Shown here: positions 1-48,873 of the stretch, in pieces | How positions within the stretch are numbered: the first letter of the stretch is position 1 | How the letters are laid out: each line of letters starts with the position of its first letter | From: an uncultured Pelagibacteraceae bacterium | GTDB lineage: Bacteria > Pseudomonadota > Alphaproteobacteria > Pelagibacterales > Pelagibacteraceae | Length of the DNA stretch: 48,873 nt | Assembly: GCA_902591535.1 (NCBI GenBank) | Contig: CACJBA010000008.1 | Coordinates: 1 to 48,873, forward strand | Reading direction: 5' to 3' | Notes under the pieces: model-generated | Seen by the model: only the letters and a program-made list of their open reading frames with translations | The model's database searches: none | What the model was told of the DNA's origin: nothing | Translations under genes and position numbers: made by a program

Positions 1-838
1 AATGATATGACTGAAGAAAATTTATATTTTTAATAGATATATTGCTTCTAAAATAAAGTTCAATAAAAGAATAAGTCGTTTCAACAATTGACTTATCTTT
101 TTTATAAATCTTGTCTCTAAAGATAATTTTTAAGATCTCATTTAAATTTAAACTAGCAAAATTTAAGCTATATTCTTCAGAGAACTTGATTAATTTGTAT
201 AATTTGCCTGGAGTAATATAATTATCGATTAACTCTTCATTGATGAAATTACATATGTCATCATTTAGTAGTTGATTAATAACTCTTATTGATTGATCCT
301 TTGTTAAAAAAACCTTAAAGTTCAAGCATCTAGATTTAAGTGTTGAAAGAACTCTTTTATTATTATGAATTAAAATAAAAATTATATTTTCGTTCGGTTC
401 TTCTAAAATTTTTAATAAGGCGTTAATAGAATTTGTGTTTAGAAATTCTATATTATCAATTAGAACAAATCTTTTTTTTTTATTAAAAGAAGATTTGTTA
501 AGATTTATAATTAATTCTCTTATTTGATTAATATCAATATTTTTTTTATCTTCAGCAACATCAATTAAGTTAAAATTTGGATTAGATTTGTTTTGTATTA
601 ATTTAAAAGACTTATTTTCAGAATTTATTATGTTATTATCATAGTCATATTTTTGTTCTTCATCTTGTGATAATACAAAATTAATTAAATGATAAGCTAA
701 TGTGGATTTACCTATGCCTTTTTCACCAGATAAAAGAATTTTATTTGGCAATTTATCATTTTTATATAATTTTAATAAATCATTAAAAATTTTTTTATGC
801 CCGAATAAATTTATTTGAGTAGAAGGATTTATGTTCAT
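1..838 (-). CDS. holB: DNA polymerase III subunit delta prime, C-terminus cut by window edge
   Basis: The reading frame is open from an ATG at 838 to the left edge, about 279 codons, so the C-terminal part lies outside the window. The product is the clamp-loader delta prime subunit, which helps load the beta clamp on DNA. A Walker-A-like GEKGIGKST motif lies near residue 36. A segment resembling sensor 1 and an SRC motif (LKSRCLNF) follows further on, as in the family. The start ATG overlaps the tmk stop as ATGA, so translation is probably coupled. tmk followed by holB is a common bacterial order. The identity is an inference from these motifs plus position; a related AAA+ clamp-loader protein is the only real alternative. 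Confidence 0.85.
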   Translation of the reverse strand, partial: MNINPSTQINLFGHKKIFNDLLKLYKNDKLPNKILLSGEKGIGKSTLAYHLINFVLSQDEEQKYDYDNNIINSENKSFKLIQNKSNPNFNLIDVAEDKKNIDINQIRELIINLNKSSFNKKKRFVLIDNIEFLNTNSINALLKILEEPNENIIFILIHNNKRVLSTLKSRCLNFKVFLTKDQSIRVINQLLNDDICNFINEELIDNYITPGKLYKLIKFSEEYSLNFASLNLNEILKIIFRDKIYKKDKSIVETTYSFIELYFRSNISIKNINFLQSYH

Positions 839-1449
839 TTAATTAATTTTTTTAATTGATTTATAATTAAATTCTCATTTTTTTTTATATCTATATTTGA
901 GTCAATAATTTTATAAAATTTTTTATTTGATTTAGAAAGTTTTAAAAAACCTTTTTGAACTTTATTGTAAAAATTCATATTAAACTGATCATATCTATTT
1001 AATGACTTTCTTTTTTTTAACCTTAGGTATAGATTTTCTTTATTTACAATATTTAAAAAAGTAAAATCTACTTTTATATTTTTAAGTAAATACTTATTGA
1101 TTATATTTATAATTTTTAGATCTATTCCCATACCATAATGTTGATATGCTATTGTCGAGTCTATAAATCTATCTATTAAAATAATTTTTTTTTTGTAATA
1201 TTTATTTATTAATTTTATATTTTCACTTCTAGCTGCCAGATAAAGTAATAAATCTGTGTTTACATCAAAATTTGAATTTTTATTTAAAATTAATTTCCTG
1301 ATTTTTTCAGAATTTAAACTACCTCCTGGTTCTCTGATTTTTATATAACCGATTCTTTTACTTTTCAGGTATTTAGAGACTTTAGATACATGATGACTTT
1401 TTCCACTGCCTTCAATTCCTTCGAAGACAATAATTGGTTTTTTAGACAT
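835..1449 (-). CDS. tmk: Thymidylate kinase
   Basis: Thymidylate kinase phosphorylates dTMP to dTDP for DNA synthesis. The N-terminus carries the P-loop FEGIEGSGKS, followed by REPGG and the signature LIDRFIDSTIAYQ, all typical of the family. Length (204 aa) is normal. The start is taken at the ATG at 1449; a GTG one codon upstream (1452) would add a single residue and is less likely. The gene overlaps the end of the upstream carboxypeptidase gene by 8 bases and the downstream holB start by 4, so these genes are probably one transcription unit. Expected in the cytoplasm. Confidence 0.96.
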   Translation of the reverse strand: MSKKPIIVFEGIEGSGKSHHVSKVSKYLKSKRIGYIKIREPGGSLNSEKIRKLILNKNSNFDVNTDLLLYLAARSENIKLINKYYKKKIILIDRFIDSTIAYQHYGMGIDLKIINIINKYLLKNIKVDFTFLNIVNKENLYLRLKKRKSLNRYDQFNMNFYNKVQKGFLKLSKSNKKFYKIIDSNIDIKKNENLIINQLKKLIK

Positions 1450-2593
1450 CACCCCAAATTAAATAATTTATTGACTTAATCAATCTTGTAATAAAATTAA
1501 CTTTTTTAACATCTTTTGACGCAAGTAAATCATATTCACCAACTAATTCTTGGTCATAAACAACTCTTAAAGTAGCTATTTTTTGATCTTTTTTGATTGG
1601 AGCCTCTATTGGCCCATCATATTTAATTACAACTTTTAAAAGTTTTTTCTTAGCTTTTTTAATTGTCTTGTATATATCCTCTTTTGTATATGCATCTACT
1701 GCATTTTCTTTACCTAACCATACATCAATTTTTTGAAATGGTTCGTTACCTTTAGTAATTTGAACTAAGTCAAAATTAGTCAATCCATATGTCAAAAGCT
1801 TAATACTTTCTTTAGATCTTGAGTTTTTTGATTTAAATCCACTTCCTACAGCAATTAGTCTTCTACCATTTCTATCTATTGAAGAAGCTAATGAATATTT
1901 TTCATAAGACAAAAAACCTGTTTTAATTCCATCTGCACCAAGATTTTTATAAAGTAGAGGATTTCTATTACCTTGCTTAATTGGATCACCTCCTGTTCGA
2001 TCCCATGTAAATTCTGTTTCTTTAAAATATTTATAAAATTCTGGATAATTCTTAATTAAATATCTGGACATAATCATAATATCTCTGACAGTAGATAGGT
2101 TGTCAGGTGCATTTATACCTGAAGAGTTTGAAAAATTTGTATTATCCATTCCAATTTCTTTCGCTTTTTCGGTCATTAGAATAGCAAATTCTTCTTCGGT
2201 ACCTGCGATACCTTCTGCTAATGCTATACAAGCATCATTACCTGATGAAATAATTATGCCTTTTAAAAGATTTTCAACTGAAATTTGGTCACCTACCATA
2301 ATAAACATAGATGAATAACCAGCTTGAGATAATCTCCAAGCATTTTCTGAAACAATAAATTTATCATCTAGGTTTAATTCCCCATTTTTTAGTAAATCAA
2401 AAGCTATAATTGATGTCATAATTTTAGTCATTGATGCTGGAAAAATTTTTCTATCTGCGTCCTTTTCATATAGAATTTCACCTGAATGATAATCTTGCAA
2501 AATTGCAGTTCTTGCATTTATATCAAAATTAGCTTTTGAAAGAGTAGTGAAAAAAAGACTAAAAATTATTAAGGTAAAAATTTTTTTAAACAT
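1442..2593 (-). CDS. D-alanyl-D-alanine carboxypeptidase (PBP5/6 type)
   Basis: This is a serine peptidase family S11 penicillin-binding protein that trims the terminal D-Ala from peptidoglycan pentapeptides in the periplasm. The three active-site motifs are visible: SMTK at residues 54-57, SGN at 117-119 and KTG at 224-226. A signal peptide covers about residues 1-21. The last 100 or so residues fit a PBP5 C-terminal domain followed by a possible membrane-associated tail. It overlaps the upstream lipoprotein gene by 8 bases and the downstream tmk. Its neighbours upstream (RlpA-like, MltB-like) make this a cell-wall remodelling cluster. dacC or dacA could be assigned, but the subtype cannot be settled from sequence alone. 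Confidence 0.94.
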   Translation of the reverse strand: MFKKIFTLIIFSLFFTTLSKANFDINARTAILQDYHSGEILYEKDADRKIFPASMTKIMTSIIAFDLLKNGELNLDDKFIVSENAWRLSQAGYSSMFIMVGDQISVENLLKGIIISSGNDACIALAEGIAGTEEEFAILMTEKAKEIGMDNTNFSNSSGINAPDNLSTVRDIMIMSRYLIKNYPEFYKYFKETEFTWDRTGGDPIKQGNRNPLLYKNLGADGIKTGFLSYEKYSLASSIDRNGRRLIAVGSGFKSKNSRSKESIKLLTYGLTNFDLVQITKGNEPFQKIDVWLGKENAVDAYTKEDIYKTIKKAKKKLLKVVIKYDGPIEAPIKKDQKIATLRVVYDQELVGEYDLLASKDVKKVNFITRLIKSINYLIWGDV

Positions 2594-3425
2594 TTTTAAG
2601 TATCTCTATATTTTCAAATTCTAATGGTTTGAGCTCATTAAATGATTTTTCTAGGTTTTTTATATCATTAAATGGCCCTATTAATACCCTATATTTAGTA
2701 TTAGATAATTTTTTTATTGTTGACGTTTTAATATTTGTTTCATCCTCAATTCTTTTAATCATATTTTCAGCTGAATCCTTAAAATAAAAATCAGCTATTT
2801 TTATTGAGAATGTAAATTTTTGTGGTGTAATTTTGTTTTTTTTAACTTTAGACGAACCTATATTATTTATTAATATTCCCTCTACTGGCGCTTTATCAGC
2901 TACTTGCTTTTCTTCTTCAAATGTTTTTGCTTTTTTGGCAACAAAAGTTGATTGTTTTGAAAATAAAACAAGCTCAATATATGGATCGTTTGGATTAAGA
3001 GATAATTCATCTACAATTCTCGTTGTAATTACAGAATTATAAAAATCTGAAAAAACAGCATCATTTGAAATAACTTTTGCAGTTATAGTCTTAGCATTTT
3101 CAGGATTTGTTATTTTTACAAAAGAATTTTTAAAAATTTTTTTATGAAAAATTATAAGTTCTTTATTATTAAGCTTTTTATTAATACGCTTGTTATCAAT
3201 TAATTTATCACTGTATATTAAAGCAAAACCAACATTTCTATATTTTTGATTTGTAATAAATCCCTTTGAGCTTTCATCTTTTTTTTCCAGAACATTATCT
3301 TTTGAAGTTTTTTCGATTATATCTTTAGTTGCTGGATCTGTAGAAGGAAGGGTTTTTTTAGTAGTAGTATTTTGACATGCGGTTAAAAATAAAATTGATA
3401 TAAAAAATATAATTTTATAATTCAT
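2586..3425 (-). CDS. RlpA-like lipoprotein with C-terminal SPOR domain
   Basis: The N-terminus is a lipoprotein signal with lipobox LTAC (Cys17). Residues about 60-160 resemble a divergent RlpA double-psi beta-barrel: the stretch VKITNPENAKTITAKVIS matches the family pattern of a VRVTN-type strand followed by a conserved turn. His94 and Asp122 are candidates for the catalytic His and Asp of active RlpA enzymes, but the usual ND-RGPF context is not kept. Residues about 203-279 form a SPOR domain, which binds denuded glycan strands at septa. Known RlpA proteins are septal lytic transglycosylases. Whether this one is still catalytic is uncertain. It lies between lytic transglycosylase and carboxypeptidase genes and overlaps both. 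Confidence 0.8.
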   Translation of the reverse strand: MNYKIIFFISILFLTACQNTTTKKTLPSTDPATKDIIEKTSKDNVLEKKDESSKGFITNQKYRNVGFALIYSDKLIDNKRINKKLNNKELIIFHKKIFKNSFVKITNPENAKTITAKVISNDAVFSDFYNSVITTRIVDELSLNPNDPYIELVLFSKQSTFVAKKAKTFEEEKQVADKAPVEGILINNIGSSKVKKNKITPQKFTFSIKIADFYFKDSAENMIKRIEDETNIKTSTIKKLSNTKYRVLIGPFNDIKNLEKSFNELKPLEFENIEILKNV

Positions 3426-4416
3426 TTTTAAATTTATTTTTTAAAGTACATACCGCTAAAGCAAATCTTAAAGACCTATTCCACTTGAGTATAATTTCAT
3501 AATTATCGAATGCAATATAGGCAGGATTTAAAGTTTCAGCATCAGGTATTATATCTTTGTCCGGGGTAATTATTGCAATATTTAAATCATCATATTTAAT
3601 ATTAATTTCATCAGTATTTTTTAAATATTTTCTAAAATATTTTAATTTTTTTTTATCATGAAGTTTTTTTGCTGATATGTTTAGATATTTCATCGGTATT
3701 TCATCAGATAAATCAACTTTTAAAAAACAAGGCTGATTACTTTTCCAACCAATTTGATTTAGATAATTTGCAGCAGATGCATATGCATCTTTATTACTTT
3801 TGAGATCTATAGAGTTATTATTATCAAAATCTATTGCATAATTTTTCATGGTAGACGGCATAAATTGAAAAAAACCAAATGCACCGGCCCACGAACCATA
3901 CAGTGTTTTATAGTCGATCTGTTTAGTGTCAATTAACTTCAATAACGTTAACAATTCATTAGTGAAAAATTCAGACCTTCTTTTATCAAAACTTAATGTG
4001 GCTAAAGAGGATAAGATGTCCATTTTTCCAACATAGGTACCAAAATTTGTTTCGATACCCATTAATGATAATAATAATTCTTTTTCAATGTCAAATTTGC
4101 TTTCTACGATATTAATAAGATCTTGGTTTTTTATATAAAATTCCTTACCTATAGATACTTTTTTTGAGGAGGTTCTTTTTGAAATATAAGTTTTTGTATC
4201 TTCATAAAATTCTGGCTGATATCGATCATATTTTATTACATCCGATAGAAATTTTGTATCAGACATAACGATATTGAATGTTGTTTCAGAAATATTATTT
4301 TTTAAAGCTATTTTTTTAAAATTAATTTTCCAATTTTCAAAATCTTTATTTATATCTGCAAATGAAAAATTAATAGAGATAAGTAAAAATAATAAAAAAA
4401 AATTAATTTGTTTCAT
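3415..4416 (-). CDS. mltB: Lytic murein transglycosylase, MltB family
   Basis: Soluble MltB-type lytic transglycosylases cleave peptidoglycan glycan strands to give 1,6-anhydro products. The catalytic glutamate is Glu122 in GIETNFG, and the family block AGAFGFFQFMPSTM is at about 177-190. A cleavable signal peptide (about residues 1-20, ending SFA) predicts a periplasmic enzyme; no lipobox is seen, unlike E. coli MltB. Length 333 aa is normal. The start overlaps the end of the transporter gene upstream by 14 bases, and the stop overlaps the RlpA-like gene, so these form one leftward unit. Confidence 0.93.
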   Translation of the reverse strand: MKQINFFLLFLLISINFSFADINKDFENWKINFKKIALKNNISETTFNIVMSDTKFLSDVIKYDRYQPEFYEDTKTYISKRTSSKKVSIGKEFYIKNQDLINIVESKFDIEKELLLSLMGIETNFGTYVGKMDILSSLATLSFDKRRSEFFTNELLTLLKLIDTKQIDYKTLYGSWAGAFGFFQFMPSTMKNYAIDFDNNNSIDLKSNKDAYASAANYLNQIGWKSNQPCFLKVDLSDEIPMKYLNISAKKLHDKKKLKYFRKYLKNTDEINIKYDDLNIAIITPDKDIIPDAETLNPAYIAFDNYEIILKWNRSLRFALAVCTLKNKFKNEL

Positions 4417-5281
4417 GTAAATCCTTCAGATATATAATTACAGCAAACCAAATAAAAATAAAACTAACTAATTTTGATATTGAAAATGGCTCATTATAAT
4501 AAAAATATCCTAATAAAAATTGGAAAGTAGGAGTTATATAAAAAATCATTCCAGCAGGTCCTAAACCACACAACTCAACGCCTCTAACATATAAAAACAA
4601 AGGTATAACAGTCATTGGACCAGCAAGAAAAATAAACAACATCATCGGTGGATCAGAAAGTTTAAAATCGTTGTATCCATTATTTACAATTAAATAAAAA
4701 ACTAGCAGTGCAATAGGTAATATAAATAAACTTTCAATTAATAGACCAACATCTGTATCAACATTAATTTTTTTTCTGACTAGATTGTAAAAGCTCCAGC
4801 TGAAAGCAACAATAATTCCTACCCATGGTAATGATTTAACACTCACAAAGAGTAAAAAAAGAATTGATAATACAACTAATATAATTGAAAAAATTCTTTT
4901 TTTATTAAGCTCTTCTTTAAAAAAAATATAGCCTAACATAACGCTTAAGATTGGCATTATAAAATATCCAAAACTTGCATCTATAATTCTGTTAGTTGCG
5001 ATAGCATATATCCAAACACCCCAATTAACAAAAATCAAAATACCTGAAATAAACAAGTAAAATAAATTTTTTTTAATTTTTAAAATTTTAAAAAAAATAC
5101 TCCATTTAGAAAAAAGGAAAGTTGTTATTATTAATGTAAAAGTAGTCCACAGAGATCTATGTATAACTAATTCAATGTGACCTATAAATGCTATGTATTT
5201 GAAATAAATAACACCAAAGAAACCCCACCAAAAGGATCCAAATCCAGCAAACAATAATCCTTTATTAAATTCTTTATTCAT
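4403..5281 (-). CDS. rarD: RarD-type EamA/DMT-family transporter
   Basis: A 292-residue polytopic inner-membrane protein with about ten hydrophobic helices, in the drug/metabolite transporter superfamily. The N-terminal FGSFWWGFFGVIYFKY and the later AGPMTVIPLFLYVRG and GLGPAGMIFYITPTFQFLLG blocks are characteristic of RarD proteins. RarD was named from a chloramphenicol-sensitivity phenotype; the true substrate is not established for most members. It is the first gene of the leftward cell-wall run, separated by 107 bases from the caspase gene upstream, which probably holds its promoter. Confidence 0.88.
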   Translation of the reverse strand: MNKEFNKGLLFAGFGSFWWGFFGVIYFKYIAFIGHIELVIHRSLWTTFTLIITTFLFSKWSIFFKILKIKKNLFYLFISGILIFVNWGVWIYAIATNRIIDASFGYFIMPILSVMLGYIFFKEELNKKRIFSIILVVLSILFLLFVSVKSLPWVGIIVAFSWSFYNLVRKKINVDTDVGLLIESLFILPIALLVFYLIVNNGYNDFKLSDPPMMLFIFLAGPMTVIPLFLYVRGVELCGLGPAGMIFYITPTFQFLLGYFYYNEPFSISKLVSFIFIWFAVIIYLKDLHETN

Positions 5282-5342
5282 AAGAAATCTTAATTTAAAA
5301 ACGTAATTAATTTATTAGAAAATTCTTTATTTCAAATTAATA

Positions 5343-5369
5343 CTTATATTAGCCTTATCTTAAATACAA
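5343..5369 (-). promoter_or_regulatory. Candidate promoter of the rarD unit
   Basis: On the minus strand a TTGTAT (5369-5364) and a TATAAG (5348-5343) are separated by 15 bases, upstream of the transporter start at 5281. The spacing is short, so this is a weak call. The 107-base gap between the caspase gene and rarD otherwise shows no hairpin with a T-run. Confidence 0.3.
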
Positions 5370-5388
5370 AAATAATACTTAATTTTTT

Positions 5389-7032
5389 CTATCTATAAGT
5401 AACCAGAATTGCATCTGGATCACCTGATAATGAAGGATTTTGTTTTCTCCCTAGTTCCGCTGCTTTAACCGATACATTTTTCTTCATATAAGATAACAAC
5501 TCTCCATTGGTAATTTTTTTATCATTATTTTCATCAGCTTTTCCTTCCAATCCTTTCATCAAAAAATAAGAAAATATTCCATGTTTAGCTTCTTTTAACC
5601 CTGATGAAATTTCATTTAAACCTGATGCACTAAAAACTGTAAACATATCTGGAATTTCAGAATCCTCAGTTTTTAATTTAAGAGGACGAGCTGAAGCTAA
5701 AAGAGTTTTTTCATCTCTAGATACACCACTGTAACAGGCATCTATAAAAATAGTTACTTTCTTAGGTTCTAGATCTAGAATTGATTTAAAAAACTTAGTT
5801 CTAGATATTGCAGACCCATCTAGCATATCTGGATCACTATTTTGAGAAAGAATATAAAGTTCATTATTTTCACTTTCTGTATTTGCTAATCCATGACCAG
5901 CAAAAAATATTATTAATTCTGTTCTATTTTTATTTATTTTAGCTGGTAACCATTTTTTCAACAATGCTAACGTGTCAATATAAGTAGCTTTTTCATCGGT
6001 TAAAAGTTTAATATTTTCTTTTGATACACCAAAAGCCAATCTTGCATATTCATGAAAAAATTTAGCATCAGCAGATGCATAAGTTGCTTGTGGTGCTTTA
6101 TCATACTTTTCAATACCTATAACAATAGCAACTTTATCAGAACCTATTTGATTATAATTTATTTTATTTGGTTCTAATTTCTCCAGCTTTTTAACTATAG
6201 ATTTACTAGAATTATCAATTTTAATCTTAACAATTTTTTCTTTTGATCTATTTCCCCATTGATCTGTTGCAATTATTTTAACAGTTTCATCAACAGGGCT
6301 AAATCTTTCAAAAACAAAATTTCCATTTATGGCTTCTTGAACTTGACCATCAATCTCTACAAATATACGTTTTGATCCCTCATCTTCAACTTTACCCTCT
6401 AATTTATAAGAGGATTGACCAAAGGTTAAATTTTTTGCAATTATAATTTTTGGAGGAGTTTTGTCTTTACTTGTTTTTATTGTTATTTCTGTTTGTTTTT
6501 CTTGCTCTGGTTCTTCAATTTTCTTTTCAGGTTCTATTTTTACAATTTTGTCATCTTTTTTTTCTTCAGAGGGATTAAGATTTTCTGCGAGTTTCATCAA
6601 TCCAAATGTATATGCTTGATTTAATTCATTTCTAGTAATCCCAAAATCCTTTACATTTAACCTTTGCATTATATATTTTCGACTTCCTTTAGACGTTAAA
6701 GAAAATATTTCGGTAAATAAATCTACTGGACTTTTAGAAATTAATTGCAAATTTCTTTCTGATAAAACATTCATCGTTTTATCGCTAGTAGCATTAATAT
6801 TATATTTATTACCACATAAATAATATGATCTATTGTTATTTTTTTTACTTAAATTAATTAATACATATTGATATTTTTTTTCATTTAGATTTTCTAACCA
6901 TAATATATCGATTTTATTTAACCCACCTAATTGATTAACTAATGATGCACAGTCTATACCTATTTTAATATAAGCTATTGATGAATTTGAAAATATGAAA
7001 ATAAAAATTATACCTAATAAAAATTTCTTCAT
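5389..7032 (-). CDS. Exported caspase-like (metacaspase/orthocaspase) protein, 547 aa
   Basis: Peptidase C14-type caspase-fold protein. A signal peptide covers residues 1-20. Residues 21-150 are an unrecognised N-terminal region with four Cys-containing strands. A Glu/Lys-rich linker (155-190) follows, then an Ig-like beta domain (about 193-272) and the caspase p20-like domain (about 300-540). The catalytic dyad is present: His380 in IIFFAGHG and Cys433 in IDACYSG. An EF-hand-type loop D-x-N-x-D-x-K-I-x-x-x-E occupies residues 500-511. The C-terminus ends in SGDPDAILVTYR, like its two paralogues in this window. It begins directly after the stop of the SHOCT gene, with no spacer. Metacaspases cleave after Arg or Lys; substrate and role here are unknown. 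Export implies a periplasmic or surface location. Confidence 0.85.
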   Translation of the reverse strand: MKKFLLGIIFIFIFSNSSIAYIKIGIDCASLVNQLGGLNKIDILWLENLNEKKYQYVLINLSKKNNNRSYYLCGNKYNINATSDKTMNVLSERNLQLISKSPVDLFTEIFSLTSKGSRKYIMQRLNVKDFGITRNELNQAYTFGLMKLAENLNPSEEKKDDKIVKIEPEKKIEEPEQEKQTEITIKTSKDKTPPKIIIAKNLTFGQSSYKLEGKVEDEGSKRIFVEIDGQVQEAINGNFVFERFSPVDETVKIIATDQWGNRSKEKIVKIKIDNSSKSIVKKLEKLEPNKINYNQIGSDKVAIVIGIEKYDKAPQATYASADAKFFHEYARLAFGVSKENIKLLTDEKATYIDTLALLKKWLPAKINKNRTELIIFFAGHGLANTESENNELYILSQNSDPDMLDGSAISRTKFFKSILDLEPKKVTIFIDACYSGVSRDEKTLLASARPLKLKTEDSEIPDMFTVFSASGLNEISSGLKEAKHGIFSYFLMKGLEGKADENNDKKITNGELLSYMKKNVSVKAAELGRKQNPSLSGDPDAILVTYR

Positions 7033-8409
7033 TTAGTAATTATCACATGCAGATCCACATGCCTCATAAGCGGCTGCACTAGCTTCTTCAGTTGTACCAC
7101 CTGCAGCTAGAACCTCAAAATAGGCTTCCCATCCCGCCGTAACTGCAGCCTCATCTATTCCAATTGAAACAGCATAAGCAATTTCTGCATCTATTGCTGC
7201 AGCTAGTTCTTGTTCAATTGATTGTTCAATAGCTTCACCTGTTGCTTCTTCAATGGCATTGACTAGTAAAGCAGATAGTTCTTGACCTACAGACTCCTCA
7301 ATTGCTTGAGCAACACTAGCATTAATTGCTTTTTCCATTTCTTTTTCAATTTCCTTATCTACAGTTTTATCCATTTCCTGACTAATTTGTTTATCGATAA
7401 TTTTTTGTATTTCTTCTTCGGTAACATCATATTCTTCTGATAATCTTTTCTTTGCTTTTCTAATTGCCTTATCGATTTTTATGTTAAAAAATTCCATATT
7501 GAGGGCAATAGCTTTTTTGCTAGCAATTTTAATATAATAATGGAATGGTTGATTTCTCGGGGTTAAAACTTGATAGAAAAAGGCTCTATGTCTTTTTACA
7601 TATCTACCTTCAAAAGTTAATATTTTACTTCCGTCTATAAAAAGCTCTAATTTATGTGCTTCTTTATTCCATATCGGTTTTTTTTTCTCACTAAATGGAT
7701 TTTTTAAAAGTCTACCTACATCTTTTAAAGATTTCCCTATATCAGAAACCATTTCATTTACGGCGTCCCCTATTTGGATACCGGATTGGACGTCGTATAC
7801 TGTCTTTTTAAAAGTTATATTTTTTTCACTTCCAAGAAAATGCTTAGTTTTAAAATTATCAACTATGTGGAAAAGTTTTTTGTTATCAGACGCCCTTACA
7901 ATTTTTATACCACCAGGTCTATAAGGTAAAATTTTATAATTTTTAAATTCTAATACTACTTTTTCCCAGTTTTTTCTTCCTGGGTCTTTTTTATAGTTAT
8001 ATACATAATCTATCGCTGGCTTAGATTCATCAGCCATCTCATTTAAGTCTATGTTTTCGCCAGTTGCTTCTTTTTTTTCTAAAAAGGCTTTTGATTTTAA
8101 AAATTCTTCTTCACTAATAGCACCATCTTTTAAAAGCTTTTCTAATACTTCAATTTGTTTTTTTAATGTAATTGAAGTTTCATCGTTTTCTTCATCATTT
8201 GTATTATTGCTATTCTCTAATTTTTTTTTTTTAATTAGTAATCTAGTTTTAATTTTATCGTATTCGTCCTCATCCATTGCTCCAGATTTAAACAATCCAT
8301 CAATAGACTCTATTTGTTGATTTATTTTATTTATTTCATCAACATTTGAAAAAGCTGTAGTTGAAAATAGTAGAAAAAAAATTACGATGAGATATTTTAA
8401 ATTAATCAT
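7033..8409 (-). CDS. Exported protein with two SHOCT-like domains and a helical Ala/Glu-rich tail
   Basis: A signal peptide (about 1-21) precedes two SHOCT-like helical hairpins at about residues 26-72 and 82-113 (LFKSGAMDEDEYDKIK and LLKDGAISEEEFLKSK). SHOCT is a short oligomerisation motif. Residues about 145-300 form a beta-rich region without a recognised family. Residues about 305-430 are a long amphipathic Glu/Ala/Ile-rich helical array with recurring EQxI/ExAIE patterns, and the end has a CGSACDNY motif. The stop TAA is immediately followed by the ATG of the 547-aa caspase, so the two are translated from one message and may work together. Function not known; a scaffold or activator for the caspase is only a guess. 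Confidence 0.7.
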   Translation of the reverse strand: MINLKYLIVIFFLLFSTTAFSNVDEINKINQQIESIDGLFKSGAMDEDEYDKIKTRLLIKKKKLENSNNTNDEENDETSITLKKQIEVLEKLLKDGAISEEEFLKSKAFLEKKEATGENIDLNEMADESKPAIDYVYNYKKDPGRKNWEKVVLEFKNYKILPYRPGGIKIVRASDNKKLFHIVDNFKTKHFLGSEKNITFKKTVYDVQSGIQIGDAVNEMVSDIGKSLKDVGRLLKNPFSEKKKPIWNKEAHKLELFIDGSKILTFEGRYVKRHRAFFYQVLTPRNQPFHYYIKIASKKAIALNMEFFNIKIDKAIRKAKKRLSEEYDVTEEEIQKIIDKQISQEMDKTVDKEIEKEMEKAINASVAQAIEESVGQELSALLVNAIEEATGEAIEQSIEQELAAAIDAEIAYAVSIGIDEAAVTAGWEAYFEVLAAGGTTEEASAAAYEACGSACDNY

Positions 8410-8441
8410 AAAAATATGATCACTTTATAAAAATTAATATT

Positions 8442-8447
8442 ATTATA
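8442..8447 (-). promoter_or_regulatory. Candidate -10 box for the SHOCT-caspase unit
   Basis: TATAAT on the minus strand, predicting a start about 26 bases before the ATG at 8409. A second TATAAA at 8429-8424 is also possible. No convincing -35 is seen. Confidence 0.35.
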
Positions 8448-8486
8448 AAACTTTAAATTTATTAAGATTTTAGATATTTTATTAAA

Positions 8487-8502
8487 CGTTATAATCAGGT
8501 TA
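8487..8502 (+). promoter_or_regulatory. Candidate operator CGTTA-N6-GGTTA in the divergent caspase-block spacer
   Basis: Two half-sites, CGTTA and GGTTA, start 11 bases apart. They overlap a TATAAT (8490-8495) that could be the -10 of the rightward protease unit. The same element, with the same half-sites and spacing, occurs upstream of the 918-aa caspase (minus strand, 18003-17988). Direct repeats at 11-bp spacing are typical of OmpR/PhoB-family regulators. The spacer 8410-8583 also holds a small hairpin AAGCA/TGCTT (8505-8519) and a direct repeat TAAATGTT (8523-8530, 8533-8540). Confidence 0.4.
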
Positions 8503-8542
8503 TGAAGCATTTTTTGCTTAAATAAATGTTTTTAAATGTTAA

Positions 8543-8562
8543 TTAGAATTTGAATATTCTAA
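8543..8562. promoter_or_regulatory. Hyphenated palindrome TTAGAAT-N6-ATTCTAA
   Basis: A perfect 7-base inverted repeat with a 6-base centre lies just before the start of the TPR-protease gene (8584). It could be a repressor site or a leader hairpin. There is no run of T afterwards, so it does not look like a terminator. Confidence 0.35.
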
Positions 8563-8583
8563 TAGATTTACCTAATATTAAAT

Positions 8584-10101
8584 ATGATTAAGAATGCAGT
8601 AAATTTTGTTATTCTCTTATCGGTTGTATTTTTTATTACATCTTTGAGCAAAATTTATGCTGATAATTTCAGTGAAAATTTGAGAAATGTTAGAGCTGAA
8701 ATTAATAGAGATAGCCTCCAAGAAGCAATAAAGATTTTAAAAAAAATTGAAATCTCAAATGAGAATCAACAAGAAAAAATTGATCTTTTATTTGGAGATA
8801 TTTATTTAAAAATAAATCAAATTGATAAAGCTGAAGAATATTATCAAAAAAACTTTTTTACATCAAATGAGGAAATAGAAGCTTTAACGTTTATTGGTTT
8901 TGCTGAAGTAAGATTAGCACAAGGAAAATTAGACGATGCAATTAAATATGCTGAACAGTCTATAAAAATCAACTCAAACAAAATTAGATCAAAAATCATT
9001 CTGGCCATCGCCCTAACAAGATTGGGAGAAAGTGAAAAAGGTTTTGATATTTTAAATGAGCTATATCTAAATAGAAAAGATGCAGAAGTTGCTTTAGCTA
9101 TCTCAGGATATTTTAGTTCATTTGATGAAACTAAAAAAGCTATTGAAATTTTAGAAGAGTTTATAAAAAGAGACCCAAACAATATTAAAGTTTTAGATCA
9201 ACTCGCAAGTCTTCATTTGTTTGATGGAAATAAAGATAAAGCAATTGAATACAAAATGATTGTTTATAAATATTATGAATTTAATCGTAATAGAAAAAAA
9301 CAAAAACAAGCTAAAGCATGGATATTATCAATAAATCCTAAATATTTTGATAAGCCTGTAAAAGTGAAAAAAAATGAGAAAAAAAAACAAGAAGAATATG
9401 AAGAGGAAGAAATTTCAAATTATGATGACAATAAAATAACTCCAAATTATGAGGAATTTGCATTTGCACCCAATTCACACGGAAGTGGTTTTATTGTTGG
9501 AGATGGAAAATTCGTAATTACAAACCATCATGTAATTGATGGAGCAAAAAGAGTAGCTGTTAGAAATGGAACTGGTAAAGTTTCTGAAGCAACTGTAGTT
9601 GCAATTTCAAAAGATTATGATTTAGCAATTTTAGAATTATCTAATCCCTACCCAAAAAGCTTTGCTATAGACTCTAAAGAATTTGTAAAACCTAAAGCTG
9701 GAGAAGATGTAATTAGTATTGGTTATCCTGGTATCGGACTAACATTTGAACAACCAACTATAACTCAAGGAATAATTAGTAAAGTTTTTGATGATGAGGT
9801 CGGTATATTTTTAACAACTGCTGCAATTAATTCTGGTAATAGTGGAGGTCCTCTATTTAATCTAAATGGTAAGTTGGTTGGGGTAAGTTTTGCAGCTTTA
9901 GACAAAAAAAAATGGTTAGATGAGGAAGGTCAAATTCCAACGGATATGGGTTATGCTATTAAAAGTAATATGATCAAAAAGGTATTTGATCATGAACAAA
10001 GTGTTCCAGTAAAGTCTGCAAAGTTTAAAAAGTCATCACTATATGAAAAAATGCTACCTAGCATAGCTTTAGTAGTTGTTTTGTTAGATGATAATCAATG
10101 A
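8584..10101 (+). CDS. Exported TPR plus trypsin-like serine protease
   Basis: The first 27 residues form a signal peptide or N-terminal membrane anchor. Residues about 30-235 hold several tetratricopeptide-like helix pairs (for example DKAEEYYQKN, LDDAIKYAEQSIKIN, TKKAIEILEEFIKRDPNN). A charged Lys/Glu linker (255-280) leads into an HtrA-like chymotrypsin-fold domain. Its triad is complete: His316 in TNHHVI, Asp346 in DYDLAIL and Ser420 in NSGNSGGPL. No PDZ domain follows, unlike DegP. The stop overlaps the next gene as ATGA. It heads the rightward unit in the caspase block, so a second protease class is encoded beside the caspases. Substrate unknown; cleavage of, or by, the caspases is a hypothesis. 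Confidence 0.85.
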   Translation: MIKNAVNFVILLSVVFFITSLSKIYADNFSENLRNVRAEINRDSLQEAIKILKKIEISNENQQEKIDLLFGDIYLKINQIDKAEEYYQKNFFTSNEEIEALTFIGFAEVRLAQGKLDDAIKYAEQSIKINSNKIRSKIILAIALTRLGESEKGFDILNELYLNRKDAEVALAISGYFSSFDETKKAIEILEEFIKRDPNNIKVLDQLASLHLFDGNKDKAIEYKMIVYKYYEFNRNRKKQKQAKAWILSINPKYFDKPVKVKKNEKKKQEEYEEEEISNYDDNKITPNYEEFAFAPNSHGSGFIVGDGKFVITNHHVIDGAKRVAVRNGTGKVSEATVVAISKDYDLAILELSNPYPKSFAIDSKEFVKPKAGEDVISIGYPGIGLTFEQPTITQGIISKVFDDEVGIFLTTAAINSGNSGGPLFNLNGKLVGVSFAALDKKKWLDEEGQIPTDMGYAIKSNMIKKVFDHEQSVPVKSAKFKKSSLYEKMLPSIALVVVLLDDNQ

Positions 10102-10880
10102 AGAAATTTATTTTAATTTTTTTAATTTTTACATTTCCCTTAAAAGCGGAAATTATTATACAAACTGGAAAACATTCGCATTTAGGAAAAAATTATACTA
10201 AAGAAGAGTCGTGTAAGATAGCTGAAGAAAAAGCTAAAAATAAAGCTATAATTGAATCAATAGGTGAAACAGCTTCATCTGAAACTTTTTCAAGTTGTTC
10301 ACAAATTGATGGTGAGTACAGTTGTGAAAGAAATAAATTTTCTTTATTGGAATTAAATGGGGATCTTACAGAGTCAAAAATTTTAAAAACAAATTACGAT
10401 AAAGAAACTGGGTCTGAGATACTATTTTGTGAGGTAACCATCGAAGCAAATGTTGAGCCTGTTAAAAAAAATCTTGATCCAAACTTCCAATTCGACATTA
10501 ATTTAAATCAAAAAATTTTTAGATCGGGAGAAATACTCGAAATAAAAATTAATACATCAAAAGAAATGTTCATGGCTATTTTTCAATGGCTACCTTATGG
10601 GGGAAATAAATTTAACGTAGTTACCAAAATATTTCCTAACAAAGATTATAACAAAAATACAAACGATTTAATTGAAGGAAAATTAAATCTTAAATATGAA
10701 ACTTATTTTCCAGATGAAATTAAAAAAGATAAAGTTATTGAACATTTAATATTTGTTGCCTCTGAAAAAAAAATTAATTGGCTTGATGAATATGCTCAAA
10801 TCGAAGGCTTAAAGAAACAATTTTTTAAGACAAATATCTTGATGGAAAAACAATATTCTGATTATATGCTAATTAAATGA
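10098..10880 (+). CDS. Exported DUF4384-like protein
   Basis: A signal peptide (about 1-17, ending LKA) is followed by an N-terminal alpha/beta region (about 30-118) with the helical pattern EEKAKNKAIIESIGE seen in LPP20/FlgT-like domains. Residues about 128-240 match DUF4384: a strand, then IFRSGEILEIKINTSK, then MAIFQWLPYGGNKFNVVTKIFPN. That family commonly accompanies bacterial caspase-like proteins, either fused or as a neighbour, which fits this context. Both ends overlap the neighbouring genes by 4 bases (ATGA). Probably periplasmic; no enzymatic residues are evident. Confidence 0.65.
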   Translation: MKKFILIFLIFTFPLKAEIIIQTGKHSHLGKNYTKEESCKIAEEKAKNKAIIESIGETASSETFSSCSQIDGEYSCERNKFSLLELNGDLTESKILKTNYDKETGSEILFCEVTIEANVEPVKKNLDPNFQFDINLNQKIFRSGEILEIKINTSKEMFMAIFQWLPYGGNKFNVVTKIFPNKDYNKNTNDLIEGKLNLKYETYFPDEIKKDKVIEHLIFVASEKKINWLDEYAQIEGLKKQFFKTNILMEKQYSDYMLIK

Positions 10881-12175
10881 TCTTAAAAAATATATCAAAA
10901 TTTTTAATAGTTTGTGTTTGTGCTTTCTTGATAAGTTCTACCAATTTTAACGTCCTTCATGCTGATGACCATACACCTAAGAGAAAATTAATTAATGAAC
11001 TTAAAGAAGAAATAATAGACCTTGGAGGTACGCCTGTTAAAAGAAAAAACTTACTTTCTTCACTTCAAAAATGGATTGATGAATTAGAAGCTCAATTAGA
11101 AAAATTAAAAAAAATTGAAGCTTTAAAGGTAGAACTTACTAAAGAATTAGAAGAGTTAGGAGAAAAAACAGTTTCAAAAGAGGTAAGTGAGTTAGAATCT
11201 GATGAGCAGATTATTGCTTTAAGAAAACAAATCGAAGAAGCTAAAGCTAAAAACAAGGCAGCTGAAGAAAAAAAGAAACTTGATGAAAAAATTGCAGCGG
11301 CTGTTGAAAAGCTTAAAGAGGAATTGGTAGCATTAGGAGGAGAACCAATAGTTGATACAAGTGATATTGACTCCGATGAACAGATTAAAGCTTTAAAAAA
11401 ACAAATTAAAGATATTAAAGAGAAAAAAGAAATCGAAAAAGCTGAAGCTGAAAAAAAAGCTGAAGAAGAAAGAATTGCTAAAGAAAAAAAAGATAAAGAA
11501 GAAAAAATTGCTAAGGAAAAGAAGCAAAAAAGATTAAAAGCTATTGAAAGCGTAAAAAAAGAAATTTTAATGATGGGAGAAACACCAATTTCAGAATATG
11601 AATTTACAACTGAGGATAAATATATAGCAGCACTTAAAAAACAAGTCGAAGAAATTAAAAAAATAAAAGAACAAGAGGAATTAGCTAAAAAAAATGAGAT
11701 ACCACAATGGTGGATAGAGGCAGAAGACAATTCATCTGATACAATAATTTATGTTGGAGGTACAGCTGATTCCACTGATATACAAGCAGCTAAGGATATC
11801 GCAGAATTTAATGCTAAAATAAATTTAGCATCTCAAATAGAGTCGATAATAAACTCAAAAACAGATCAAATGTTCAGTCAAGTTGGGATTGACAATAACG
11901 AGGTATTAAAAAGAGAATTTAATAGAATTTCTAAAGATGTTTCAAAAAATGTATCTGTCAAAGGATATAGAGTATTTAAAAGAGATCAATTAAACATTGG
12001 AAATGGCAAATGGCGATCTTTCGTTGTTCTGGAATTTAAAACTGGTCTAGCATATAAAACTTTTATTAATGAAGTTGAGACTAATCAAACAGCTAAGGCT
12101 GATATTAAAAAATTAAAAAATTCTGAAGCTTTTAAAGAATTAGAACAATACGTTGCAGAATTTACAGGCGCTTAA
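10877..12175 (+). CDS. Exported coiled-coil protein with LPP20-like C-terminal domain
   Basis: A signal peptide (about 1-29) precedes a long charged coiled coil. Four internal repeats of about 40-90 residues spacing can be seen, each with the pattern (K/T)(K/E)E(I/L)xxLGxxP/T followed by SDEQIxALxKQIExxK, near residues 41, 87, 146 and 226. The C-terminal domain (about 276-400) starts with IPQWWIEAEDN and IYVGGTADSTDIQAAKDIAEFNAK, which resembles LPP20-type lipoprotein domains. Its stop codon overlaps the convergent lipoprotein gene stop within TTAA. Likely periplasmic or outer-membrane associated. Third gene of the rightward unit; role unknown. Confidence 0.7.
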   Translation: MILKNISKFLIVCVCAFLISSTNFNVLHADDHTPKRKLINELKEEIIDLGGTPVKRKNLLSSLQKWIDELEAQLEKLKKIEALKVELTKELEELGEKTVSKEVSELESDEQIIALRKQIEEAKAKNKAAEEKKKLDEKIAAAVEKLKEELVALGGEPIVDTSDIDSDEQIKALKKQIKDIKEKKEIEKAEAEKKAEEERIAKEKKDKEEKIAKEKKQKRLKAIESVKKEILMMGETPISEYEFTTEDKYIAALKKQVEEIKKIKEQEELAKKNEIPQWWIEAEDNSSDTIIYVGGTADSTDIQAAKDIAEFNAKINLASQIESIINSKTDQMFSQVGIDNNEVLKREFNRISKDVSKNVSVKGYRVFKRDQLNIGNGKWRSFVVLEFKTGLAYKTFINEVETNQTAKADIKKLKNSEAFKELEQYVAEFTGA

Positions 12176-12513
12176 TCACAAGCTAAATTTTCTCTTGCAC
12201 CCATTAAAACACCAGCCCAAAAACCTGTTGCAGCACTTTGATTATTATCACGTCTAACCGCCTCACATTCTAACATTTTTCTTGTTAATATTTCTTGTTT
12301 TCGGGCTAAATCTAAATTCATCAAACAATCAGAAAAGCTAGAAGTGTTTTCTTTAAAACCATAGTATTTACAGGTAGCAAAATCATTAGCTCGTTGTTGT
12401 TCTATAAGTTCTTTTTCTTTTTGTAATTTTATCCTTTTTTGTTCGGCTCTATAATCAGTACAAGATGTAAATAAGATTATAATTAATAAAAGAAAGATAG
12501 ACTTTTTTAACAT
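12172..12513 (-). CDS. Small lipoprotein of the caspase block
   Basis: 113 residues with a lipoprotein signal peptide and lipobox FTSC (Cys18). A charged helix (RAEQKRIKLQKEKELIEQQ) follows, then four further cysteines (at FATCKYYGF, FSDCLMN, LECEAV and the final ACD) and a short hydrophobic stretch AATGFWAGVLMG. No family is recognised, though small Cys-containing lipoproteins of this shape occur in Alphaproteobacteria. It starts 7 bases after the 888-aa caspase gene, so it is the third gene of that unit. Its stop overlaps that of the convergent coiled-coil gene. Confidence 0.7.
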   Translation of the reverse strand: MLKKSIFLLLIIILFTSCTDYRAEQKRIKLQKEKELIEQQRANDFATCKYYGFKENTSSFSDCLMNLDLARKQEILTRKMLECEAVRRDNNQSAATGFWAGVLMGARENLACD

Positions 12514-12520
12514 TTTTTTT

Positions 12521-15187
12521 CTATCTATAACTTATTAAAACCTTATCTGGATCTCCTGATAACATCGGTTCTTGAGATCTGTTTTGAGAAAATGCTTCTT
12601 GAGTAACATTATTTTTTAAATATGAAATTAATTCACCATTGGTAATTTTTTTGTCTGAATTTTTATCTGCTTTACCCTCTAGACCTTTCATTAGGTAATA
12701 TGAAAAAATACCGTGTTCAGCTTCATTTATACTACCTGAGGTTTGATCATAGTTTGAAGCAGTAAATATTGTAAAATTATTTGGTGTATCTTGTTCATCA
12801 GCAACTATTCTAACTGGTCTCAATCCAGCTATTAACATTTGCTCAGATCTTGTTTGGCCACTGTAGCAAGTGTCAAAGAACATAGTTACAGATTTAGGAT
12901 TAACTTTGTTTATAAGATCAAACATTTCAACTCTTGATAATGCTGTATCCTCTAAAAGAATAGGATCACCATTGTGAGGTAATATATGTAAATCTTCTCC
13001 ATTATCAGATGCTAGACCGTGTCCAGCAAAGAAAATATAAATATCTTTCCCTTTTCCTCTTGTTATTTGCGGCAGCCATATTTTAAGAGATTTTAATAAT
13101 TCTCCCCTGGTTGCATCTTCATCAATTAAAACTTTCAAATTATTGTTAGGAATGCCCAAAGCTATGTTTGCATATGCCTTAAATGCCTTAGCGTCTCTAT
13201 TTGCGTAAGGCGCATCAATATTATTAAGGTTTTGATATTTCTCTATACCAATAATAATCCCTATCTTATTATTATCTTTTTTAACTTTTATTCTACTAGG
13301 ATTTGGTTTCTCATAAGATCGAAGTTCAGCAACTTGTTTAATTTTAACCTCAACATTAATTATTTTTTCAGATTTATTTTTCCATCTATCTATTGCAACA
13401 ATCTTTAATTGTTCTTTTGGATCAATTGCAAAACCTTCAAATTCAAATTGACCATTTTTAGCGACCTTAATTGGTCTATCGTCAATTGTTAAAAAAAATC
13501 TGCTCTTATCCTTAACCCTACCCTTTAATTTATAAGTTTGGCTATCAACTGTAATATTTTGTGCTATTTCAATAATTGGTGCATCTTTATCAACATCTTT
13601 ATTTTCTGGTTTAAATTCATCTTGTTTCTGTTTTAATACTAATTTGGTATTTTTATTATTAGAAAATATTTCAATTTGTTCATTAGTAACTATTAAGGCA
13701 CCATCAGTTATTTCAAACCTCTCTTTTAATGAGTTAAACAAGTTTAAATTTTCTATGTCATTTTGAGCAATAATAATATTTTCACCCTCACAAGGATCAA
13801 TACCTAACTTTTTAACAACAAAAGCATTGGTTTCTTTAATTTTGCTTAAACAGAAAGCTAATTCACCTTTTTGATTAACTTCATCTTTTTTTACAATTTG
13901 AGTTTTATCTATTTTAGAAAAGTAATAGTCATACATACTATGATTTTTTCTCAATATTTCTTTTAATCCACCTCTACAATTAGTTGAATCATTTACCAAA
14001 AAATTCACATTATCAAGATTTACACAAAGAGGATCTCCATAATATGCACTAGCTACATTCTGCGTTTGGTTTGATTCTGCTTTGGCTATTTGGGTTTGTT
14101 TTTTAAGAACCTTAGGTTTCCAGTAACCAAGAGGTTCTAAAGTTCTGAAATTTTTTTCTTCTACAATGCCAATTGTATCAACTAAGTATGCGTAAAAAAG
14201 TTCGTCTTTATATTTATGATCTATAATAAAATTTGATTTACATGTATGGTATGGATTATCAAATCTTCTAATTTTATATTTGGAACCAGTTACACTCGTA
14301 ACATATTCGCTCAACTTTTTTACACAAAATTTTATATTTTTAGGGACCTTCTGCGTTTGGTTTGATTCTGATTTTACAATTTGAGTTTTATCTATTTTAG
14401 AAAAGTAATAGTCATACATACTATGATTTTTTCTCAATATTTCTTTTAATCCACCTCTACAATTAGTTGAATCATTTACCAAAAAATTCACATTATCAAG
14501 ATTTACACAAAGAGGATCTCCATAATATGCACTAGCTACATTCTGCGTATCGGTTTCTTCTTTTTTAACGATTTCAGTCGTTTGTGTAGTGCCAGGAAAA
14601 TATATAGCTCTATCGTAAAAATAATCATACATAGAATGATCTGGTTTAATTATTTGTGCTAATTGACTTGAGCATTTACCTTTTTCGTACCAATATATTT
14701 CATTGCCTACTGTGCAAATTAATTTGTCTCTGCTATTTTTTTTTGACTTTTTCGCTAATTGTTTTTTAATGTCTTTAACCGATCCTTTTGAGTCTGAATA
14801 TTCTATAATAGTACCTAGAGAACTTTTGAATTTTTTTATATTTCGTGTCCAATCGGCTAAGGCTGAACCTGGATCTTTTGCGCACATAAATCTGTATTTG
14901 ATATGAGTAATTGGTCTTTCATCACTATCTACGTCTCTATAGTCTCTTAAAATGTAACTTTTTTTTCCAAAACTTCTGCAGTGCGCAGAACTTTTCTGCC
15001 ACATATAAGACCAGCTATTATTTGATTTAACAGTATTCCATTTGTTTAAAGGTCTTCTAAATTTGAAGATTATATAATTTGAACTTTTTGCATATACAGT
15101 AACTTTGTATTTTTTTGCTTCTGCATTGCCACTTAAAATAAATCCAAATCCAAGAACCACAAAAAGATATGCTAGTAATCGTCTCAT
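12521..15187 (-). CDS. Exported caspase-like protein with duplicated stalk modules, 888 aa
   Basis: Signal peptide about 1-24, nearly identical to that of the 918-aa paralogue upstream. A long modular stalk follows. A Cys-x14/16-Cys module ending in HSMYDY occurs three times (about 157-195, 225-262 and 386-423); the last two lie in a 58-residue identical stretch (215-272 and 376-433). Two other Cys-containing modules (about 287-362 and 441-500) are interspersed, joined by Thr/Gln/Lys-rich linkers such as QIAKAESNQTQ. An Ig-like domain (about 535-615) and a caspase domain (about 640-885) complete it. The dyad is His723 (IFFAGHG) and Cys774 (FDTCYSG); an EF-hand-type loop lies at 841-852. The ATG overlaps the upstream stop as TAATG. 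Location likely periplasm or cell surface. Confidence 0.85.
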   Translation of the reverse strand: MRRLLAYLFVVLGFGFILSGNAEAKKYKVTVYAKSSNYIIFKFRRPLNKWNTVKSNNSWSYMWQKSSAHCRSFGKKSYILRDYRDVDSDERPITHIKYRFMCAKDPGSALADWTRNIKKFKSSLGTIIEYSDSKGSVKDIKKQLAKKSKKNSRDKLICTVGNEIYWYEKGKCSSQLAQIIKPDHSMYDYFYDRAIYFPGTTQTTEIVKKEETDTQNVASAYYGDPLCVNLDNVNFLVNDSTNCRGGLKEILRKNHSMYDYYFSKIDKTQIVKSESNQTQKVPKNIKFCVKKLSEYVTSVTGSKYKIRRFDNPYHTCKSNFIIDHKYKDELFYAYLVDTIGIVEEKNFRTLEPLGYWKPKVLKKQTQIAKAESNQTQNVASAYYGDPLCVNLDNVNFLVNDSTNCRGGLKEILRKNHSMYDYYFSKIDKTQIVKKDEVNQKGELAFCLSKIKETNAFVVKKLGIDPCEGENIIIAQNDIENLNLFNSLKERFEITDGALIVTNEQIEIFSNNKNTKLVLKQKQDEFKPENKDVDKDAPIIEIAQNITVDSQTYKLKGRVKDKSRFFLTIDDRPIKVAKNGQFEFEGFAIDPKEQLKIVAIDRWKNKSEKIINVEVKIKQVAELRSYEKPNPSRIKVKKDNNKIGIIIGIEKYQNLNNIDAPYANRDAKAFKAYANIALGIPNNNLKVLIDEDATRGELLKSLKIWLPQITRGKGKDIYIFFAGHGLASDNGEDLHILPHNGDPILLEDTALSRVEMFDLINKVNPKSVTMFFDTCYSGQTRSEQMLIAGLRPVRIVADEQDTPNNFTIFTASNYDQTSGSINEAEHGIFSYYLMKGLEGKADKNSDKKITNGELISYLKNNVTQEAFSQNRSQEPMLSGDPDKVLISYR
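13889..14065 (-). repeat. 177-bp direct repeat, copy B
   Basis: This segment is identical, by eye, to 14372-14548, 483 bases away in the same gene and in the same orientation and frame. It encodes residues about 376-433 of the 888-aa caspase-like protein. Absence of synonymous differences suggests a recent duplication or ongoing gene conversion. Confidence 0.93.
14060..14079 (-). repeat. 20-base linker repeat shared among caspase genes
   Basis: An identical 20-mer occurs at 14351-14370, and an 18/20 match lies at 16792-16811 inside the 918-aa paralogue. It encodes the linker peptide around ESNQTQ (EPSQTQ in the paralogue). The similarity extends over about 36 bases between 14060 and 16792 with four mismatches. 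Confidence 0.85.
14372..14548 (-). repeat. 177-bp direct repeat, copy A
   Basis: Partner of 13889-14065, encoding residues about 215-272 of the same protein. It is bordered on its lower-coordinate side by the 20-base linker sequence at 14351-14370, which recurs at 14060-14079. Confidence 0.93.
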
Positions 15188-17943
15188 TATCTATAATTAA
15201 TTAATACCTTTTCAGAATCTCCTGTTAAAGAAGGATTTTGTTCTCTGCCAAGCTCTGCCGCTTTTTGAGAAACATTTTCATCCATATAAGCCAACAGTTC
15301 ACCGTTAGTTATTTTGTTATCCTGATTAGAATCTGCATTCCCTTCTAATCCTTTCATTAAGTAATATGAAAATATTCCATGTTTTGCTTCCTCTAAACCT
15401 GATGAAATTTGATCTAATTTAGATGCAGTAAATATTGTAAAGTTATCTGGTATTCCCTCTTGATCATCTGCAACAATTCTTATTGGTCTAGCAGAAGCAA
15501 GAAGCATTTTTTCATCCCTTGAAATACCACTATAACAAGTATCCATAAACATAGTTACAGATTTAGGATTTAGTTTAATAATTTGTTCAAATAGTTCTGT
15601 TCTTGATAAAGCAGTTCTGCTTAATAAATCTGGGTCGCTATCTTGAGGTAGGATATATAATTCTTCACCATTATTAGATGCTAAACCGTGACCTGCAAAG
15701 AATATTATTAATTCTGTTTGATTATTCTTAATTTTGCTTGGTAACCATTTGTTAATGGTACTAATTGATTTTATTAAACTTGCTTCTTCATCAATTAATA
15801 ATTTAATGTTAGCGTTTGGTATTCCAAATCCTTTTCTTGCATATTCATAAAAATACTGAGCATCTAAATTAGCAAAATTAGCAGCTGGTGTTTGTTCATA
15901 TTTTTCAATACCAATGATTAATGCTACTCTGTTTTTTTTAGATCTAGATTTAATTAATGAAGGGTTTAATTGCTCTAGTTTATCAGCAACTATAGTATCT
16001 TTAATATCAACAGTAACATTTACAATTTTTGGCTTAGATTTATTGCCCCATTGGTCAATTGCTACTATTTTTAATTGCTCATCTATAGGACTAAATCTTT
16101 TAATTTTAAACTTACCTTTTTTTACAGGTAATGTTTCTCCATCAATTTGAACGAATAACTTTTTAGATTTATCAATTACTTTACCCTCAATTTCATAAGT
16201 GCTGTCATTAACTGTTATGGCCTCAGCAATCTCTATTACGGGTGCTTCATTATCTTTATCTTCTGGTTTAAATTCCTCTTGTTTTGGTTCTTCCACTTTG
16301 GCAATTTTAGTCGTATTCTCGCACATTAGATTATATTTTTCAGGATAGTATTTGGGCATTTTTCTAGCTACTGCATTTTTACAGAATATTTCTTTAGTTA
16401 CTATTTCTCCGTTCCATTTATATAATCCTTTATAGTTATTGCTAGAGACTTGAGATTTATTATTATCATCTTTTTGTTTCGAAACTATATTATTTGTTTT
16501 ATCAAATTGGTTATTAAATTTCTGCGCTAAAAAATATAAGTCTGATTGATCAGAAATATTAAAATATGTCTTTTCACCATTAGAGCTTAAAGCAACAACT
16601 GTTTTTAAATCACATTTAGCATAGCTTCTATTTAGTCTTCTTTTTTCTCTGTATTCACAAAGCTCTTTGGCAATTTTTACATTTTCATTTAAATCTAAAT
16701 TATTGAACTCTTTCCAATAATTAATACCTGAACTTACATAATGAACTTTTATACCTTTAATATTTCTATTTTTTACTTTTTCAGCCACCTTCTGCGTTTG
16801 GCTTGGTTCTGCTTTAGCGATTTGGGTATTTTCGCAATCAAAGGTTTTTTTTAAACTGTCAAAATTTATTTTTAAATCGTTAAATTTTTGAGCAGATTTA
16901 ACTAGATTATCTGGTATAGAAGTTTTTTTTAAATAATTTATTTCATTTTCTATACGGTCAATATAGATTTTAATTTTATTTTTTAAATTATTACAGTTGT
17001 TAAAACTAAAATTTGCAGTATTTAATTTTTTATATTCAAACTCTTCTTTTTTATTAGTTAACTCTTGAAGATCCTCTTCAAAATTGCTTAATTTAGTGAA
17101 GAAAAGTTCTCTGTCAAAATTTTGGCTTGTTTCTTTTTTGACTGTTTGAGTGTTTTTCTTCTCAGACAACATTTCAATATCTATATTTTTACTTAAAGAT
17201 ACTTCTTTGATAAATCCTGCACCTGGACAATCATATTTGTAAGACTCGTATTTTGAACGATTTATTATATTGGTCGAAGTTGTTGGGTATTGTAACGGAA
17301 CACCTAAAATCATTTTACATCCTTGATCTTTTTCACCAATTCTGATCATTGTTATTCCAAGTTTTAAAAGAGCCTGGGGTCCATAACTATCTTTAGGATA
17401 TTTTTGATAAAATTCTAAAAATGCAGAAGCAGAATCTATATACAATTGTCTTGCTCTAAAAGTTTCTGCCAACCAATACTGAGCCTTACCGACATTTTTA
17501 TCTCCCGGATTTTCTACAATGAATTTCTCGAATAAATATTCTGCTCCAGAATAATCTTTTTTTTCTGCAGCCTTTAATCCTTTTTGAAAATCATTTAAAT
17601 TCTCCATTAAACTTTTTTCTTTTTTAGTCTTAGGCATTTCTACCCATTCAACCAACATATCTGTGCTTCTGGTTGTTTTTTGATTATTAGAAGGTTTTAA
17701 TGCTTTTATGTATTTATCAAATTCTTTTTCATACAAGCAATTACTATTTTTTTTTGTAGCTTTTTTACATTGTTTCATTGCATCACGTGATGCTGAACTT
17801 TTTGAAGTACCTATACCAATATATTTTTGATAAGTTTTTTTATTAAACACTTTTGCTATGTAAGATTGAGCAGCATACGAGTTTAAAGATAAAACCAATC
17901 CAAAACCAAGAATGATAAACAGATATGCTAGTAAGCGTTTCAC
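15187..17943 (-). CDS. Exported caspase-like protein with CpoB-like TPR region, 918 aa
   Basis: The start codon is GTG (17943-17941); a TAA stop lies just upstream in frame and no ATG is available. Signal peptide about 1-24. Residues about 25-75 hold a small Cys-containing domain with GTSKSSASRDAMKQC. Residues about 117-215 resemble the TPR region of CpoB/YbgF (YSGAEYLFEKFIVENPGD, AQYWLAETFRARQLYIDSASAFLEFYQKYP, in pieces). A coiled coil (280-370) and further Cys modules lead to an Ig-like domain (about 567-648) and the caspase domain (about 670-915). Dyad: His752 (IIFFAGHG) and Cys803 (MDTCYSG). EF-hand-type loop at 871-882. First gene of the unit caspase-caspase-lipoprotein. The CpoB-like part might tie it to envelope constriction or Tol-Pal, which is speculative. 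Confidence 0.85.
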   Translation of the reverse strand: MKRLLAYLFIILGFGLVLSLNSYAAQSYIAKVFNKKTYQKYIGIGTSKSSASRDAMKQCKKATKKNSNCLYEKEFDKYIKALKPSNNQKTTRSTDMLVEWVEMPKTKKEKSLMENLNDFQKGLKAAEKKDYSGAEYLFEKFIVENPGDKNVGKAQYWLAETFRARQLYIDSASAFLEFYQKYPKDSYGPQALLKLGITMIRIGEKDQGCKMILGVPLQYPTTSTNIINRSKYESYKYDCPGAGFIKEVSLSKNIDIEMLSEKKNTQTVKKETSQNFDRELFFTKLSNFEEDLQELTNKKEEFEYKKLNTANFSFNNCNNLKNKIKIYIDRIENEINYLKKTSIPDNLVKSAQKFNDLKINFDSLKKTFDCENTQIAKAEPSQTQKVAEKVKNRNIKGIKVHYVSSGINYWKEFNNLDLNENVKIAKELCEYREKRRLNRSYAKCDLKTVVALSSNGEKTYFNISDQSDLYFLAQKFNNQFDKTNNIVSKQKDDNNKSQVSSNNYKGLYKWNGEIVTKEIFCKNAVARKMPKYYPEKYNLMCENTTKIAKVEEPKQEEFKPEDKDNEAPVIEIAEAITVNDSTYEIEGKVIDKSKKLFVQIDGETLPVKKGKFKIKRFSPIDEQLKIVAIDQWGNKSKPKIVNVTVDIKDTIVADKLEQLNPSLIKSRSKKNRVALIIGIEKYEQTPAANFANLDAQYFYEYARKGFGIPNANIKLLIDEEASLIKSISTINKWLPSKIKNNQTELIIFFAGHGLASNNGEELYILPQDSDPDLLSRTALSRTELFEQIIKLNPKSVTMFMDTCYSGISRDEKMLLASARPIRIVADDQEGIPDNFTIFTASKLDQISSGLEEAKHGIFSYYLMKGLEGNADSNQDNKITNGELLAYMDENVSQKAAELGREQNPSLTGDSEKVLINYR

Positions 17944-17972
17944 AGTATTACTTTATCAAATGATTGTAGGAT

Positions 17973-18003
17973 TTTATAGGATAACTCTAACCATACTCTA
18001 ACG
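17973..18003 (-). promoter_or_regulatory. Promoter and candidate operator of the caspase-caspase-lipoprotein unit
   Basis: On the minus strand a TATAAA (-10, 17978-17973) lies about 30 bases before the GTG start. Upstream of it is a direct repeat GTTAGAGT (18002-17995 and 17991-17984), 11 bases apart, covering the expected -35 position. The pattern CGTTA-N6-GGTTA (18003-17988) is the same as at 8487-8502. Activator-type direct repeats over a poor -35 suggest control by an OmpR-family regulator. Confidence 0.45.
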
Positions 18004-18062
18004 AAAAGCAAAATTTCATAAAAAAAAAGCTCTGTTTTTTAGTTGAATTTATAATTTATACT

Positions 18063-18068
18063 TATAAA
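18063..18068 (+). promoter_or_regulatory. Candidate -10 box for tRNA-Ser
   Basis: TATAAA lies 11 bases before the tRNA 5' end. A TTGAAT at 18043-18048 is a possible -35 with a short 14-base spacer. Confidence 0.35.
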
Positions 18069-18079
18069 ACCTTGCTCAA

Positions 18080-18169
18080 GGAGAGATGGCTGAGCGGTTG
18101 AAAGCACCGGTCTTGAAAACCGGCAAAGGGGCAACTCTTTCCTGGGTTCGAATCCCAGTCTCTCCGCCA
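18080..18169 (+). tRNA. tRNA-Ser (anticodon UGA), CCA encoded
   Basis: Acceptor arms GGAGAGA and TCTCTCC pair fully; the discriminator is G and CCA is encoded at 18167-18169. The anticodon stem CCGGT/ACCGG encloses loop CTTGAAA with TGA at 18114-18116. A long variable arm, as expected of a class II serine tRNA, and a GGTTCGAATCC T-loop are present. It reads UCN codons. Confidence 0.97.
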
Positions 18170-18172
18170 TTA

Positions 18173-18433
18173 TCATTTCTTATATTTAAAATTTTTAAAT
18201 AACATTGTGACTTCATTATTTTCAATTGCAAAATCAGTTTTGAGGTCATTATAAAAATTATACAAGTTAGTATCATCAATATCTAATAGTTTTTCTAAAC
18301 TGATTAAATCTTTTTCATTTAAGTTATCAATATAGGTCTTAACAAAAGTTCCTAGAAGTTTATCCATTTCCTTTGTGCCTCTATAATTAGAACGATAAAT
18401 AATTTTTTTTTTTAATTCGTCTATATTGATCAT
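18173..18433 (-). CDS. sdhE: Succinate dehydrogenase flavinylation factor SdhE (SDHAF2 family)
   Basis: An 86-residue helical protein of the DUF339/SdhE family, which promotes covalent attachment of FAD to the succinate dehydrogenase flavoprotein. The diagnostic RGxxE motif is at Arg18-Gly19-Glu22 in YRGTKEMDKLLGTF. The pattern of the following acidic helices (LNEKDLISLEKLLDIDDTNLYNF) also fits. Divergent orientation to recG with only 25 bases between start codons is common for sdhE/recG in Alphaproteobacteria. It converges on tRNA-Ser with a 3-base gap. Cytoplasmic. Confidence 0.9.
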   Translation of the reverse strand: MINIDELKKKIIYRSNYRGTKEMDKLLGTFVKTYIDNLNEKDLISLEKLLDIDDTNLYNFYNDLKTDFAIENNEVTMLFKNFKYKK

Positions 18434-18444
18434 AAAATTTACAA

Positions 18445-18450
18445 TATAAT
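18445..18450 (+). promoter_or_regulatory. Candidate -10 box of recG, near-leaderless
   Basis: TATAAT ends 8 bases before the recG ATG (18459), placing the expected start of transcription at or within one or two bases of the initiation codon. The message would be leaderless or nearly so. Confidence 0.45.
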
Positions 18451-18458
18451 AGTAATCG

Positions 18459-20510
18459 ATGAAAAATAAGACAAATTATGAATATTTATTATCTGATTTA
18501 AATTCACTAAAAGGAGTTGGTATAAAAACTCAAAATCTTCTAAAAAAGAAAAATATAAATAATTTGTTTGATCTATTGTGGAAACTACCAAAGTCATACA
18601 CAGATAGAAGCCTATCATCAAAGATAAAAGATTTAAAAATAGGAGAAAATCAGACTGTTACAATAGTTCCTCAAAAATATAATTTTCCAAGAATAAGGAA
18701 ATTGCCAAACAGAGTATTATGTAGAGATGAAACAGGAGAAATTGATTGTGTTTTTTTTAATAGCTATGAAGGATATATAAAAAAAATACTTCCTTTAGGA
18801 AAAGAGATTACTTTAAGTGGAAAAATAGGTCATTTCAGAAATAAATATCAATTAACAAATCCCAAATATGTTTCAGAAGACTCTACATTAATTAAAAAAG
18901 TTCATAACAAATATTCCTTAACAGAAGGAATTAGCGAAAAAATTTATAATAAAATTATAAATCAAATTATTTCTAACCTACCAAATTTAAATGAATGGCA
19001 TTCAAGCTATATATTGAATAAATTTGGACATATAACTTGGAATCAAGCTATTAAAGAACTGCATCGACCAGAGAACATAGGCAAATATAAAGATAATTTT
19101 TATCAAAGGTTGGCTTTTGATGAGATATTTTCAACCTTTTTAGTTAATTCAGAAATAAGAAAAAAAATTAGAAAAGCTAAAAAAAAAAGTAAATCTATTA
19201 ATATTAAAAATCAAAATTCAATTATTGATAAATTAGAATTTAAATTAACCAAGGATCAGAATAAAGCGTTACACGAAATTAATACAGATCTAAACTCTAC
19301 AAATAAAATGTTCAGACTCCTTCAAGGTGATGTTGGTAGTGGTAAAACAATTGTTTCTTTAATTGCAGCATTAAATACAATTAACTCTGGATTTCAAGTA
19401 GCGTTCATGGCACCAACTGAAATATTAGCAAGACAACATTATAATCTAGCCAAAAAGATATTTTCAGAGACCAAAAAGATTAAAATAATTTCTGGTAAAT
19501 CTGAATACAAAGAAAAAAAAGAAATACTAAAAAATTTAGAAAACAATAAGGTTGATATTATTTTTGGTACGCATGCTATCTTTCAAAAAAAAGTTTTATT
19601 TAACAAGCTTGGATTAATAATTATAGATGAACAACATAAGTTTGGTGTAAATCAAAGAAAAAAACTATCTGATAAAGGAGGACCAGATTGTGATGTATTG
19701 TTAATGACTGCAACGCCAATACCTAGAACATTAACAATGACGATTTATGGAGATATGGATATTTCTATTATTAGAGAAAAACCAAAAAATAGGAAACCAA
19801 TAAAAACTTATAGTAAGCTAGAAAGTAAAATTGATGATATTTTGAAATTTATCAGTAAAGAAATAAATCTAGGAAATCAAATATTTTGGGTATGTCCATT
19901 AATTGAAGAGTCAAAAAAATTAGACCATTCGTCAGCCATTAAAAAATTCGAATTTTTAAAAAAAAAATATCCTAATCAAGTTGGATTATTACACGGAAAA
20001 ACAGATATTGAGGAAAAAGAAAAAATACTAAATGACTTTTTAAATAGAAAATTTCAAATATTAGTATCAACAACTATTATTGAAGTGGGAATTGATTTTC
20101 CCAATGCTAATGTAATCATTATAGAAAATGCTAATAAGTTCGGACTTTCTCAACTTCACCAACTAAGAGGTAGAGTTGGACGTGGTAATAAAGACTCTAC
20201 TTGTATTCTTATGCTTAAAAATAATTTAAGTGAAAACGCAAAAAAAAGAATAAATATTCTTAAAAAAACAAATGACGGATTTATAGTTTCAGAAGAAGAC
20301 ATGAAAATTAGAGGATTTGGTGATGTTCTTGGCTTTAAACAAAGTGGAATCAAAAATTTTAAATTAGCAGATCCAATACATAATAGTGATTTATTTTTAA
20401 TTGCAGAAAAAGAGATGAGAAGAATTGAAGATTCTAAAGAAAATATAGCTAAATTTAAACCATTAATTAAATTATATGATCGAGCTGATATTATAAACGA
20501 TATTGCTTAG
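18459..20510 (+). CDS. recG: ATP-dependent DNA helicase RecG
   Basis: RecG remodels stalled replication forks and Holliday junctions. An N-terminal wedge/OB region (about residues 10-140) is followed by the SF2 helicase core: Walker A GDVGSGKT at 290-297, the DEQH box in IIDEQHKFG, TATPIPRTLTM (motif III) and QLRGRVGRG (motif VI). A C-terminal DMKIRGFGDVLGFKQSG block is typical of RecG and Mfd. Length 683 aa is in the family range. It overlaps the convergent DUF502 gene by 4 bases. Confidence 0.97.
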   Translation: MKNKTNYEYLLSDLNSLKGVGIKTQNLLKKKNINNLFDLLWKLPKSYTDRSLSSKIKDLKIGENQTVTIVPQKYNFPRIRKLPNRVLCRDETGEIDCVFFNSYEGYIKKILPLGKEITLSGKIGHFRNKYQLTNPKYVSEDSTLIKKVHNKYSLTEGISEKIYNKIINQIISNLPNLNEWHSSYILNKFGHITWNQAIKELHRPENIGKYKDNFYQRLAFDEIFSTFLVNSEIRKKIRKAKKKSKSINIKNQNSIIDKLEFKLTKDQNKALHEINTDLNSTNKMFRLLQGDVGSGKTIVSLIAALNTINSGFQVAFMAPTEILARQHYNLAKKIFSETKKIKIISGKSEYKEKKEILKNLENNKVDIIFGTHAIFQKKVLFNKLGLIIIDEQHKFGVNQRKKLSDKGGPDCDVLLMTATPIPRTLTMTIYGDMDISIIREKPKNRKPIKTYSKLESKIDDILKFISKEINLGNQIFWVCPLIEESKKLDHSSAIKKFEFLKKKYPNQVGLLHGKTDIEEKEKILNDFLNRKFQILVSTTIIEVGIDFPNANVIIIENANKFGLSQLHQLRGRVGRGNKDSTCILMLKNNLSENAKKRINILKKTNDGFIVSEEDMKIRGFGDVLGFKQSGIKNFKLADPIHNSDLFLIAEKEMRRIEDSKENIAKFKPLIKLYDRADIINDIA

Positions 20511-21124
20511 GAATTCTTAGTTGATGTACCTGCTGAAACTATAAATTTAGAAGCCTCTTCAAAAGTCATATTAAGATAGATTACATCTTCTATTGGAAAC
20601 ATTAAAAGAAAGCCACTTGTAGGGTTTGGTGTGGTTGGAACAAAAACATTTATTAAATTCTTTCCAGTTTTATCTGCCATTTCACCTTTATTTTCTTTCG
20701 TTGCAAAACCAACTGCCCATACGCCTTTTCTCGGATATTCGATTAATACTACACTTTTTTTTGCATCATCCTTTTTCGAAAATGTTTCTGTCATTTGGAC
20801 GATTGCTGAATAGACTGTTCTTAAAAATGGAATTCTTTTAAACAAATCATCAATTAATTTTAAAATTCTTTTTCCAAAAAAAGAAACTGATAATCCACCA
20901 ACCATAGTTATCAAAAAAATGGAGATGACTATTTCAACACCAGGTATGTTAAATGGCAAGTAGCTGTTTGGGTTTATGTTTTTAGGAATTAGGTTAGAGG
21001 AAATTCCTATTAAAATTTTTGTAAGATATAATGTGAAACCAATAGGTATTAGAACAACAACACCTGCTATAAAATAATTTCGTAAAGTTAAGGAAATAGA
21101 TTTTTTTGGCGTTTTTTTTGACAT
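20507..21124 (-). CDS. DUF502 family membrane protein
   Basis: A 205-residue protein with two N-terminal membrane segments (about residues 17-38 and 63-82) and a soluble C-terminal part containing VLIEYPRKGVWAVGFAT and FVPTTPNPTSGFLLMFP, which are signatures of DUF502 proteins. The family is widespread in bacteria and plants (COV-like) with no agreed function. It ends convergent with recG (4-base overlap). A 25-codon ORF lies two bases upstream on the same strand. Confidence 0.88.
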   Translation of the reverse strand: MSKKTPKKSISLTLRNYFIAGVVVLIPIGFTLYLTKILIGISSNLIPKNINPNSYLPFNIPGVEIVISIFLITMVGGLSVSFFGKRILKLIDDLFKRIPFLRTVYSAIVQMTETFSKKDDAKKSVVLIEYPRKGVWAVGFATKENKGEMADKTGKNLINVFVPTTPNPTSGFLLMFPIEDVIYLNMTFEEASKFIVSAGTSTKNS

Positions 21125-21126
21125 AT

Positions 21127-21204
21127 TTAACTATAGCTAGCGTAAATAACAAAAAGAATTGCAATGATAAACAATACAACTAATATTTTGTTATTGAGAT
21201 TCAT
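21127..21204 (-). CDS. Putative 25-aa single-span membrane microprotein
   Basis: An ATG at 21204 opens a 25-codon frame with sequence MNLNNKILVVLF followed by IIAILFVIYASYS, then TAA. Residues about 6-22 form one hydrophobic helix after a short polar N-terminus with one lysine. It ends two bases before the DUF502 start, so the two could be co-translated. The short length makes chance possible in AT-rich DNA, but the composition is that of a genuine membrane peptide, and small ORFs are often missed. Confidence 0.4.
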   Translation of the reverse strand: MNLNNKILVVLFIIAILFVIYASYS

Positions 21205-21210
21205 TATAAT
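21205..21210 (+). promoter_or_regulatory. Candidate -10 box of the M48 metalloprotease gene
   Basis: TATAAT, followed by the ATG at 21234, would give a leader of about 17 bases. No clear -35. Confidence 0.4.
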
Positions 21211-21233
21211 ATTATTATCAATTTTAAAGACTT

Positions 21234-22061
21234 ATGAATAGAAGAAAATTTTTAACTTATGTTGGTTGTGGGTGTGGTAGCTTTTTTCTACATTCATGCA
21301 CTTCTGCACCTATTACTGACAGAAAACAATTAAAAATTATTCCTGAAGCGAAATTAAATGCGCAAGCTGCACAAATCTATGAAAAAGTAAAAGAAAAAGA
21401 GAAGATGAGCAGTGATAAAAAAACTTTAGATGAAATTAAAGAAATTGGTAAAAAAATGGAAGATTCGATTAGTGAGTATTTTTATAGATCCAACCTAAAC
21501 GATCCAACAGTAAATTTTGATTGGGAATATATATTAATAGATAACAAAAAAGTTAGGAATGCGTGGTGTATGCCTGGTGGTAAGATTGCAGTTTATACTG
21601 GCATACTTGATGTTACGAAAAATACAAATGGTTTGGCTGCTGTAATGGGTCATGAAGTTGCACATGCAGTTGCAAAACATTCTGTTGAAAGAGCAAGTAG
21701 AGGTGTTTTGTTAAACACTGGTGCAAGAATTATAGATATTGCTAGTGGAGGTGTTCTATCTGATATTAATAGAACAACCGGCATGGATACTGTTGGTTTA
21801 TTAGCACAACTAGGTATCATGAACCCTTTTAATAGAAAGCAGGAAAGTGAAGCTGATTATTTAGGTATGATTTTTTCATCCCTTTCAGGATATGATATTA
21901 GAGAAACAGTTAAAATTTGGGAGAGGATGAAAGAATTCAATAAAGGAAAGGAACCACCTCAATTTATGAGTACACACCCGTCTTCTGATACACGTATAAA
22001 AAAACTAAATGAATGGATGAACGAAGTAATTTTAGATTATCCACCAATTAAATTTTCGTAA
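21234..22061 (+). CDS. M48 family metalloprotease, probable Tat-exported lipoprotein
   Basis: Zinc metallopeptidase with HEVAH (His140, Glu141, His144) and the third ligand region ESEAD (Glu204), as in BepA/LoiP and Oma1-type M48 proteins that act on misfolded envelope proteins. The N-terminus MNRRKFLTYVG is a twin-arginine-type signal, and Cys22 in LHSC may be a lipobox cysteine. It would therefore be Tat-exported and lipid-anchored; a tatABC operon is also in this window. Length 275 aa fits the YcaL/LoiP-like single-domain group without TPRs. The -2 His in the lipobox is unusual, so lipidation is less certain than export. Confidence 0.88.
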   Translation: MNRRKFLTYVGCGCGSFFLHSCTSAPITDRKQLKIIPEAKLNAQAAQIYEKVKEKEKMSSDKKTLDEIKEIGKKMEDSISEYFYRSNLNDPTVNFDWEYILIDNKKVRNAWCMPGGKIAVYTGILDVTKNTNGLAAVMGHEVAHAVAKHSVERASRGVLLNTGARIIDIASGGVLSDINRTTGMDTVGLLAQLGIMNPFNRKQESEADYLGMIFSSLSGYDIRETVKIWERMKEFNKGKEPPQFMSTHPSSDTRIKKLNEWMNEVILDYPPIKFS

Positions 22062-22063
22062 TT

Positions 22064-22936
22064 TTAATTTAATTTAATATAACAAATATTACTATACTGA
22101 ACGTTTAGTTCTTTTCTAAGTTCTTTACTTAACTTAATTTCATTATTATTGAAAATAGGTTTTTGAACTTTATAGGTATTAGATATTCCTTCATCAAAAT
22201 TATTTATTATTTTTTCAAATCTTTTTTTATAATTAAATTTTATAATTGGTGGAAATTCATAATAAATCTTAATCTTCTTTCTTAATAAAAAAAAATTTCT
22301 TTTTAATTTTTTATTTGTCATTTTAGGATAAGTGATTTTAATAAATTTTGAATTAAAATTTAATTTTATATTATCTTTAAATTCACTTTTTAAATACCTG
22401 ATTACAAATTTAATTACTCTAAAAATGTTAGAATATTTAATAAATTCTTTTTTAATTAAATCCTGTTTCTCGTAAATCATCTTTGGAGTGTAGTAAGAAA
22501 TATGATGATTAGGTAAGTTATCATCAAAAATTATATGCTTAAATTTATTATTTTTTAAAAAATTCAATCTTTTTGAAAAACAAACGTGGTCGTCAAATAT
22601 AATAAGGGTTTTATTTTTATCTAATTTTTTCCAGTTATATTTTGTGATGTCTTTATTTAAATAATTTACATCATCATAAATTACTTCTCTATTTGAAAGA
22701 TCAATATCAATTGAATAAATCTTTGAATTTTTTAATACTTTTTTAATTAACCAAGTTGTTTGACCTTTCCAAACACCAGACTCGATAATATGACTTGGTT
22801 TAATTTTTTTCAACAAACAAAACAATGCAAAGCAATGATCTATTTTCATTCCACTTTGATTGTTTTTAATTGGTCTATTTTTATATATTTCCAAAAAATG
22901 AGTTAAATTTTTTTTTAAGAAAGATTTATTAAACAT
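22064..22936 (-). CDS. Methyltransferase-like protein of unknown function
   Basis: A 290-residue Lys/Asn/Ile-rich protein. The segment HIIESGVWKGQTTWLI (about 54-69) followed by KIYSIDID resembles motif I and motif post-I of class I SAM-dependent methyltransferases, and IIFDDH and HIIFDDNLPNHH fit the later strands. Nothing beyond residue 165 is recognised. No signal peptide. It begins 8 bases after the 3' end of tRNA-Lys on the same strand and is probably co-transcribed with it. It converges on the M48 gene with a 2-base gap. Similar proteins occur in surface-polysaccharide loci, but no such genes are nearby. Confidence 0.55.
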   Translation of the reverse strand: MFNKSFLKKNLTHFLEIYKNRPIKNNQSGMKIDHCFALFCLLKKIKPSHIIESGVWKGQTTWLIKKVLKNSKIYSIDIDLSNREVIYDDVNYLNKDITKYNWKKLDKNKTLIIFDDHVCFSKRLNFLKNNKFKHIIFDDNLPNHHISYYTPKMIYEKQDLIKKEFIKYSNIFRVIKFVIRYLKSEFKDNIKLNFNSKFIKITYPKMTNKKLKRNFFLLRKKIKIYYEFPPIIKFNYKKRFEKIINNFDEGISNTYKVQKPIFNNNEIKLSKELRKELNVQYSNICYIKLN

Positions 22937-22944
22937 TTAATTTA

Positions 22945-23020
<76 letters not shown>

Positions 23021-23069
23021 CCAAATTATTCAAATTGAATAGTTGTTATATACAGAATTATTATATTAT

Positions 23070-23087
23070 TTCAAATGTCAATTTGAA
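23070..23087. other. Inverted repeat between tgt and tRNA-Lys
   Basis: TTCAAAT-GTCA-ATTTGAA forms a 7-bp stem with a 4-base loop in the 85-base spacer. A second palindrome ATTCAA-A-TTGAAT is at 23028-23040. The minus strand contains a perfect TTGACA inside the first stem, which may belong to the tRNA promoter. Not followed by a T-run on the minus strand, so a terminator is doubtful. Confidence 0.4.
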
Positions 23088-23105
23088 CTTAAAATTCGTT
23101 ACTTG

Positions 23106-24218
23106 CTACAACTTATCAATGTATTTGTCATGAAATTGATCAAATGTACCATCATTGATATTTTTTCTAATACTAGTCATTAATTCTTGATAAAAATTAA
23201 TATTATGAAGTGTTAACAACATTGAGGCCAGAATTTCATTTGTATTAAATAAGTGGTTTAAATAGTTTTTTGAATACTTATTCAAATTTAAATTGTCACA
23301 ATCAGGGTCTAGTGGTGTATTGTCATTTTGATATTTATTATTTTTTATATTGATTCTCCCTTGCCAAGTAAAAGCCAAACCTGTTCTTCCTGATCTAGTA
23401 GGAAGCACACAATCAAACATATCAATACCTCTTTTTACAGCACCCAATATATCTGAGGGAGTTCCCACACCCATCAGGTAATGAGGTTTTTCGCTTGGTA
23501 AAAATTCTTTAATATCATCCAAGACTGTAAACATCTCTTGTTGGGTCTCTCCTACAGCTAAACCCCCCATTGCATATCCATCAAAACCAATATTTATAAG
23601 TTCTTTTAAAGACTTAAGTCTCAAATCTTTAAATAAACCTCCTTGAATAATACCAAACAATGCTTTGTGTGGATTATTTCCAAATGCTTTTTTCGATCTT
23701 TCTGCCCAGTATAATGAAAGATCCATAGATTTTTTTATTAATTCATAATCATTCGTTTTTTTAGGACACTCATCCATAATCATTACAATGTCAGAATTTA
23801 ATCCTAATTGGATTCTTATACTTTCTTCTGGACTTAAATAAAATTTTTTTCCATCAACATGTGAATTAAATATTGCACCTTTTTCTCGATCTATTTTGTT
23901 TAGTTTAGAAAGAGACATAACTTGAAAACCTCCTGAATCTGTTAAAATTGGCAGATCACAATTCATAAATTTATGCAAACCACCAGCATTCTGAACTCTA
24001 TCTACGCCAGGTCTGATCATTAAATGATAGGTGTTAGATAAAATTATTTCTGATCCAGTTTTTTTTATGTCATCAATGGTACAAGCTTTAACAGTAGCCT
24101 GAGTGCCAACAGGCATAAATGCAGGTGTATTTATATTTCCACGATGTGTTTCAATTAATCCACATCTAGCAAATTTATCTTTATTTAAAACATTAAAGGC
24201 AAATCTTTTTAATGCCAT
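23106..24218 (-). CDS. tgt: Queuine/preQ1 tRNA-guanine transglycosylase, zinc site altered
   Basis: Tgt exchanges guanine-34 for preQ1 in tRNAs with GUN anticodons. The signature TDSGGFQVMSL (Asp94), GGLAVGE and GIDMFDCVLPTRSGRTG are intact, so the base-exchange site looks functional. The structural zinc site is unusual: bacterial enzymes have CxCxxC plus His, but here the segment reads DPDCDNLNL, keeping Cys307 and His338 while the second and third cysteines are Asn309 and Leu312. Length 370 aa is normal. It is followed 6 bases upstream on the strand by the cyclophilin gene, in a run coaD-cyclophilin-tgt. Confidence 0.95.
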   Translation of the reverse strand: MALKRFAFNVLNKDKFARCGLIETHRGNINTPAFMPVGTQATVKACTIDDIKKTGSEIILSNTYHLMIRPGVDRVQNAGGLHKFMNCDLPILTDSGGFQVMSLSKLNKIDREKGAIFNSHVDGKKFYLSPEESIRIQLGLNSDIVMIMDECPKKTNDYELIKKSMDLSLYWAERSKKAFGNNPHKALFGIIQGGLFKDLRLKSLKELINIGFDGYAMGGLAVGETQQEMFTVLDDIKEFLPSEKPHYLMGVGTPSDILGAVKRGIDMFDCVLPTRSGRTGLAFTWQGRINIKNNKYQNDNTPLDPDCDNLNLNKYSKNYLNHLFNTNEILASMLLTLHNINFYQELMTSIRKNINDGTFDQFHDKYIDKL

Positions 24219-24224
24219 TAAAGG

Positions 24225-24785
24225 TTATTTTGATTTAAAGCTAATAATTTTATCTGGATCTGTTACAGCTCCGTTATTACTCTCATCACCTCTTTTAATT
24301 TTATCAACAAATTCCATTCCTTCTAAAACCTTACCAAAAACAGTGTACTGTCTATCTAAGAATGGTGCAGGCTTAAAACAAATAAAGAACTGACTATTTG
24401 CACTATTTGGATCAGAGGATCTTGCCATAGATAAAGTGCCCCTGTCATGAGGAAGACTATTAAATTCTTGATTTAAATCAGGTAAATCAGATCCGCCCAT
24501 ACCAGCTCTTCTTAAATCAAAATCTTTAGATCCAGAATTACCAAATTTCACATCACCTGTTTGAGCCATAAATCCGTCAATAACTCTATGGAAAACAACA
24601 TTGTCGTATTTCCCACTATCCGCAAGTTCTTTAATTCTTTTCACATGATTTGGCGCTACATCCTCAAATAACTCAATTTTTACGTCACCATCTTTTAATT
24701 TTAAAATCATTATATTCTCCTCAGCATTTGATTGATTGATAATTAAAAAAAACAAAATAAGTAGTTTAATTAAAATTTTATTCAT
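24225..24785 (-). CDS. Cyclophilin-type peptidyl-prolyl isomerase, probably periplasmic
   Basis: Cyclophilins catalyse cis-trans isomerisation of Xaa-Pro bonds. Family blocks are clear: VFHRVIDGFMAQTGD, NSQFFICFKPAPFLDRQYTVFGKV. The catalytic Arg in FHRV and the Phe/Gln positions are kept; the tryptophan that binds cyclosporin in human CypA is replaced, as is usual in bacterial forms. A signal peptide (about 1-21, ending SNA) predicts export. Its start overlaps the coaD end by 8 bases. The gene could be called ppiA-like by location or ppiB-like by length. Confidence 0.92.
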   Translation of the reverse strand: MNKILIKLLILFFLIINQSNAEENIMILKLKDGDVKIELFEDVAPNHVKRIKELADSGKYDNVVFHRVIDGFMAQTGDVKFGNSGSKDFDLRRAGMGGSDLPDLNQEFNSLPHDRGTLSMARSSDPNSANSQFFICFKPAPFLDRQYTVFGKVLEGMEFVDKIKRGDESNNGAVTDPDKIISFKSK

Positions 24786-25272
24786 ATTTTTTTTTTAAAG
24801 ATTTAATAGTACTTTTGGTAGTAAATTTTTTAATATCTCCATTTAATTTTACAATATCTTTTACGAATCTAGACGAAATAATTTGATTTTCAACATCAGA
24901 CATTAAAAAAATAGTTTCAATATTTTGATTTAACTTTCTATTCATGCCAGCTAATTGAAATTCGTATTCAAAATCTGAAACAGCTCTTAAGCCTCTTAAA
25001 ATAATGTTTGATTTATATTTTTTACACAAATCGGTTGTCAACGAACCAAATGAAACAACTAATATTTTTTTTTTATTTAATTTTAAGTCTGAAAATAAAG
25101 CTTTATTAACAATTTCTATCCTCTCTTTTGATGTAAAAAGATAATTTTTGTTACTTTCGTCTGAAACACCAACAATAATCTTATCAAATAACTTTAATGC
25201 TTTTTTGATTACATCGATATGACCAAATGTAATTGGATCAAAAGTTCCTGGATAAATTGCAATTTTGCTCAT
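24778..25272 (-). CDS. coaD: Phosphopantetheine adenylyltransferase
   Basis: CoaD transfers AMP to 4'-phosphopantetheine, the penultimate step of coenzyme A synthesis. The nucleotidyltransferase motif TxGH is at Thr15-His18 in YPGTFDPITFGHIDVI. The conserved LRGLRAVSDFEYEFQLAGMNR block and the ISSRFVKDI segment (ISSTxVR in most species) are present. Length 164 aa is typical. ATG overlaps the gyrA stop as TAATG, so coaD is translationally coupled to gyrA. The coaD, cyclophilin, tgt order after gyrA is common in Alphaproteobacteria. Confidence 0.97.
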   Translation of the reverse strand: MSKIAIYPGTFDPITFGHIDVIKKALKLFDKIIVGVSDESNKNYLFTSKERIEIVNKALFSDLKLNKKKILVVSFGSLTTDLCKKYKSNIILRGLRAVSDFEYEFQLAGMNRKLNQNIETIFLMSDVENQIISSRFVKDIVKLNGDIKKFTTKSTIKSLKKKYE

Positions 25273-27851
25273 TAAATTAAATTATCATCAATTTTAATTG
25301 CTGAAACTACTTTTTCTTCACCAGATAATTTAATTATTCTAACACCCTGAGTATTTCTACCTGCTGTTCTAATTTCTTTAACAGCAACTCTAATAACTCT
25401 TCCTTTATTGGTAGAAATTAAAATTTCATCTCCTTCAAATACTGGGAATGAAGAAGTAATATTCCCATTTCTTGGAGAATTTATAATTCCAATGATGCCT
25501 TTACCACCTCTATTAGTTACTCTATAGTCAAAATGAGAAGTTTTTTTACCATAACCGTTTTCACTAATGGCTAAGACAAACTTTTGTTTAGCTTTAATCT
25601 CAGAATTTTCATCTTTGGTTTTTCTTCCATTTTTATTTATTTTATCATTTTCAATTACAGATAAAGACACAATTTGATCATTAGGTGCTAGCTCAATACC
25701 TTTAATTCCTTTAGAGGATCTTCCTTTAAATATTCTTAATTTTTTAGCTTCAAATCTTATGCACTTACCAAATTTTGTACTTAAAATAACATCCTGATCA
25801 TCTTTACAAATTTTAACACCAACAATTTTATCATTACTATCTAATTTCATTGCTATTTTTCCAGAAGCATTTATGGAAGAGAAATCTTCTAAACTATTTT
25901 TTCTTACTTTTCCTAAAGCTGTAGCAAATATTATTTGATAATTTTTAGAATCAGTTTCATCTTCAGGCATTGGCATAATTGAACTAATTGCCTGATGACT
26001 TTTTAATGGCAAAATATTAAATAAAGATTTACCTTTTGATGAAGCTGATCCCTCAGGTATTTTCCAAGCTTTTACTTTGTAAACGAGACCTTCTGTTGAA
26101 AAGAAAAGAACCGAAGTATGCGTGCTAACAGAAAGAGTTTGAATAACAGAGTCTTGATCTCTTGTGGTAATACCTGATTTGCCCTTGCCACCTCTTTTTT
26201 GAGTTTTTACACCATCTAAAGAACCTCTTTTTATATAGCCTTGCAATGTTACAGTAATTATTACTGATTGTTTTTGAATTGTTTCCTCTATGTCGTAATT
26301 TAAAACTGCATCTATAATTTTTGTTCTTCTTGGTACTGCAAATTTTTCTTTAATATTTTTTAACTCATCACTAATTACTTTTAATAATTCTTTTTTAGAG
26401 GAAATAATTTTTTTATATTTGGCAATTAATTCTGCTAATTTTTTAATTTCTAGTTCAATTTCATTAATTCCTAAAGCGGTTAATTTTTGAAGCCTTAATT
26501 CTAATATAGCCATTACTTGAGGTTCAGATAATGAATAAACATTCTTAACTTTTTTCCCTTCAACTAAAGATATCAATTTTTGAGATTTATTAATTTTCCA
26601 TTTTGTTTTTAAGATAGAAACTTTTGCATCTTCTGGAGTTTTTGATGAACGGATTATTTTGATAATCTTATCTAAGTTTTCAACAGATACAGACAACCCA
26701 ATTAAAATGTGGGCTCGTTCCTCTGCTTTTTGAAGATCATGTTTAGTTTTTTTAATTACGACATCTTCTCTAAATGTTAAAAAATTTGATAAAAATTCTT
26801 TTAGAGTGCAGGTTTTTGGTTTTCCATCAACTATTGCTAATGTATTGAAGCCAAATGAACTTTCTATTTGAGTATTTTTATAAAGTTGTCTTTTTATAGT
26901 TTCTGGCTCGATACCATTTCTTAAATCCACTGCTACTCTAATTCCTTCTCTGTTTGACTCGTCTCTTATATCTTTAATTCCCTCAATTTTCTTTTCTCTT
27001 ACTAGCTGAGCTATTCTTTCATTTAAAACTGCTTTGTTGACTTGATAAGGAATTGAAGTAATAACAAGCCTTTCACGACCATTTTTTTGTTGCTCAATGG
27101 AAATTTCGCCTCTAATTTTAAATGACCCTCTTCCATGATTGTATCCCTGTTTAATAATATCCTTTCCAATAATAACTCCTCCTGTAGGAAAATCTGGACC
27201 AGGTATGTGCTTCATTAATTCTTTAATCTTAATATCTTTATTTTGAATCAGTGCTAAAGTTCCATCTATAATTTCTCCAAGATTATGTGGAGGTATACTG
27301 GTTGCCATACCCACAGCGATACCACCAGCACCATTAACTAACAAATTAGGGAATTGTGCTGGTAATACACTTGGTTCTTTTTCTGTTTCATCATAATTAC
27401 TTTTGAATGAAATTGTATTTTTTTCTATATCGTCAATTAAAAATTGTGAAACTTTTGATAAACGAGTTTCGGTATATCTCATTGCAGCAGCAGGATCGCC
27501 ATCTATAGATCCAAAATTTCCTTGTCCTTGAACCAACGGTAAGCTCATAGAAAAATCTTGCACCATTCTAACTAAAGCATCATATACAGACTGGTCACCA
27601 TGAGGATGATATTTACCAATTACGTCTCCAACTATTCTTGCAGATTTTCTAAATTGTTTTGACCAGTCATACCCCCCTTTATACATTGCGTATAAAATTC
27701 TTCTATGAACTGGCTTTAAACCATCTCTTACATCAGGAAGAGCTCGACTAACAATTACGCTCATCGCATAAGAAAGATATGATGAGCTCATCTCATCATG
27801 CATTGAGATTAATTTTATATTTTTATCTTTTGACTCCTCAGTATTTTTCAT
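25272..27851 (-). CDS. gyrA: DNA gyrase subunit A
   Basis: GyrA is the breakage-reunion subunit of gyrase. The active-site Tyr126 lies in [12 protein letters not shown]. The DNA-gate helix region reads [13 protein letters not shown] (80-91). The C-terminal pinwheel contains a GyrA box of the form QKRGGKG, which separates gyrase from topoisomerase IV. Length 859 aa is normal. At the position of E. coli Ser83, the main quinolone-contact residue, the sequence has Gln (Gln87), with Ser next to it. Located 5 bases after ssb. Confidence 0.98.
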
Positions 27852-27856
27852 AGAAA

Positions 27857-28306
27857 TTAAAATGGAATTTCATCATCCATATCTGAAGCTTGAGATGTAT
27901 CTTCAATACTACTTTGTTGTGTTGTATCATTTTGAATACCACCACCAGAATTTCCGCCACCTAACATTGTAAGTGATGAATTGTATCCCTGTATAACAAT
28001 TTCAGTTGAGTATTTATCTTGACCAGATTGTTCATCTTTCCATTTTCTTGTAGTAAGCTGACCTTCAACATAAACTTGAGCACCTTTTTTTAAATATTGT
28101 TGAACAACATTCACTAAGCCCTCGTTAAATACAACTATACGGTGCCATTCAGTTTTTTCTTTTCTTTCTCCTGTATTTTTATCCTTCCAAGATTGGCTAG
28201 TAGCAAGACTTAATCTAGCTACACTCTTTCCATTTACCATTTGCTTTATTTCAGGATCTGCGCCCAAACGACCAATTAATAATACTTTATTTAAACTTCC
28301 AGCCAT
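27857..28306 (-). CDS. ssb: Single-stranded DNA-binding protein
   Basis: SSB coats single-stranded DNA during replication and repair. An OB fold fills about residues 1-110 ([21 protein letters not shown], in part), then a Gly/Gln/Ser-rich flexible tail ends in the acidic tip DMDDEIPF that recruits partner enzymes. Length 149 aa is typical. Divergent from uvrA with an 88-base spacer, the usual alphaproteobacterial and enterobacterial arrangement. It is followed by gyrA. Confidence 0.98.
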
Positions 28307-28336
28307 AATATTTAATATTTGTTAAATTAGTTAATT

Positions 28337-28355
28337 AGAATTATATCACAATTCT
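28337..28355. promoter_or_regulatory. Palindrome AGAATT-N7-AATTCT in the ssb/uvrA spacer
   Basis: A perfect 6-base inverted repeat with a 7-base centre lies between divergent ssb and uvrA, where a LexA site occurs in many bacteria. The sequence does not match the alphaproteobacterial GTTC-N7-GTTC consensus, so the protein that binds it, if any, is unknown. A TTATAT inside it (28341-28346) could serve as the uvrA -10. Confidence 0.35.
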
Positions 28356-28394
28356 TCTGAATATTAATTTTATTAACTCAAAGCAACTAAAATT

Positions 28395-31247
28395 ATGATG
28401 AAAAAGATAGTTATTAAGGGCGCTAAAGAACATAATTTGAGGAACCTTACTGTTGAAATTCCAAAAGACAAATTTATCGTCATAACTGGTCTCTCTGGAT
28501 CAGGAAAATCATCTTTAGCTTTTGATACAATCTATGCTGAAGGACAAAGAAGATATGTAGAAAGTTTATCAGCTTATGCAAGACAATTTTTAGATAAAAT
28601 GAAGAAACCTAATGTTGACCTAATAGAAGGATTAAGTCCTGCAATTGCGATAGAACAAAAAAATACTTCAAAAAATCCTAGATCAACTGTTGCAACTGTT
28701 ACAGAAATCTATGATTATATGAGAGTATTGTATGCTAGGGCAGGTATCCCCTACTCACCTTTTACAGGTAAACCAATAACCTCACAAACAATAACTCAAA
28801 TAGTAGACTTAATAAAAAAATTGCCAAAAAAATCTACAATATATATTTACGCTCCAGTGGTTAGAGGTCGTAAAGGTGAATATAAAAAGGATATTATAAG
28901 CTACAAAAGAAGAGGATTTAGAAAAATCAAAATAGATAATGTTTTGTATGATATTGAGAAATCTCCTAACTTAGATAAAAAACTTAAACATGATATTTCT
29001 ATTCTAGTTGATAGAATTGTTTTAAATTCAAAACTTGGTAATAGATTGGCTGAAAGTGTAGAAACAGCAGTAAATTTAGCCAATGGTTTGGTTTTTGTTG
29101 AATATGAAGATGAAACACTTCCGCAAAAATATAGAAAAATTGAAAAATTAATTTACTCAACAAAATTTGCTTGTCCAGAAAGTGGTTTCACGATTGAAGA
29201 AATTGAACCAAGATTATTTTCATTCAATAGCCCTTATGGTGCATGTGAAGAATGTGAGGGCATAGGTATGAAATTAAATGTTGATCCAAATCTAGTTATA
29301 CCTGATGAAAGAAAAAGTTTAGCAGACGGTGCAATAGAACCTTGGTCTAAATCTACAACATTATATTATGCGCAAACTTTAGCATCATTAGCTAAACATT
29401 ATGGTTTTTCATTAGATGAAAAATGGAAAAAATTACCAAAAAAAATTAAAGATATAATTCTTTATGGTTCAGATGAAGATGAAATTAAATTTAATTATGA
29501 CGATGGTTATGAAAAATATTCATATAAAAAAACATTCGAAGGCGTAATTAATAATCTTGAAAGAAGATTTTTAGAGTCTGATAGTGAGTGGAAAAGAGAA
29601 GCAATAGCAGAATATCAATCTGATACAGCATGTGAAGCATGTAACGGTGATAGATTAAAAGAAGAAGCGCTATGTGTAAAAATAAACGATCACAATATTA
29701 GTGAAGTCACAAAAAAATCTATATTGGATGCTGCAGAATGGTTTAAAAATTTAGAAAAGAACCTTGACAAAAGACAATTTAAAATTGCAGAACATGTTTT
29801 AAAAGAGATAAATGAAAGATTAAATTTCCTATTAAACGTAGGATTAGATTATTTAACTCTATCCAGAGAATCTGGAACTTTGTCAGGAGGTGAAGCACAA
29901 AGGATAAGATTGGCTTCACAGATTGGCTCAGGATTAACGGGTGTACTTTATGTGTTGGACGAACCTTCAATTGGTCTTCATCAAAAAGACAATGTTAAAC
30001 TTATTAATGCTCTAAAAAGATTAAGAGATCTAGGAAATACTGTAATTGTTGTTGAGCATGATACTGAAACAATGGAAAATGCAGATCATATTATTGATTT
30101 AGGTCCTGAAGCTGGAAGTAATGGTGGGCAAATTACAGCTCAAGGTTCGTATGAAGAAATTAAAAAAGATAAGAATAGTATCACTGGTCAATATCTTGCT
30201 AATAAAAAGTCAATTGAAATTCCAAAAAATAGACGTTTAGCTAAAAATGGTAGATTTGTTGAAATAAATGGTGCAAGTGGAAATAACTTAAACAATGTTA
30301 ATCTTAAAATTCCTACAGGAACTTTTACCTGTGTCACTGGTGTTTCAGGTAGTGGAAAATCTACATTAATATTGCAAACATTGTTTCACGCATTAAATTT
30401 AACTTTAAATAATAAAGCAAGAAAAACTCCTAAATCCTTTAAAGGTTACAAAGGTGTAGAGTTAATTGACAAAATTATAGATATAGATCAATCGCCTATT
30501 GGAAGAACACCAAGATCAAATCCAGCAACATATACTGGAGCTTTTGGTCCTATAAGAGATTGGTTTACTAGTTTACCTGAGTCAAAAACAAGAGGATATA
30601 AACCAGGAAGATTTTCATTTAACGTTAAAGGAGGAAGATGTGAAGCTTGTGAAGGTGATGGTGTAATTACTTATGAAATGCATTTTTTACCCGATGTTTA
30701 TATTCAATGTGATGAATGTAAAGGAACTAGGTACAATAGAGAAACTTTAGAGATAAAATTCAAAGGAAAAAGTATTGCTGATGTTTTAGATATGTCAGTT
30801 GATGAAGGATGTGAATATTTTGAAAATATTTCAAATATAAAAACAAAATTATTAACTTTAAAGAAAGTGGGTTTGGGTTATATAAAAATTGGTCAACAAG
30901 CTACTACTCTTTCTGGTGGTGAAGCCCAAAGAATTAAACTTGCAAAAGAACTATCAAAAAGATCTACTGGTAGAACAATGTATATCTTGGATGAGCCAAC
31001 AACAGGTTTGCATCAACATGATATTAAAAAACTTCTAGAAATTCTTCATACTTTTGTAAAGCTTGGAAATACAGTTGTTGTTATTGAGCATAATTTAGAT
31101 GTAATTAAAACAGCTGACTACATTGTCGACATGGGACCTGAAGGTGGAATTAAGGGTGGAAATATTGTCGCTGAAGGAAAACCTGAGGAGGTCTGTAAAG
31201 TTAAGGAAAGTTATACAGGACAATTTTTAAAGAATTTATTAAATTAA
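28395..31247 (+). CDS. uvrA: Excinuclease ABC subunit A
   Basis: UvrA is the damage-recognition ATPase of nucleotide excision repair. Two ABC modules are visible: Walker [10 protein letters not shown] near residue 34 and GVSGSGKST near residue 655, with LSGGEAQRI signatures and YVLDEPS/YILDEPT Walker B motifs. The first zinc site reads CPES...CEEC (one Cys replaced by Ser, as in many alphaproteobacterial UvrA proteins). The second, CEAC...CDEC, is complete. Length 950 aa is normal. A second ATG directly follows the first, so the start may be 28398. Divergent from ssb. Confidence 0.98.
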
Positions 31248-31297
31248 AAATTATCAACTTAAAAATAATGCAAAATTAGTGTATATTATTTGGAATC

Positions 31298-31900
31298 ATG
31301 AGTAATTTATTATCATCATTATCTAAAACAATTCACGCCTCATTAGCTCTTGCAATTATATTGTTTCTTGGCTTGTTCTATCTTAATGACGGTATTGCTT
31401 TTGACACTTTATTCTGGAGTTGGTTATTTAGATATATTCATGTGATAGTAGCTATTATGTGGATTGGACTACTTTGGTATTTCAATTTTGTTCAAATTCC
31501 TAATATGGGTAAAATTCCTGATGAGCAAAAACCTGCAATAGGTAAAGTAATTGCTCCTGCAGCATTGTTTTATTTTAGATGGGCTGCTGCATTAACTGTT
31601 CTTTCTGGATTAATTCTTGCATTGCTAAATGGATACCTGCATGATGCCATGACTTTAAGTGTAGGTTCGGGTGTACCCAAGCACACAGCTATTGGTATTG
31701 GGATGTGGCTAGGTATAATAATGGCGTTCAATGTTTGGTTTGTTATTTGGCCAAATCAAAAAAGAGCTTTAGGAATAGTTGAAACTGATCCTGAAACTAA
31801 AGCTAAATCTGCAAAGACAGCAATGTTATTCTCTAGAACGAATACACTTTTATCATTGCCAATGCTACTTTCAATGGTGGCAGCACAAAATATATATTAA
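31298..31900 (+). CDS. PuuD/urate-hydroxylase-like membrane protein without cytochrome domain
   Basis: A 200-residue integral membrane protein with about four to five helices. The block FRYIHVIVAIMWIGLLWYFNFVQIP and the later KHTAIGIGMWLGIIMAFNVWFVIWPNQ (in parts) resemble the N-terminal membrane domain of PuuD (DUF989/Urate_ox_N), which carries conserved histidines and faces the periplasm. Full PuuD proteins are about 400 aa and end in a cytochrome c domain; this one stops after the membrane part and has no CxxCH. No purine-degradation genes are in the window. Urate oxidation is thus unproven and a general haem- or redox-related membrane role is equally possible. It overlaps the convergent acetoacetyl-CoA synthetase by 4 bases. 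Confidence 0.7.
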   Translation: MSNLLSSLSKTIHASLALAIILFLGLFYLNDGIAFDTLFWSWLFRYIHVIVAIMWIGLLWYFNFVQIPNMGKIPDEQKPAIGKVIAPAALFYFRWAAALTVLSGLILALLNGYLHDAMTLSVGSGVPKHTAIGIGMWLGIIMAFNVWFVIWPNQKRALGIVETDPETKAKSAKTAMLFSRTNTLLSLPMLLSMVAAQNIY

Positions 31901-33861
31901 TTAATTTTTAGTTCTTCAATATTTTTAAATTGTTTTAACGACTCTGGATTAGCTAAAGCTTCTTTGTTCTTTATTTCATTACCATCAATTATATTTTTAA
32001 CAGCTAATTCTACAATTTTACCACTTTTAGTCCTTGGTATATCTTTTATTTGAATCACTTTACGAGGAACATGTCTTGGAGATGCATTTTTTCTAATTTG
32101 TAATTTTAATTTTTTTAATAAATTTTCATTTAATTTGTATTTAGGGTTTAAAATTACAAATAAAATTATTCGAACATCATTGTCCCATGATTGTCCAACA
32201 ACTAAAGATTCCTTAATTTCTTTAAATCTCTCAATTTCAGAATAAATTTCAGCAGTCCCTAGTCTCACACCACCAGGATTTAGTGTTGTGTCTGACCTTC
32301 CAAAAATTACAAATCCATTATTTTTTGTTATTTTCGCATAATCACCATGATGCCAAATATTTTTATATTTTTTAAAGTATGCCTTATTAAATTTAAAATC
32401 CTTAGGATCGTTCCAAAATTTTAATGGCATTGATGGAAAAGGATTTATACAAACTAGTTCACCCTTCTTGTTTAAAATCGATTTACCCTTTTCGCTAAAT
32501 ACCCTTACATCCATACCTAATCCTTTATTTTGAATTTCCCCAGAATAAACAGCTTGGTATAAATTTCCTAAAACAAAACAAGATACTATATCGGTTCCCC
32601 CTGAAATAGATGCTAAGTGTACGTCTTTTTTGATATTTTTATAAACATATTCAAAACTGTCTTCAGATAAAGGAGAGCCAGTAGAACAGATAGTTTTAAG
32701 TTTAGACAATTTATGTATTTTCTTAAAATTTTTTTTAGATTTTCTTAGAGTATCAATATATTTTGCACTTACACCCAATAAAGTTATATTTTCTTTATCA
32801 GCAATTTTAAGAAGCAAATCCTCTTTTTTATACATTGGAAAACCGTCAAATAATACAATTGATGCTTTTGAAGCTAATGCTGAAATAAGCCAATTCCACA
32901 TCATCCATCCACATGTTGTGAAATAAAAAACATTATCATTTTCTTTTACATTACAATGTAGCTGATGTTCTTTTAAATGTTGAAGTAAGACGCCACCACT
33001 CTTGTGACATATACACTTTGGTTTACCTGTAGTTCCACTAGAATAAAGAATTGCTAGATCATGTTCAAAGTCAAATTTCTTGTATTTAAAATTTTTTTCA
33101 TTTCCTTTGATGATGTTTTTCCAATTATGAGTTTTGATATTCTTATATTTTGGAAGTTTTTTTAAATTTGGTTGTCCTGGATAGTTGGCAATAATTAGAT
33201 GTTTAATAGAGGGTATTTTTTTTGTTATGTAAGGAATTCTTTTAATGACATTAATTTTTTTTCCATTGTAAAAGTATTGGTTAGTAATAATTAAAACTTT
33301 TGGTTTTATTTGAGAAAATCTTTCAATAACACCATTTATTCCAAAATCAGGTGAACAAGATGACCATATAGATCCTATAGCAACAGTTCCCAAAAAAGCC
33401 TCTACCGTTTCAGAGGTATTTGGCATATATGCTGCTATCCTGTCTTTAGATTTAATATTTAATTTTCTTAAAAAATTGGAAATATTTTTTACATTTTTAT
33501 TTAATTGCTTCCAATTTCTTATTTCTCGATAACCATTTTCACTAATAAAAGTAATTGCTTTTTCATTATTATTTTTTGACAGTAAATTTTCACAAAAATT
33601 TAATTTAGAATTTGGTAAAAAAATATTTTTAAAGAATTTGTTTGATTTTTTAGTCTTAATTTTTTTTTTTTCACCTTTAACTCCAGAAAAATCCCAAACG
33701 CTGTTCCAAAAATCTCCTGGATTTTGCACTGACCAGTTATGAATTTTTTTGTAATTTTTGTTGAAATTTTTATGAAATTTATTTGATATAAATTTCTCAA
33801 ACCTAAATAAATTTGAATTTTTTTTTAATGTGCTTGACGGTTCCCAAAGTTTTTTATTCAT
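31897..33861 (-). CDS. aacS: Acetoacetyl-CoA synthetase
   Basis: An AMP-forming acyl-CoA synthetase that activates acetoacetate. The N-terminal LWEPS and the W-x-F-S-G pattern near residue 56 are typical of AacS rather than of acetyl-CoA synthetase. The AMP-binding P-loop YSSGTTGKPK is at 273-282. The C-terminal catalytic lysine is Lys615 in RTKSGK. Length 654 aa matches AacS (about 650). Cytoplasmic; would feed ketone bodies or polyester breakdown products into acetyl-CoA metabolism. Convergent with the PuuD-like gene; 61 bases downstream of secF. Confidence 0.9.
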   Translation of the reverse strand: MNKKLWEPSSTLKKNSNLFRFEKFISNKFHKNFNKNYKKIHNWSVQNPGDFWNSVWDFSGVKGEKKKIKTKKSNKFFKNIFLPNSKLNFCENLLSKNNNEKAITFISENGYREIRNWKQLNKNVKNISNFLRKLNIKSKDRIAAYMPNTSETVEAFLGTVAIGSIWSSCSPDFGINGVIERFSQIKPKVLIITNQYFYNGKKINVIKRIPYITKKIPSIKHLIIANYPGQPNLKKLPKYKNIKTHNWKNIIKGNEKNFKYKKFDFEHDLAILYSSGTTGKPKCICHKSGGVLLQHLKEHQLHCNVKENDNVFYFTTCGWMMWNWLISALASKASIVLFDGFPMYKKEDLLLKIADKENITLLGVSAKYIDTLRKSKKNFKKIHKLSKLKTICSTGSPLSEDSFEYVYKNIKKDVHLASISGGTDIVSCFVLGNLYQAVYSGEIQNKGLGMDVRVFSEKGKSILNKKGELVCINPFPSMPLKFWNDPKDFKFNKAYFKKYKNIWHHGDYAKITKNNGFVIFGRSDTTLNPGGVRLGTAEIYSEIERFKEIKESLVVGQSWDNDVRIILFVILNPKYKLNENLLKKLKLQIRKNASPRHVPRKVIQIKDIPRTKSGKIVELAVKNIIDGNEIKNKEALANPESLKQFKNIEELKIN

Positions 33862-33885
33862 AATAAAAATTAAAACAATCTATAT

Positions 33886-33891
33886 ATTATA
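33886..33891 (-). promoter_or_regulatory. Candidate -10 box of aacS
   Basis: TATAAT on the minus strand in the secF-aacS gap, about 25 bases upstream of the ATG at 33861. No -35 is evident, so aacS may have its own promoter besides read-through from secF. Confidence 0.4.
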
Positions 33892-33922
33892 ATGTAATTT
33901 TTTATTTTTTATTATTTTTTTT

Positions 33923-34813
33923 TTACTTTTGATCGTCTTCCCTTAAGACTGTTTTTTGTGAAACTCGTAATCTTACTAAAACTGTATTAGCTATATAAAT
34001 AGAAGAATAAGTTCCAAAGATAACACCAAGTATCATTGCAAGTGAAAATCCTTTTAATATCTCGCCACCAAATAAATAAATTGCTAATAATGCCAGTAAA
34101 GTAGTTGCTGATGTTATAATCGTTCTAGAAAGTGTTTCATTAATAGAAATATTAGTTAATTCAAAAATCTTTATATCTGAATATTTTCTTAAATTTTCAC
34201 GAACACGGTCAAATATTACAACAGTATCATTCATAGAATATCCAACTATCGTTAACACAGCTGCGATAATTGATAAATTTATTTCTAGACTAAATAAAGA
34301 AAAAACTCCTAATGTTACAATGACATCATGAAATAATGCTAGAATAGCTCCTAGACTAAATTGCCACTCAAATCTTATCCATATATAAATAAGCATTAAT
34401 GCTAAAGACAAAGATATGGCAATTACGCCTGATTTTAATAGCTCAGCACTTACTTTTGGACCAACATTCTCAACTCTTCTAAAATCATAGTTATTACCAA
34501 AAGATTTATCTAAATTTGCTTTAATTTCTTCAATGATATTTTTTTTATTATCTTTATTTTCAAATTTTACAAGAAAATCAGTATCATTACCAAACTTCTT
34601 AACAGAAACATCTCCCAAATCCATTTGGTTAAATCTATCTCTTAAAGAACTAACATTGATTTTAGAATCTGAAGCTCTCAATTCAATTAAAGTACCTCCT
34701 TTAAAATCTATTCCAAAATTAAGTCCCTTAAAAATTAATAACAATAATGAAACAACAATTAAAATCGAGGACAACAAATTAAAATGATTATAATATTTGT
34801 TAAAAGCAATCAT
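33923..34813 (-). CDS. secF: Protein translocase subunit SecF
   Basis: SecF, with SecD, uses the proton gradient to complete protein export through SecYEG. Six membrane segments and a periplasmic loop (about 35-120) are visible. Signature blocks: NFGIDFKGGTLIELR near the N-terminus and TIVGYSMNDTVVIFDRVREN in the fourth to fifth helix region. Length 296 aa is normal. Its ATG overlaps the secD stop by one base (TAATG). Confidence 0.97.
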   Translation of the reverse strand: MIAFNKYYNHFNLLSSILIVVSLLLLIFKGLNFGIDFKGGTLIELRASDSKINVSSLRDRFNQMDLGDVSVKKFGNDTDFLVKFENKDNKKNIIEEIKANLDKSFGNNYDFRRVENVGPKVSAELLKSGVIAISLSLALMLIYIWIRFEWQFSLGAILALFHDVIVTLGVFSLFSLEINLSIIAAVLTIVGYSMNDTVVIFDRVRENLRKYSDIKIFELTNISINETLSRTIITSATTLLALLAIYLFGGEILKGFSLAMILGVIFGTYSSIYIANTVLVRLRVSQKTVLREDDQK

Positions 34814-36366
34814 TAGATTAATTTTTCCTTATCTTTATTTCTAGCAACATAGATACTCGTAAATAATCTTGCTATAAAATAAACTGAAAATAATGTTGTA
34901 AATATTCCAACTCCTAATGTAACAGCAAAACCTTTTACGGGTCCTGAGCCCATAAAAAATAAGATTATTGCAGCTAATAATGTAGTGATATTGGCATCTA
35001 AAATAGCAGTTCTGGATTTAGTATAACCACCATCAAAAGCTAAAATATTGTTAGTTTCATCTTTTAATTCTTCTTTGATCCTCTCAAATATTAAAACATT
35101 AGCATCAACTGCCATACCTACGGTTAAAATTATACCTGCAATACCAGGTAATGTTAAAGTAGCTTCAAATAAGGTTAAAACACCTAAGAGTATAAATAAG
35201 TTAATTATAAGTGTTACATTTGTAATTAATCCAAAAAATTTATACTTAACAAACATAAAAATTATTACCAACATAAAGCCTATTGCTAAAGCTATCATCC
35301 CAGCGTTGATTGAGTCTTGTCCAAGATCCGGGCCTACAGTTCTTTCTTCAATAATTTCTAGTGGTGCTGGCAATGCTCCAGATCTTAATAACAAAGCTAA
35401 ATCTGTAGCAGACTGAAAAGTAAATCCTCCGCTAATCTGACCTGAACCACTTGCAATAGTGTCTTTAACAACTGGTGCACTAATTATTTTTCCGTCTAAG
35501 ACGATTGCTAACTGTTTTCCAATTCCAGTTGATGTTGCTTTACCAAACCTTTTTGCACCTACCCTATCTAATGTAAATGAAACAATGGTTTGATTATTTT
35601 GTGTATCCATCTTTGGTTGAGCATCTAATAAATTTTCTCCACTAATTACAATTCTTTTGCTAACCTTTGCTTCTTCGAGCGAATTTTCAAATTTTAAATT
35701 TTCAACACCAAAACGATCGTTTTCATCATTAGTTACAAATCTAAAAGTAAGATTTGCTGTTTTACCAAGTAGTGATTTAATTCTCATTGGATCATCTAAT
35801 CCTGGAAGTTCAACTAAAATACGATTATTTCCTCTTTTAAGAATATTAGGTTCGTTTGTACCAACTTCATCAACTCTTCTTCTAACAATTTCTATAGCTT
35901 GATCTTGTGATGATGTTTTAAGTTTGATCAATCCTTGTTTTGAAAAATTAACTTTAAAGTTTAACCCTGTATCTTCAATTTCTAACTGATGTGATTTAAA
36001 TCTTGGGTAGTAAGGGTTAAGATCACTATTTTCATCTTGAAAAACATCTAATACAACTTGTTTATCGTTATCAATTACATTGAAAAAAATATTTTGGTTT
36101 TCAATTTTTATATTATTTATTTTAATATTTTTTTCTCTGAAGTAGTTTCTTATTGTGGTTGTAAGGTTTTGTAATTTTTGCTCAATTACAGGTTCATTAT
36201 CTATTTCAAGTAAAAGATAAGATCCACCTTGCAAATCTAAACCTAAATTTATTTTTTTATCAAAAAAGCTATCGTCAAATTTAAAAAGATTTGAAGAAGC
36301 AATTAAAATAAATAAAACTGAAAATATTGTTATAAATAAAATTCTTAACTTAGAAAAATATAGCAC
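34813..36366 (-). CDS. secD: Protein translocase subunit SecD
   Basis: SecD is the larger RND-type partner of SecF. The start codon is GTG (36366-36364), with no nearby in-frame ATG. Motifs include GLDLQGGSYLLLEID after the first helix, VELPGLDDPMRIKSLLGKTA in the periplasmic region and GIILTVGMAVDANVLIFERIKEE in the membrane domain. 517 aa with six helices is normal. The yajC gene precedes it by 14 bases, forming the standard yajC-secD-secF unit. Confidence 0.97.
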   Translation of the reverse strand: MLYFSKLRILFITIFSVLFILIASSNLFKFDDSFFDKKINLGLDLQGGSYLLLEIDNEPVIEQKLQNLTTTIRNYFREKNIKINNIKIENQNIFFNVIDNDKQVVLDVFQDENSDLNPYYPRFKSHQLEIEDTGLNFKVNFSKQGLIKLKTSSQDQAIEIVRRRVDEVGTNEPNILKRGNNRILVELPGLDDPMRIKSLLGKTANLTFRFVTNDENDRFGVENLKFENSLEEAKVSKRIVISGENLLDAQPKMDTQNNQTIVSFTLDRVGAKRFGKATSTGIGKQLAIVLDGKIISAPVVKDTIASGSGQISGGFTFQSATDLALLLRSGALPAPLEIIEERTVGPDLGQDSINAGMIALAIGFMLVIIFMFVKYKFFGLITNVTLIINLFILLGVLTLFEATLTLPGIAGIILTVGMAVDANVLIFERIKEELKDETNNILAFDGGYTKSRTAILDANITTLLAAIILFFMGSGPVKGFAVTLGVGIFTTLFSVYFIARLFTSIYVARNKDKEKLI

Positions 36367-36380
36367 TTAAATAAAAATAA

Positions 36381-36674
36381 TTATTTTTTGACTTCTTGAG
36401 TATTTGTATTAATGAGACTTTGAATTCCAGTTGATTTAACTATTTCAACTTTTACATTTTCTGCAATTTCTACTTCAACTTTATCATTATCTATAAGTCT
36501 CTCCACTCTACCTGTAATTCCTCCTGAAGTAACTACCTTGTCACCTCTTTTAAGGCTTTCAACCATGGCTTTGTGCTCTTTAACTTTTTTTTGTTGTGGT
36601 CTGATTAAGAAAAAATAAAAAATAACAAAAATTAAAATTAACGGTATAAACTGTCCTATTCCTGAGCCTTCCAT
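36381..36674 (-). CDS. yajC: Preprotein translocase accessory subunit YajC
   Basis: A 97-residue single-span protein associated with SecDF. The hydrophobic helix (about 9-24) is followed by IRPQQKKVKEHKAMVESLKRGDKVVTSGG, of which LIRPQQKK and GDKVVTSGG are signatures. Lies between serS and secD. In many Alphaproteobacteria surE and pcm intervene between serS and yajC; here the gap to serS is 55 bases. Confidence 0.96.
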   Translation of the reverse strand: MEGSGIGQFIPLILIFVIFYFFLIRPQQKKVKEHKAMVESLKRGDKVVTSGGITGRVERLIDNDKVEVEIAENVKVEIVKSTGIQSLINTNTQEVKK

Positions 36675-36729
36675 AAATCTCCTTATAAATTATGTGAATA
36701 TTTATACTATCTATATGATTAAAACAACT

Positions 36730-37989
36730 TTATTTAGCTGGAATCAATTCTAAATTATTCATATAGGGTCGCAGTACCTTTGGAACAATGATTGAACCAT
36801 CTTTTTGTTGATAATTTTCTAATACTGCTATCAAAGTTCTACCTACGGCTAAACCACTGCCATTTAAAGTTCCAACAAAAACAGTTTCTTTATTTTTGTT
36901 TTTATATCTTGATTTCATTCTTTGAGCTTGGAATGTTGAACAAGATGAGCATGATGATATTTCACGGTATTTATTTTCTGACGGTAACCATACTTCAATA
37001 TCATATGTTTTTTCTGCACTAAAACCCATATCACCAGAACATAAAATAACTTTTCTGTAAGGTAATTCTAATTTGTCTAATAAATCAGTTGCACAATTTG
37101 TCATACGCTCTAGTTCCTCTAAGCAATTTTCTTTTTCAACAATGCTTACCATTTCAACTTTATAAAATTGATGTTGTCTAATCATTCCTTTCGTGTCTTT
37201 ACCATAACTACCAGCTTCTTTTCTAAAACATGGAGTTGAAGCAACAAATCTCATTGGTAAATCTTTTTGATCAACAATTTTGTCTTTAACAATGTTTGTT
37301 AATATTACTTCAGCGGTTGGAATTAAATATTTTCTATCAGATCCTTCATCAAATTTTATTTCGAATTGATCGTTCTCAAATTTAGGTAATTGTCCCGTCC
37401 CGTACATTGTGTTTTCTGAAGCTATCAAGGGAGGTGAAATTTCTTGATAACCATTTTGAACAATATGAATATCTAGCATAAAGTTAGATAAAGCTCGTTC
37501 TAATAATGCTAGTTCCTTTTTAACAAAAACAAATCTAGATCCCGTTGTTTTTGTTGCAAGATCAAAGTCAAGCATACCTAAATTTTCACCTAGTTCGTAA
37601 TGAGATTTTGGTTTAAAGTCAAATTCAGGAACTTTTCCAGCTTTTAAAACCTCTAAATTGTCATTTTCATCTTTTCCATTTGGAACATCTGGATGAGGTA
37701 TGTTTGGTATACCTGATAAAATATTATCTAACTCTTTTTTAGTATTTTTTTGTTGTGTGGAAATTTTATCTAACTCTGAAGATATTTCTTTAGATTTTTT
37801 AAATAAACTTTCATCTTTAGATTTTGAAATATCTTTTTTTTCTTTTTCTAAATTTTCCTTCTTTTGAATTAAATCTCTATTTAATTCATCAAGTTTTTGT
37901 AAATTATTAAAATCAATTTTAACTGATCGATTTTTAAGATCTTTTTCAAATTTTGAAAAATCTTTTCTTATTTCTTTTAAATTATGCAT
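36730..37989 (-). CDS. serS: Seryl-tRNA synthetase
   Basis: Class II aminoacyl-tRNA synthetase charging tRNA-Ser. A long N-terminal coiled coil (about 25-95) binds the long variable arm of the tRNA. Motif 2 (FRKEAGSYGKDTKGMIRQHQF, in part) and motif 3 (GSGLAVGRTLIAVLEN) are intact. 419 aa is normal. The ATG overlaps the tatC end by 8 bases. The cognate tRNA-Ser(UGA) is also in this window. Confidence 0.97.
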   Translation of the reverse strand: MHNLKEIRKDFSKFEKDLKNRSVKIDFNNLQKLDELNRDLIQKKENLEKEKKDISKSKDESLFKKSKEISSELDKISTQQKNTKKELDNILSGIPNIPHPDVPNGKDENDNLEVLKAGKVPEFDFKPKSHYELGENLGMLDFDLATKTTGSRFVFVKKELALLERALSNFMLDIHIVQNGYQEISPPLIASENTMYGTGQLPKFENDQFEIKFDEGSDRKYLIPTAEVILTNIVKDKIVDQKDLPMRFVASTPCFRKEAGSYGKDTKGMIRQHQFYKVEMVSIVEKENCLEELERMTNCATDLLDKLELPYRKVILCSGDMGFSAEKTYDIEVWLPSENKYREISSCSSCSTFQAQRMKSRYKNKNKETVFVGTLNGSGLAVGRTLIAVLENYQQKDGSIIVPKVLRPYMNNLELIPAK

Positions 37990-38752
37990 CAGTTTTTTCT
38001 AAATTTTTGTTTTCTATAAATTTTACTGAAAATATTGATAATTCATATAAAATTAATAATGGTATTGCCAAACCTATTTGTGTAATTGGATCTGGTGGTG
38101 TTAGTAAAGCAGCGGCGGCAAATATTATAACAACAACATACTTTCTTCTCTCTTTTAAAAACTTGCTGTCAACAACGCCTATTCTTGCTAATAAACTTAA
38201 AACTATAGGTAACTGAAAACTTATTCCGAATGCAAAAATTAACTTCATAACAAGTGATAAATATTCATTAACTTTAGCTTCTAGTTGTATAGGTAAATTT
38301 GTAGACATTCCTGTGCTTTCAAATGATAAAAAGAATTTAATAGCTAGAGGCATGATCAAATAGTAAACAAGCATGCCTCCTAAGAAGAAAAGAATTGGTG
38401 TTAATATTAAATATGGAAGTATGGCAACTTTTTCGTGTTTGTATAAACCTGGCGCAATAAATTTCCATATTTGCATTAGGATAAAAGGACATGTTACAAA
38501 AAAAGCTGTAAAAAAAGATACCTTAATATATGTTAAAAAAGTTTCTTGTAAGGCTGTAAAAATAAGCCTTCTGTCAGATCCATCATCTTTTACAGCTTGA
38601 GCAAATGGGTCAACTAAAAAACCGTAAATATGTTCTGCAAATATGTAACAAATAACAAAAAAGATTATTAGAAATATAAAACTATTTATTAATCTTTTTC
38701 TCAGTTCTGTTAGATGGCTAACAAATCCACCCTCATTTTCTTCATTGCTCAT
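37982..38752 (-). CDS. tatC: Twin-arginine translocase subunit TatC
   Basis: TatC is the six-helix receptor of the Tat pathway that binds RR signal peptides. The N-terminal HLTELRKRLI block and the conserved periplasmic and membrane pattern ILTPILFFLGGMLVYYLIMPLAIKFF are typical. 256 aa is normal. Overlaps tatB by 11 bases. The M48 protein at 21234 is a likely client. Confidence 0.97.
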   Translation of the reverse strand: MSNEENEGGFVSHLTELRKRLINSFIFLIIFFVICYIFAEHIYGFLVDPFAQAVKDDGSDRRLIFTALQETFLTYIKVSFFTAFFVTCPFILMQIWKFIAPGLYKHEKVAILPYLILTPILFFLGGMLVYYLIMPLAIKFFLSFESTGMSTNLPIQLEAKVNEYLSLVMKLIFAFGISFQLPIVLSLLARIGVVDSKFLKERRKYVVVIIFAAAALLTPPDPITQIGLAIPLLILYELSIFSVKFIENKNLEKTDA

Positions 38753-38963
38753 CTTTTTTAGTTTCTTTTTTTATTTCATTATCAATTTTTTCTTCATCAA
38801 TTTCTAAATTCGAAACTTCATTTTGAATATTACTTACATATCTTTTAGCGGTGCCTATCCAAGAACCAGCTTTCTTTAACATGATTGGGAAATCTTTTGG
38901 CCCAAGTACAACAATTGCAATACCAACAACAATTAATATCTCAAACCAACCAATAGTAGGCAT
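38742..38963 (-). CDS. tatB: Twin-arginine translocase subunit TatB
   Basis: A 73-residue protein with an N-terminal membrane helix containing the TatB-type glutamate (FEILIVVGIAIVVLGPKDFP), then an amphipathic helix and an acidic/lysine tail. Short compared with E. coli TatB (171 aa), as in streamlined Alphaproteobacteria. Position between tatA (5-base gap) and tatC (overlap) supports TatB over a second TatA. Confidence 0.92.
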   Translation of the reverse strand: MPTIGWFEILIVVGIAIVVLGPKDFPIMLKKAGSWIGTAKRYVSNIQNEVSNLEIDEEKIDNEIKKETKKDEQ

Positions 38964-38968
38964 GTGAT

Positions 38969-39169
38969 TTAATCTTTGTTTTCTGAGTCTTTATTTTCGT
39001 CGGAAATATTTTTTGGCTCAGTATCGTCAGTGACATCTGACGCCATTCCTTTTTTGAAACTTTTAATTCCCTTAGCTACATCACCCATCAGACTAGAAAT
39101 TTTTCCTCGTCCAAATAATAAGACTACTAATATAACTACGATTGCTATTTGCCAAATTCCTATGCTCAT
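38969..39169 (-). CDS. tatA: Twin-arginine translocase subunit TatA
   Basis: 66 residues: one membrane helix, the FGRGK hinge (Phe19-Gly20) and an amphipathic helix [19 protein letters not shown], then an acidic tail. This is the pore-forming Tat component. It is followed at once by tatB and tatC. A 47-base gap separates it from scpB. Confidence 0.96.
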
Positions 39170-39216
39170 GAAAAACTTATAACCTTTTTATGATTAATTT
39201 AAAAGTTACTTTTTTA

Positions 39217-39918
39217 TTAATCTTTTTCCTCTGTATCAAGAGTACTATTTAACATCTCGTCAATATTAGAATAAATATCCTCTTTTTTTTCTTCTTGTTT
39301 TTCTTTGTAAAATTTCCCTGTTCCAAAAATTGCACTATCAATACTTGAACTATCAATTAAACCAGCTGCACCTAATTCGTCAATTGTTGGTAAATCAGAT
39401 AATTTTTGTAGATTGAAATGACTTAAAAAGTCATCAGTTGTAACATATTGAATTGGTCTACCTGGGACATCTTTACGGCCACCTGGCTTTACCCAATTAA
39501 GCTCCATCAATATTTCAAGAGTATTTGTACCAAATGCAACACCTCTTATCTCCTCAATCTCAGCTCTAGTAACTGGCTGGTGATAAACAATGATTGCTAA
39601 AGTCTCAACAGCAGCTCTTGAAAGTTTCTTTTCTACTGTCTTTTCTTGTGACATGATATTTGACAAGTTAGGAGAAGTTCTGAAAGACCATTTATCTTTT
39701 ATACAAACAAGATTAATACCACGATGAGAGTATTCTTGCTGTAACTTCTCTAAAGATTTAGCTACATTACCTTTTTTTGTAATTTTACTCTCAATTGTAT
39801 CAATATCTAGTGGTTCGGCAGCTGCAAAAATTACAGCTTCAATTTCTTTTTCCAAATCAGTTAACTTAGATGGAAATTTTAAAATGTTATCTTTAGCAAC
39901 TCTTTCTTTTTTAATCAT
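39217..39918 (-). CDS. scpB: Segregation and condensation protein B
   Basis: ScpB is the winged-helix kleisin partner of the SMC condensin complex. Tandem winged helices fill about residues 15-175, with the conserved LSRAAVETLAIIVYHQPVTRAEIEEIRG region in the middle (split here as LAIIVYHQPVTRAEIEEIRG). A charged tail (180-233) follows. Overlaps the scpA stop by 8 bases. Length 233 aa is normal. Confidence 0.95.
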   Translation of the reverse strand: MIKKERVAKDNILKFPSKLTDLEKEIEAVIFAAAEPLDIDTIESKITKKGNVAKSLEKLQQEYSHRGINLVCIKDKWSFRTSPNLSNIMSQEKTVEKKLSRAAVETLAIIVYHQPVTRAEIEEIRGVAFGTNTLEILMELNWVKPGGRKDVPGRPIQYVTTDDFLSHFNLQKLSDLPTIDELGAAGLIDSSSIDSAIFGTGKFYKEKQEEKKEDIYSNIDEMLNSTLDTEEKD

Positions 39919-40654
39919 TATTTTCCTTTACATAAATATCATCAAACAATTTATCCTGTTTCATAGTTAGGTTTCCTTCTTTAACTAACTCTAAGGAACC
40001 AGCAAATATTCCTGCTTTACCAGTACGTTTATATTTTGATCCTTTTTTAAAATTTTTAGGAATTAAATCATCTAATTTTTTCCATTCAATCAATTTACCA
40101 AAAAATTCTCTTATAGTTTTAATTCCATCCTCAGCAGTAAATACAGGTAATTTTGGAATATTCATTTTTTGAAAGTCCTTTGTCATAATAATTGTTGAAT
40201 AAGACTTAAGAAGCTCAAAGAGACTTAAATTGTATTCAGTGCTATAAATAGATCTTATATTTCCTTTCATCCCTCGTGATCGTATTTCTCTTCCTAGTCT
40301 TTTTCTTTTAAGCATTTGTTCTGAAAGTAATCTTATTAACTCTAATTTTTTAAGTTGTAATTTTAACTTTTCAGCAACTTCTTGGACTTTAAATTCCTCT
40401 TCTGGTGTCCCTGGTAGTAATAATTTGGATTTTAAATATGCTAACCAAGTAGCCATTAATAAATATTCAGAGGCAATTTCCAAATTTAAATCTTTTTCTT
40501 TGGTAATATAATCATGAAATTGATCTGCTAACTTTGTTATTGATATCTCTTCAAGATCAACTTTTTGAGCCTTCGCTAAATCTAGCAACACATCCAAAGG
40601 TCCATTGTAGTTATTTATATCAACATTAAATAATGCAGAATCAGTTGGAGTCAT
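39911..40654 (-). CDS. scpA: Segregation and condensation protein A
   Basis: ScpA is the kleisin that bridges SMC heads. The N-terminal YNGPLDVLLDLAKAQKVDL, LADQFHDYI and EYLLMATWLAYLKSKLLLP segments match the family. 247 aa is normal. Follows nagZ with a 9-base gap and overlaps scpB. Chromosome segregation. Confidence 0.96.
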   Translation of the reverse strand: MTPTDSALFNVDINNYNGPLDVLLDLAKAQKVDLEEISITKLADQFHDYITKEKDLNLEIASEYLLMATWLAYLKSKLLLPGTPEEEFKVQEVAEKLKLQLKKLELIRLLSEQMLKRKRLGREIRSRGMKGNIRSIYSTEYNLSLFELLKSYSTIIMTKDFQKMNIPKLPVFTAEDGIKTIREFFGKLIEWKKLDDLIPKNFKKGSKYKRTGKAGIFAGSLELVKEGNLTMKQDKLFDDIYVKENND

Positions 40655-40663
40655 GCTTAGATA

Positions 40664-41614
40664 TTAGCTTAAAATTTTGTAAAATTGAGATGTTTTTTTA
40701 ATAATAAAATTGTTTACCTTTGGTGAATTATCACCAACTACCCTCATTTCAGACAATTTTCCATTACAGTGAAGAGCAAGATTACAACCTGCGCTAAATG
40801 TTTTAGTTGTATTGGTTTTTAAATCATCTTTTAAACTTTTCATTGATAAATCATCTGAAATTAAAAGGTTTTTAAAGCCAATTTTATTTCTAATTAAATT
40901 TATAATTTTTTTAGAATGTGTAGCTGTATTTAACTTATCGATACTTCGATATATTACATGTGCTGTCATTGCAAAATAACTCTGTTTTTTCTTGAATGGA
41001 AAAAAATCATTTTTATTCAAATAATTTTGGTTTTTTGTAACTATAGGAGTAAATTTATGACTATCCACCTTAGCTAATCCATGTCCAGGTATATGTTTCA
41101 TCACAGTTCCGATGGAATTTTGATGAAAATAATTGATACAAATATCTCCAATTTTAGAGATATTTTTTTTATTTTTTGAAAAAGATCTATCACCAATAAT
41201 GCTACTAGCTCCTTTAATTCGAAGATCTAAAACAGGAACGGTATTTATATTAACACCGATTGATTTAAGTAAATACGAAGTTTTATCAATAAATAATTTA
41301 TAAATAATATTAAATTTTTTCTTATCTTTTGTGAATAAATTACCGAAATATTCAGAAGTCAAATTATCAAATGAGATAATTTTACTTAATCGATTTACTC
41401 TTCCACCTTCTTGATCAATTAATATTGGGTATTTTTTGTCTTTAAATATCTTTTTTATTCTATCAGTTAATTTTTTAGTTTGTTCAATTGAACTTATGTT
41501 TCTTGAAAATAAAATAACTCCCCATGGTTTATATTTCTTTAAAAAGGTTATTTCTTTATTTGATAATGTTGAAGATTTTAAACCAACAATAAAAGCTCTT
41601 CTATTCTTAATCAT
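40664..41614 (-). CDS. nagZ: Beta-N-acetylglucosaminidase NagZ
   Basis: Glycoside hydrolase family 3 enzyme that removes GlcNAc from anhydro-muropeptides in peptidoglycan recycling. IDQEGGRVNRL (67-76), KHIPGHG (173-179) with DSH (184-186) and ISDDLSMKSL with the nucleophile Asp (254 or 255) are all present. 316 aa is normal. Overlaps the preceding small membrane protein gene by 8 bases. Works downstream of the lytic transglycosylases encoded at the left of the window. Confidence 0.95.
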   Translation of the reverse strand: MIKNRRAFIVGLKSSTLSNKEITFLKKYKPWGVILFSRNISSIEQTKKLTDRIKKIFKDKKYPILIDQEGGRVNRLSKIISFDNLTSEYFGNLFTKDKKKFNIIYKLFIDKTSYLLKSIGVNINTVPVLDLRIKGASSIIGDRSFSKNKKNISKIGDICINYFHQNSIGTVMKHIPGHGLAKVDSHKFTPIVTKNQNYLNKNDFFPFKKKQSYFAMTAHVIYRSIDKLNTATHSKKIINLIRNKIGFKNLLISDDLSMKSLKDDLKTNTTKTFSAGCNLALHCNGKLSEMRVVGDNSPKVNNFIIKKTSQFYKILS

Positions 41615-41867
41615 TATCTAAAAGTTTCCAAAAATTAAACTTTTTTTTCTTTTTTTTGTTTGTTTGCTTAACGTATTCTATTACATTTTGTGTATCATTT
41701 TCCAAAACAGGTAAATTTTTTGAATATATTTTAATTTTTTCATCATTGTTTTTATAGGATCTGTATGATTTTTTCTTATTTTCATCTGAAAAATAATACC
41801 TCCCAGTCAAAAAAATAAATAAAACTATTACAAGAATAAATATTAAGTACTTAATTTCTTTTAGCAT
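41607..41867 (-). CDS. Small single-span membrane protein in the SPOR-gene position
   Basis: An 86-residue protein with one N-terminal membrane helix (about 7-24) and a Lys/Asn-rich soluble part. In most Alphaproteobacteria a SPOR-domain protein lies between argS and nagZ. Here the slot holds only a membrane anchor and about 60 residues, with no SPOR fold visible. It may be a reduced version. The start overlaps argS as TAATG and the stop overlaps nagZ by 8 bases, so it is embedded in the operon and probably real. Confidence 0.65.
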   Translation of the reverse strand: MLKEIKYLIFILVIVLFIFLTGRYYFSDENKKKSYRSYKNNDEKIKIYSKNLPVLENDTQNVIEYVKQTNKKKKKKFNFWKLLDND

Positions 41868-43600
41868 TACATTTTATCTGGTGTATCTACACCTACTATA
41901 TCCATTCCTGATTTTACAACGTTAGATATTGCTTTTAAAAAAATTAATTTATCTGGTGAAACTGTTTTTTGATCATTAATAAATCTTTTTTCTGGGTTTT
42001 GTTTGCCAAGATTCCAATATGAGTGAAATTCTGAAGCAAGATCATATAAATAAACAGGTATTCTATGTGGTTCTAATTTTGAACTAGCTGCATCGATACA
42101 TTTAGGCCATTCTGAAATCTTTTTTAAAATTTTGATCTCATCATTTGAATATTCAAAACTAAAATCATCTAATTTAATATTTGAATTTAAATCTTTTCCA
42201 ATGTGTCTAAAAACAGATGAAATTCTAGCATAACAATATTGAACATAATATAACGGATTATCTTTTGATTTTTCTTTTACAGCATCAAAATCAAAATCTA
42301 GTTCTACATCACTGCTTCTGTTTAGCATGATAAATCTAGTTGCATCTTTTCCAACTTCCTCAATTAAATCATCAACTGTAATGTAGTCACCCTTTCTTTT
42401 AGACATCTTAAAGGGTTTATTATCTTTGATTAATTTTACAAGCTGACTAATTTTACAAATCAATTTATCTTTTTTTCCCGATAAAGCTTCAACAGATGAT
42501 GAAATTCTTTTGATGTAACCAGCATGATCTGCACCAAGAATATTTATTAAATAATCAAATTTACGATCTACTTTGTTTTTGTGATAAGCAACATCACTTG
42601 CAAAATAAGTCCAAGCACCGTCAGATTTTTGTAATGCTCTATCTTTATCATCACCAAAATCAGTAGATTTAAAAAGTAACTGTTCTCGTTCTATCCAGTT
42701 TTTATCGTCTTCTCCAGCTGGAGCTTTAATTTTTCCTTTATATACAAATTTATTTTTCTCTAAAAATTTTATTACACTCTCTACTTCGTTGTTTAAAACA
42801 ATGGTTTTTTCACTAACAAAATTATCATGGTTAATACCTAAACTCTTAAGGTTCTTTTTAATTAAAAGTAGCGCCTGTTCTATTGATAAAGCTGTTAGCT
42901 TATCGCTTATTTCATCATAATTATCAAAATTTAGATCTGAATTTTCTGAAACTATATTTTTTGCAAAATCGATAAGGTAATCACCTGGATATAAATCAGG
43001 ATTATCTTGTGGGAACTTTTCATTAAGTTTTACTTCCCTAATTCTAAAGTATACAGATTTTGTAAAATTTATAATCTGATTACCATAATCATTTACATAA
43101 TACTCTTTTGTAACCTTATGTTTATTAAATATTAATACATTAGATATAACATCACCTAAAATAGCTCCTCTGCAGTGACCAACATGTAAGGGTCCCGTAG
43201 GATTGGCTGATACAAATTCAACCAGATAATTATTTTTTTTCTCTTTCTCATTAATTCCAAATTTTTCAGCGTTATCAATAATTTCTTTGATAAAGTTTGA
43301 CCAAAAAGATGGCTTAAATTTAATGTTTATGAAACCAGGTTTAGCAACAGATATTGACTCGATTTGATCATCATTATTTTTAATTTCAGGCACAAGTTTT
43401 TCAGCTAATTCTATTGGAGAGGTTTTATTTAGTTTAGATAAAACCATTGCAACATTAGTTGAAATATCACAATCAAATTTTGGAGGTGGTATCTCCGCAT
43501 TAATGCCATTAATACTTTCTGGAACTATAAGTTGATTTTTTTTACTAAGCTCAACAATAATGGATTTAATTTTATCTAGGTATAATTCAAAAATATTCAT
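41867..43600 (-). CDS. argS: Arginyl-tRNA synthetase
   Basis: Class I synthetase with HVGH (139-142) in SANPTGPLHVGHCRGA and KMSKR in FKMSKRKGDYI. The C-terminal DALR-type anticodon domain is present (YCYARISSVFRHI). 577 aa is in the family range. The ATG overlaps the dgt stop as ATGA. Confidence 0.98.
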   Translation of the reverse strand: MNIFELYLDKIKSIIVELSKKNQLIVPESINGINAEIPPPKFDCDISTNVAMVLSKLNKTSPIELAEKLVPEIKNNDDQIESISVAKPGFINIKFKPSFWSNFIKEIIDNAEKFGINEKEKKNNYLVEFVSANPTGPLHVGHCRGAILGDVISNVLIFNKHKVTKEYYVNDYGNQIINFTKSVYFRIREVKLNEKFPQDNPDLYPGDYLIDFAKNIVSENSDLNFDNYDEISDKLTALSIEQALLLIKKNLKSLGINHDNFVSEKTIVLNNEVESVIKFLEKNKFVYKGKIKAPAGEDDKNWIEREQLLFKSTDFGDDKDRALQKSDGAWTYFASDVAYHKNKVDRKFDYLINILGADHAGYIKRISSSVEALSGKKDKLICKISQLVKLIKDNKPFKMSKRKGDYITVDDLIEEVGKDATRFIMLNRSSDVELDFDFDAVKEKSKDNPLYYVQYCYARISSVFRHIGKDLNSNIKLDDFSFEYSNDEIKILKKISEWPKCIDAASSKLEPHRIPVYLYDLASEFHSYWNLGKQNPEKRFINDQKTVSPDKLIFLKAISNVVKSGMDIVGVDTPDKM

Positions 43601-44715
43601 TTATTATCGTTATAAAGGTTAATAGCATATCTATCTGTCATACCAGATATAAAATCTGAAATAGCTCTATATTTGTCTTTAGTCAATTGCTCTTTGGTCA
43701 GAAATTTTCTAGGATTTAATTTAATTATTTTAAATAATTTCTCAATTATCCTTTTACCTCTTTGATTCTTATCAAGTACTGATTTATTGTCATACATTCT
43801 ATTTCTTAAAAATGATCTGATTTCTTGTTCTGAATTTTCTATTTTACTTGAAAAAGAAACTATTAATTGATTTGATTTTGATACATCTTTTAATGACTTA
43901 ATTTTTAATTTTTTAATATTTTTTTCAGTATTACTTAATAAATCTCTAATCATAATATCAATCGAGTCTCTAATGATTTGATAAATAGCAATTTTATAAT
44001 TTTTTTTATTAATTTTGTTTTTATATTTTTGATAAATGTCTTTAAAAAAATCTAATTCAACTAATTCCTCAAGTTTAAATAGGTTTGCTTTAATTCCATC
44101 TTGAATATCATGATTATTATATGCAATGTCATCTGATATGGCTGATATTTGAGCTTCTAATGATGGATAAGTATTAAATTTAATTTTATTCTTCAAAACT
44201 TTTAAACCAATTAGTTTATTGATCATGTTTAGATCATCTACTGGTCCATTATGTTTTAAAAGTCCTTCTAAAGTTTCAAGAGTTAGGTTTAGTCCAGCAA
44301 ATTTAAAATATTTATTCTCTAAAAACATAACTATTCTTAGTGTCTGTAAATTGTGATCAAAACCACCATAATTTTGCATACATTCATCCAGAGCATCCTC
44401 CCCTGCATGGCCAAATGGTGTATGCCCTAAATCATGCGCAAGACTTAAGGTTTCAGCTAAATCTTCATTTAATTTTAAATACTTGGCTATTGATCTTGCT
44501 ATTTGAGCAACTTCAATTGAGTGTGTTATTCTGGTTCTGAAATGATCCCCTTCTGTATTAACAAATACTTGGGTTTTGTGCTTTAATCTTCTAAATGATG
44601 CGCTATGAATTATACGATCTCTGTCACGCTGAAAAGGAGATCTATATTTTGAATTAGCTTCTTTATTAAGTCTACCTTTACTTTTAAATACGCCTAACAA
44701 AGTGTCTTTTTTCAT
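43597..44715 (-). CDS. dgt: Deoxyguanosinetriphosphate triphosphohydrolase-like protein
   Basis: HD-domain dNTPase that hydrolyses dNTPs to nucleoside and triphosphate. The metal motif HSIEVAQIARSI...SLAHDLGHTPFGHAGED (about 64-110) is complete, with the typical FRRLKHKTQVF near the N-terminus. 372 aa matches the alphaproteobacterial group. First gene of the leftward unit leading through argS, nagZ and scpAB to tatABC. Divergent from the Fe-S carrier gene with a 50-base spacer. Confidence 0.94.
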   Translation of the reverse strand: MKKDTLLGVFKSKGRLNKEANSKYRSPFQRDRDRIIHSASFRRLKHKTQVFVNTEGDHFRTRITHSIEVAQIARSIAKYLKLNEDLAETLSLAHDLGHTPFGHAGEDALDECMQNYGGFDHNLQTLRIVMFLENKYFKFAGLNLTLETLEGLLKHNGPVDDLNMINKLIGLKVLKNKIKFNTYPSLEAQISAISDDIAYNNHDIQDGIKANLFKLEELVELDFFKDIYQKYKNKINKKNYKIAIYQIIRDSIDIMIRDLLSNTEKNIKKLKIKSLKDVSKSNQLIVSFSSKIENSEQEIRSFLRNRMYDNKSVLDKNQRGKRIIEKLFKIIKLNPRKFLTKEQLTKDKYRAISDFISGMTDRYAINLYNDNK

Positions 44716-44740
44716 CCTTTAATTTAAATAATTAAGTATT

Positions 44741-44753
44741 ATATTAGTAATAT
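44741..44753. promoter_or_regulatory. Short palindrome between dgt and the Fe-S carrier gene
   Basis: ATATTA-G-TAATAT sits in the 50-base divergent spacer. It may be an operator for either gene; AT-rich composition makes chance likely. Confidence 0.2.
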
Positions 44754-44765
44754 CAGTGTTGAGAC

Positions 44766-45083
44766 ATGATTAAAGAAATTAAATTTACGGATAAAGCGTT
44801 AAAACAAATAGATAATTTGTTATCAAAAAAAGACAAAGGATCATTCTTTAGAATCGCTATTAAAGGTGGAGGCTGCTCTGGTTTTCAATATGAATTTACT
44901 TTTGATAAATCAAAACAAGATGATGATTTAAATTATCAAAATATTTTAATTGATAAAACTTCAGCTGATTTGCTTAAAGGATCTGAAGTTGATTATGTTT
45001 CTGAACTAATTGGTGAACAATTCAAAATTTCTAATCCACAAACCAAATCTTCATGTGGTTGTGGAGTTTCTTTCTCTCTTTAA
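44766..45083 (+). CDS. erpA: A-type iron-sulfur carrier (ErpA/IscA family)
   Basis: Delivers Fe-S clusters to apoproteins. The three conserved cysteines are Cys37 (GGGCSGFQYEF), Cys97 and Cys99 (SSCGCGVSF). 105 aa is normal. Position next to dgt and xthA is the alphaproteobacterial ErpA setting; IscA or SufA cannot be excluded from sequence. The stop overlaps the xthA ATG (TAATG). Confidence 0.92.
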   Translation: MIKEIKFTDKALKQIDNLLSKKDKGSFFRIAIKGGGCSGFQYEFTFDKSKQDDDLNYQNILIDKTSADLLKGSEVDYVSELIGEQFKISNPQTKSSCGCGVSFSL

Positions 45084-45859
45084 TGCTCATTTCATCTTGG
45101 AATGTAAACTCGGTAAGAGCAAGAATTGAAAATATCAAAAGCTATTTATTAAAATATAAACCTGATATTTTAATGATGCAGGAAATCAAAACTGAGGATG
45201 TTAATTTTCCATATGATGATTTTTCATCAATGGACTATGAAAGTCATGTATTTGGTCAAAAAAGTTACAATGGTGTAGCGATCATCTCAAAAAATAAATT
45301 AAAAAATGTCAAAACAGATTTAATTAAGGATAAGTTAAAACAATCAAGAATAATTTCAGCTGAATTTGAATATAAGAAAAAAAACATTCAATTAATTAAT
45401 ATTTATACTCCAAACGGAAATCCTGTAGATACTGAAAAATATGATTATAAAAAAAATTGGCTTGATCAATTAATAAAACAATTAAAAAGTTTATCTAAAA
45501 AAAATTCAAATATTATTTTAGCAGGTGATTTTAATATCATTCCATCAGCTGAAGATGTTTACAATGTTAAAAGTTTTGAAGACGATGCTTTATACCGACT
45601 TGAAATAAGAAAAAAATTTAGAGAAATGATCAATCTTGGTTTTAATGACGTCTACAGACATTTTTATGAAGATAAAGAAGGATATACATTTTGGGATTAT
45701 ATGAGAGGTGCATGGCAAAAAAATAATGGGATGCGAATTGATCATTTTTTAGTATCAAACTCAATAATTGATCAAATCAAAGATATTAATATTAATAAAG
45801 ATCCACGTGGAAGAGAAAAGCCCTCTGATCACACACCTATTGAGATTAATTTAGCTTAA
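45083..45859 (+). CDS. xthA: Exodeoxyribonuclease III
   Basis: AP endonuclease/3' exonuclease of base-excision repair (258 aa). The start is placed at 45083, where TAATG couples it to the upstream gene and the protein begins MLISSWNVNSVRAR as in the family; a longer frame from 45053 would overlap 31 bases. Asn7, Glu34 (MMQEIK), GDFNIIPS and the terminal Asp249-His250 (SDHTPI) form the expected active site. Convergent with the dehydrogenase gene by 9 bases. Confidence 0.97.
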   Translation: MLISSWNVNSVRARIENIKSYLLKYKPDILMMQEIKTEDVNFPYDDFSSMDYESHVFGQKSYNGVAIISKNKLKNVKTDLIKDKLKQSRIISAEFEYKKKNIQLINIYTPNGNPVDTEKYDYKKNWLDQLIKQLKSLSKKNSNIILAGDFNIIPSAEDVYNVKSFEDDALYRLEIRKKFREMINLGFNDVYRHFYEDKEGYTFWDYMRGAWQKNNGMRIDHFLVSNSIIDQIKDININKDPRGREKPSDHTPIEINLA

Positions 45860-46849
45860 AGATTTAATTTTATTTACTAATTCTTCGTTAATATTTCTTG
45901 GACCAGTGTCCATTCTATTTTTATGACGTCTTTCACCTGGTAATCTTACTTCACCCATTGATTTCATTTTTTCAAAAAATTCCTCAGCATGTTTTTGCCA
46001 ATTAGTACCTGATGTTTTATCTGGGTTAATTGCCAATATAAATTCACCACCACTTGGGGGACCACCATCATTATTATCTTTAGCTGCTGTTTCAAAACTA
46101 AAATTATCACCAACTAACGCACCTGCCATTAATTCTACCATCATTGCAATTGCAGATCCTTTGTAACCACCAAAGGGTAATAAAACTCCACCATCAGCAA
46201 TTTCTGCTGGATCAGTCGTTTCTTTACCATCTTTAGTTAATCCAGTTCCAAGTGGAACTTTGTGCCCTTCTCTTTTAGCAACTTGAACTTCACCCATTGC
46301 CATTGAAGCTGTTGCCATATCATAAACAACTGGTGTTTTACCTGGACGTGGCCAAGCAAACGAAATTGGGTTTGTTCCAAATAATGGCTTTATTGCACCA
46401 GCAGGTGCAACAGCAGGCTTGTAAGATGTACAAGCAAATGCAACTAAACCTTCCTCTGCTAATTTTTCTGTTTCAGGCCACATAGCAGCCATGTGATGTG
46501 AATTATTTATTGCTAATACCGCAACACCATTTTCTTTTGCAGCTTTTGCTAGTTCAGGCAACCCTTTATTTAATACAACAGGAGCTAAACAATTATTTCC
46601 TTCAACTTTAATTACTGATGGAGATATTTTTTTTACTTCAGGTTTCCCTTTTCCATTTATCTTTCCACCTTTAAGACCTGTTACATAAGCTGGCAATCTA
46701 AATAAACCGTGCGATACAGAACCATCTCTTTCAGCGTTTCTGATTAAGTCAGATAAAATTGATGCTGTTTCATCATCACAACCATTTGCTAAAAGAGTTT
46801 TTTTAGCTAATTCAAATATTTCGTTTAAAGTTAATGAAACTGTACTCAT
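45851..46849 (-). CDS. Ldh_2 family (malate/lactate-type) NAD(P)-dependent dehydrogenase
   Basis: Member of the Ldh_2 fold that includes malate/L-lactate dehydrogenase, DpkA (delta1-piperideine-2-carboxylate reductase) and ureidoglycolate dehydrogenase. The SHG motif (His47) and NNSHHMAAMW (His118-His119), plus GTNPISFAWPRP and PFGGYKGSAIAMMVEL, are family marks. 332 aa is normal. The substrate cannot be set from sequence; a DpkA-like role in proline or lysine metabolism is plausible. The ATG overlaps the zur stop (TAATG), so it lies in the zinc operon. Confidence 0.88.
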   Translation of the reverse strand: MSTVSLTLNEIFELAKKTLLANGCDDETASILSDLIRNAERDGSVSHGLFRLPAYVTGLKGGKINGKGKPEVKKISPSVIKVEGNNCLAPVVLNKGLPELAKAAKENGVAVLAINNSHHMAAMWPETEKLAEEGLVAFACTSYKPAVAPAGAIKPLFGTNPISFAWPRPGKTPVVYDMATASMAMGEVQVAKREGHKVPLGTGLTKDGKETTDPAEIADGGVLLPFGGYKGSAIAMMVELMAGALVGDNFSFETAAKDNNDGGPPSGGEFILAINPDKTSGTNWQKHAEEFFEKMKSMGEVRLPGERRHKNRMDTGPRNINEELVNKIKSLS

Positions 46850-47247
46850 TATTTTGATTTACATTTTTTACATAAACCAAAAAATTCTAAATTATATTTG
46901 CTATATTTCATTCCAGAGTCATCTGAAAAATTAGATAAATATTTTGAAAGTTTTGAATTACTTATTTCAGATACATTTTCACAACTCTCACAAATTGAAA
47001 AAGCGGTAGCTTTTGAAATTTGACAACTAGAATTTTGGCAAGCAATAAAGGCATTTCTACTTTCTATCTTATGAATTTTTCCAATTTCAACTAACTTATC
47101 TAAAGCTCTGTAAACTTGTAGTGGTGCTTTAATTCCTTTTTTTTGAACATTAAAAAGAATTGAATAAGCCTTCATAGGCCCACCAGATTTATCAATAAGA
47201 TCAAAAATGATTTTTTGATTTTTTGATAGGTTATGTTCTTTTTGCAT
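46849..47247 (-). CDS. zur: Fur-family zinc uptake regulator Zur
   Basis: A 132-residue Fur-type winged-helix repressor. Cys86/Cys89 (CESC) and Cys126/Cys129 (CKKC) form the structural zinc site; Cys70 and Cys75 may help zinc sensing. Adjacency to znuBC (25-base gap) and Zur-like boxes at the operon head support Zur rather than Fur. It would repress its own operon when zinc is sufficient. Confidence 0.93.
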   Translation of the reverse strand: MQKEHNLSKNQKIIFDLIDKSGGPMKAYSILFNVQKKGIKAPLQVYRALDKLVEIGKIHKIESRNAFIACQNSSCQISKATAFSICESCENVSEISNSKLSKYLSNFSDDSGMKYSKYNLEFFGLCKKCKSK

Positions 47248-47271
47248 TTTTAAATTCTTATCAATTAGTTA

Positions 47272-48075
47272 TCAGTTTTTCAATTTAATCGATTGTTTAA
47301 TATTAAGTAAAGACAATATAAATAAGGCTAAAGCGGCCATGATTATTGAAGGCCCAGATGATGTATTGAATTCTAGCGATGAAAATAGTCCTAACAACAC
47401 TGATAATAATCCGCCAATTATTGAAAATAAAACCATCTTTTGTGGACTATTAGAAATATTTCTAGCCATCGCTGCTGGAATAATAAGCATACCTGTAATC
47501 AATAATAATCCTACCATTTTAATTGATATGGCTATTACAGCAGCCATAAGAATTGTAAAAATAGCTTTTGCTCTATCAGGGTTTAGTCCTTCAGCCTCTG
47601 CTAACTCATAATTAACTGTCGATGCAAACAATGGTTTCCAAATTAATTTTAGAACTATTAAAATTACAGCTCCACCAGTCCAGATGATTAACAAATCATC
47701 AGTTGTTACAGCTAATATATCACCAAATAAAAGTCCCATGATATCAAAACGAATGAATGTTAAAAAACCTATCACTACTAATCCAACAGCTAAAGAAGAA
47801 TGCGCCAATAGACCAAGCAAAGCATCACCAGGTAAATTAGTTTTCTTCTGTAATTGAATTAAAATCAATGCAATTAGAGATGAAATAATAAATACTGAAA
47901 GAGCAATGTTTAATTCAAAAGAGTAAGCCAAAGTTACACCAAGTAAAGCTGAGTGAGCTAATGTATCGCCAAAGTAAGATAATCTTCTCCAAACCACAAA
48001 ACAACCAAGAGGTCCAGTTACTAAAGCTATACCTAAGCCTGCAATTAGTGCTCTTATAAAAAAATCATCAAACAT
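47272..48075 (-). CDS. znuB: Zinc ABC transporter permease ZnuB
   Basis: ABC-3 family permease with about eight membrane helices. LVTGPLGCFVVWRRLSYFGD, TLAHSALLGV and GLLLITGMLIIPAAMARN (in parts) are typical. 267 aa is normal. Follows znuC by one base. Confidence 0.95.
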   Translation of the reverse strand: MFDDFFIRALIAGLGIALVTGPLGCFVVWRRLSYFGDTLAHSALLGVTLAYSFELNIALSVFIISSLIALILIQLQKKTNLPGDALLGLLAHSSLAVGLVVIGFLTFIRFDIMGLLFGDILAVTTDDLLIIWTGGAVILIVLKLIWKPLFASTVNYELAEAEGLNPDRAKAIFTILMAAVIAISIKMVGLLLITGMLIIPAAMARNISNSPQKMVLFSIIGGLLSVLLGLFSSLEFNTSSGPSIIMAALALFILSLLNIKQSIKLKN

Positions 48076-48076
48076 A

Positions 48077-48823
48077 TTAGTTTTTCTTTATTTCACCTTT
48101 ATCCGAATGAACGTGATCATGTTTATGTTCATATACAGAAAGAATTTGAGATGCCTGTTCACCAAATAAGGTTTTATATTCATTGTTTTTAGCAACATCC
48201 ATTGGTGATCCAGAGCAACATACGTGACCATTTAAACAAACAACATGATCTGTTGCAGTCATGACTGTATGTAAATCATGAGATATTAATAAAATTCCAC
48301 AATTCAGTGTATCAGAAATTCTTTTTATTAATTCATATAAAGCAATCTCACCAGTGTAATCAACACCTTGAACAGGTTCATCAAGAACCAATAATTCAGG
48401 TTTTTTTGAAATAGCTCTTGCTATTAAAACTCTTTGAAATTCACCGCCTGATAAATTTCCTAAATTTTTATTTTTAAGATGGATAACACCTGTTAATGTA
48501 AGTGCTTCATCAATTGCCTCATCTTTTATATTTTCTGTTAGAAGCATAAAATCATAAACTCTTAACGGTAAAGTCCAATCAATAGATATTTTTTGAGGAA
48601 CATATCCAACTTTATTTGTGTATTTCTCAACACTTCCTTCTATGTTTTTGTAAATTCCTAATGCAATTTTTGCGGTAGTACTTTTTCCTGAACCATTAGG
48701 TCCAATAAGGGTAACAATCTTTCCTTTTTTAACAGTTAATGAAACACCTTCCACTAGCCATTTATCATTTTGTTTAAAACCAGCGTTATTTAATTTTACT
48801 AATGTACTATTTTCTGAGCTCAT
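48077..48823 (-). CDS. znuC: Zinc ABC transporter ATP-binding protein ZnuC
   Basis: ABC ATPase with Walker A GPNGSGKST (41-49), signature LSGGEFQRV and Walker B LLVLDEPVQGVD. The C-terminal tail carries an H-x-H-x-H-x-H run (His233-His239), a likely zinc-binding or sensing tail. 248 aa. Head of the operon znuC-znuB-zur-dehydrogenase; the binding protein znuA is probably just beyond the right edge, divergent. Confidence 0.95.
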   Translation of the reverse strand: MSSENSTLVKLNNAGFKQNDKWLVEGVSLTVKKGKIVTLIGPNGSGKSTTAKIALGIYKNIEGSVEKYTNKVGYVPQKISIDWTLPLRVYDFMLLTENIKDEAIDEALTLTGVIHLKNKNLGNLSGGEFQRVLIARAISKKPELLVLDEPVQGVDYTGEIALYELIKRISDTLNCGILLISHDLHTVMTATDHVVCLNGHVCCSGSPMDVAKNNEYKTLFGEQASQILSVYEHKHDHVHSDKGEIKKN

Positions 48824-48843
48824 ATATTGCTTGACTTATAAAT

Positions 48844-48861
48844 GTTATATTATTACATAAC
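48844..48861. promoter_or_regulatory. Candidate Zur box 1
   Basis: GTTAT-N8-ATAAC, a partly palindromic 18-mer 21 bases upstream of the znuC ATG. A TATAAG -10 for znuC (minus strand, 48840-48835) sits next to it, so a bound repressor would cover the -35 region. The predicted start of transcription is only about 5 bases from the ATG. Confidence 0.6.
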
Positions 48862-48873
48862 GTTATATTATAA
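48862..48873. promoter_or_regulatory. Candidate Zur box 2, cut by window edge
   Basis: GTTATATTATAA directly abuts box 1 and runs off the window. It matches the GTTATAnTATAAC-type alphaproteobacterial Zur motif better than box 1 does, as far as visible. Confidence 0.5.

Follow-up and report, generated by a model that had tools for sequence, protein, structure and literature searches.

Gene content of the locus

The DNA analysed here (the window) opens contig 8 of a SAR11-like host genome (1.15 Mb, 79% complete) and covers the initial 48,873 bases of that contig. The open reading frame list bears out the eight genes that a preliminary, sequence-only reading had placed between positions 5389 and 17943, as well as their grouping into three tightly coupled units. 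In the first minus-strand unit, the gene for a SHOCT protein (7033–8409) is followed with zero gap by that for caspase A (5389–7032); the plus-strand unit consists of genes for a TPR-trypsin protease (8584–10101), a DUF4384-like protein (10098–10880) and an LPP20-like protein (10877–12175), which overlap by 4 nt; and the second minus-strand unit runs from caspase C (15187–17943) through caspase B (12521–15187, 1-nt overlap) to a small lipoprotein (12172–12513). Genes T, D, L and C (any caspase) are referred to below as the core; loci and genomes used for comparison carry L and G numbers, respectively. The features of the locus are as follows.

5330–18030, no strand: approximate insertion limits between rarD and the tRNA-Ser promoter, from flank alignment with the empty site of G022
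5389–7032, minus: caspase A, 547 aa; signal peptide, variable front, Ig-like domain, caspase domain (His380/Cys433) and EF-hand-like loop (Pfam C14, 4.7e-13; alignment A10)
7033–8409, minus: SHOCT protein, accessory, immediately upstream of caspase A (SHOCT 1.4e-7, two stretches)
8584–10101, plus: TPR-trypsin protease, core gene T, predicted to be exported (Trypsin_2 3.4e-27, TPRs)
10098–10880, plus: DUF4384-like protein, core gene D; N-terminal alpha/beta domain and beta-sandwich, four conserved Cys
10877–12175, plus: LPP20-like coiled-coil protein, core gene L (LPP20 profile in 3 of 8 homologues)
12172–12513, minus: small lipoprotein, accessory (lipobox LFTSC)
12521–15187, minus: caspase B, 888 aa; front with internal 208-nt duplication, Ig-like and caspase domains (NCBIfam 2.2e-15)
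15187–17943, minus: caspase C, 918 aa, GTG start; captured YbgF/CpoB TPR, Ig-like and caspase domains, His752/Cys803 (C14 1.9e-13; alignment A1)
15298–15333, minus: EF-hand-like calcium loop of caspase C, residues 871–882 (motif)
17272–17595, minus: YbgF/CpoB TPR domain of caspase C, residues 117–224 (TIGR02795, 3.9e-25)
17944–17983, minus: element preceding caspase C, its direct repeat spaced by 10 bp, common to caspase genes of other genomes
18080–18169, plus: tRNA-Ser (TGA), right edge of the block, with its upstream region intact

The domain assignments of the sequence-only reading stood for caspases A and C, whose Peptidase_C14 matches pass the Pfam cut-off, and for the SHOCT, TPR and trypsin domains and the lipobox. 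Caspase B, by contrast, is recognised by weaker libraries only: it is unreported by Pfam at E values up to 0.1, matches the PADLOC caspase model at 2.1e-10, and matches the NCBIfam model caspase_w_EACC1 at 2.2e-15, far under that model's cut-off. The TIGR02795 match within caspase C scores 88.8 bits, just short of the cut-off of 90.1; the sequence-only reading had mentioned neither this YbgF/CpoB-like domain nor the tRNA-Ser next to the block. The DUF4384 and LPP20 assignments hold at the family level only. The DUF4384 profile (PF14326) matches all eight D homologues at E≤0.5 (best 1.7e-8), with the window copy at 0.1, under the cut-off, and two of three distant D homologues exceed that cut-off; a structural model of D (pLDDT 85.6) returned only generic beta-sandwich matches in a PDB fold search. 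LPP20 (PF02169) matches three of eight L homologues (best 4.1e-5) and not the window copy; among distant L homologues, that of L104 is over the cut-off and those of L121, L129 and L137 have no LPP20 match. For T, the triad His316/Asp346/Ser420 is invariant in nine homologues, and the trypsin domain matches the PADLOC RT-protease model at 3.8e-19.

The insertion site

Alignment with the empty site of G022, the closest rarD relative (88% identical), with five other empty sites alongside, shows flank similarity fading near 5330 and returning near 18031. The insert thus spans about 12.7 kb between the rarD start and the tRNA upstream region, the latter being kept. Twenty-six same-genus genomes matched rarD strongly; the site was fetched from 19 of them, and the seven left over include G021, which bears the module. 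In 17 of the 19, rarD, tRNA-Ser, sdhE and recG are adjacent with zero genes between rarD and the tRNA; of the remaining two, one holds two other genes and one is broken by a contig end. The two genes that fill the rarD/tRNA-Ser site of G019 (L173:9882-11629) are other than those of the block, and the site may therefore be a general hot spot. The neighbourhood differs at the site in L188, from a genome of another family.

Caspase genes lie at the rarD/tRNA-Ser site in at least 13 of 39 flank-checked loci, representing 11 Pelagibacteraceae genomes, and the rest have no such flanks in the fetched stretch. At L080 both flanks are present and the content is two caspases only. For single genes, some off-site loci are closer to the window (D of L073, 74% identical; lipoprotein of L074, 86%), while window T is closest to L075 and L085, both at the site (80–81%). 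Because the closest relative differs gene by gene, on and off the site, the island looks like a mosaic.

Pfam found no integrase among the block ORFs, and flank alignment with the empty sites revealed no direct repeat at the insert ends. We considered and rejected integrase-type insertion at the tRNA 3′ end, as the block is on the 5′ side and its ends showed no direct repeat. Phage origin was set aside because neither phage records nor viral contigs, the latter scanned for two short peptide patterns, yielded a relative, and plasmid origin because plasmids gave only nine weak matches at 25–32% identity. Comparison of the sites suggests that the block is a movable genomic island at an integration hot spot, rare and patchy in its occurrence.

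Linkage and distribution of a four-gene core

The 68 loci compared consist of the window and 67 others, which are the distinct loci obtained from the 80 best-ranking of 219 confirmed relatives. Profile searches of these neighbourhoods found T, D, L and C all present in 29 of the 68, window included, and in 22 of the 29 the genes follow one another directly as T-D-L. As labelled, the complete loci belong to Pelagibacteraceae/Pelagibacterales, SAR116, Comamonas/Comamonadaceae, unclassified Alphaproteobacteria and one Gammaproteobacterium; as L081 and L083 are near-duplicates and L125 and L130 overlap on one contig, with their hits counted twice, the 29 represent at most 27 independent loci. Thus, the genes are not unlinked in relatives: linkage of the core is kept far beyond the genus. 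The proposal of an eight-gene unit was correct as to linkage, but the conserved unit has four genes (T, D, L and C), not eight. The SHOCT protein, with seven BLAST homologues in the 67 fetched loci, and the lipoprotein, which has homologues in four of them (86% identical in one case), are accessory and lie outside the core. Of the 67 fetched caspase loci, 39 are without the full core in the fetched stretch, some of them being contig-broken. In two loci, L101 and L102, D and L adjoin a caspase, with no T match in the fetched stretch.

Within the order, strong caspase and strong D matches were found in the same 8 of 397 genomes (apparently the same draw in both searches), with weak caspase matches in two further genomes (G284 and G338) and one weak D match (G302). 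Only 1 of the 151 near-complete, clean genomes of the order was positive in the caspase or the D search. In a first sample, 60 other same-genus genomes, many of them incomplete, yielded caspases in G021 only, and a first scan of genome contigs with D alone gave no match. The sequence-only reading had regarded the block as a surprising investment by a genome under size pressure; the genome is indeed SAR11-like, but the block is a rare accessory island rather than a fixed investment. Across a phylum sample, 81 of 397 genomes had a caspase match; 20 caspase loci were fetched from these genomes, and partner genes amounted to a single D-like neighbour, with T and L absent throughout, counts obtained with partner profiles built on SAR11, which may miss distant partners.

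The locus labelled Crocinitomicaceae RS467 (L083) has the same module layout and protein lengths as that of SAR11 AG-914-P22 (L081), and its contig is therefore probably misbinned. Two extra genes (~480 and ~155 aa, exported by eye) are interleaved with or adjoin D, L and T in the Comamonas-labelled L121 (3888-5336 and 5990-6445) and in L104, from an Alphaproteobacterium (8023-9459 and 10102-10581); no such genes were observed between D and L of the SAR11 version.

A family of small exported SAR11 proteins of ~190 aa, here called P, occurs in tandem in L089, L106, L108, L091, L092 and L123, with up to 13 matches in one stretch (L106). Many of the mature proteins start with ADDIRDFQI, and P has no clear Pfam family. 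P was found in 30 of 397 genomes of the order, comprising 6 of the 8 module genomes vs 24 of the 389 others. We rejected P as an obligate part of the module, as neither the window genome (79% complete) nor G377 has a convincing P gene.

Predicted export

The proposal that the block is exported holds as a prediction, all eight window proteins passing a crude signal-peptide/lipobox rule. Among full-length homologues, the rule is passed by 27 of 27 T, 29 of 31 D, 29 of 30 L and 89 of 98 C proteins, and by the accessory SHOCT (7/7) and lipoprotein (5/5) homologues, compared with 184 of 520 other ORFs of the same loci; the rule also flags some membrane proteins. These signal counts, and the motif counts below, omit caspase matches under 60 bits, T and SHOCT matches under 100 and P matches under 60, while co-occurrence used E≤1e-3 only. 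By the same crude rule, 11 of 30 full-length L homologues have a lipobox. D carries two invariant and two nearly invariant Cys across 27 diverse sequences, and the retention of four Cys fits disulfides formed outside the cytoplasm. The signal rule predicts the window caspases to be exported rather than cytoplasmic, in agreement with the earlier judgement that the block is probably a periplasmic or surface system and not an intracellular suicide device.

The catalytic end of the caspases

The caspase ends of A, B and C are 45–57% identical to each other, and 26 of 28 aligned caspase homologues match C14 at E≤0.01. The His/Cys dyad is present in all three window caspases and in 18/18 rows of alignment A9; both dyad motifs were found in 105 of 110 caspase matches, the other five including cut fragments, and the EF-hand-like loop motif in 102 of the 110. 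In the loop of caspase C, D871, D875 and E882 are invariant in all six rows of A1. The AlphaFold2 model of caspase A (pLDDT 80.5, pTM 0.52) has the MALT1 caspase domain as its best PDB match (E 2.9e-11), with metacaspases (Yca1) and the Geobacter protein GSU0716 also among the top matches. Caspase A thus has a predicted caspase fold, and the catalytic motifs of all three window caspases are intact. The Asp two residues ahead of the catalytic Cys, a position linked to basic P1 specificity, is invariant in the 28 rows of A10. Metacaspases are described, in the relevant part of a review, as Arg/Lys-specific and generally calcium-activated (PMC4357240).

Exchangeable N-terminal fronts

Sequence comparison indicates that the caspases are built from a constant C-terminal end, comprising the Ig-like and caspase domains, behind an exchangeable front. 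Apart from the signal peptides and short stretches common to B and C, the three window fronts are without mutual similarity. Between genomes, caspase ends can be 93–94% identical while the fronts show no detected similarity, as for caspase B and L085 (94%) and for caspase C and L080_2 (93%). Conversely, the fronts of L080_2 and caspase B share 90 aa (73%) and those of L080_1 and caspase C share 116 aa (86%), yet the constant end of L080_1 is nearer caspase B (74%) than caspase C (54%). The front of caspase B itself contains a 208-nt direct repeat (13884–14091 and 14367–14574, 94%), probably a recent duplication.

Removal of duplicates, of fronts shorter than 120 aa and of caspases scoring less than 150 bits left 84 of 104 caspases, which together with the three of the window gave a set of 87 fronts. 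Among the matches listed for these, MORN repeats occur in 23, PDZ in five, SBP_bac_8 and WG repeats in two each, and OpuAC, SBP_bac_5, SurA-like and Sel1 in one each. Twenty fronts were also scanned singly, giving near-complete SBP_bac_8 in L076 and L077, complete OpuAC in L078, near-complete SBP_bac_5 in L105, SurA-like in L098, Sel1 in L129 and TPRs in L086. No Pfam match at 0.001 was found in the other 13, so the term “input domain” is generalised from a minority.

Several of the recognisable fronts have free relatives in SAR11. The OpuAC front of L078 is up to 67% identical to free SAR11 proteins and the SBP_bac_8 front of L077 up to 73%, the free form of the latter occurring in 35 of 41 genomes; the YbgF part of caspase C shares 41–58% identity with the free YbgF of its own genus and 27–36% with that of the other sampled family of the order. 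These identities mark some of the fronts as copied from envelope proteins of SAR11, namely the CpoB/YbgF TPR and whole OpuAC and SBP_bac_8 proteins. An assembly chimera was considered for the binding-protein fronts and is thought unlikely, because the two SBP_bac_8 fronts come from different genomes, have a signal peptide of the caspase type and are diverged (48–70% identity) from the 11 free copies compared.

Of the positions invariant in the free forms, the captured copies keep 63–85% overall (SBP_bac_8 129/156 and 119/156, OpuAC 96/113, YbgF 58/92 and 60/72); since some invariant positions are lost, ligand binding may be gone. The two SBP_bac_8 copies keep 83% and 76%, vs 90% in one free copy of similar divergence, a gap that leans slightly away from full native function. 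The gap is small, is measured against one matched native and does not prove a decoy.

Sixteen of the 87 fronts, though mostly unrelated in other respects, have a nearly constant signal peptide, and for most of these 16 the DNA immediately ahead of the gene falls into a few shared types. Both gene ends would thus supply homology for exchange. Direct repeats spaced by 10–11 bp lie upstream of many caspase genes (window 17944–18000, L080, L084, L086 and L096); their sequence is gene-specific and they stand ahead of a TATAAT-like box. They might be allele-specific regulator sites. The repeat was rejected as evidence by itself, the pattern being no commoner than chance within the window.

Comparison with known systems

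HtrA and DegS are envelope trypsin-type proteases joined to recognition modules. T differs from them in having TPRs and no PDZ match at E≤0.1, with NCBIfam HtrA models far under their cut-offs, so that it lacks the combination of trypsin domain and PDZ that defines HtrA/DegP; moreover, the modular component here is the caspase. No account of the T-D-L-C module was found in the literature searched, which was mostly non-subscription and covered largely at title level.

Bacterial metacaspases and orthocaspases (PMC3501461, PMC4933709) share the C14 domain with the window caspases. According to the accessible sections of the 2012 survey by Asplund-Samuelsson, some N-terminal helices are possible signal peptides, some metacaspases may be extracellular, and operons with other proteolysis domains exist (PMC3501461). 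A table in the 2016 Baltic survey (Asplund-Samuelsson) includes MORN-metacaspase and Sel1-metacaspase architectures, and in the main text of that survey there is no occurrence of SAR11 or trypsin (PMC4933709). As far as their accessible text goes, these surveys are without the T-D-L partners, SAR11 or the swapping of fronts captured from housekeeping proteins (PMC3501461, PMC4933709). The trypsin-p20-DUF4384 pseudo-orthocaspases of Alphaproteobacteria, described in 2019, combine the same three domain types; however, in the account available they form one polypeptide with a QC dyad, whereas the module here consists of separate, predicted-exported proteins with an intact HC dyad and adds LPP20 (PMC6426788). 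The EACC1-caspase two-gene conflict system likewise couples a caspase to exchangeable domains, but as described in the sections consulted the partner of its caspase-fused protein is an EACC1 protein of the membrane (PMC7159879), unlike the predicted-exported caspases here, in which the variable part is N-terminal. Against caspase_w_EACC1 the window caspases score 55–60 bits with a cut-off of 140, which leaves them outside the EACC1-associated subfamily, and no EACC1-named match was returned for the other block proteins by Pfam and NCBIfam, which may have no EACC1 model.

Discussion

The explanation that we favour, and for which we consider the balance to be even, is that the block is an exported, modular envelope sensor-protease system in the form of a mobile genomic island; the linkage of the four genes, their predicted export and the swapping of fronts are much firmer than this overall explanation. 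The core of T, D, L and at least one caspase remains linked and carries predicted export signals, and each caspase joins a constant C-terminal end to an exchangeable front. The front would act as the input, sensing or imitating an envelope component, with CpoB, binding proteins, a SurA-like domain, PDZ, and MORN or Sel1 repeats as candidates. D and L, whose roles are guessed, may assemble the proteins into a periplasmic or outer-membrane complex, and the caspase might be switched on by calcium, by release of a ligand or by cleavage by T, the last again a guess at its role. Once active, the caspase would cut envelope proteins after Arg or Lys, and the cell would be changed or killed. With several caspases bearing different fronts on one T-D-L set, several envelope processes could be watched together; a constant protease with a changeable front, often in several copies per T-D-L set, fits a sensor or recognition front on an effector, and such a front may detect a ligand, steer the protease towards a partner or serve as a decoy. 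Counting against this explanation are the 13 of 20 singly scanned fronts without a Pfam match, the invariant positions lost by the captured copies, the 39 fetched loci without the full core, including L080, and the scarcity of partner matches in the phylum sample.

By analogy with integrated-decoy logic, this sensor-protease system could be an envelope immune or surveillance system, in which exported caspases use copied periplasmic housekeeping proteins as recognition modules on one T-D-L chassis and are shuffled through a hot spot, a proposal that we put forward tentatively and hold to be rather improbable. As a rival explanation, we judge unlikely an envelope immunity with integrated decoys, in which the fronts would copy envelope proteins exploited by phages, bacteriocins or contact-dependent toxins; interference with the decoy would trigger the caspase, and the cell would die or be closed off. 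A constant output, a swapping front, copies of self proteins and a patchy hot-spot island all agree with such decoys, as does the somewhat lower constraint on captured SBP_bac_8 (83% and 76% vs 90% in the free form), but the difference in constraint is small and hangs on one matched native, and the PADLOC matches are generic only (caspase model, best 2.1e-10; RT-protease model, 3.8e-19). Quite unlikely, in our estimate, is a processing or display machine for secreted proteins, its proteases serving the maturation of surface proteins, for example those of the tandem P arrays. These arrays adjoin the module in L106, L108 and L123 and caspases in L089, and P is present in 6 of 8 module genomes vs 24 of 389 others; against this, the window genome (79% complete) has one 25-residue P match in one search and none in the order-wide count, G377 is likewise without a convincing P gene, and 24 sampled genomes have P without the module.

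A nutritional role, in which the proteins would be exoproteases digesting extracellular protein, has been speculated for Betaproteobacterial metacaspases in the part of the 2016 survey that treats them (PMC4933709). The two classes of predicted exported protease agree with it and binding-protein fronts could capture peptides or ligands, yet it leaves front swapping and the CpoB- and SurA-like fronts unexplained, and we regard it as very unlikely. The hot-spot location, and the absence of the island there from G022, the closest rarD relative, would also suit a selfish or addictive island, with lethal caspases restrained by partner genes as in a toxin-antitoxin pair; however, no immunity-like gene stands in fixed pairing with each caspase and caspase number varies by locus, which leaves this the most improbable of the explanations.

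Most discussion of bacterial caspases treats them as proteases of death or immunity inside the cell. A conserved exported set that joins constant catalytic ends to exchangeable, partly self-derived fronts would, if the sensor-protease explanation is true, show how bacteria build periplasmic recognition receptors. The SAR11 hosts are the ocean's most abundant bacteria, and at a defined hot spot a streamlined SAR11 genome here gains an accessory layer that was not expected of it. As the fused binding proteins have recognisable free relatives, the trigger is directly testable; betaine/TMAO and polyamines are likely ligands for the OpuAC and SBP_bac_8 fusions of L078 and L077.

Further genes were seen near some of the caspase loci. 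At L104:1631-3117 a likely ECF sigma factor/anti-sigma pair, called from the protein starts only, adjoins the module, and a similar pair, called in the same way, is near the weak caspase locus L070 (8052-9295). At L069 and L070, from two genomes of the order without a D match (G284 and G338), a distant caspase-like gene lies near a trypsin-like gene, and this pair is perhaps a related second system.
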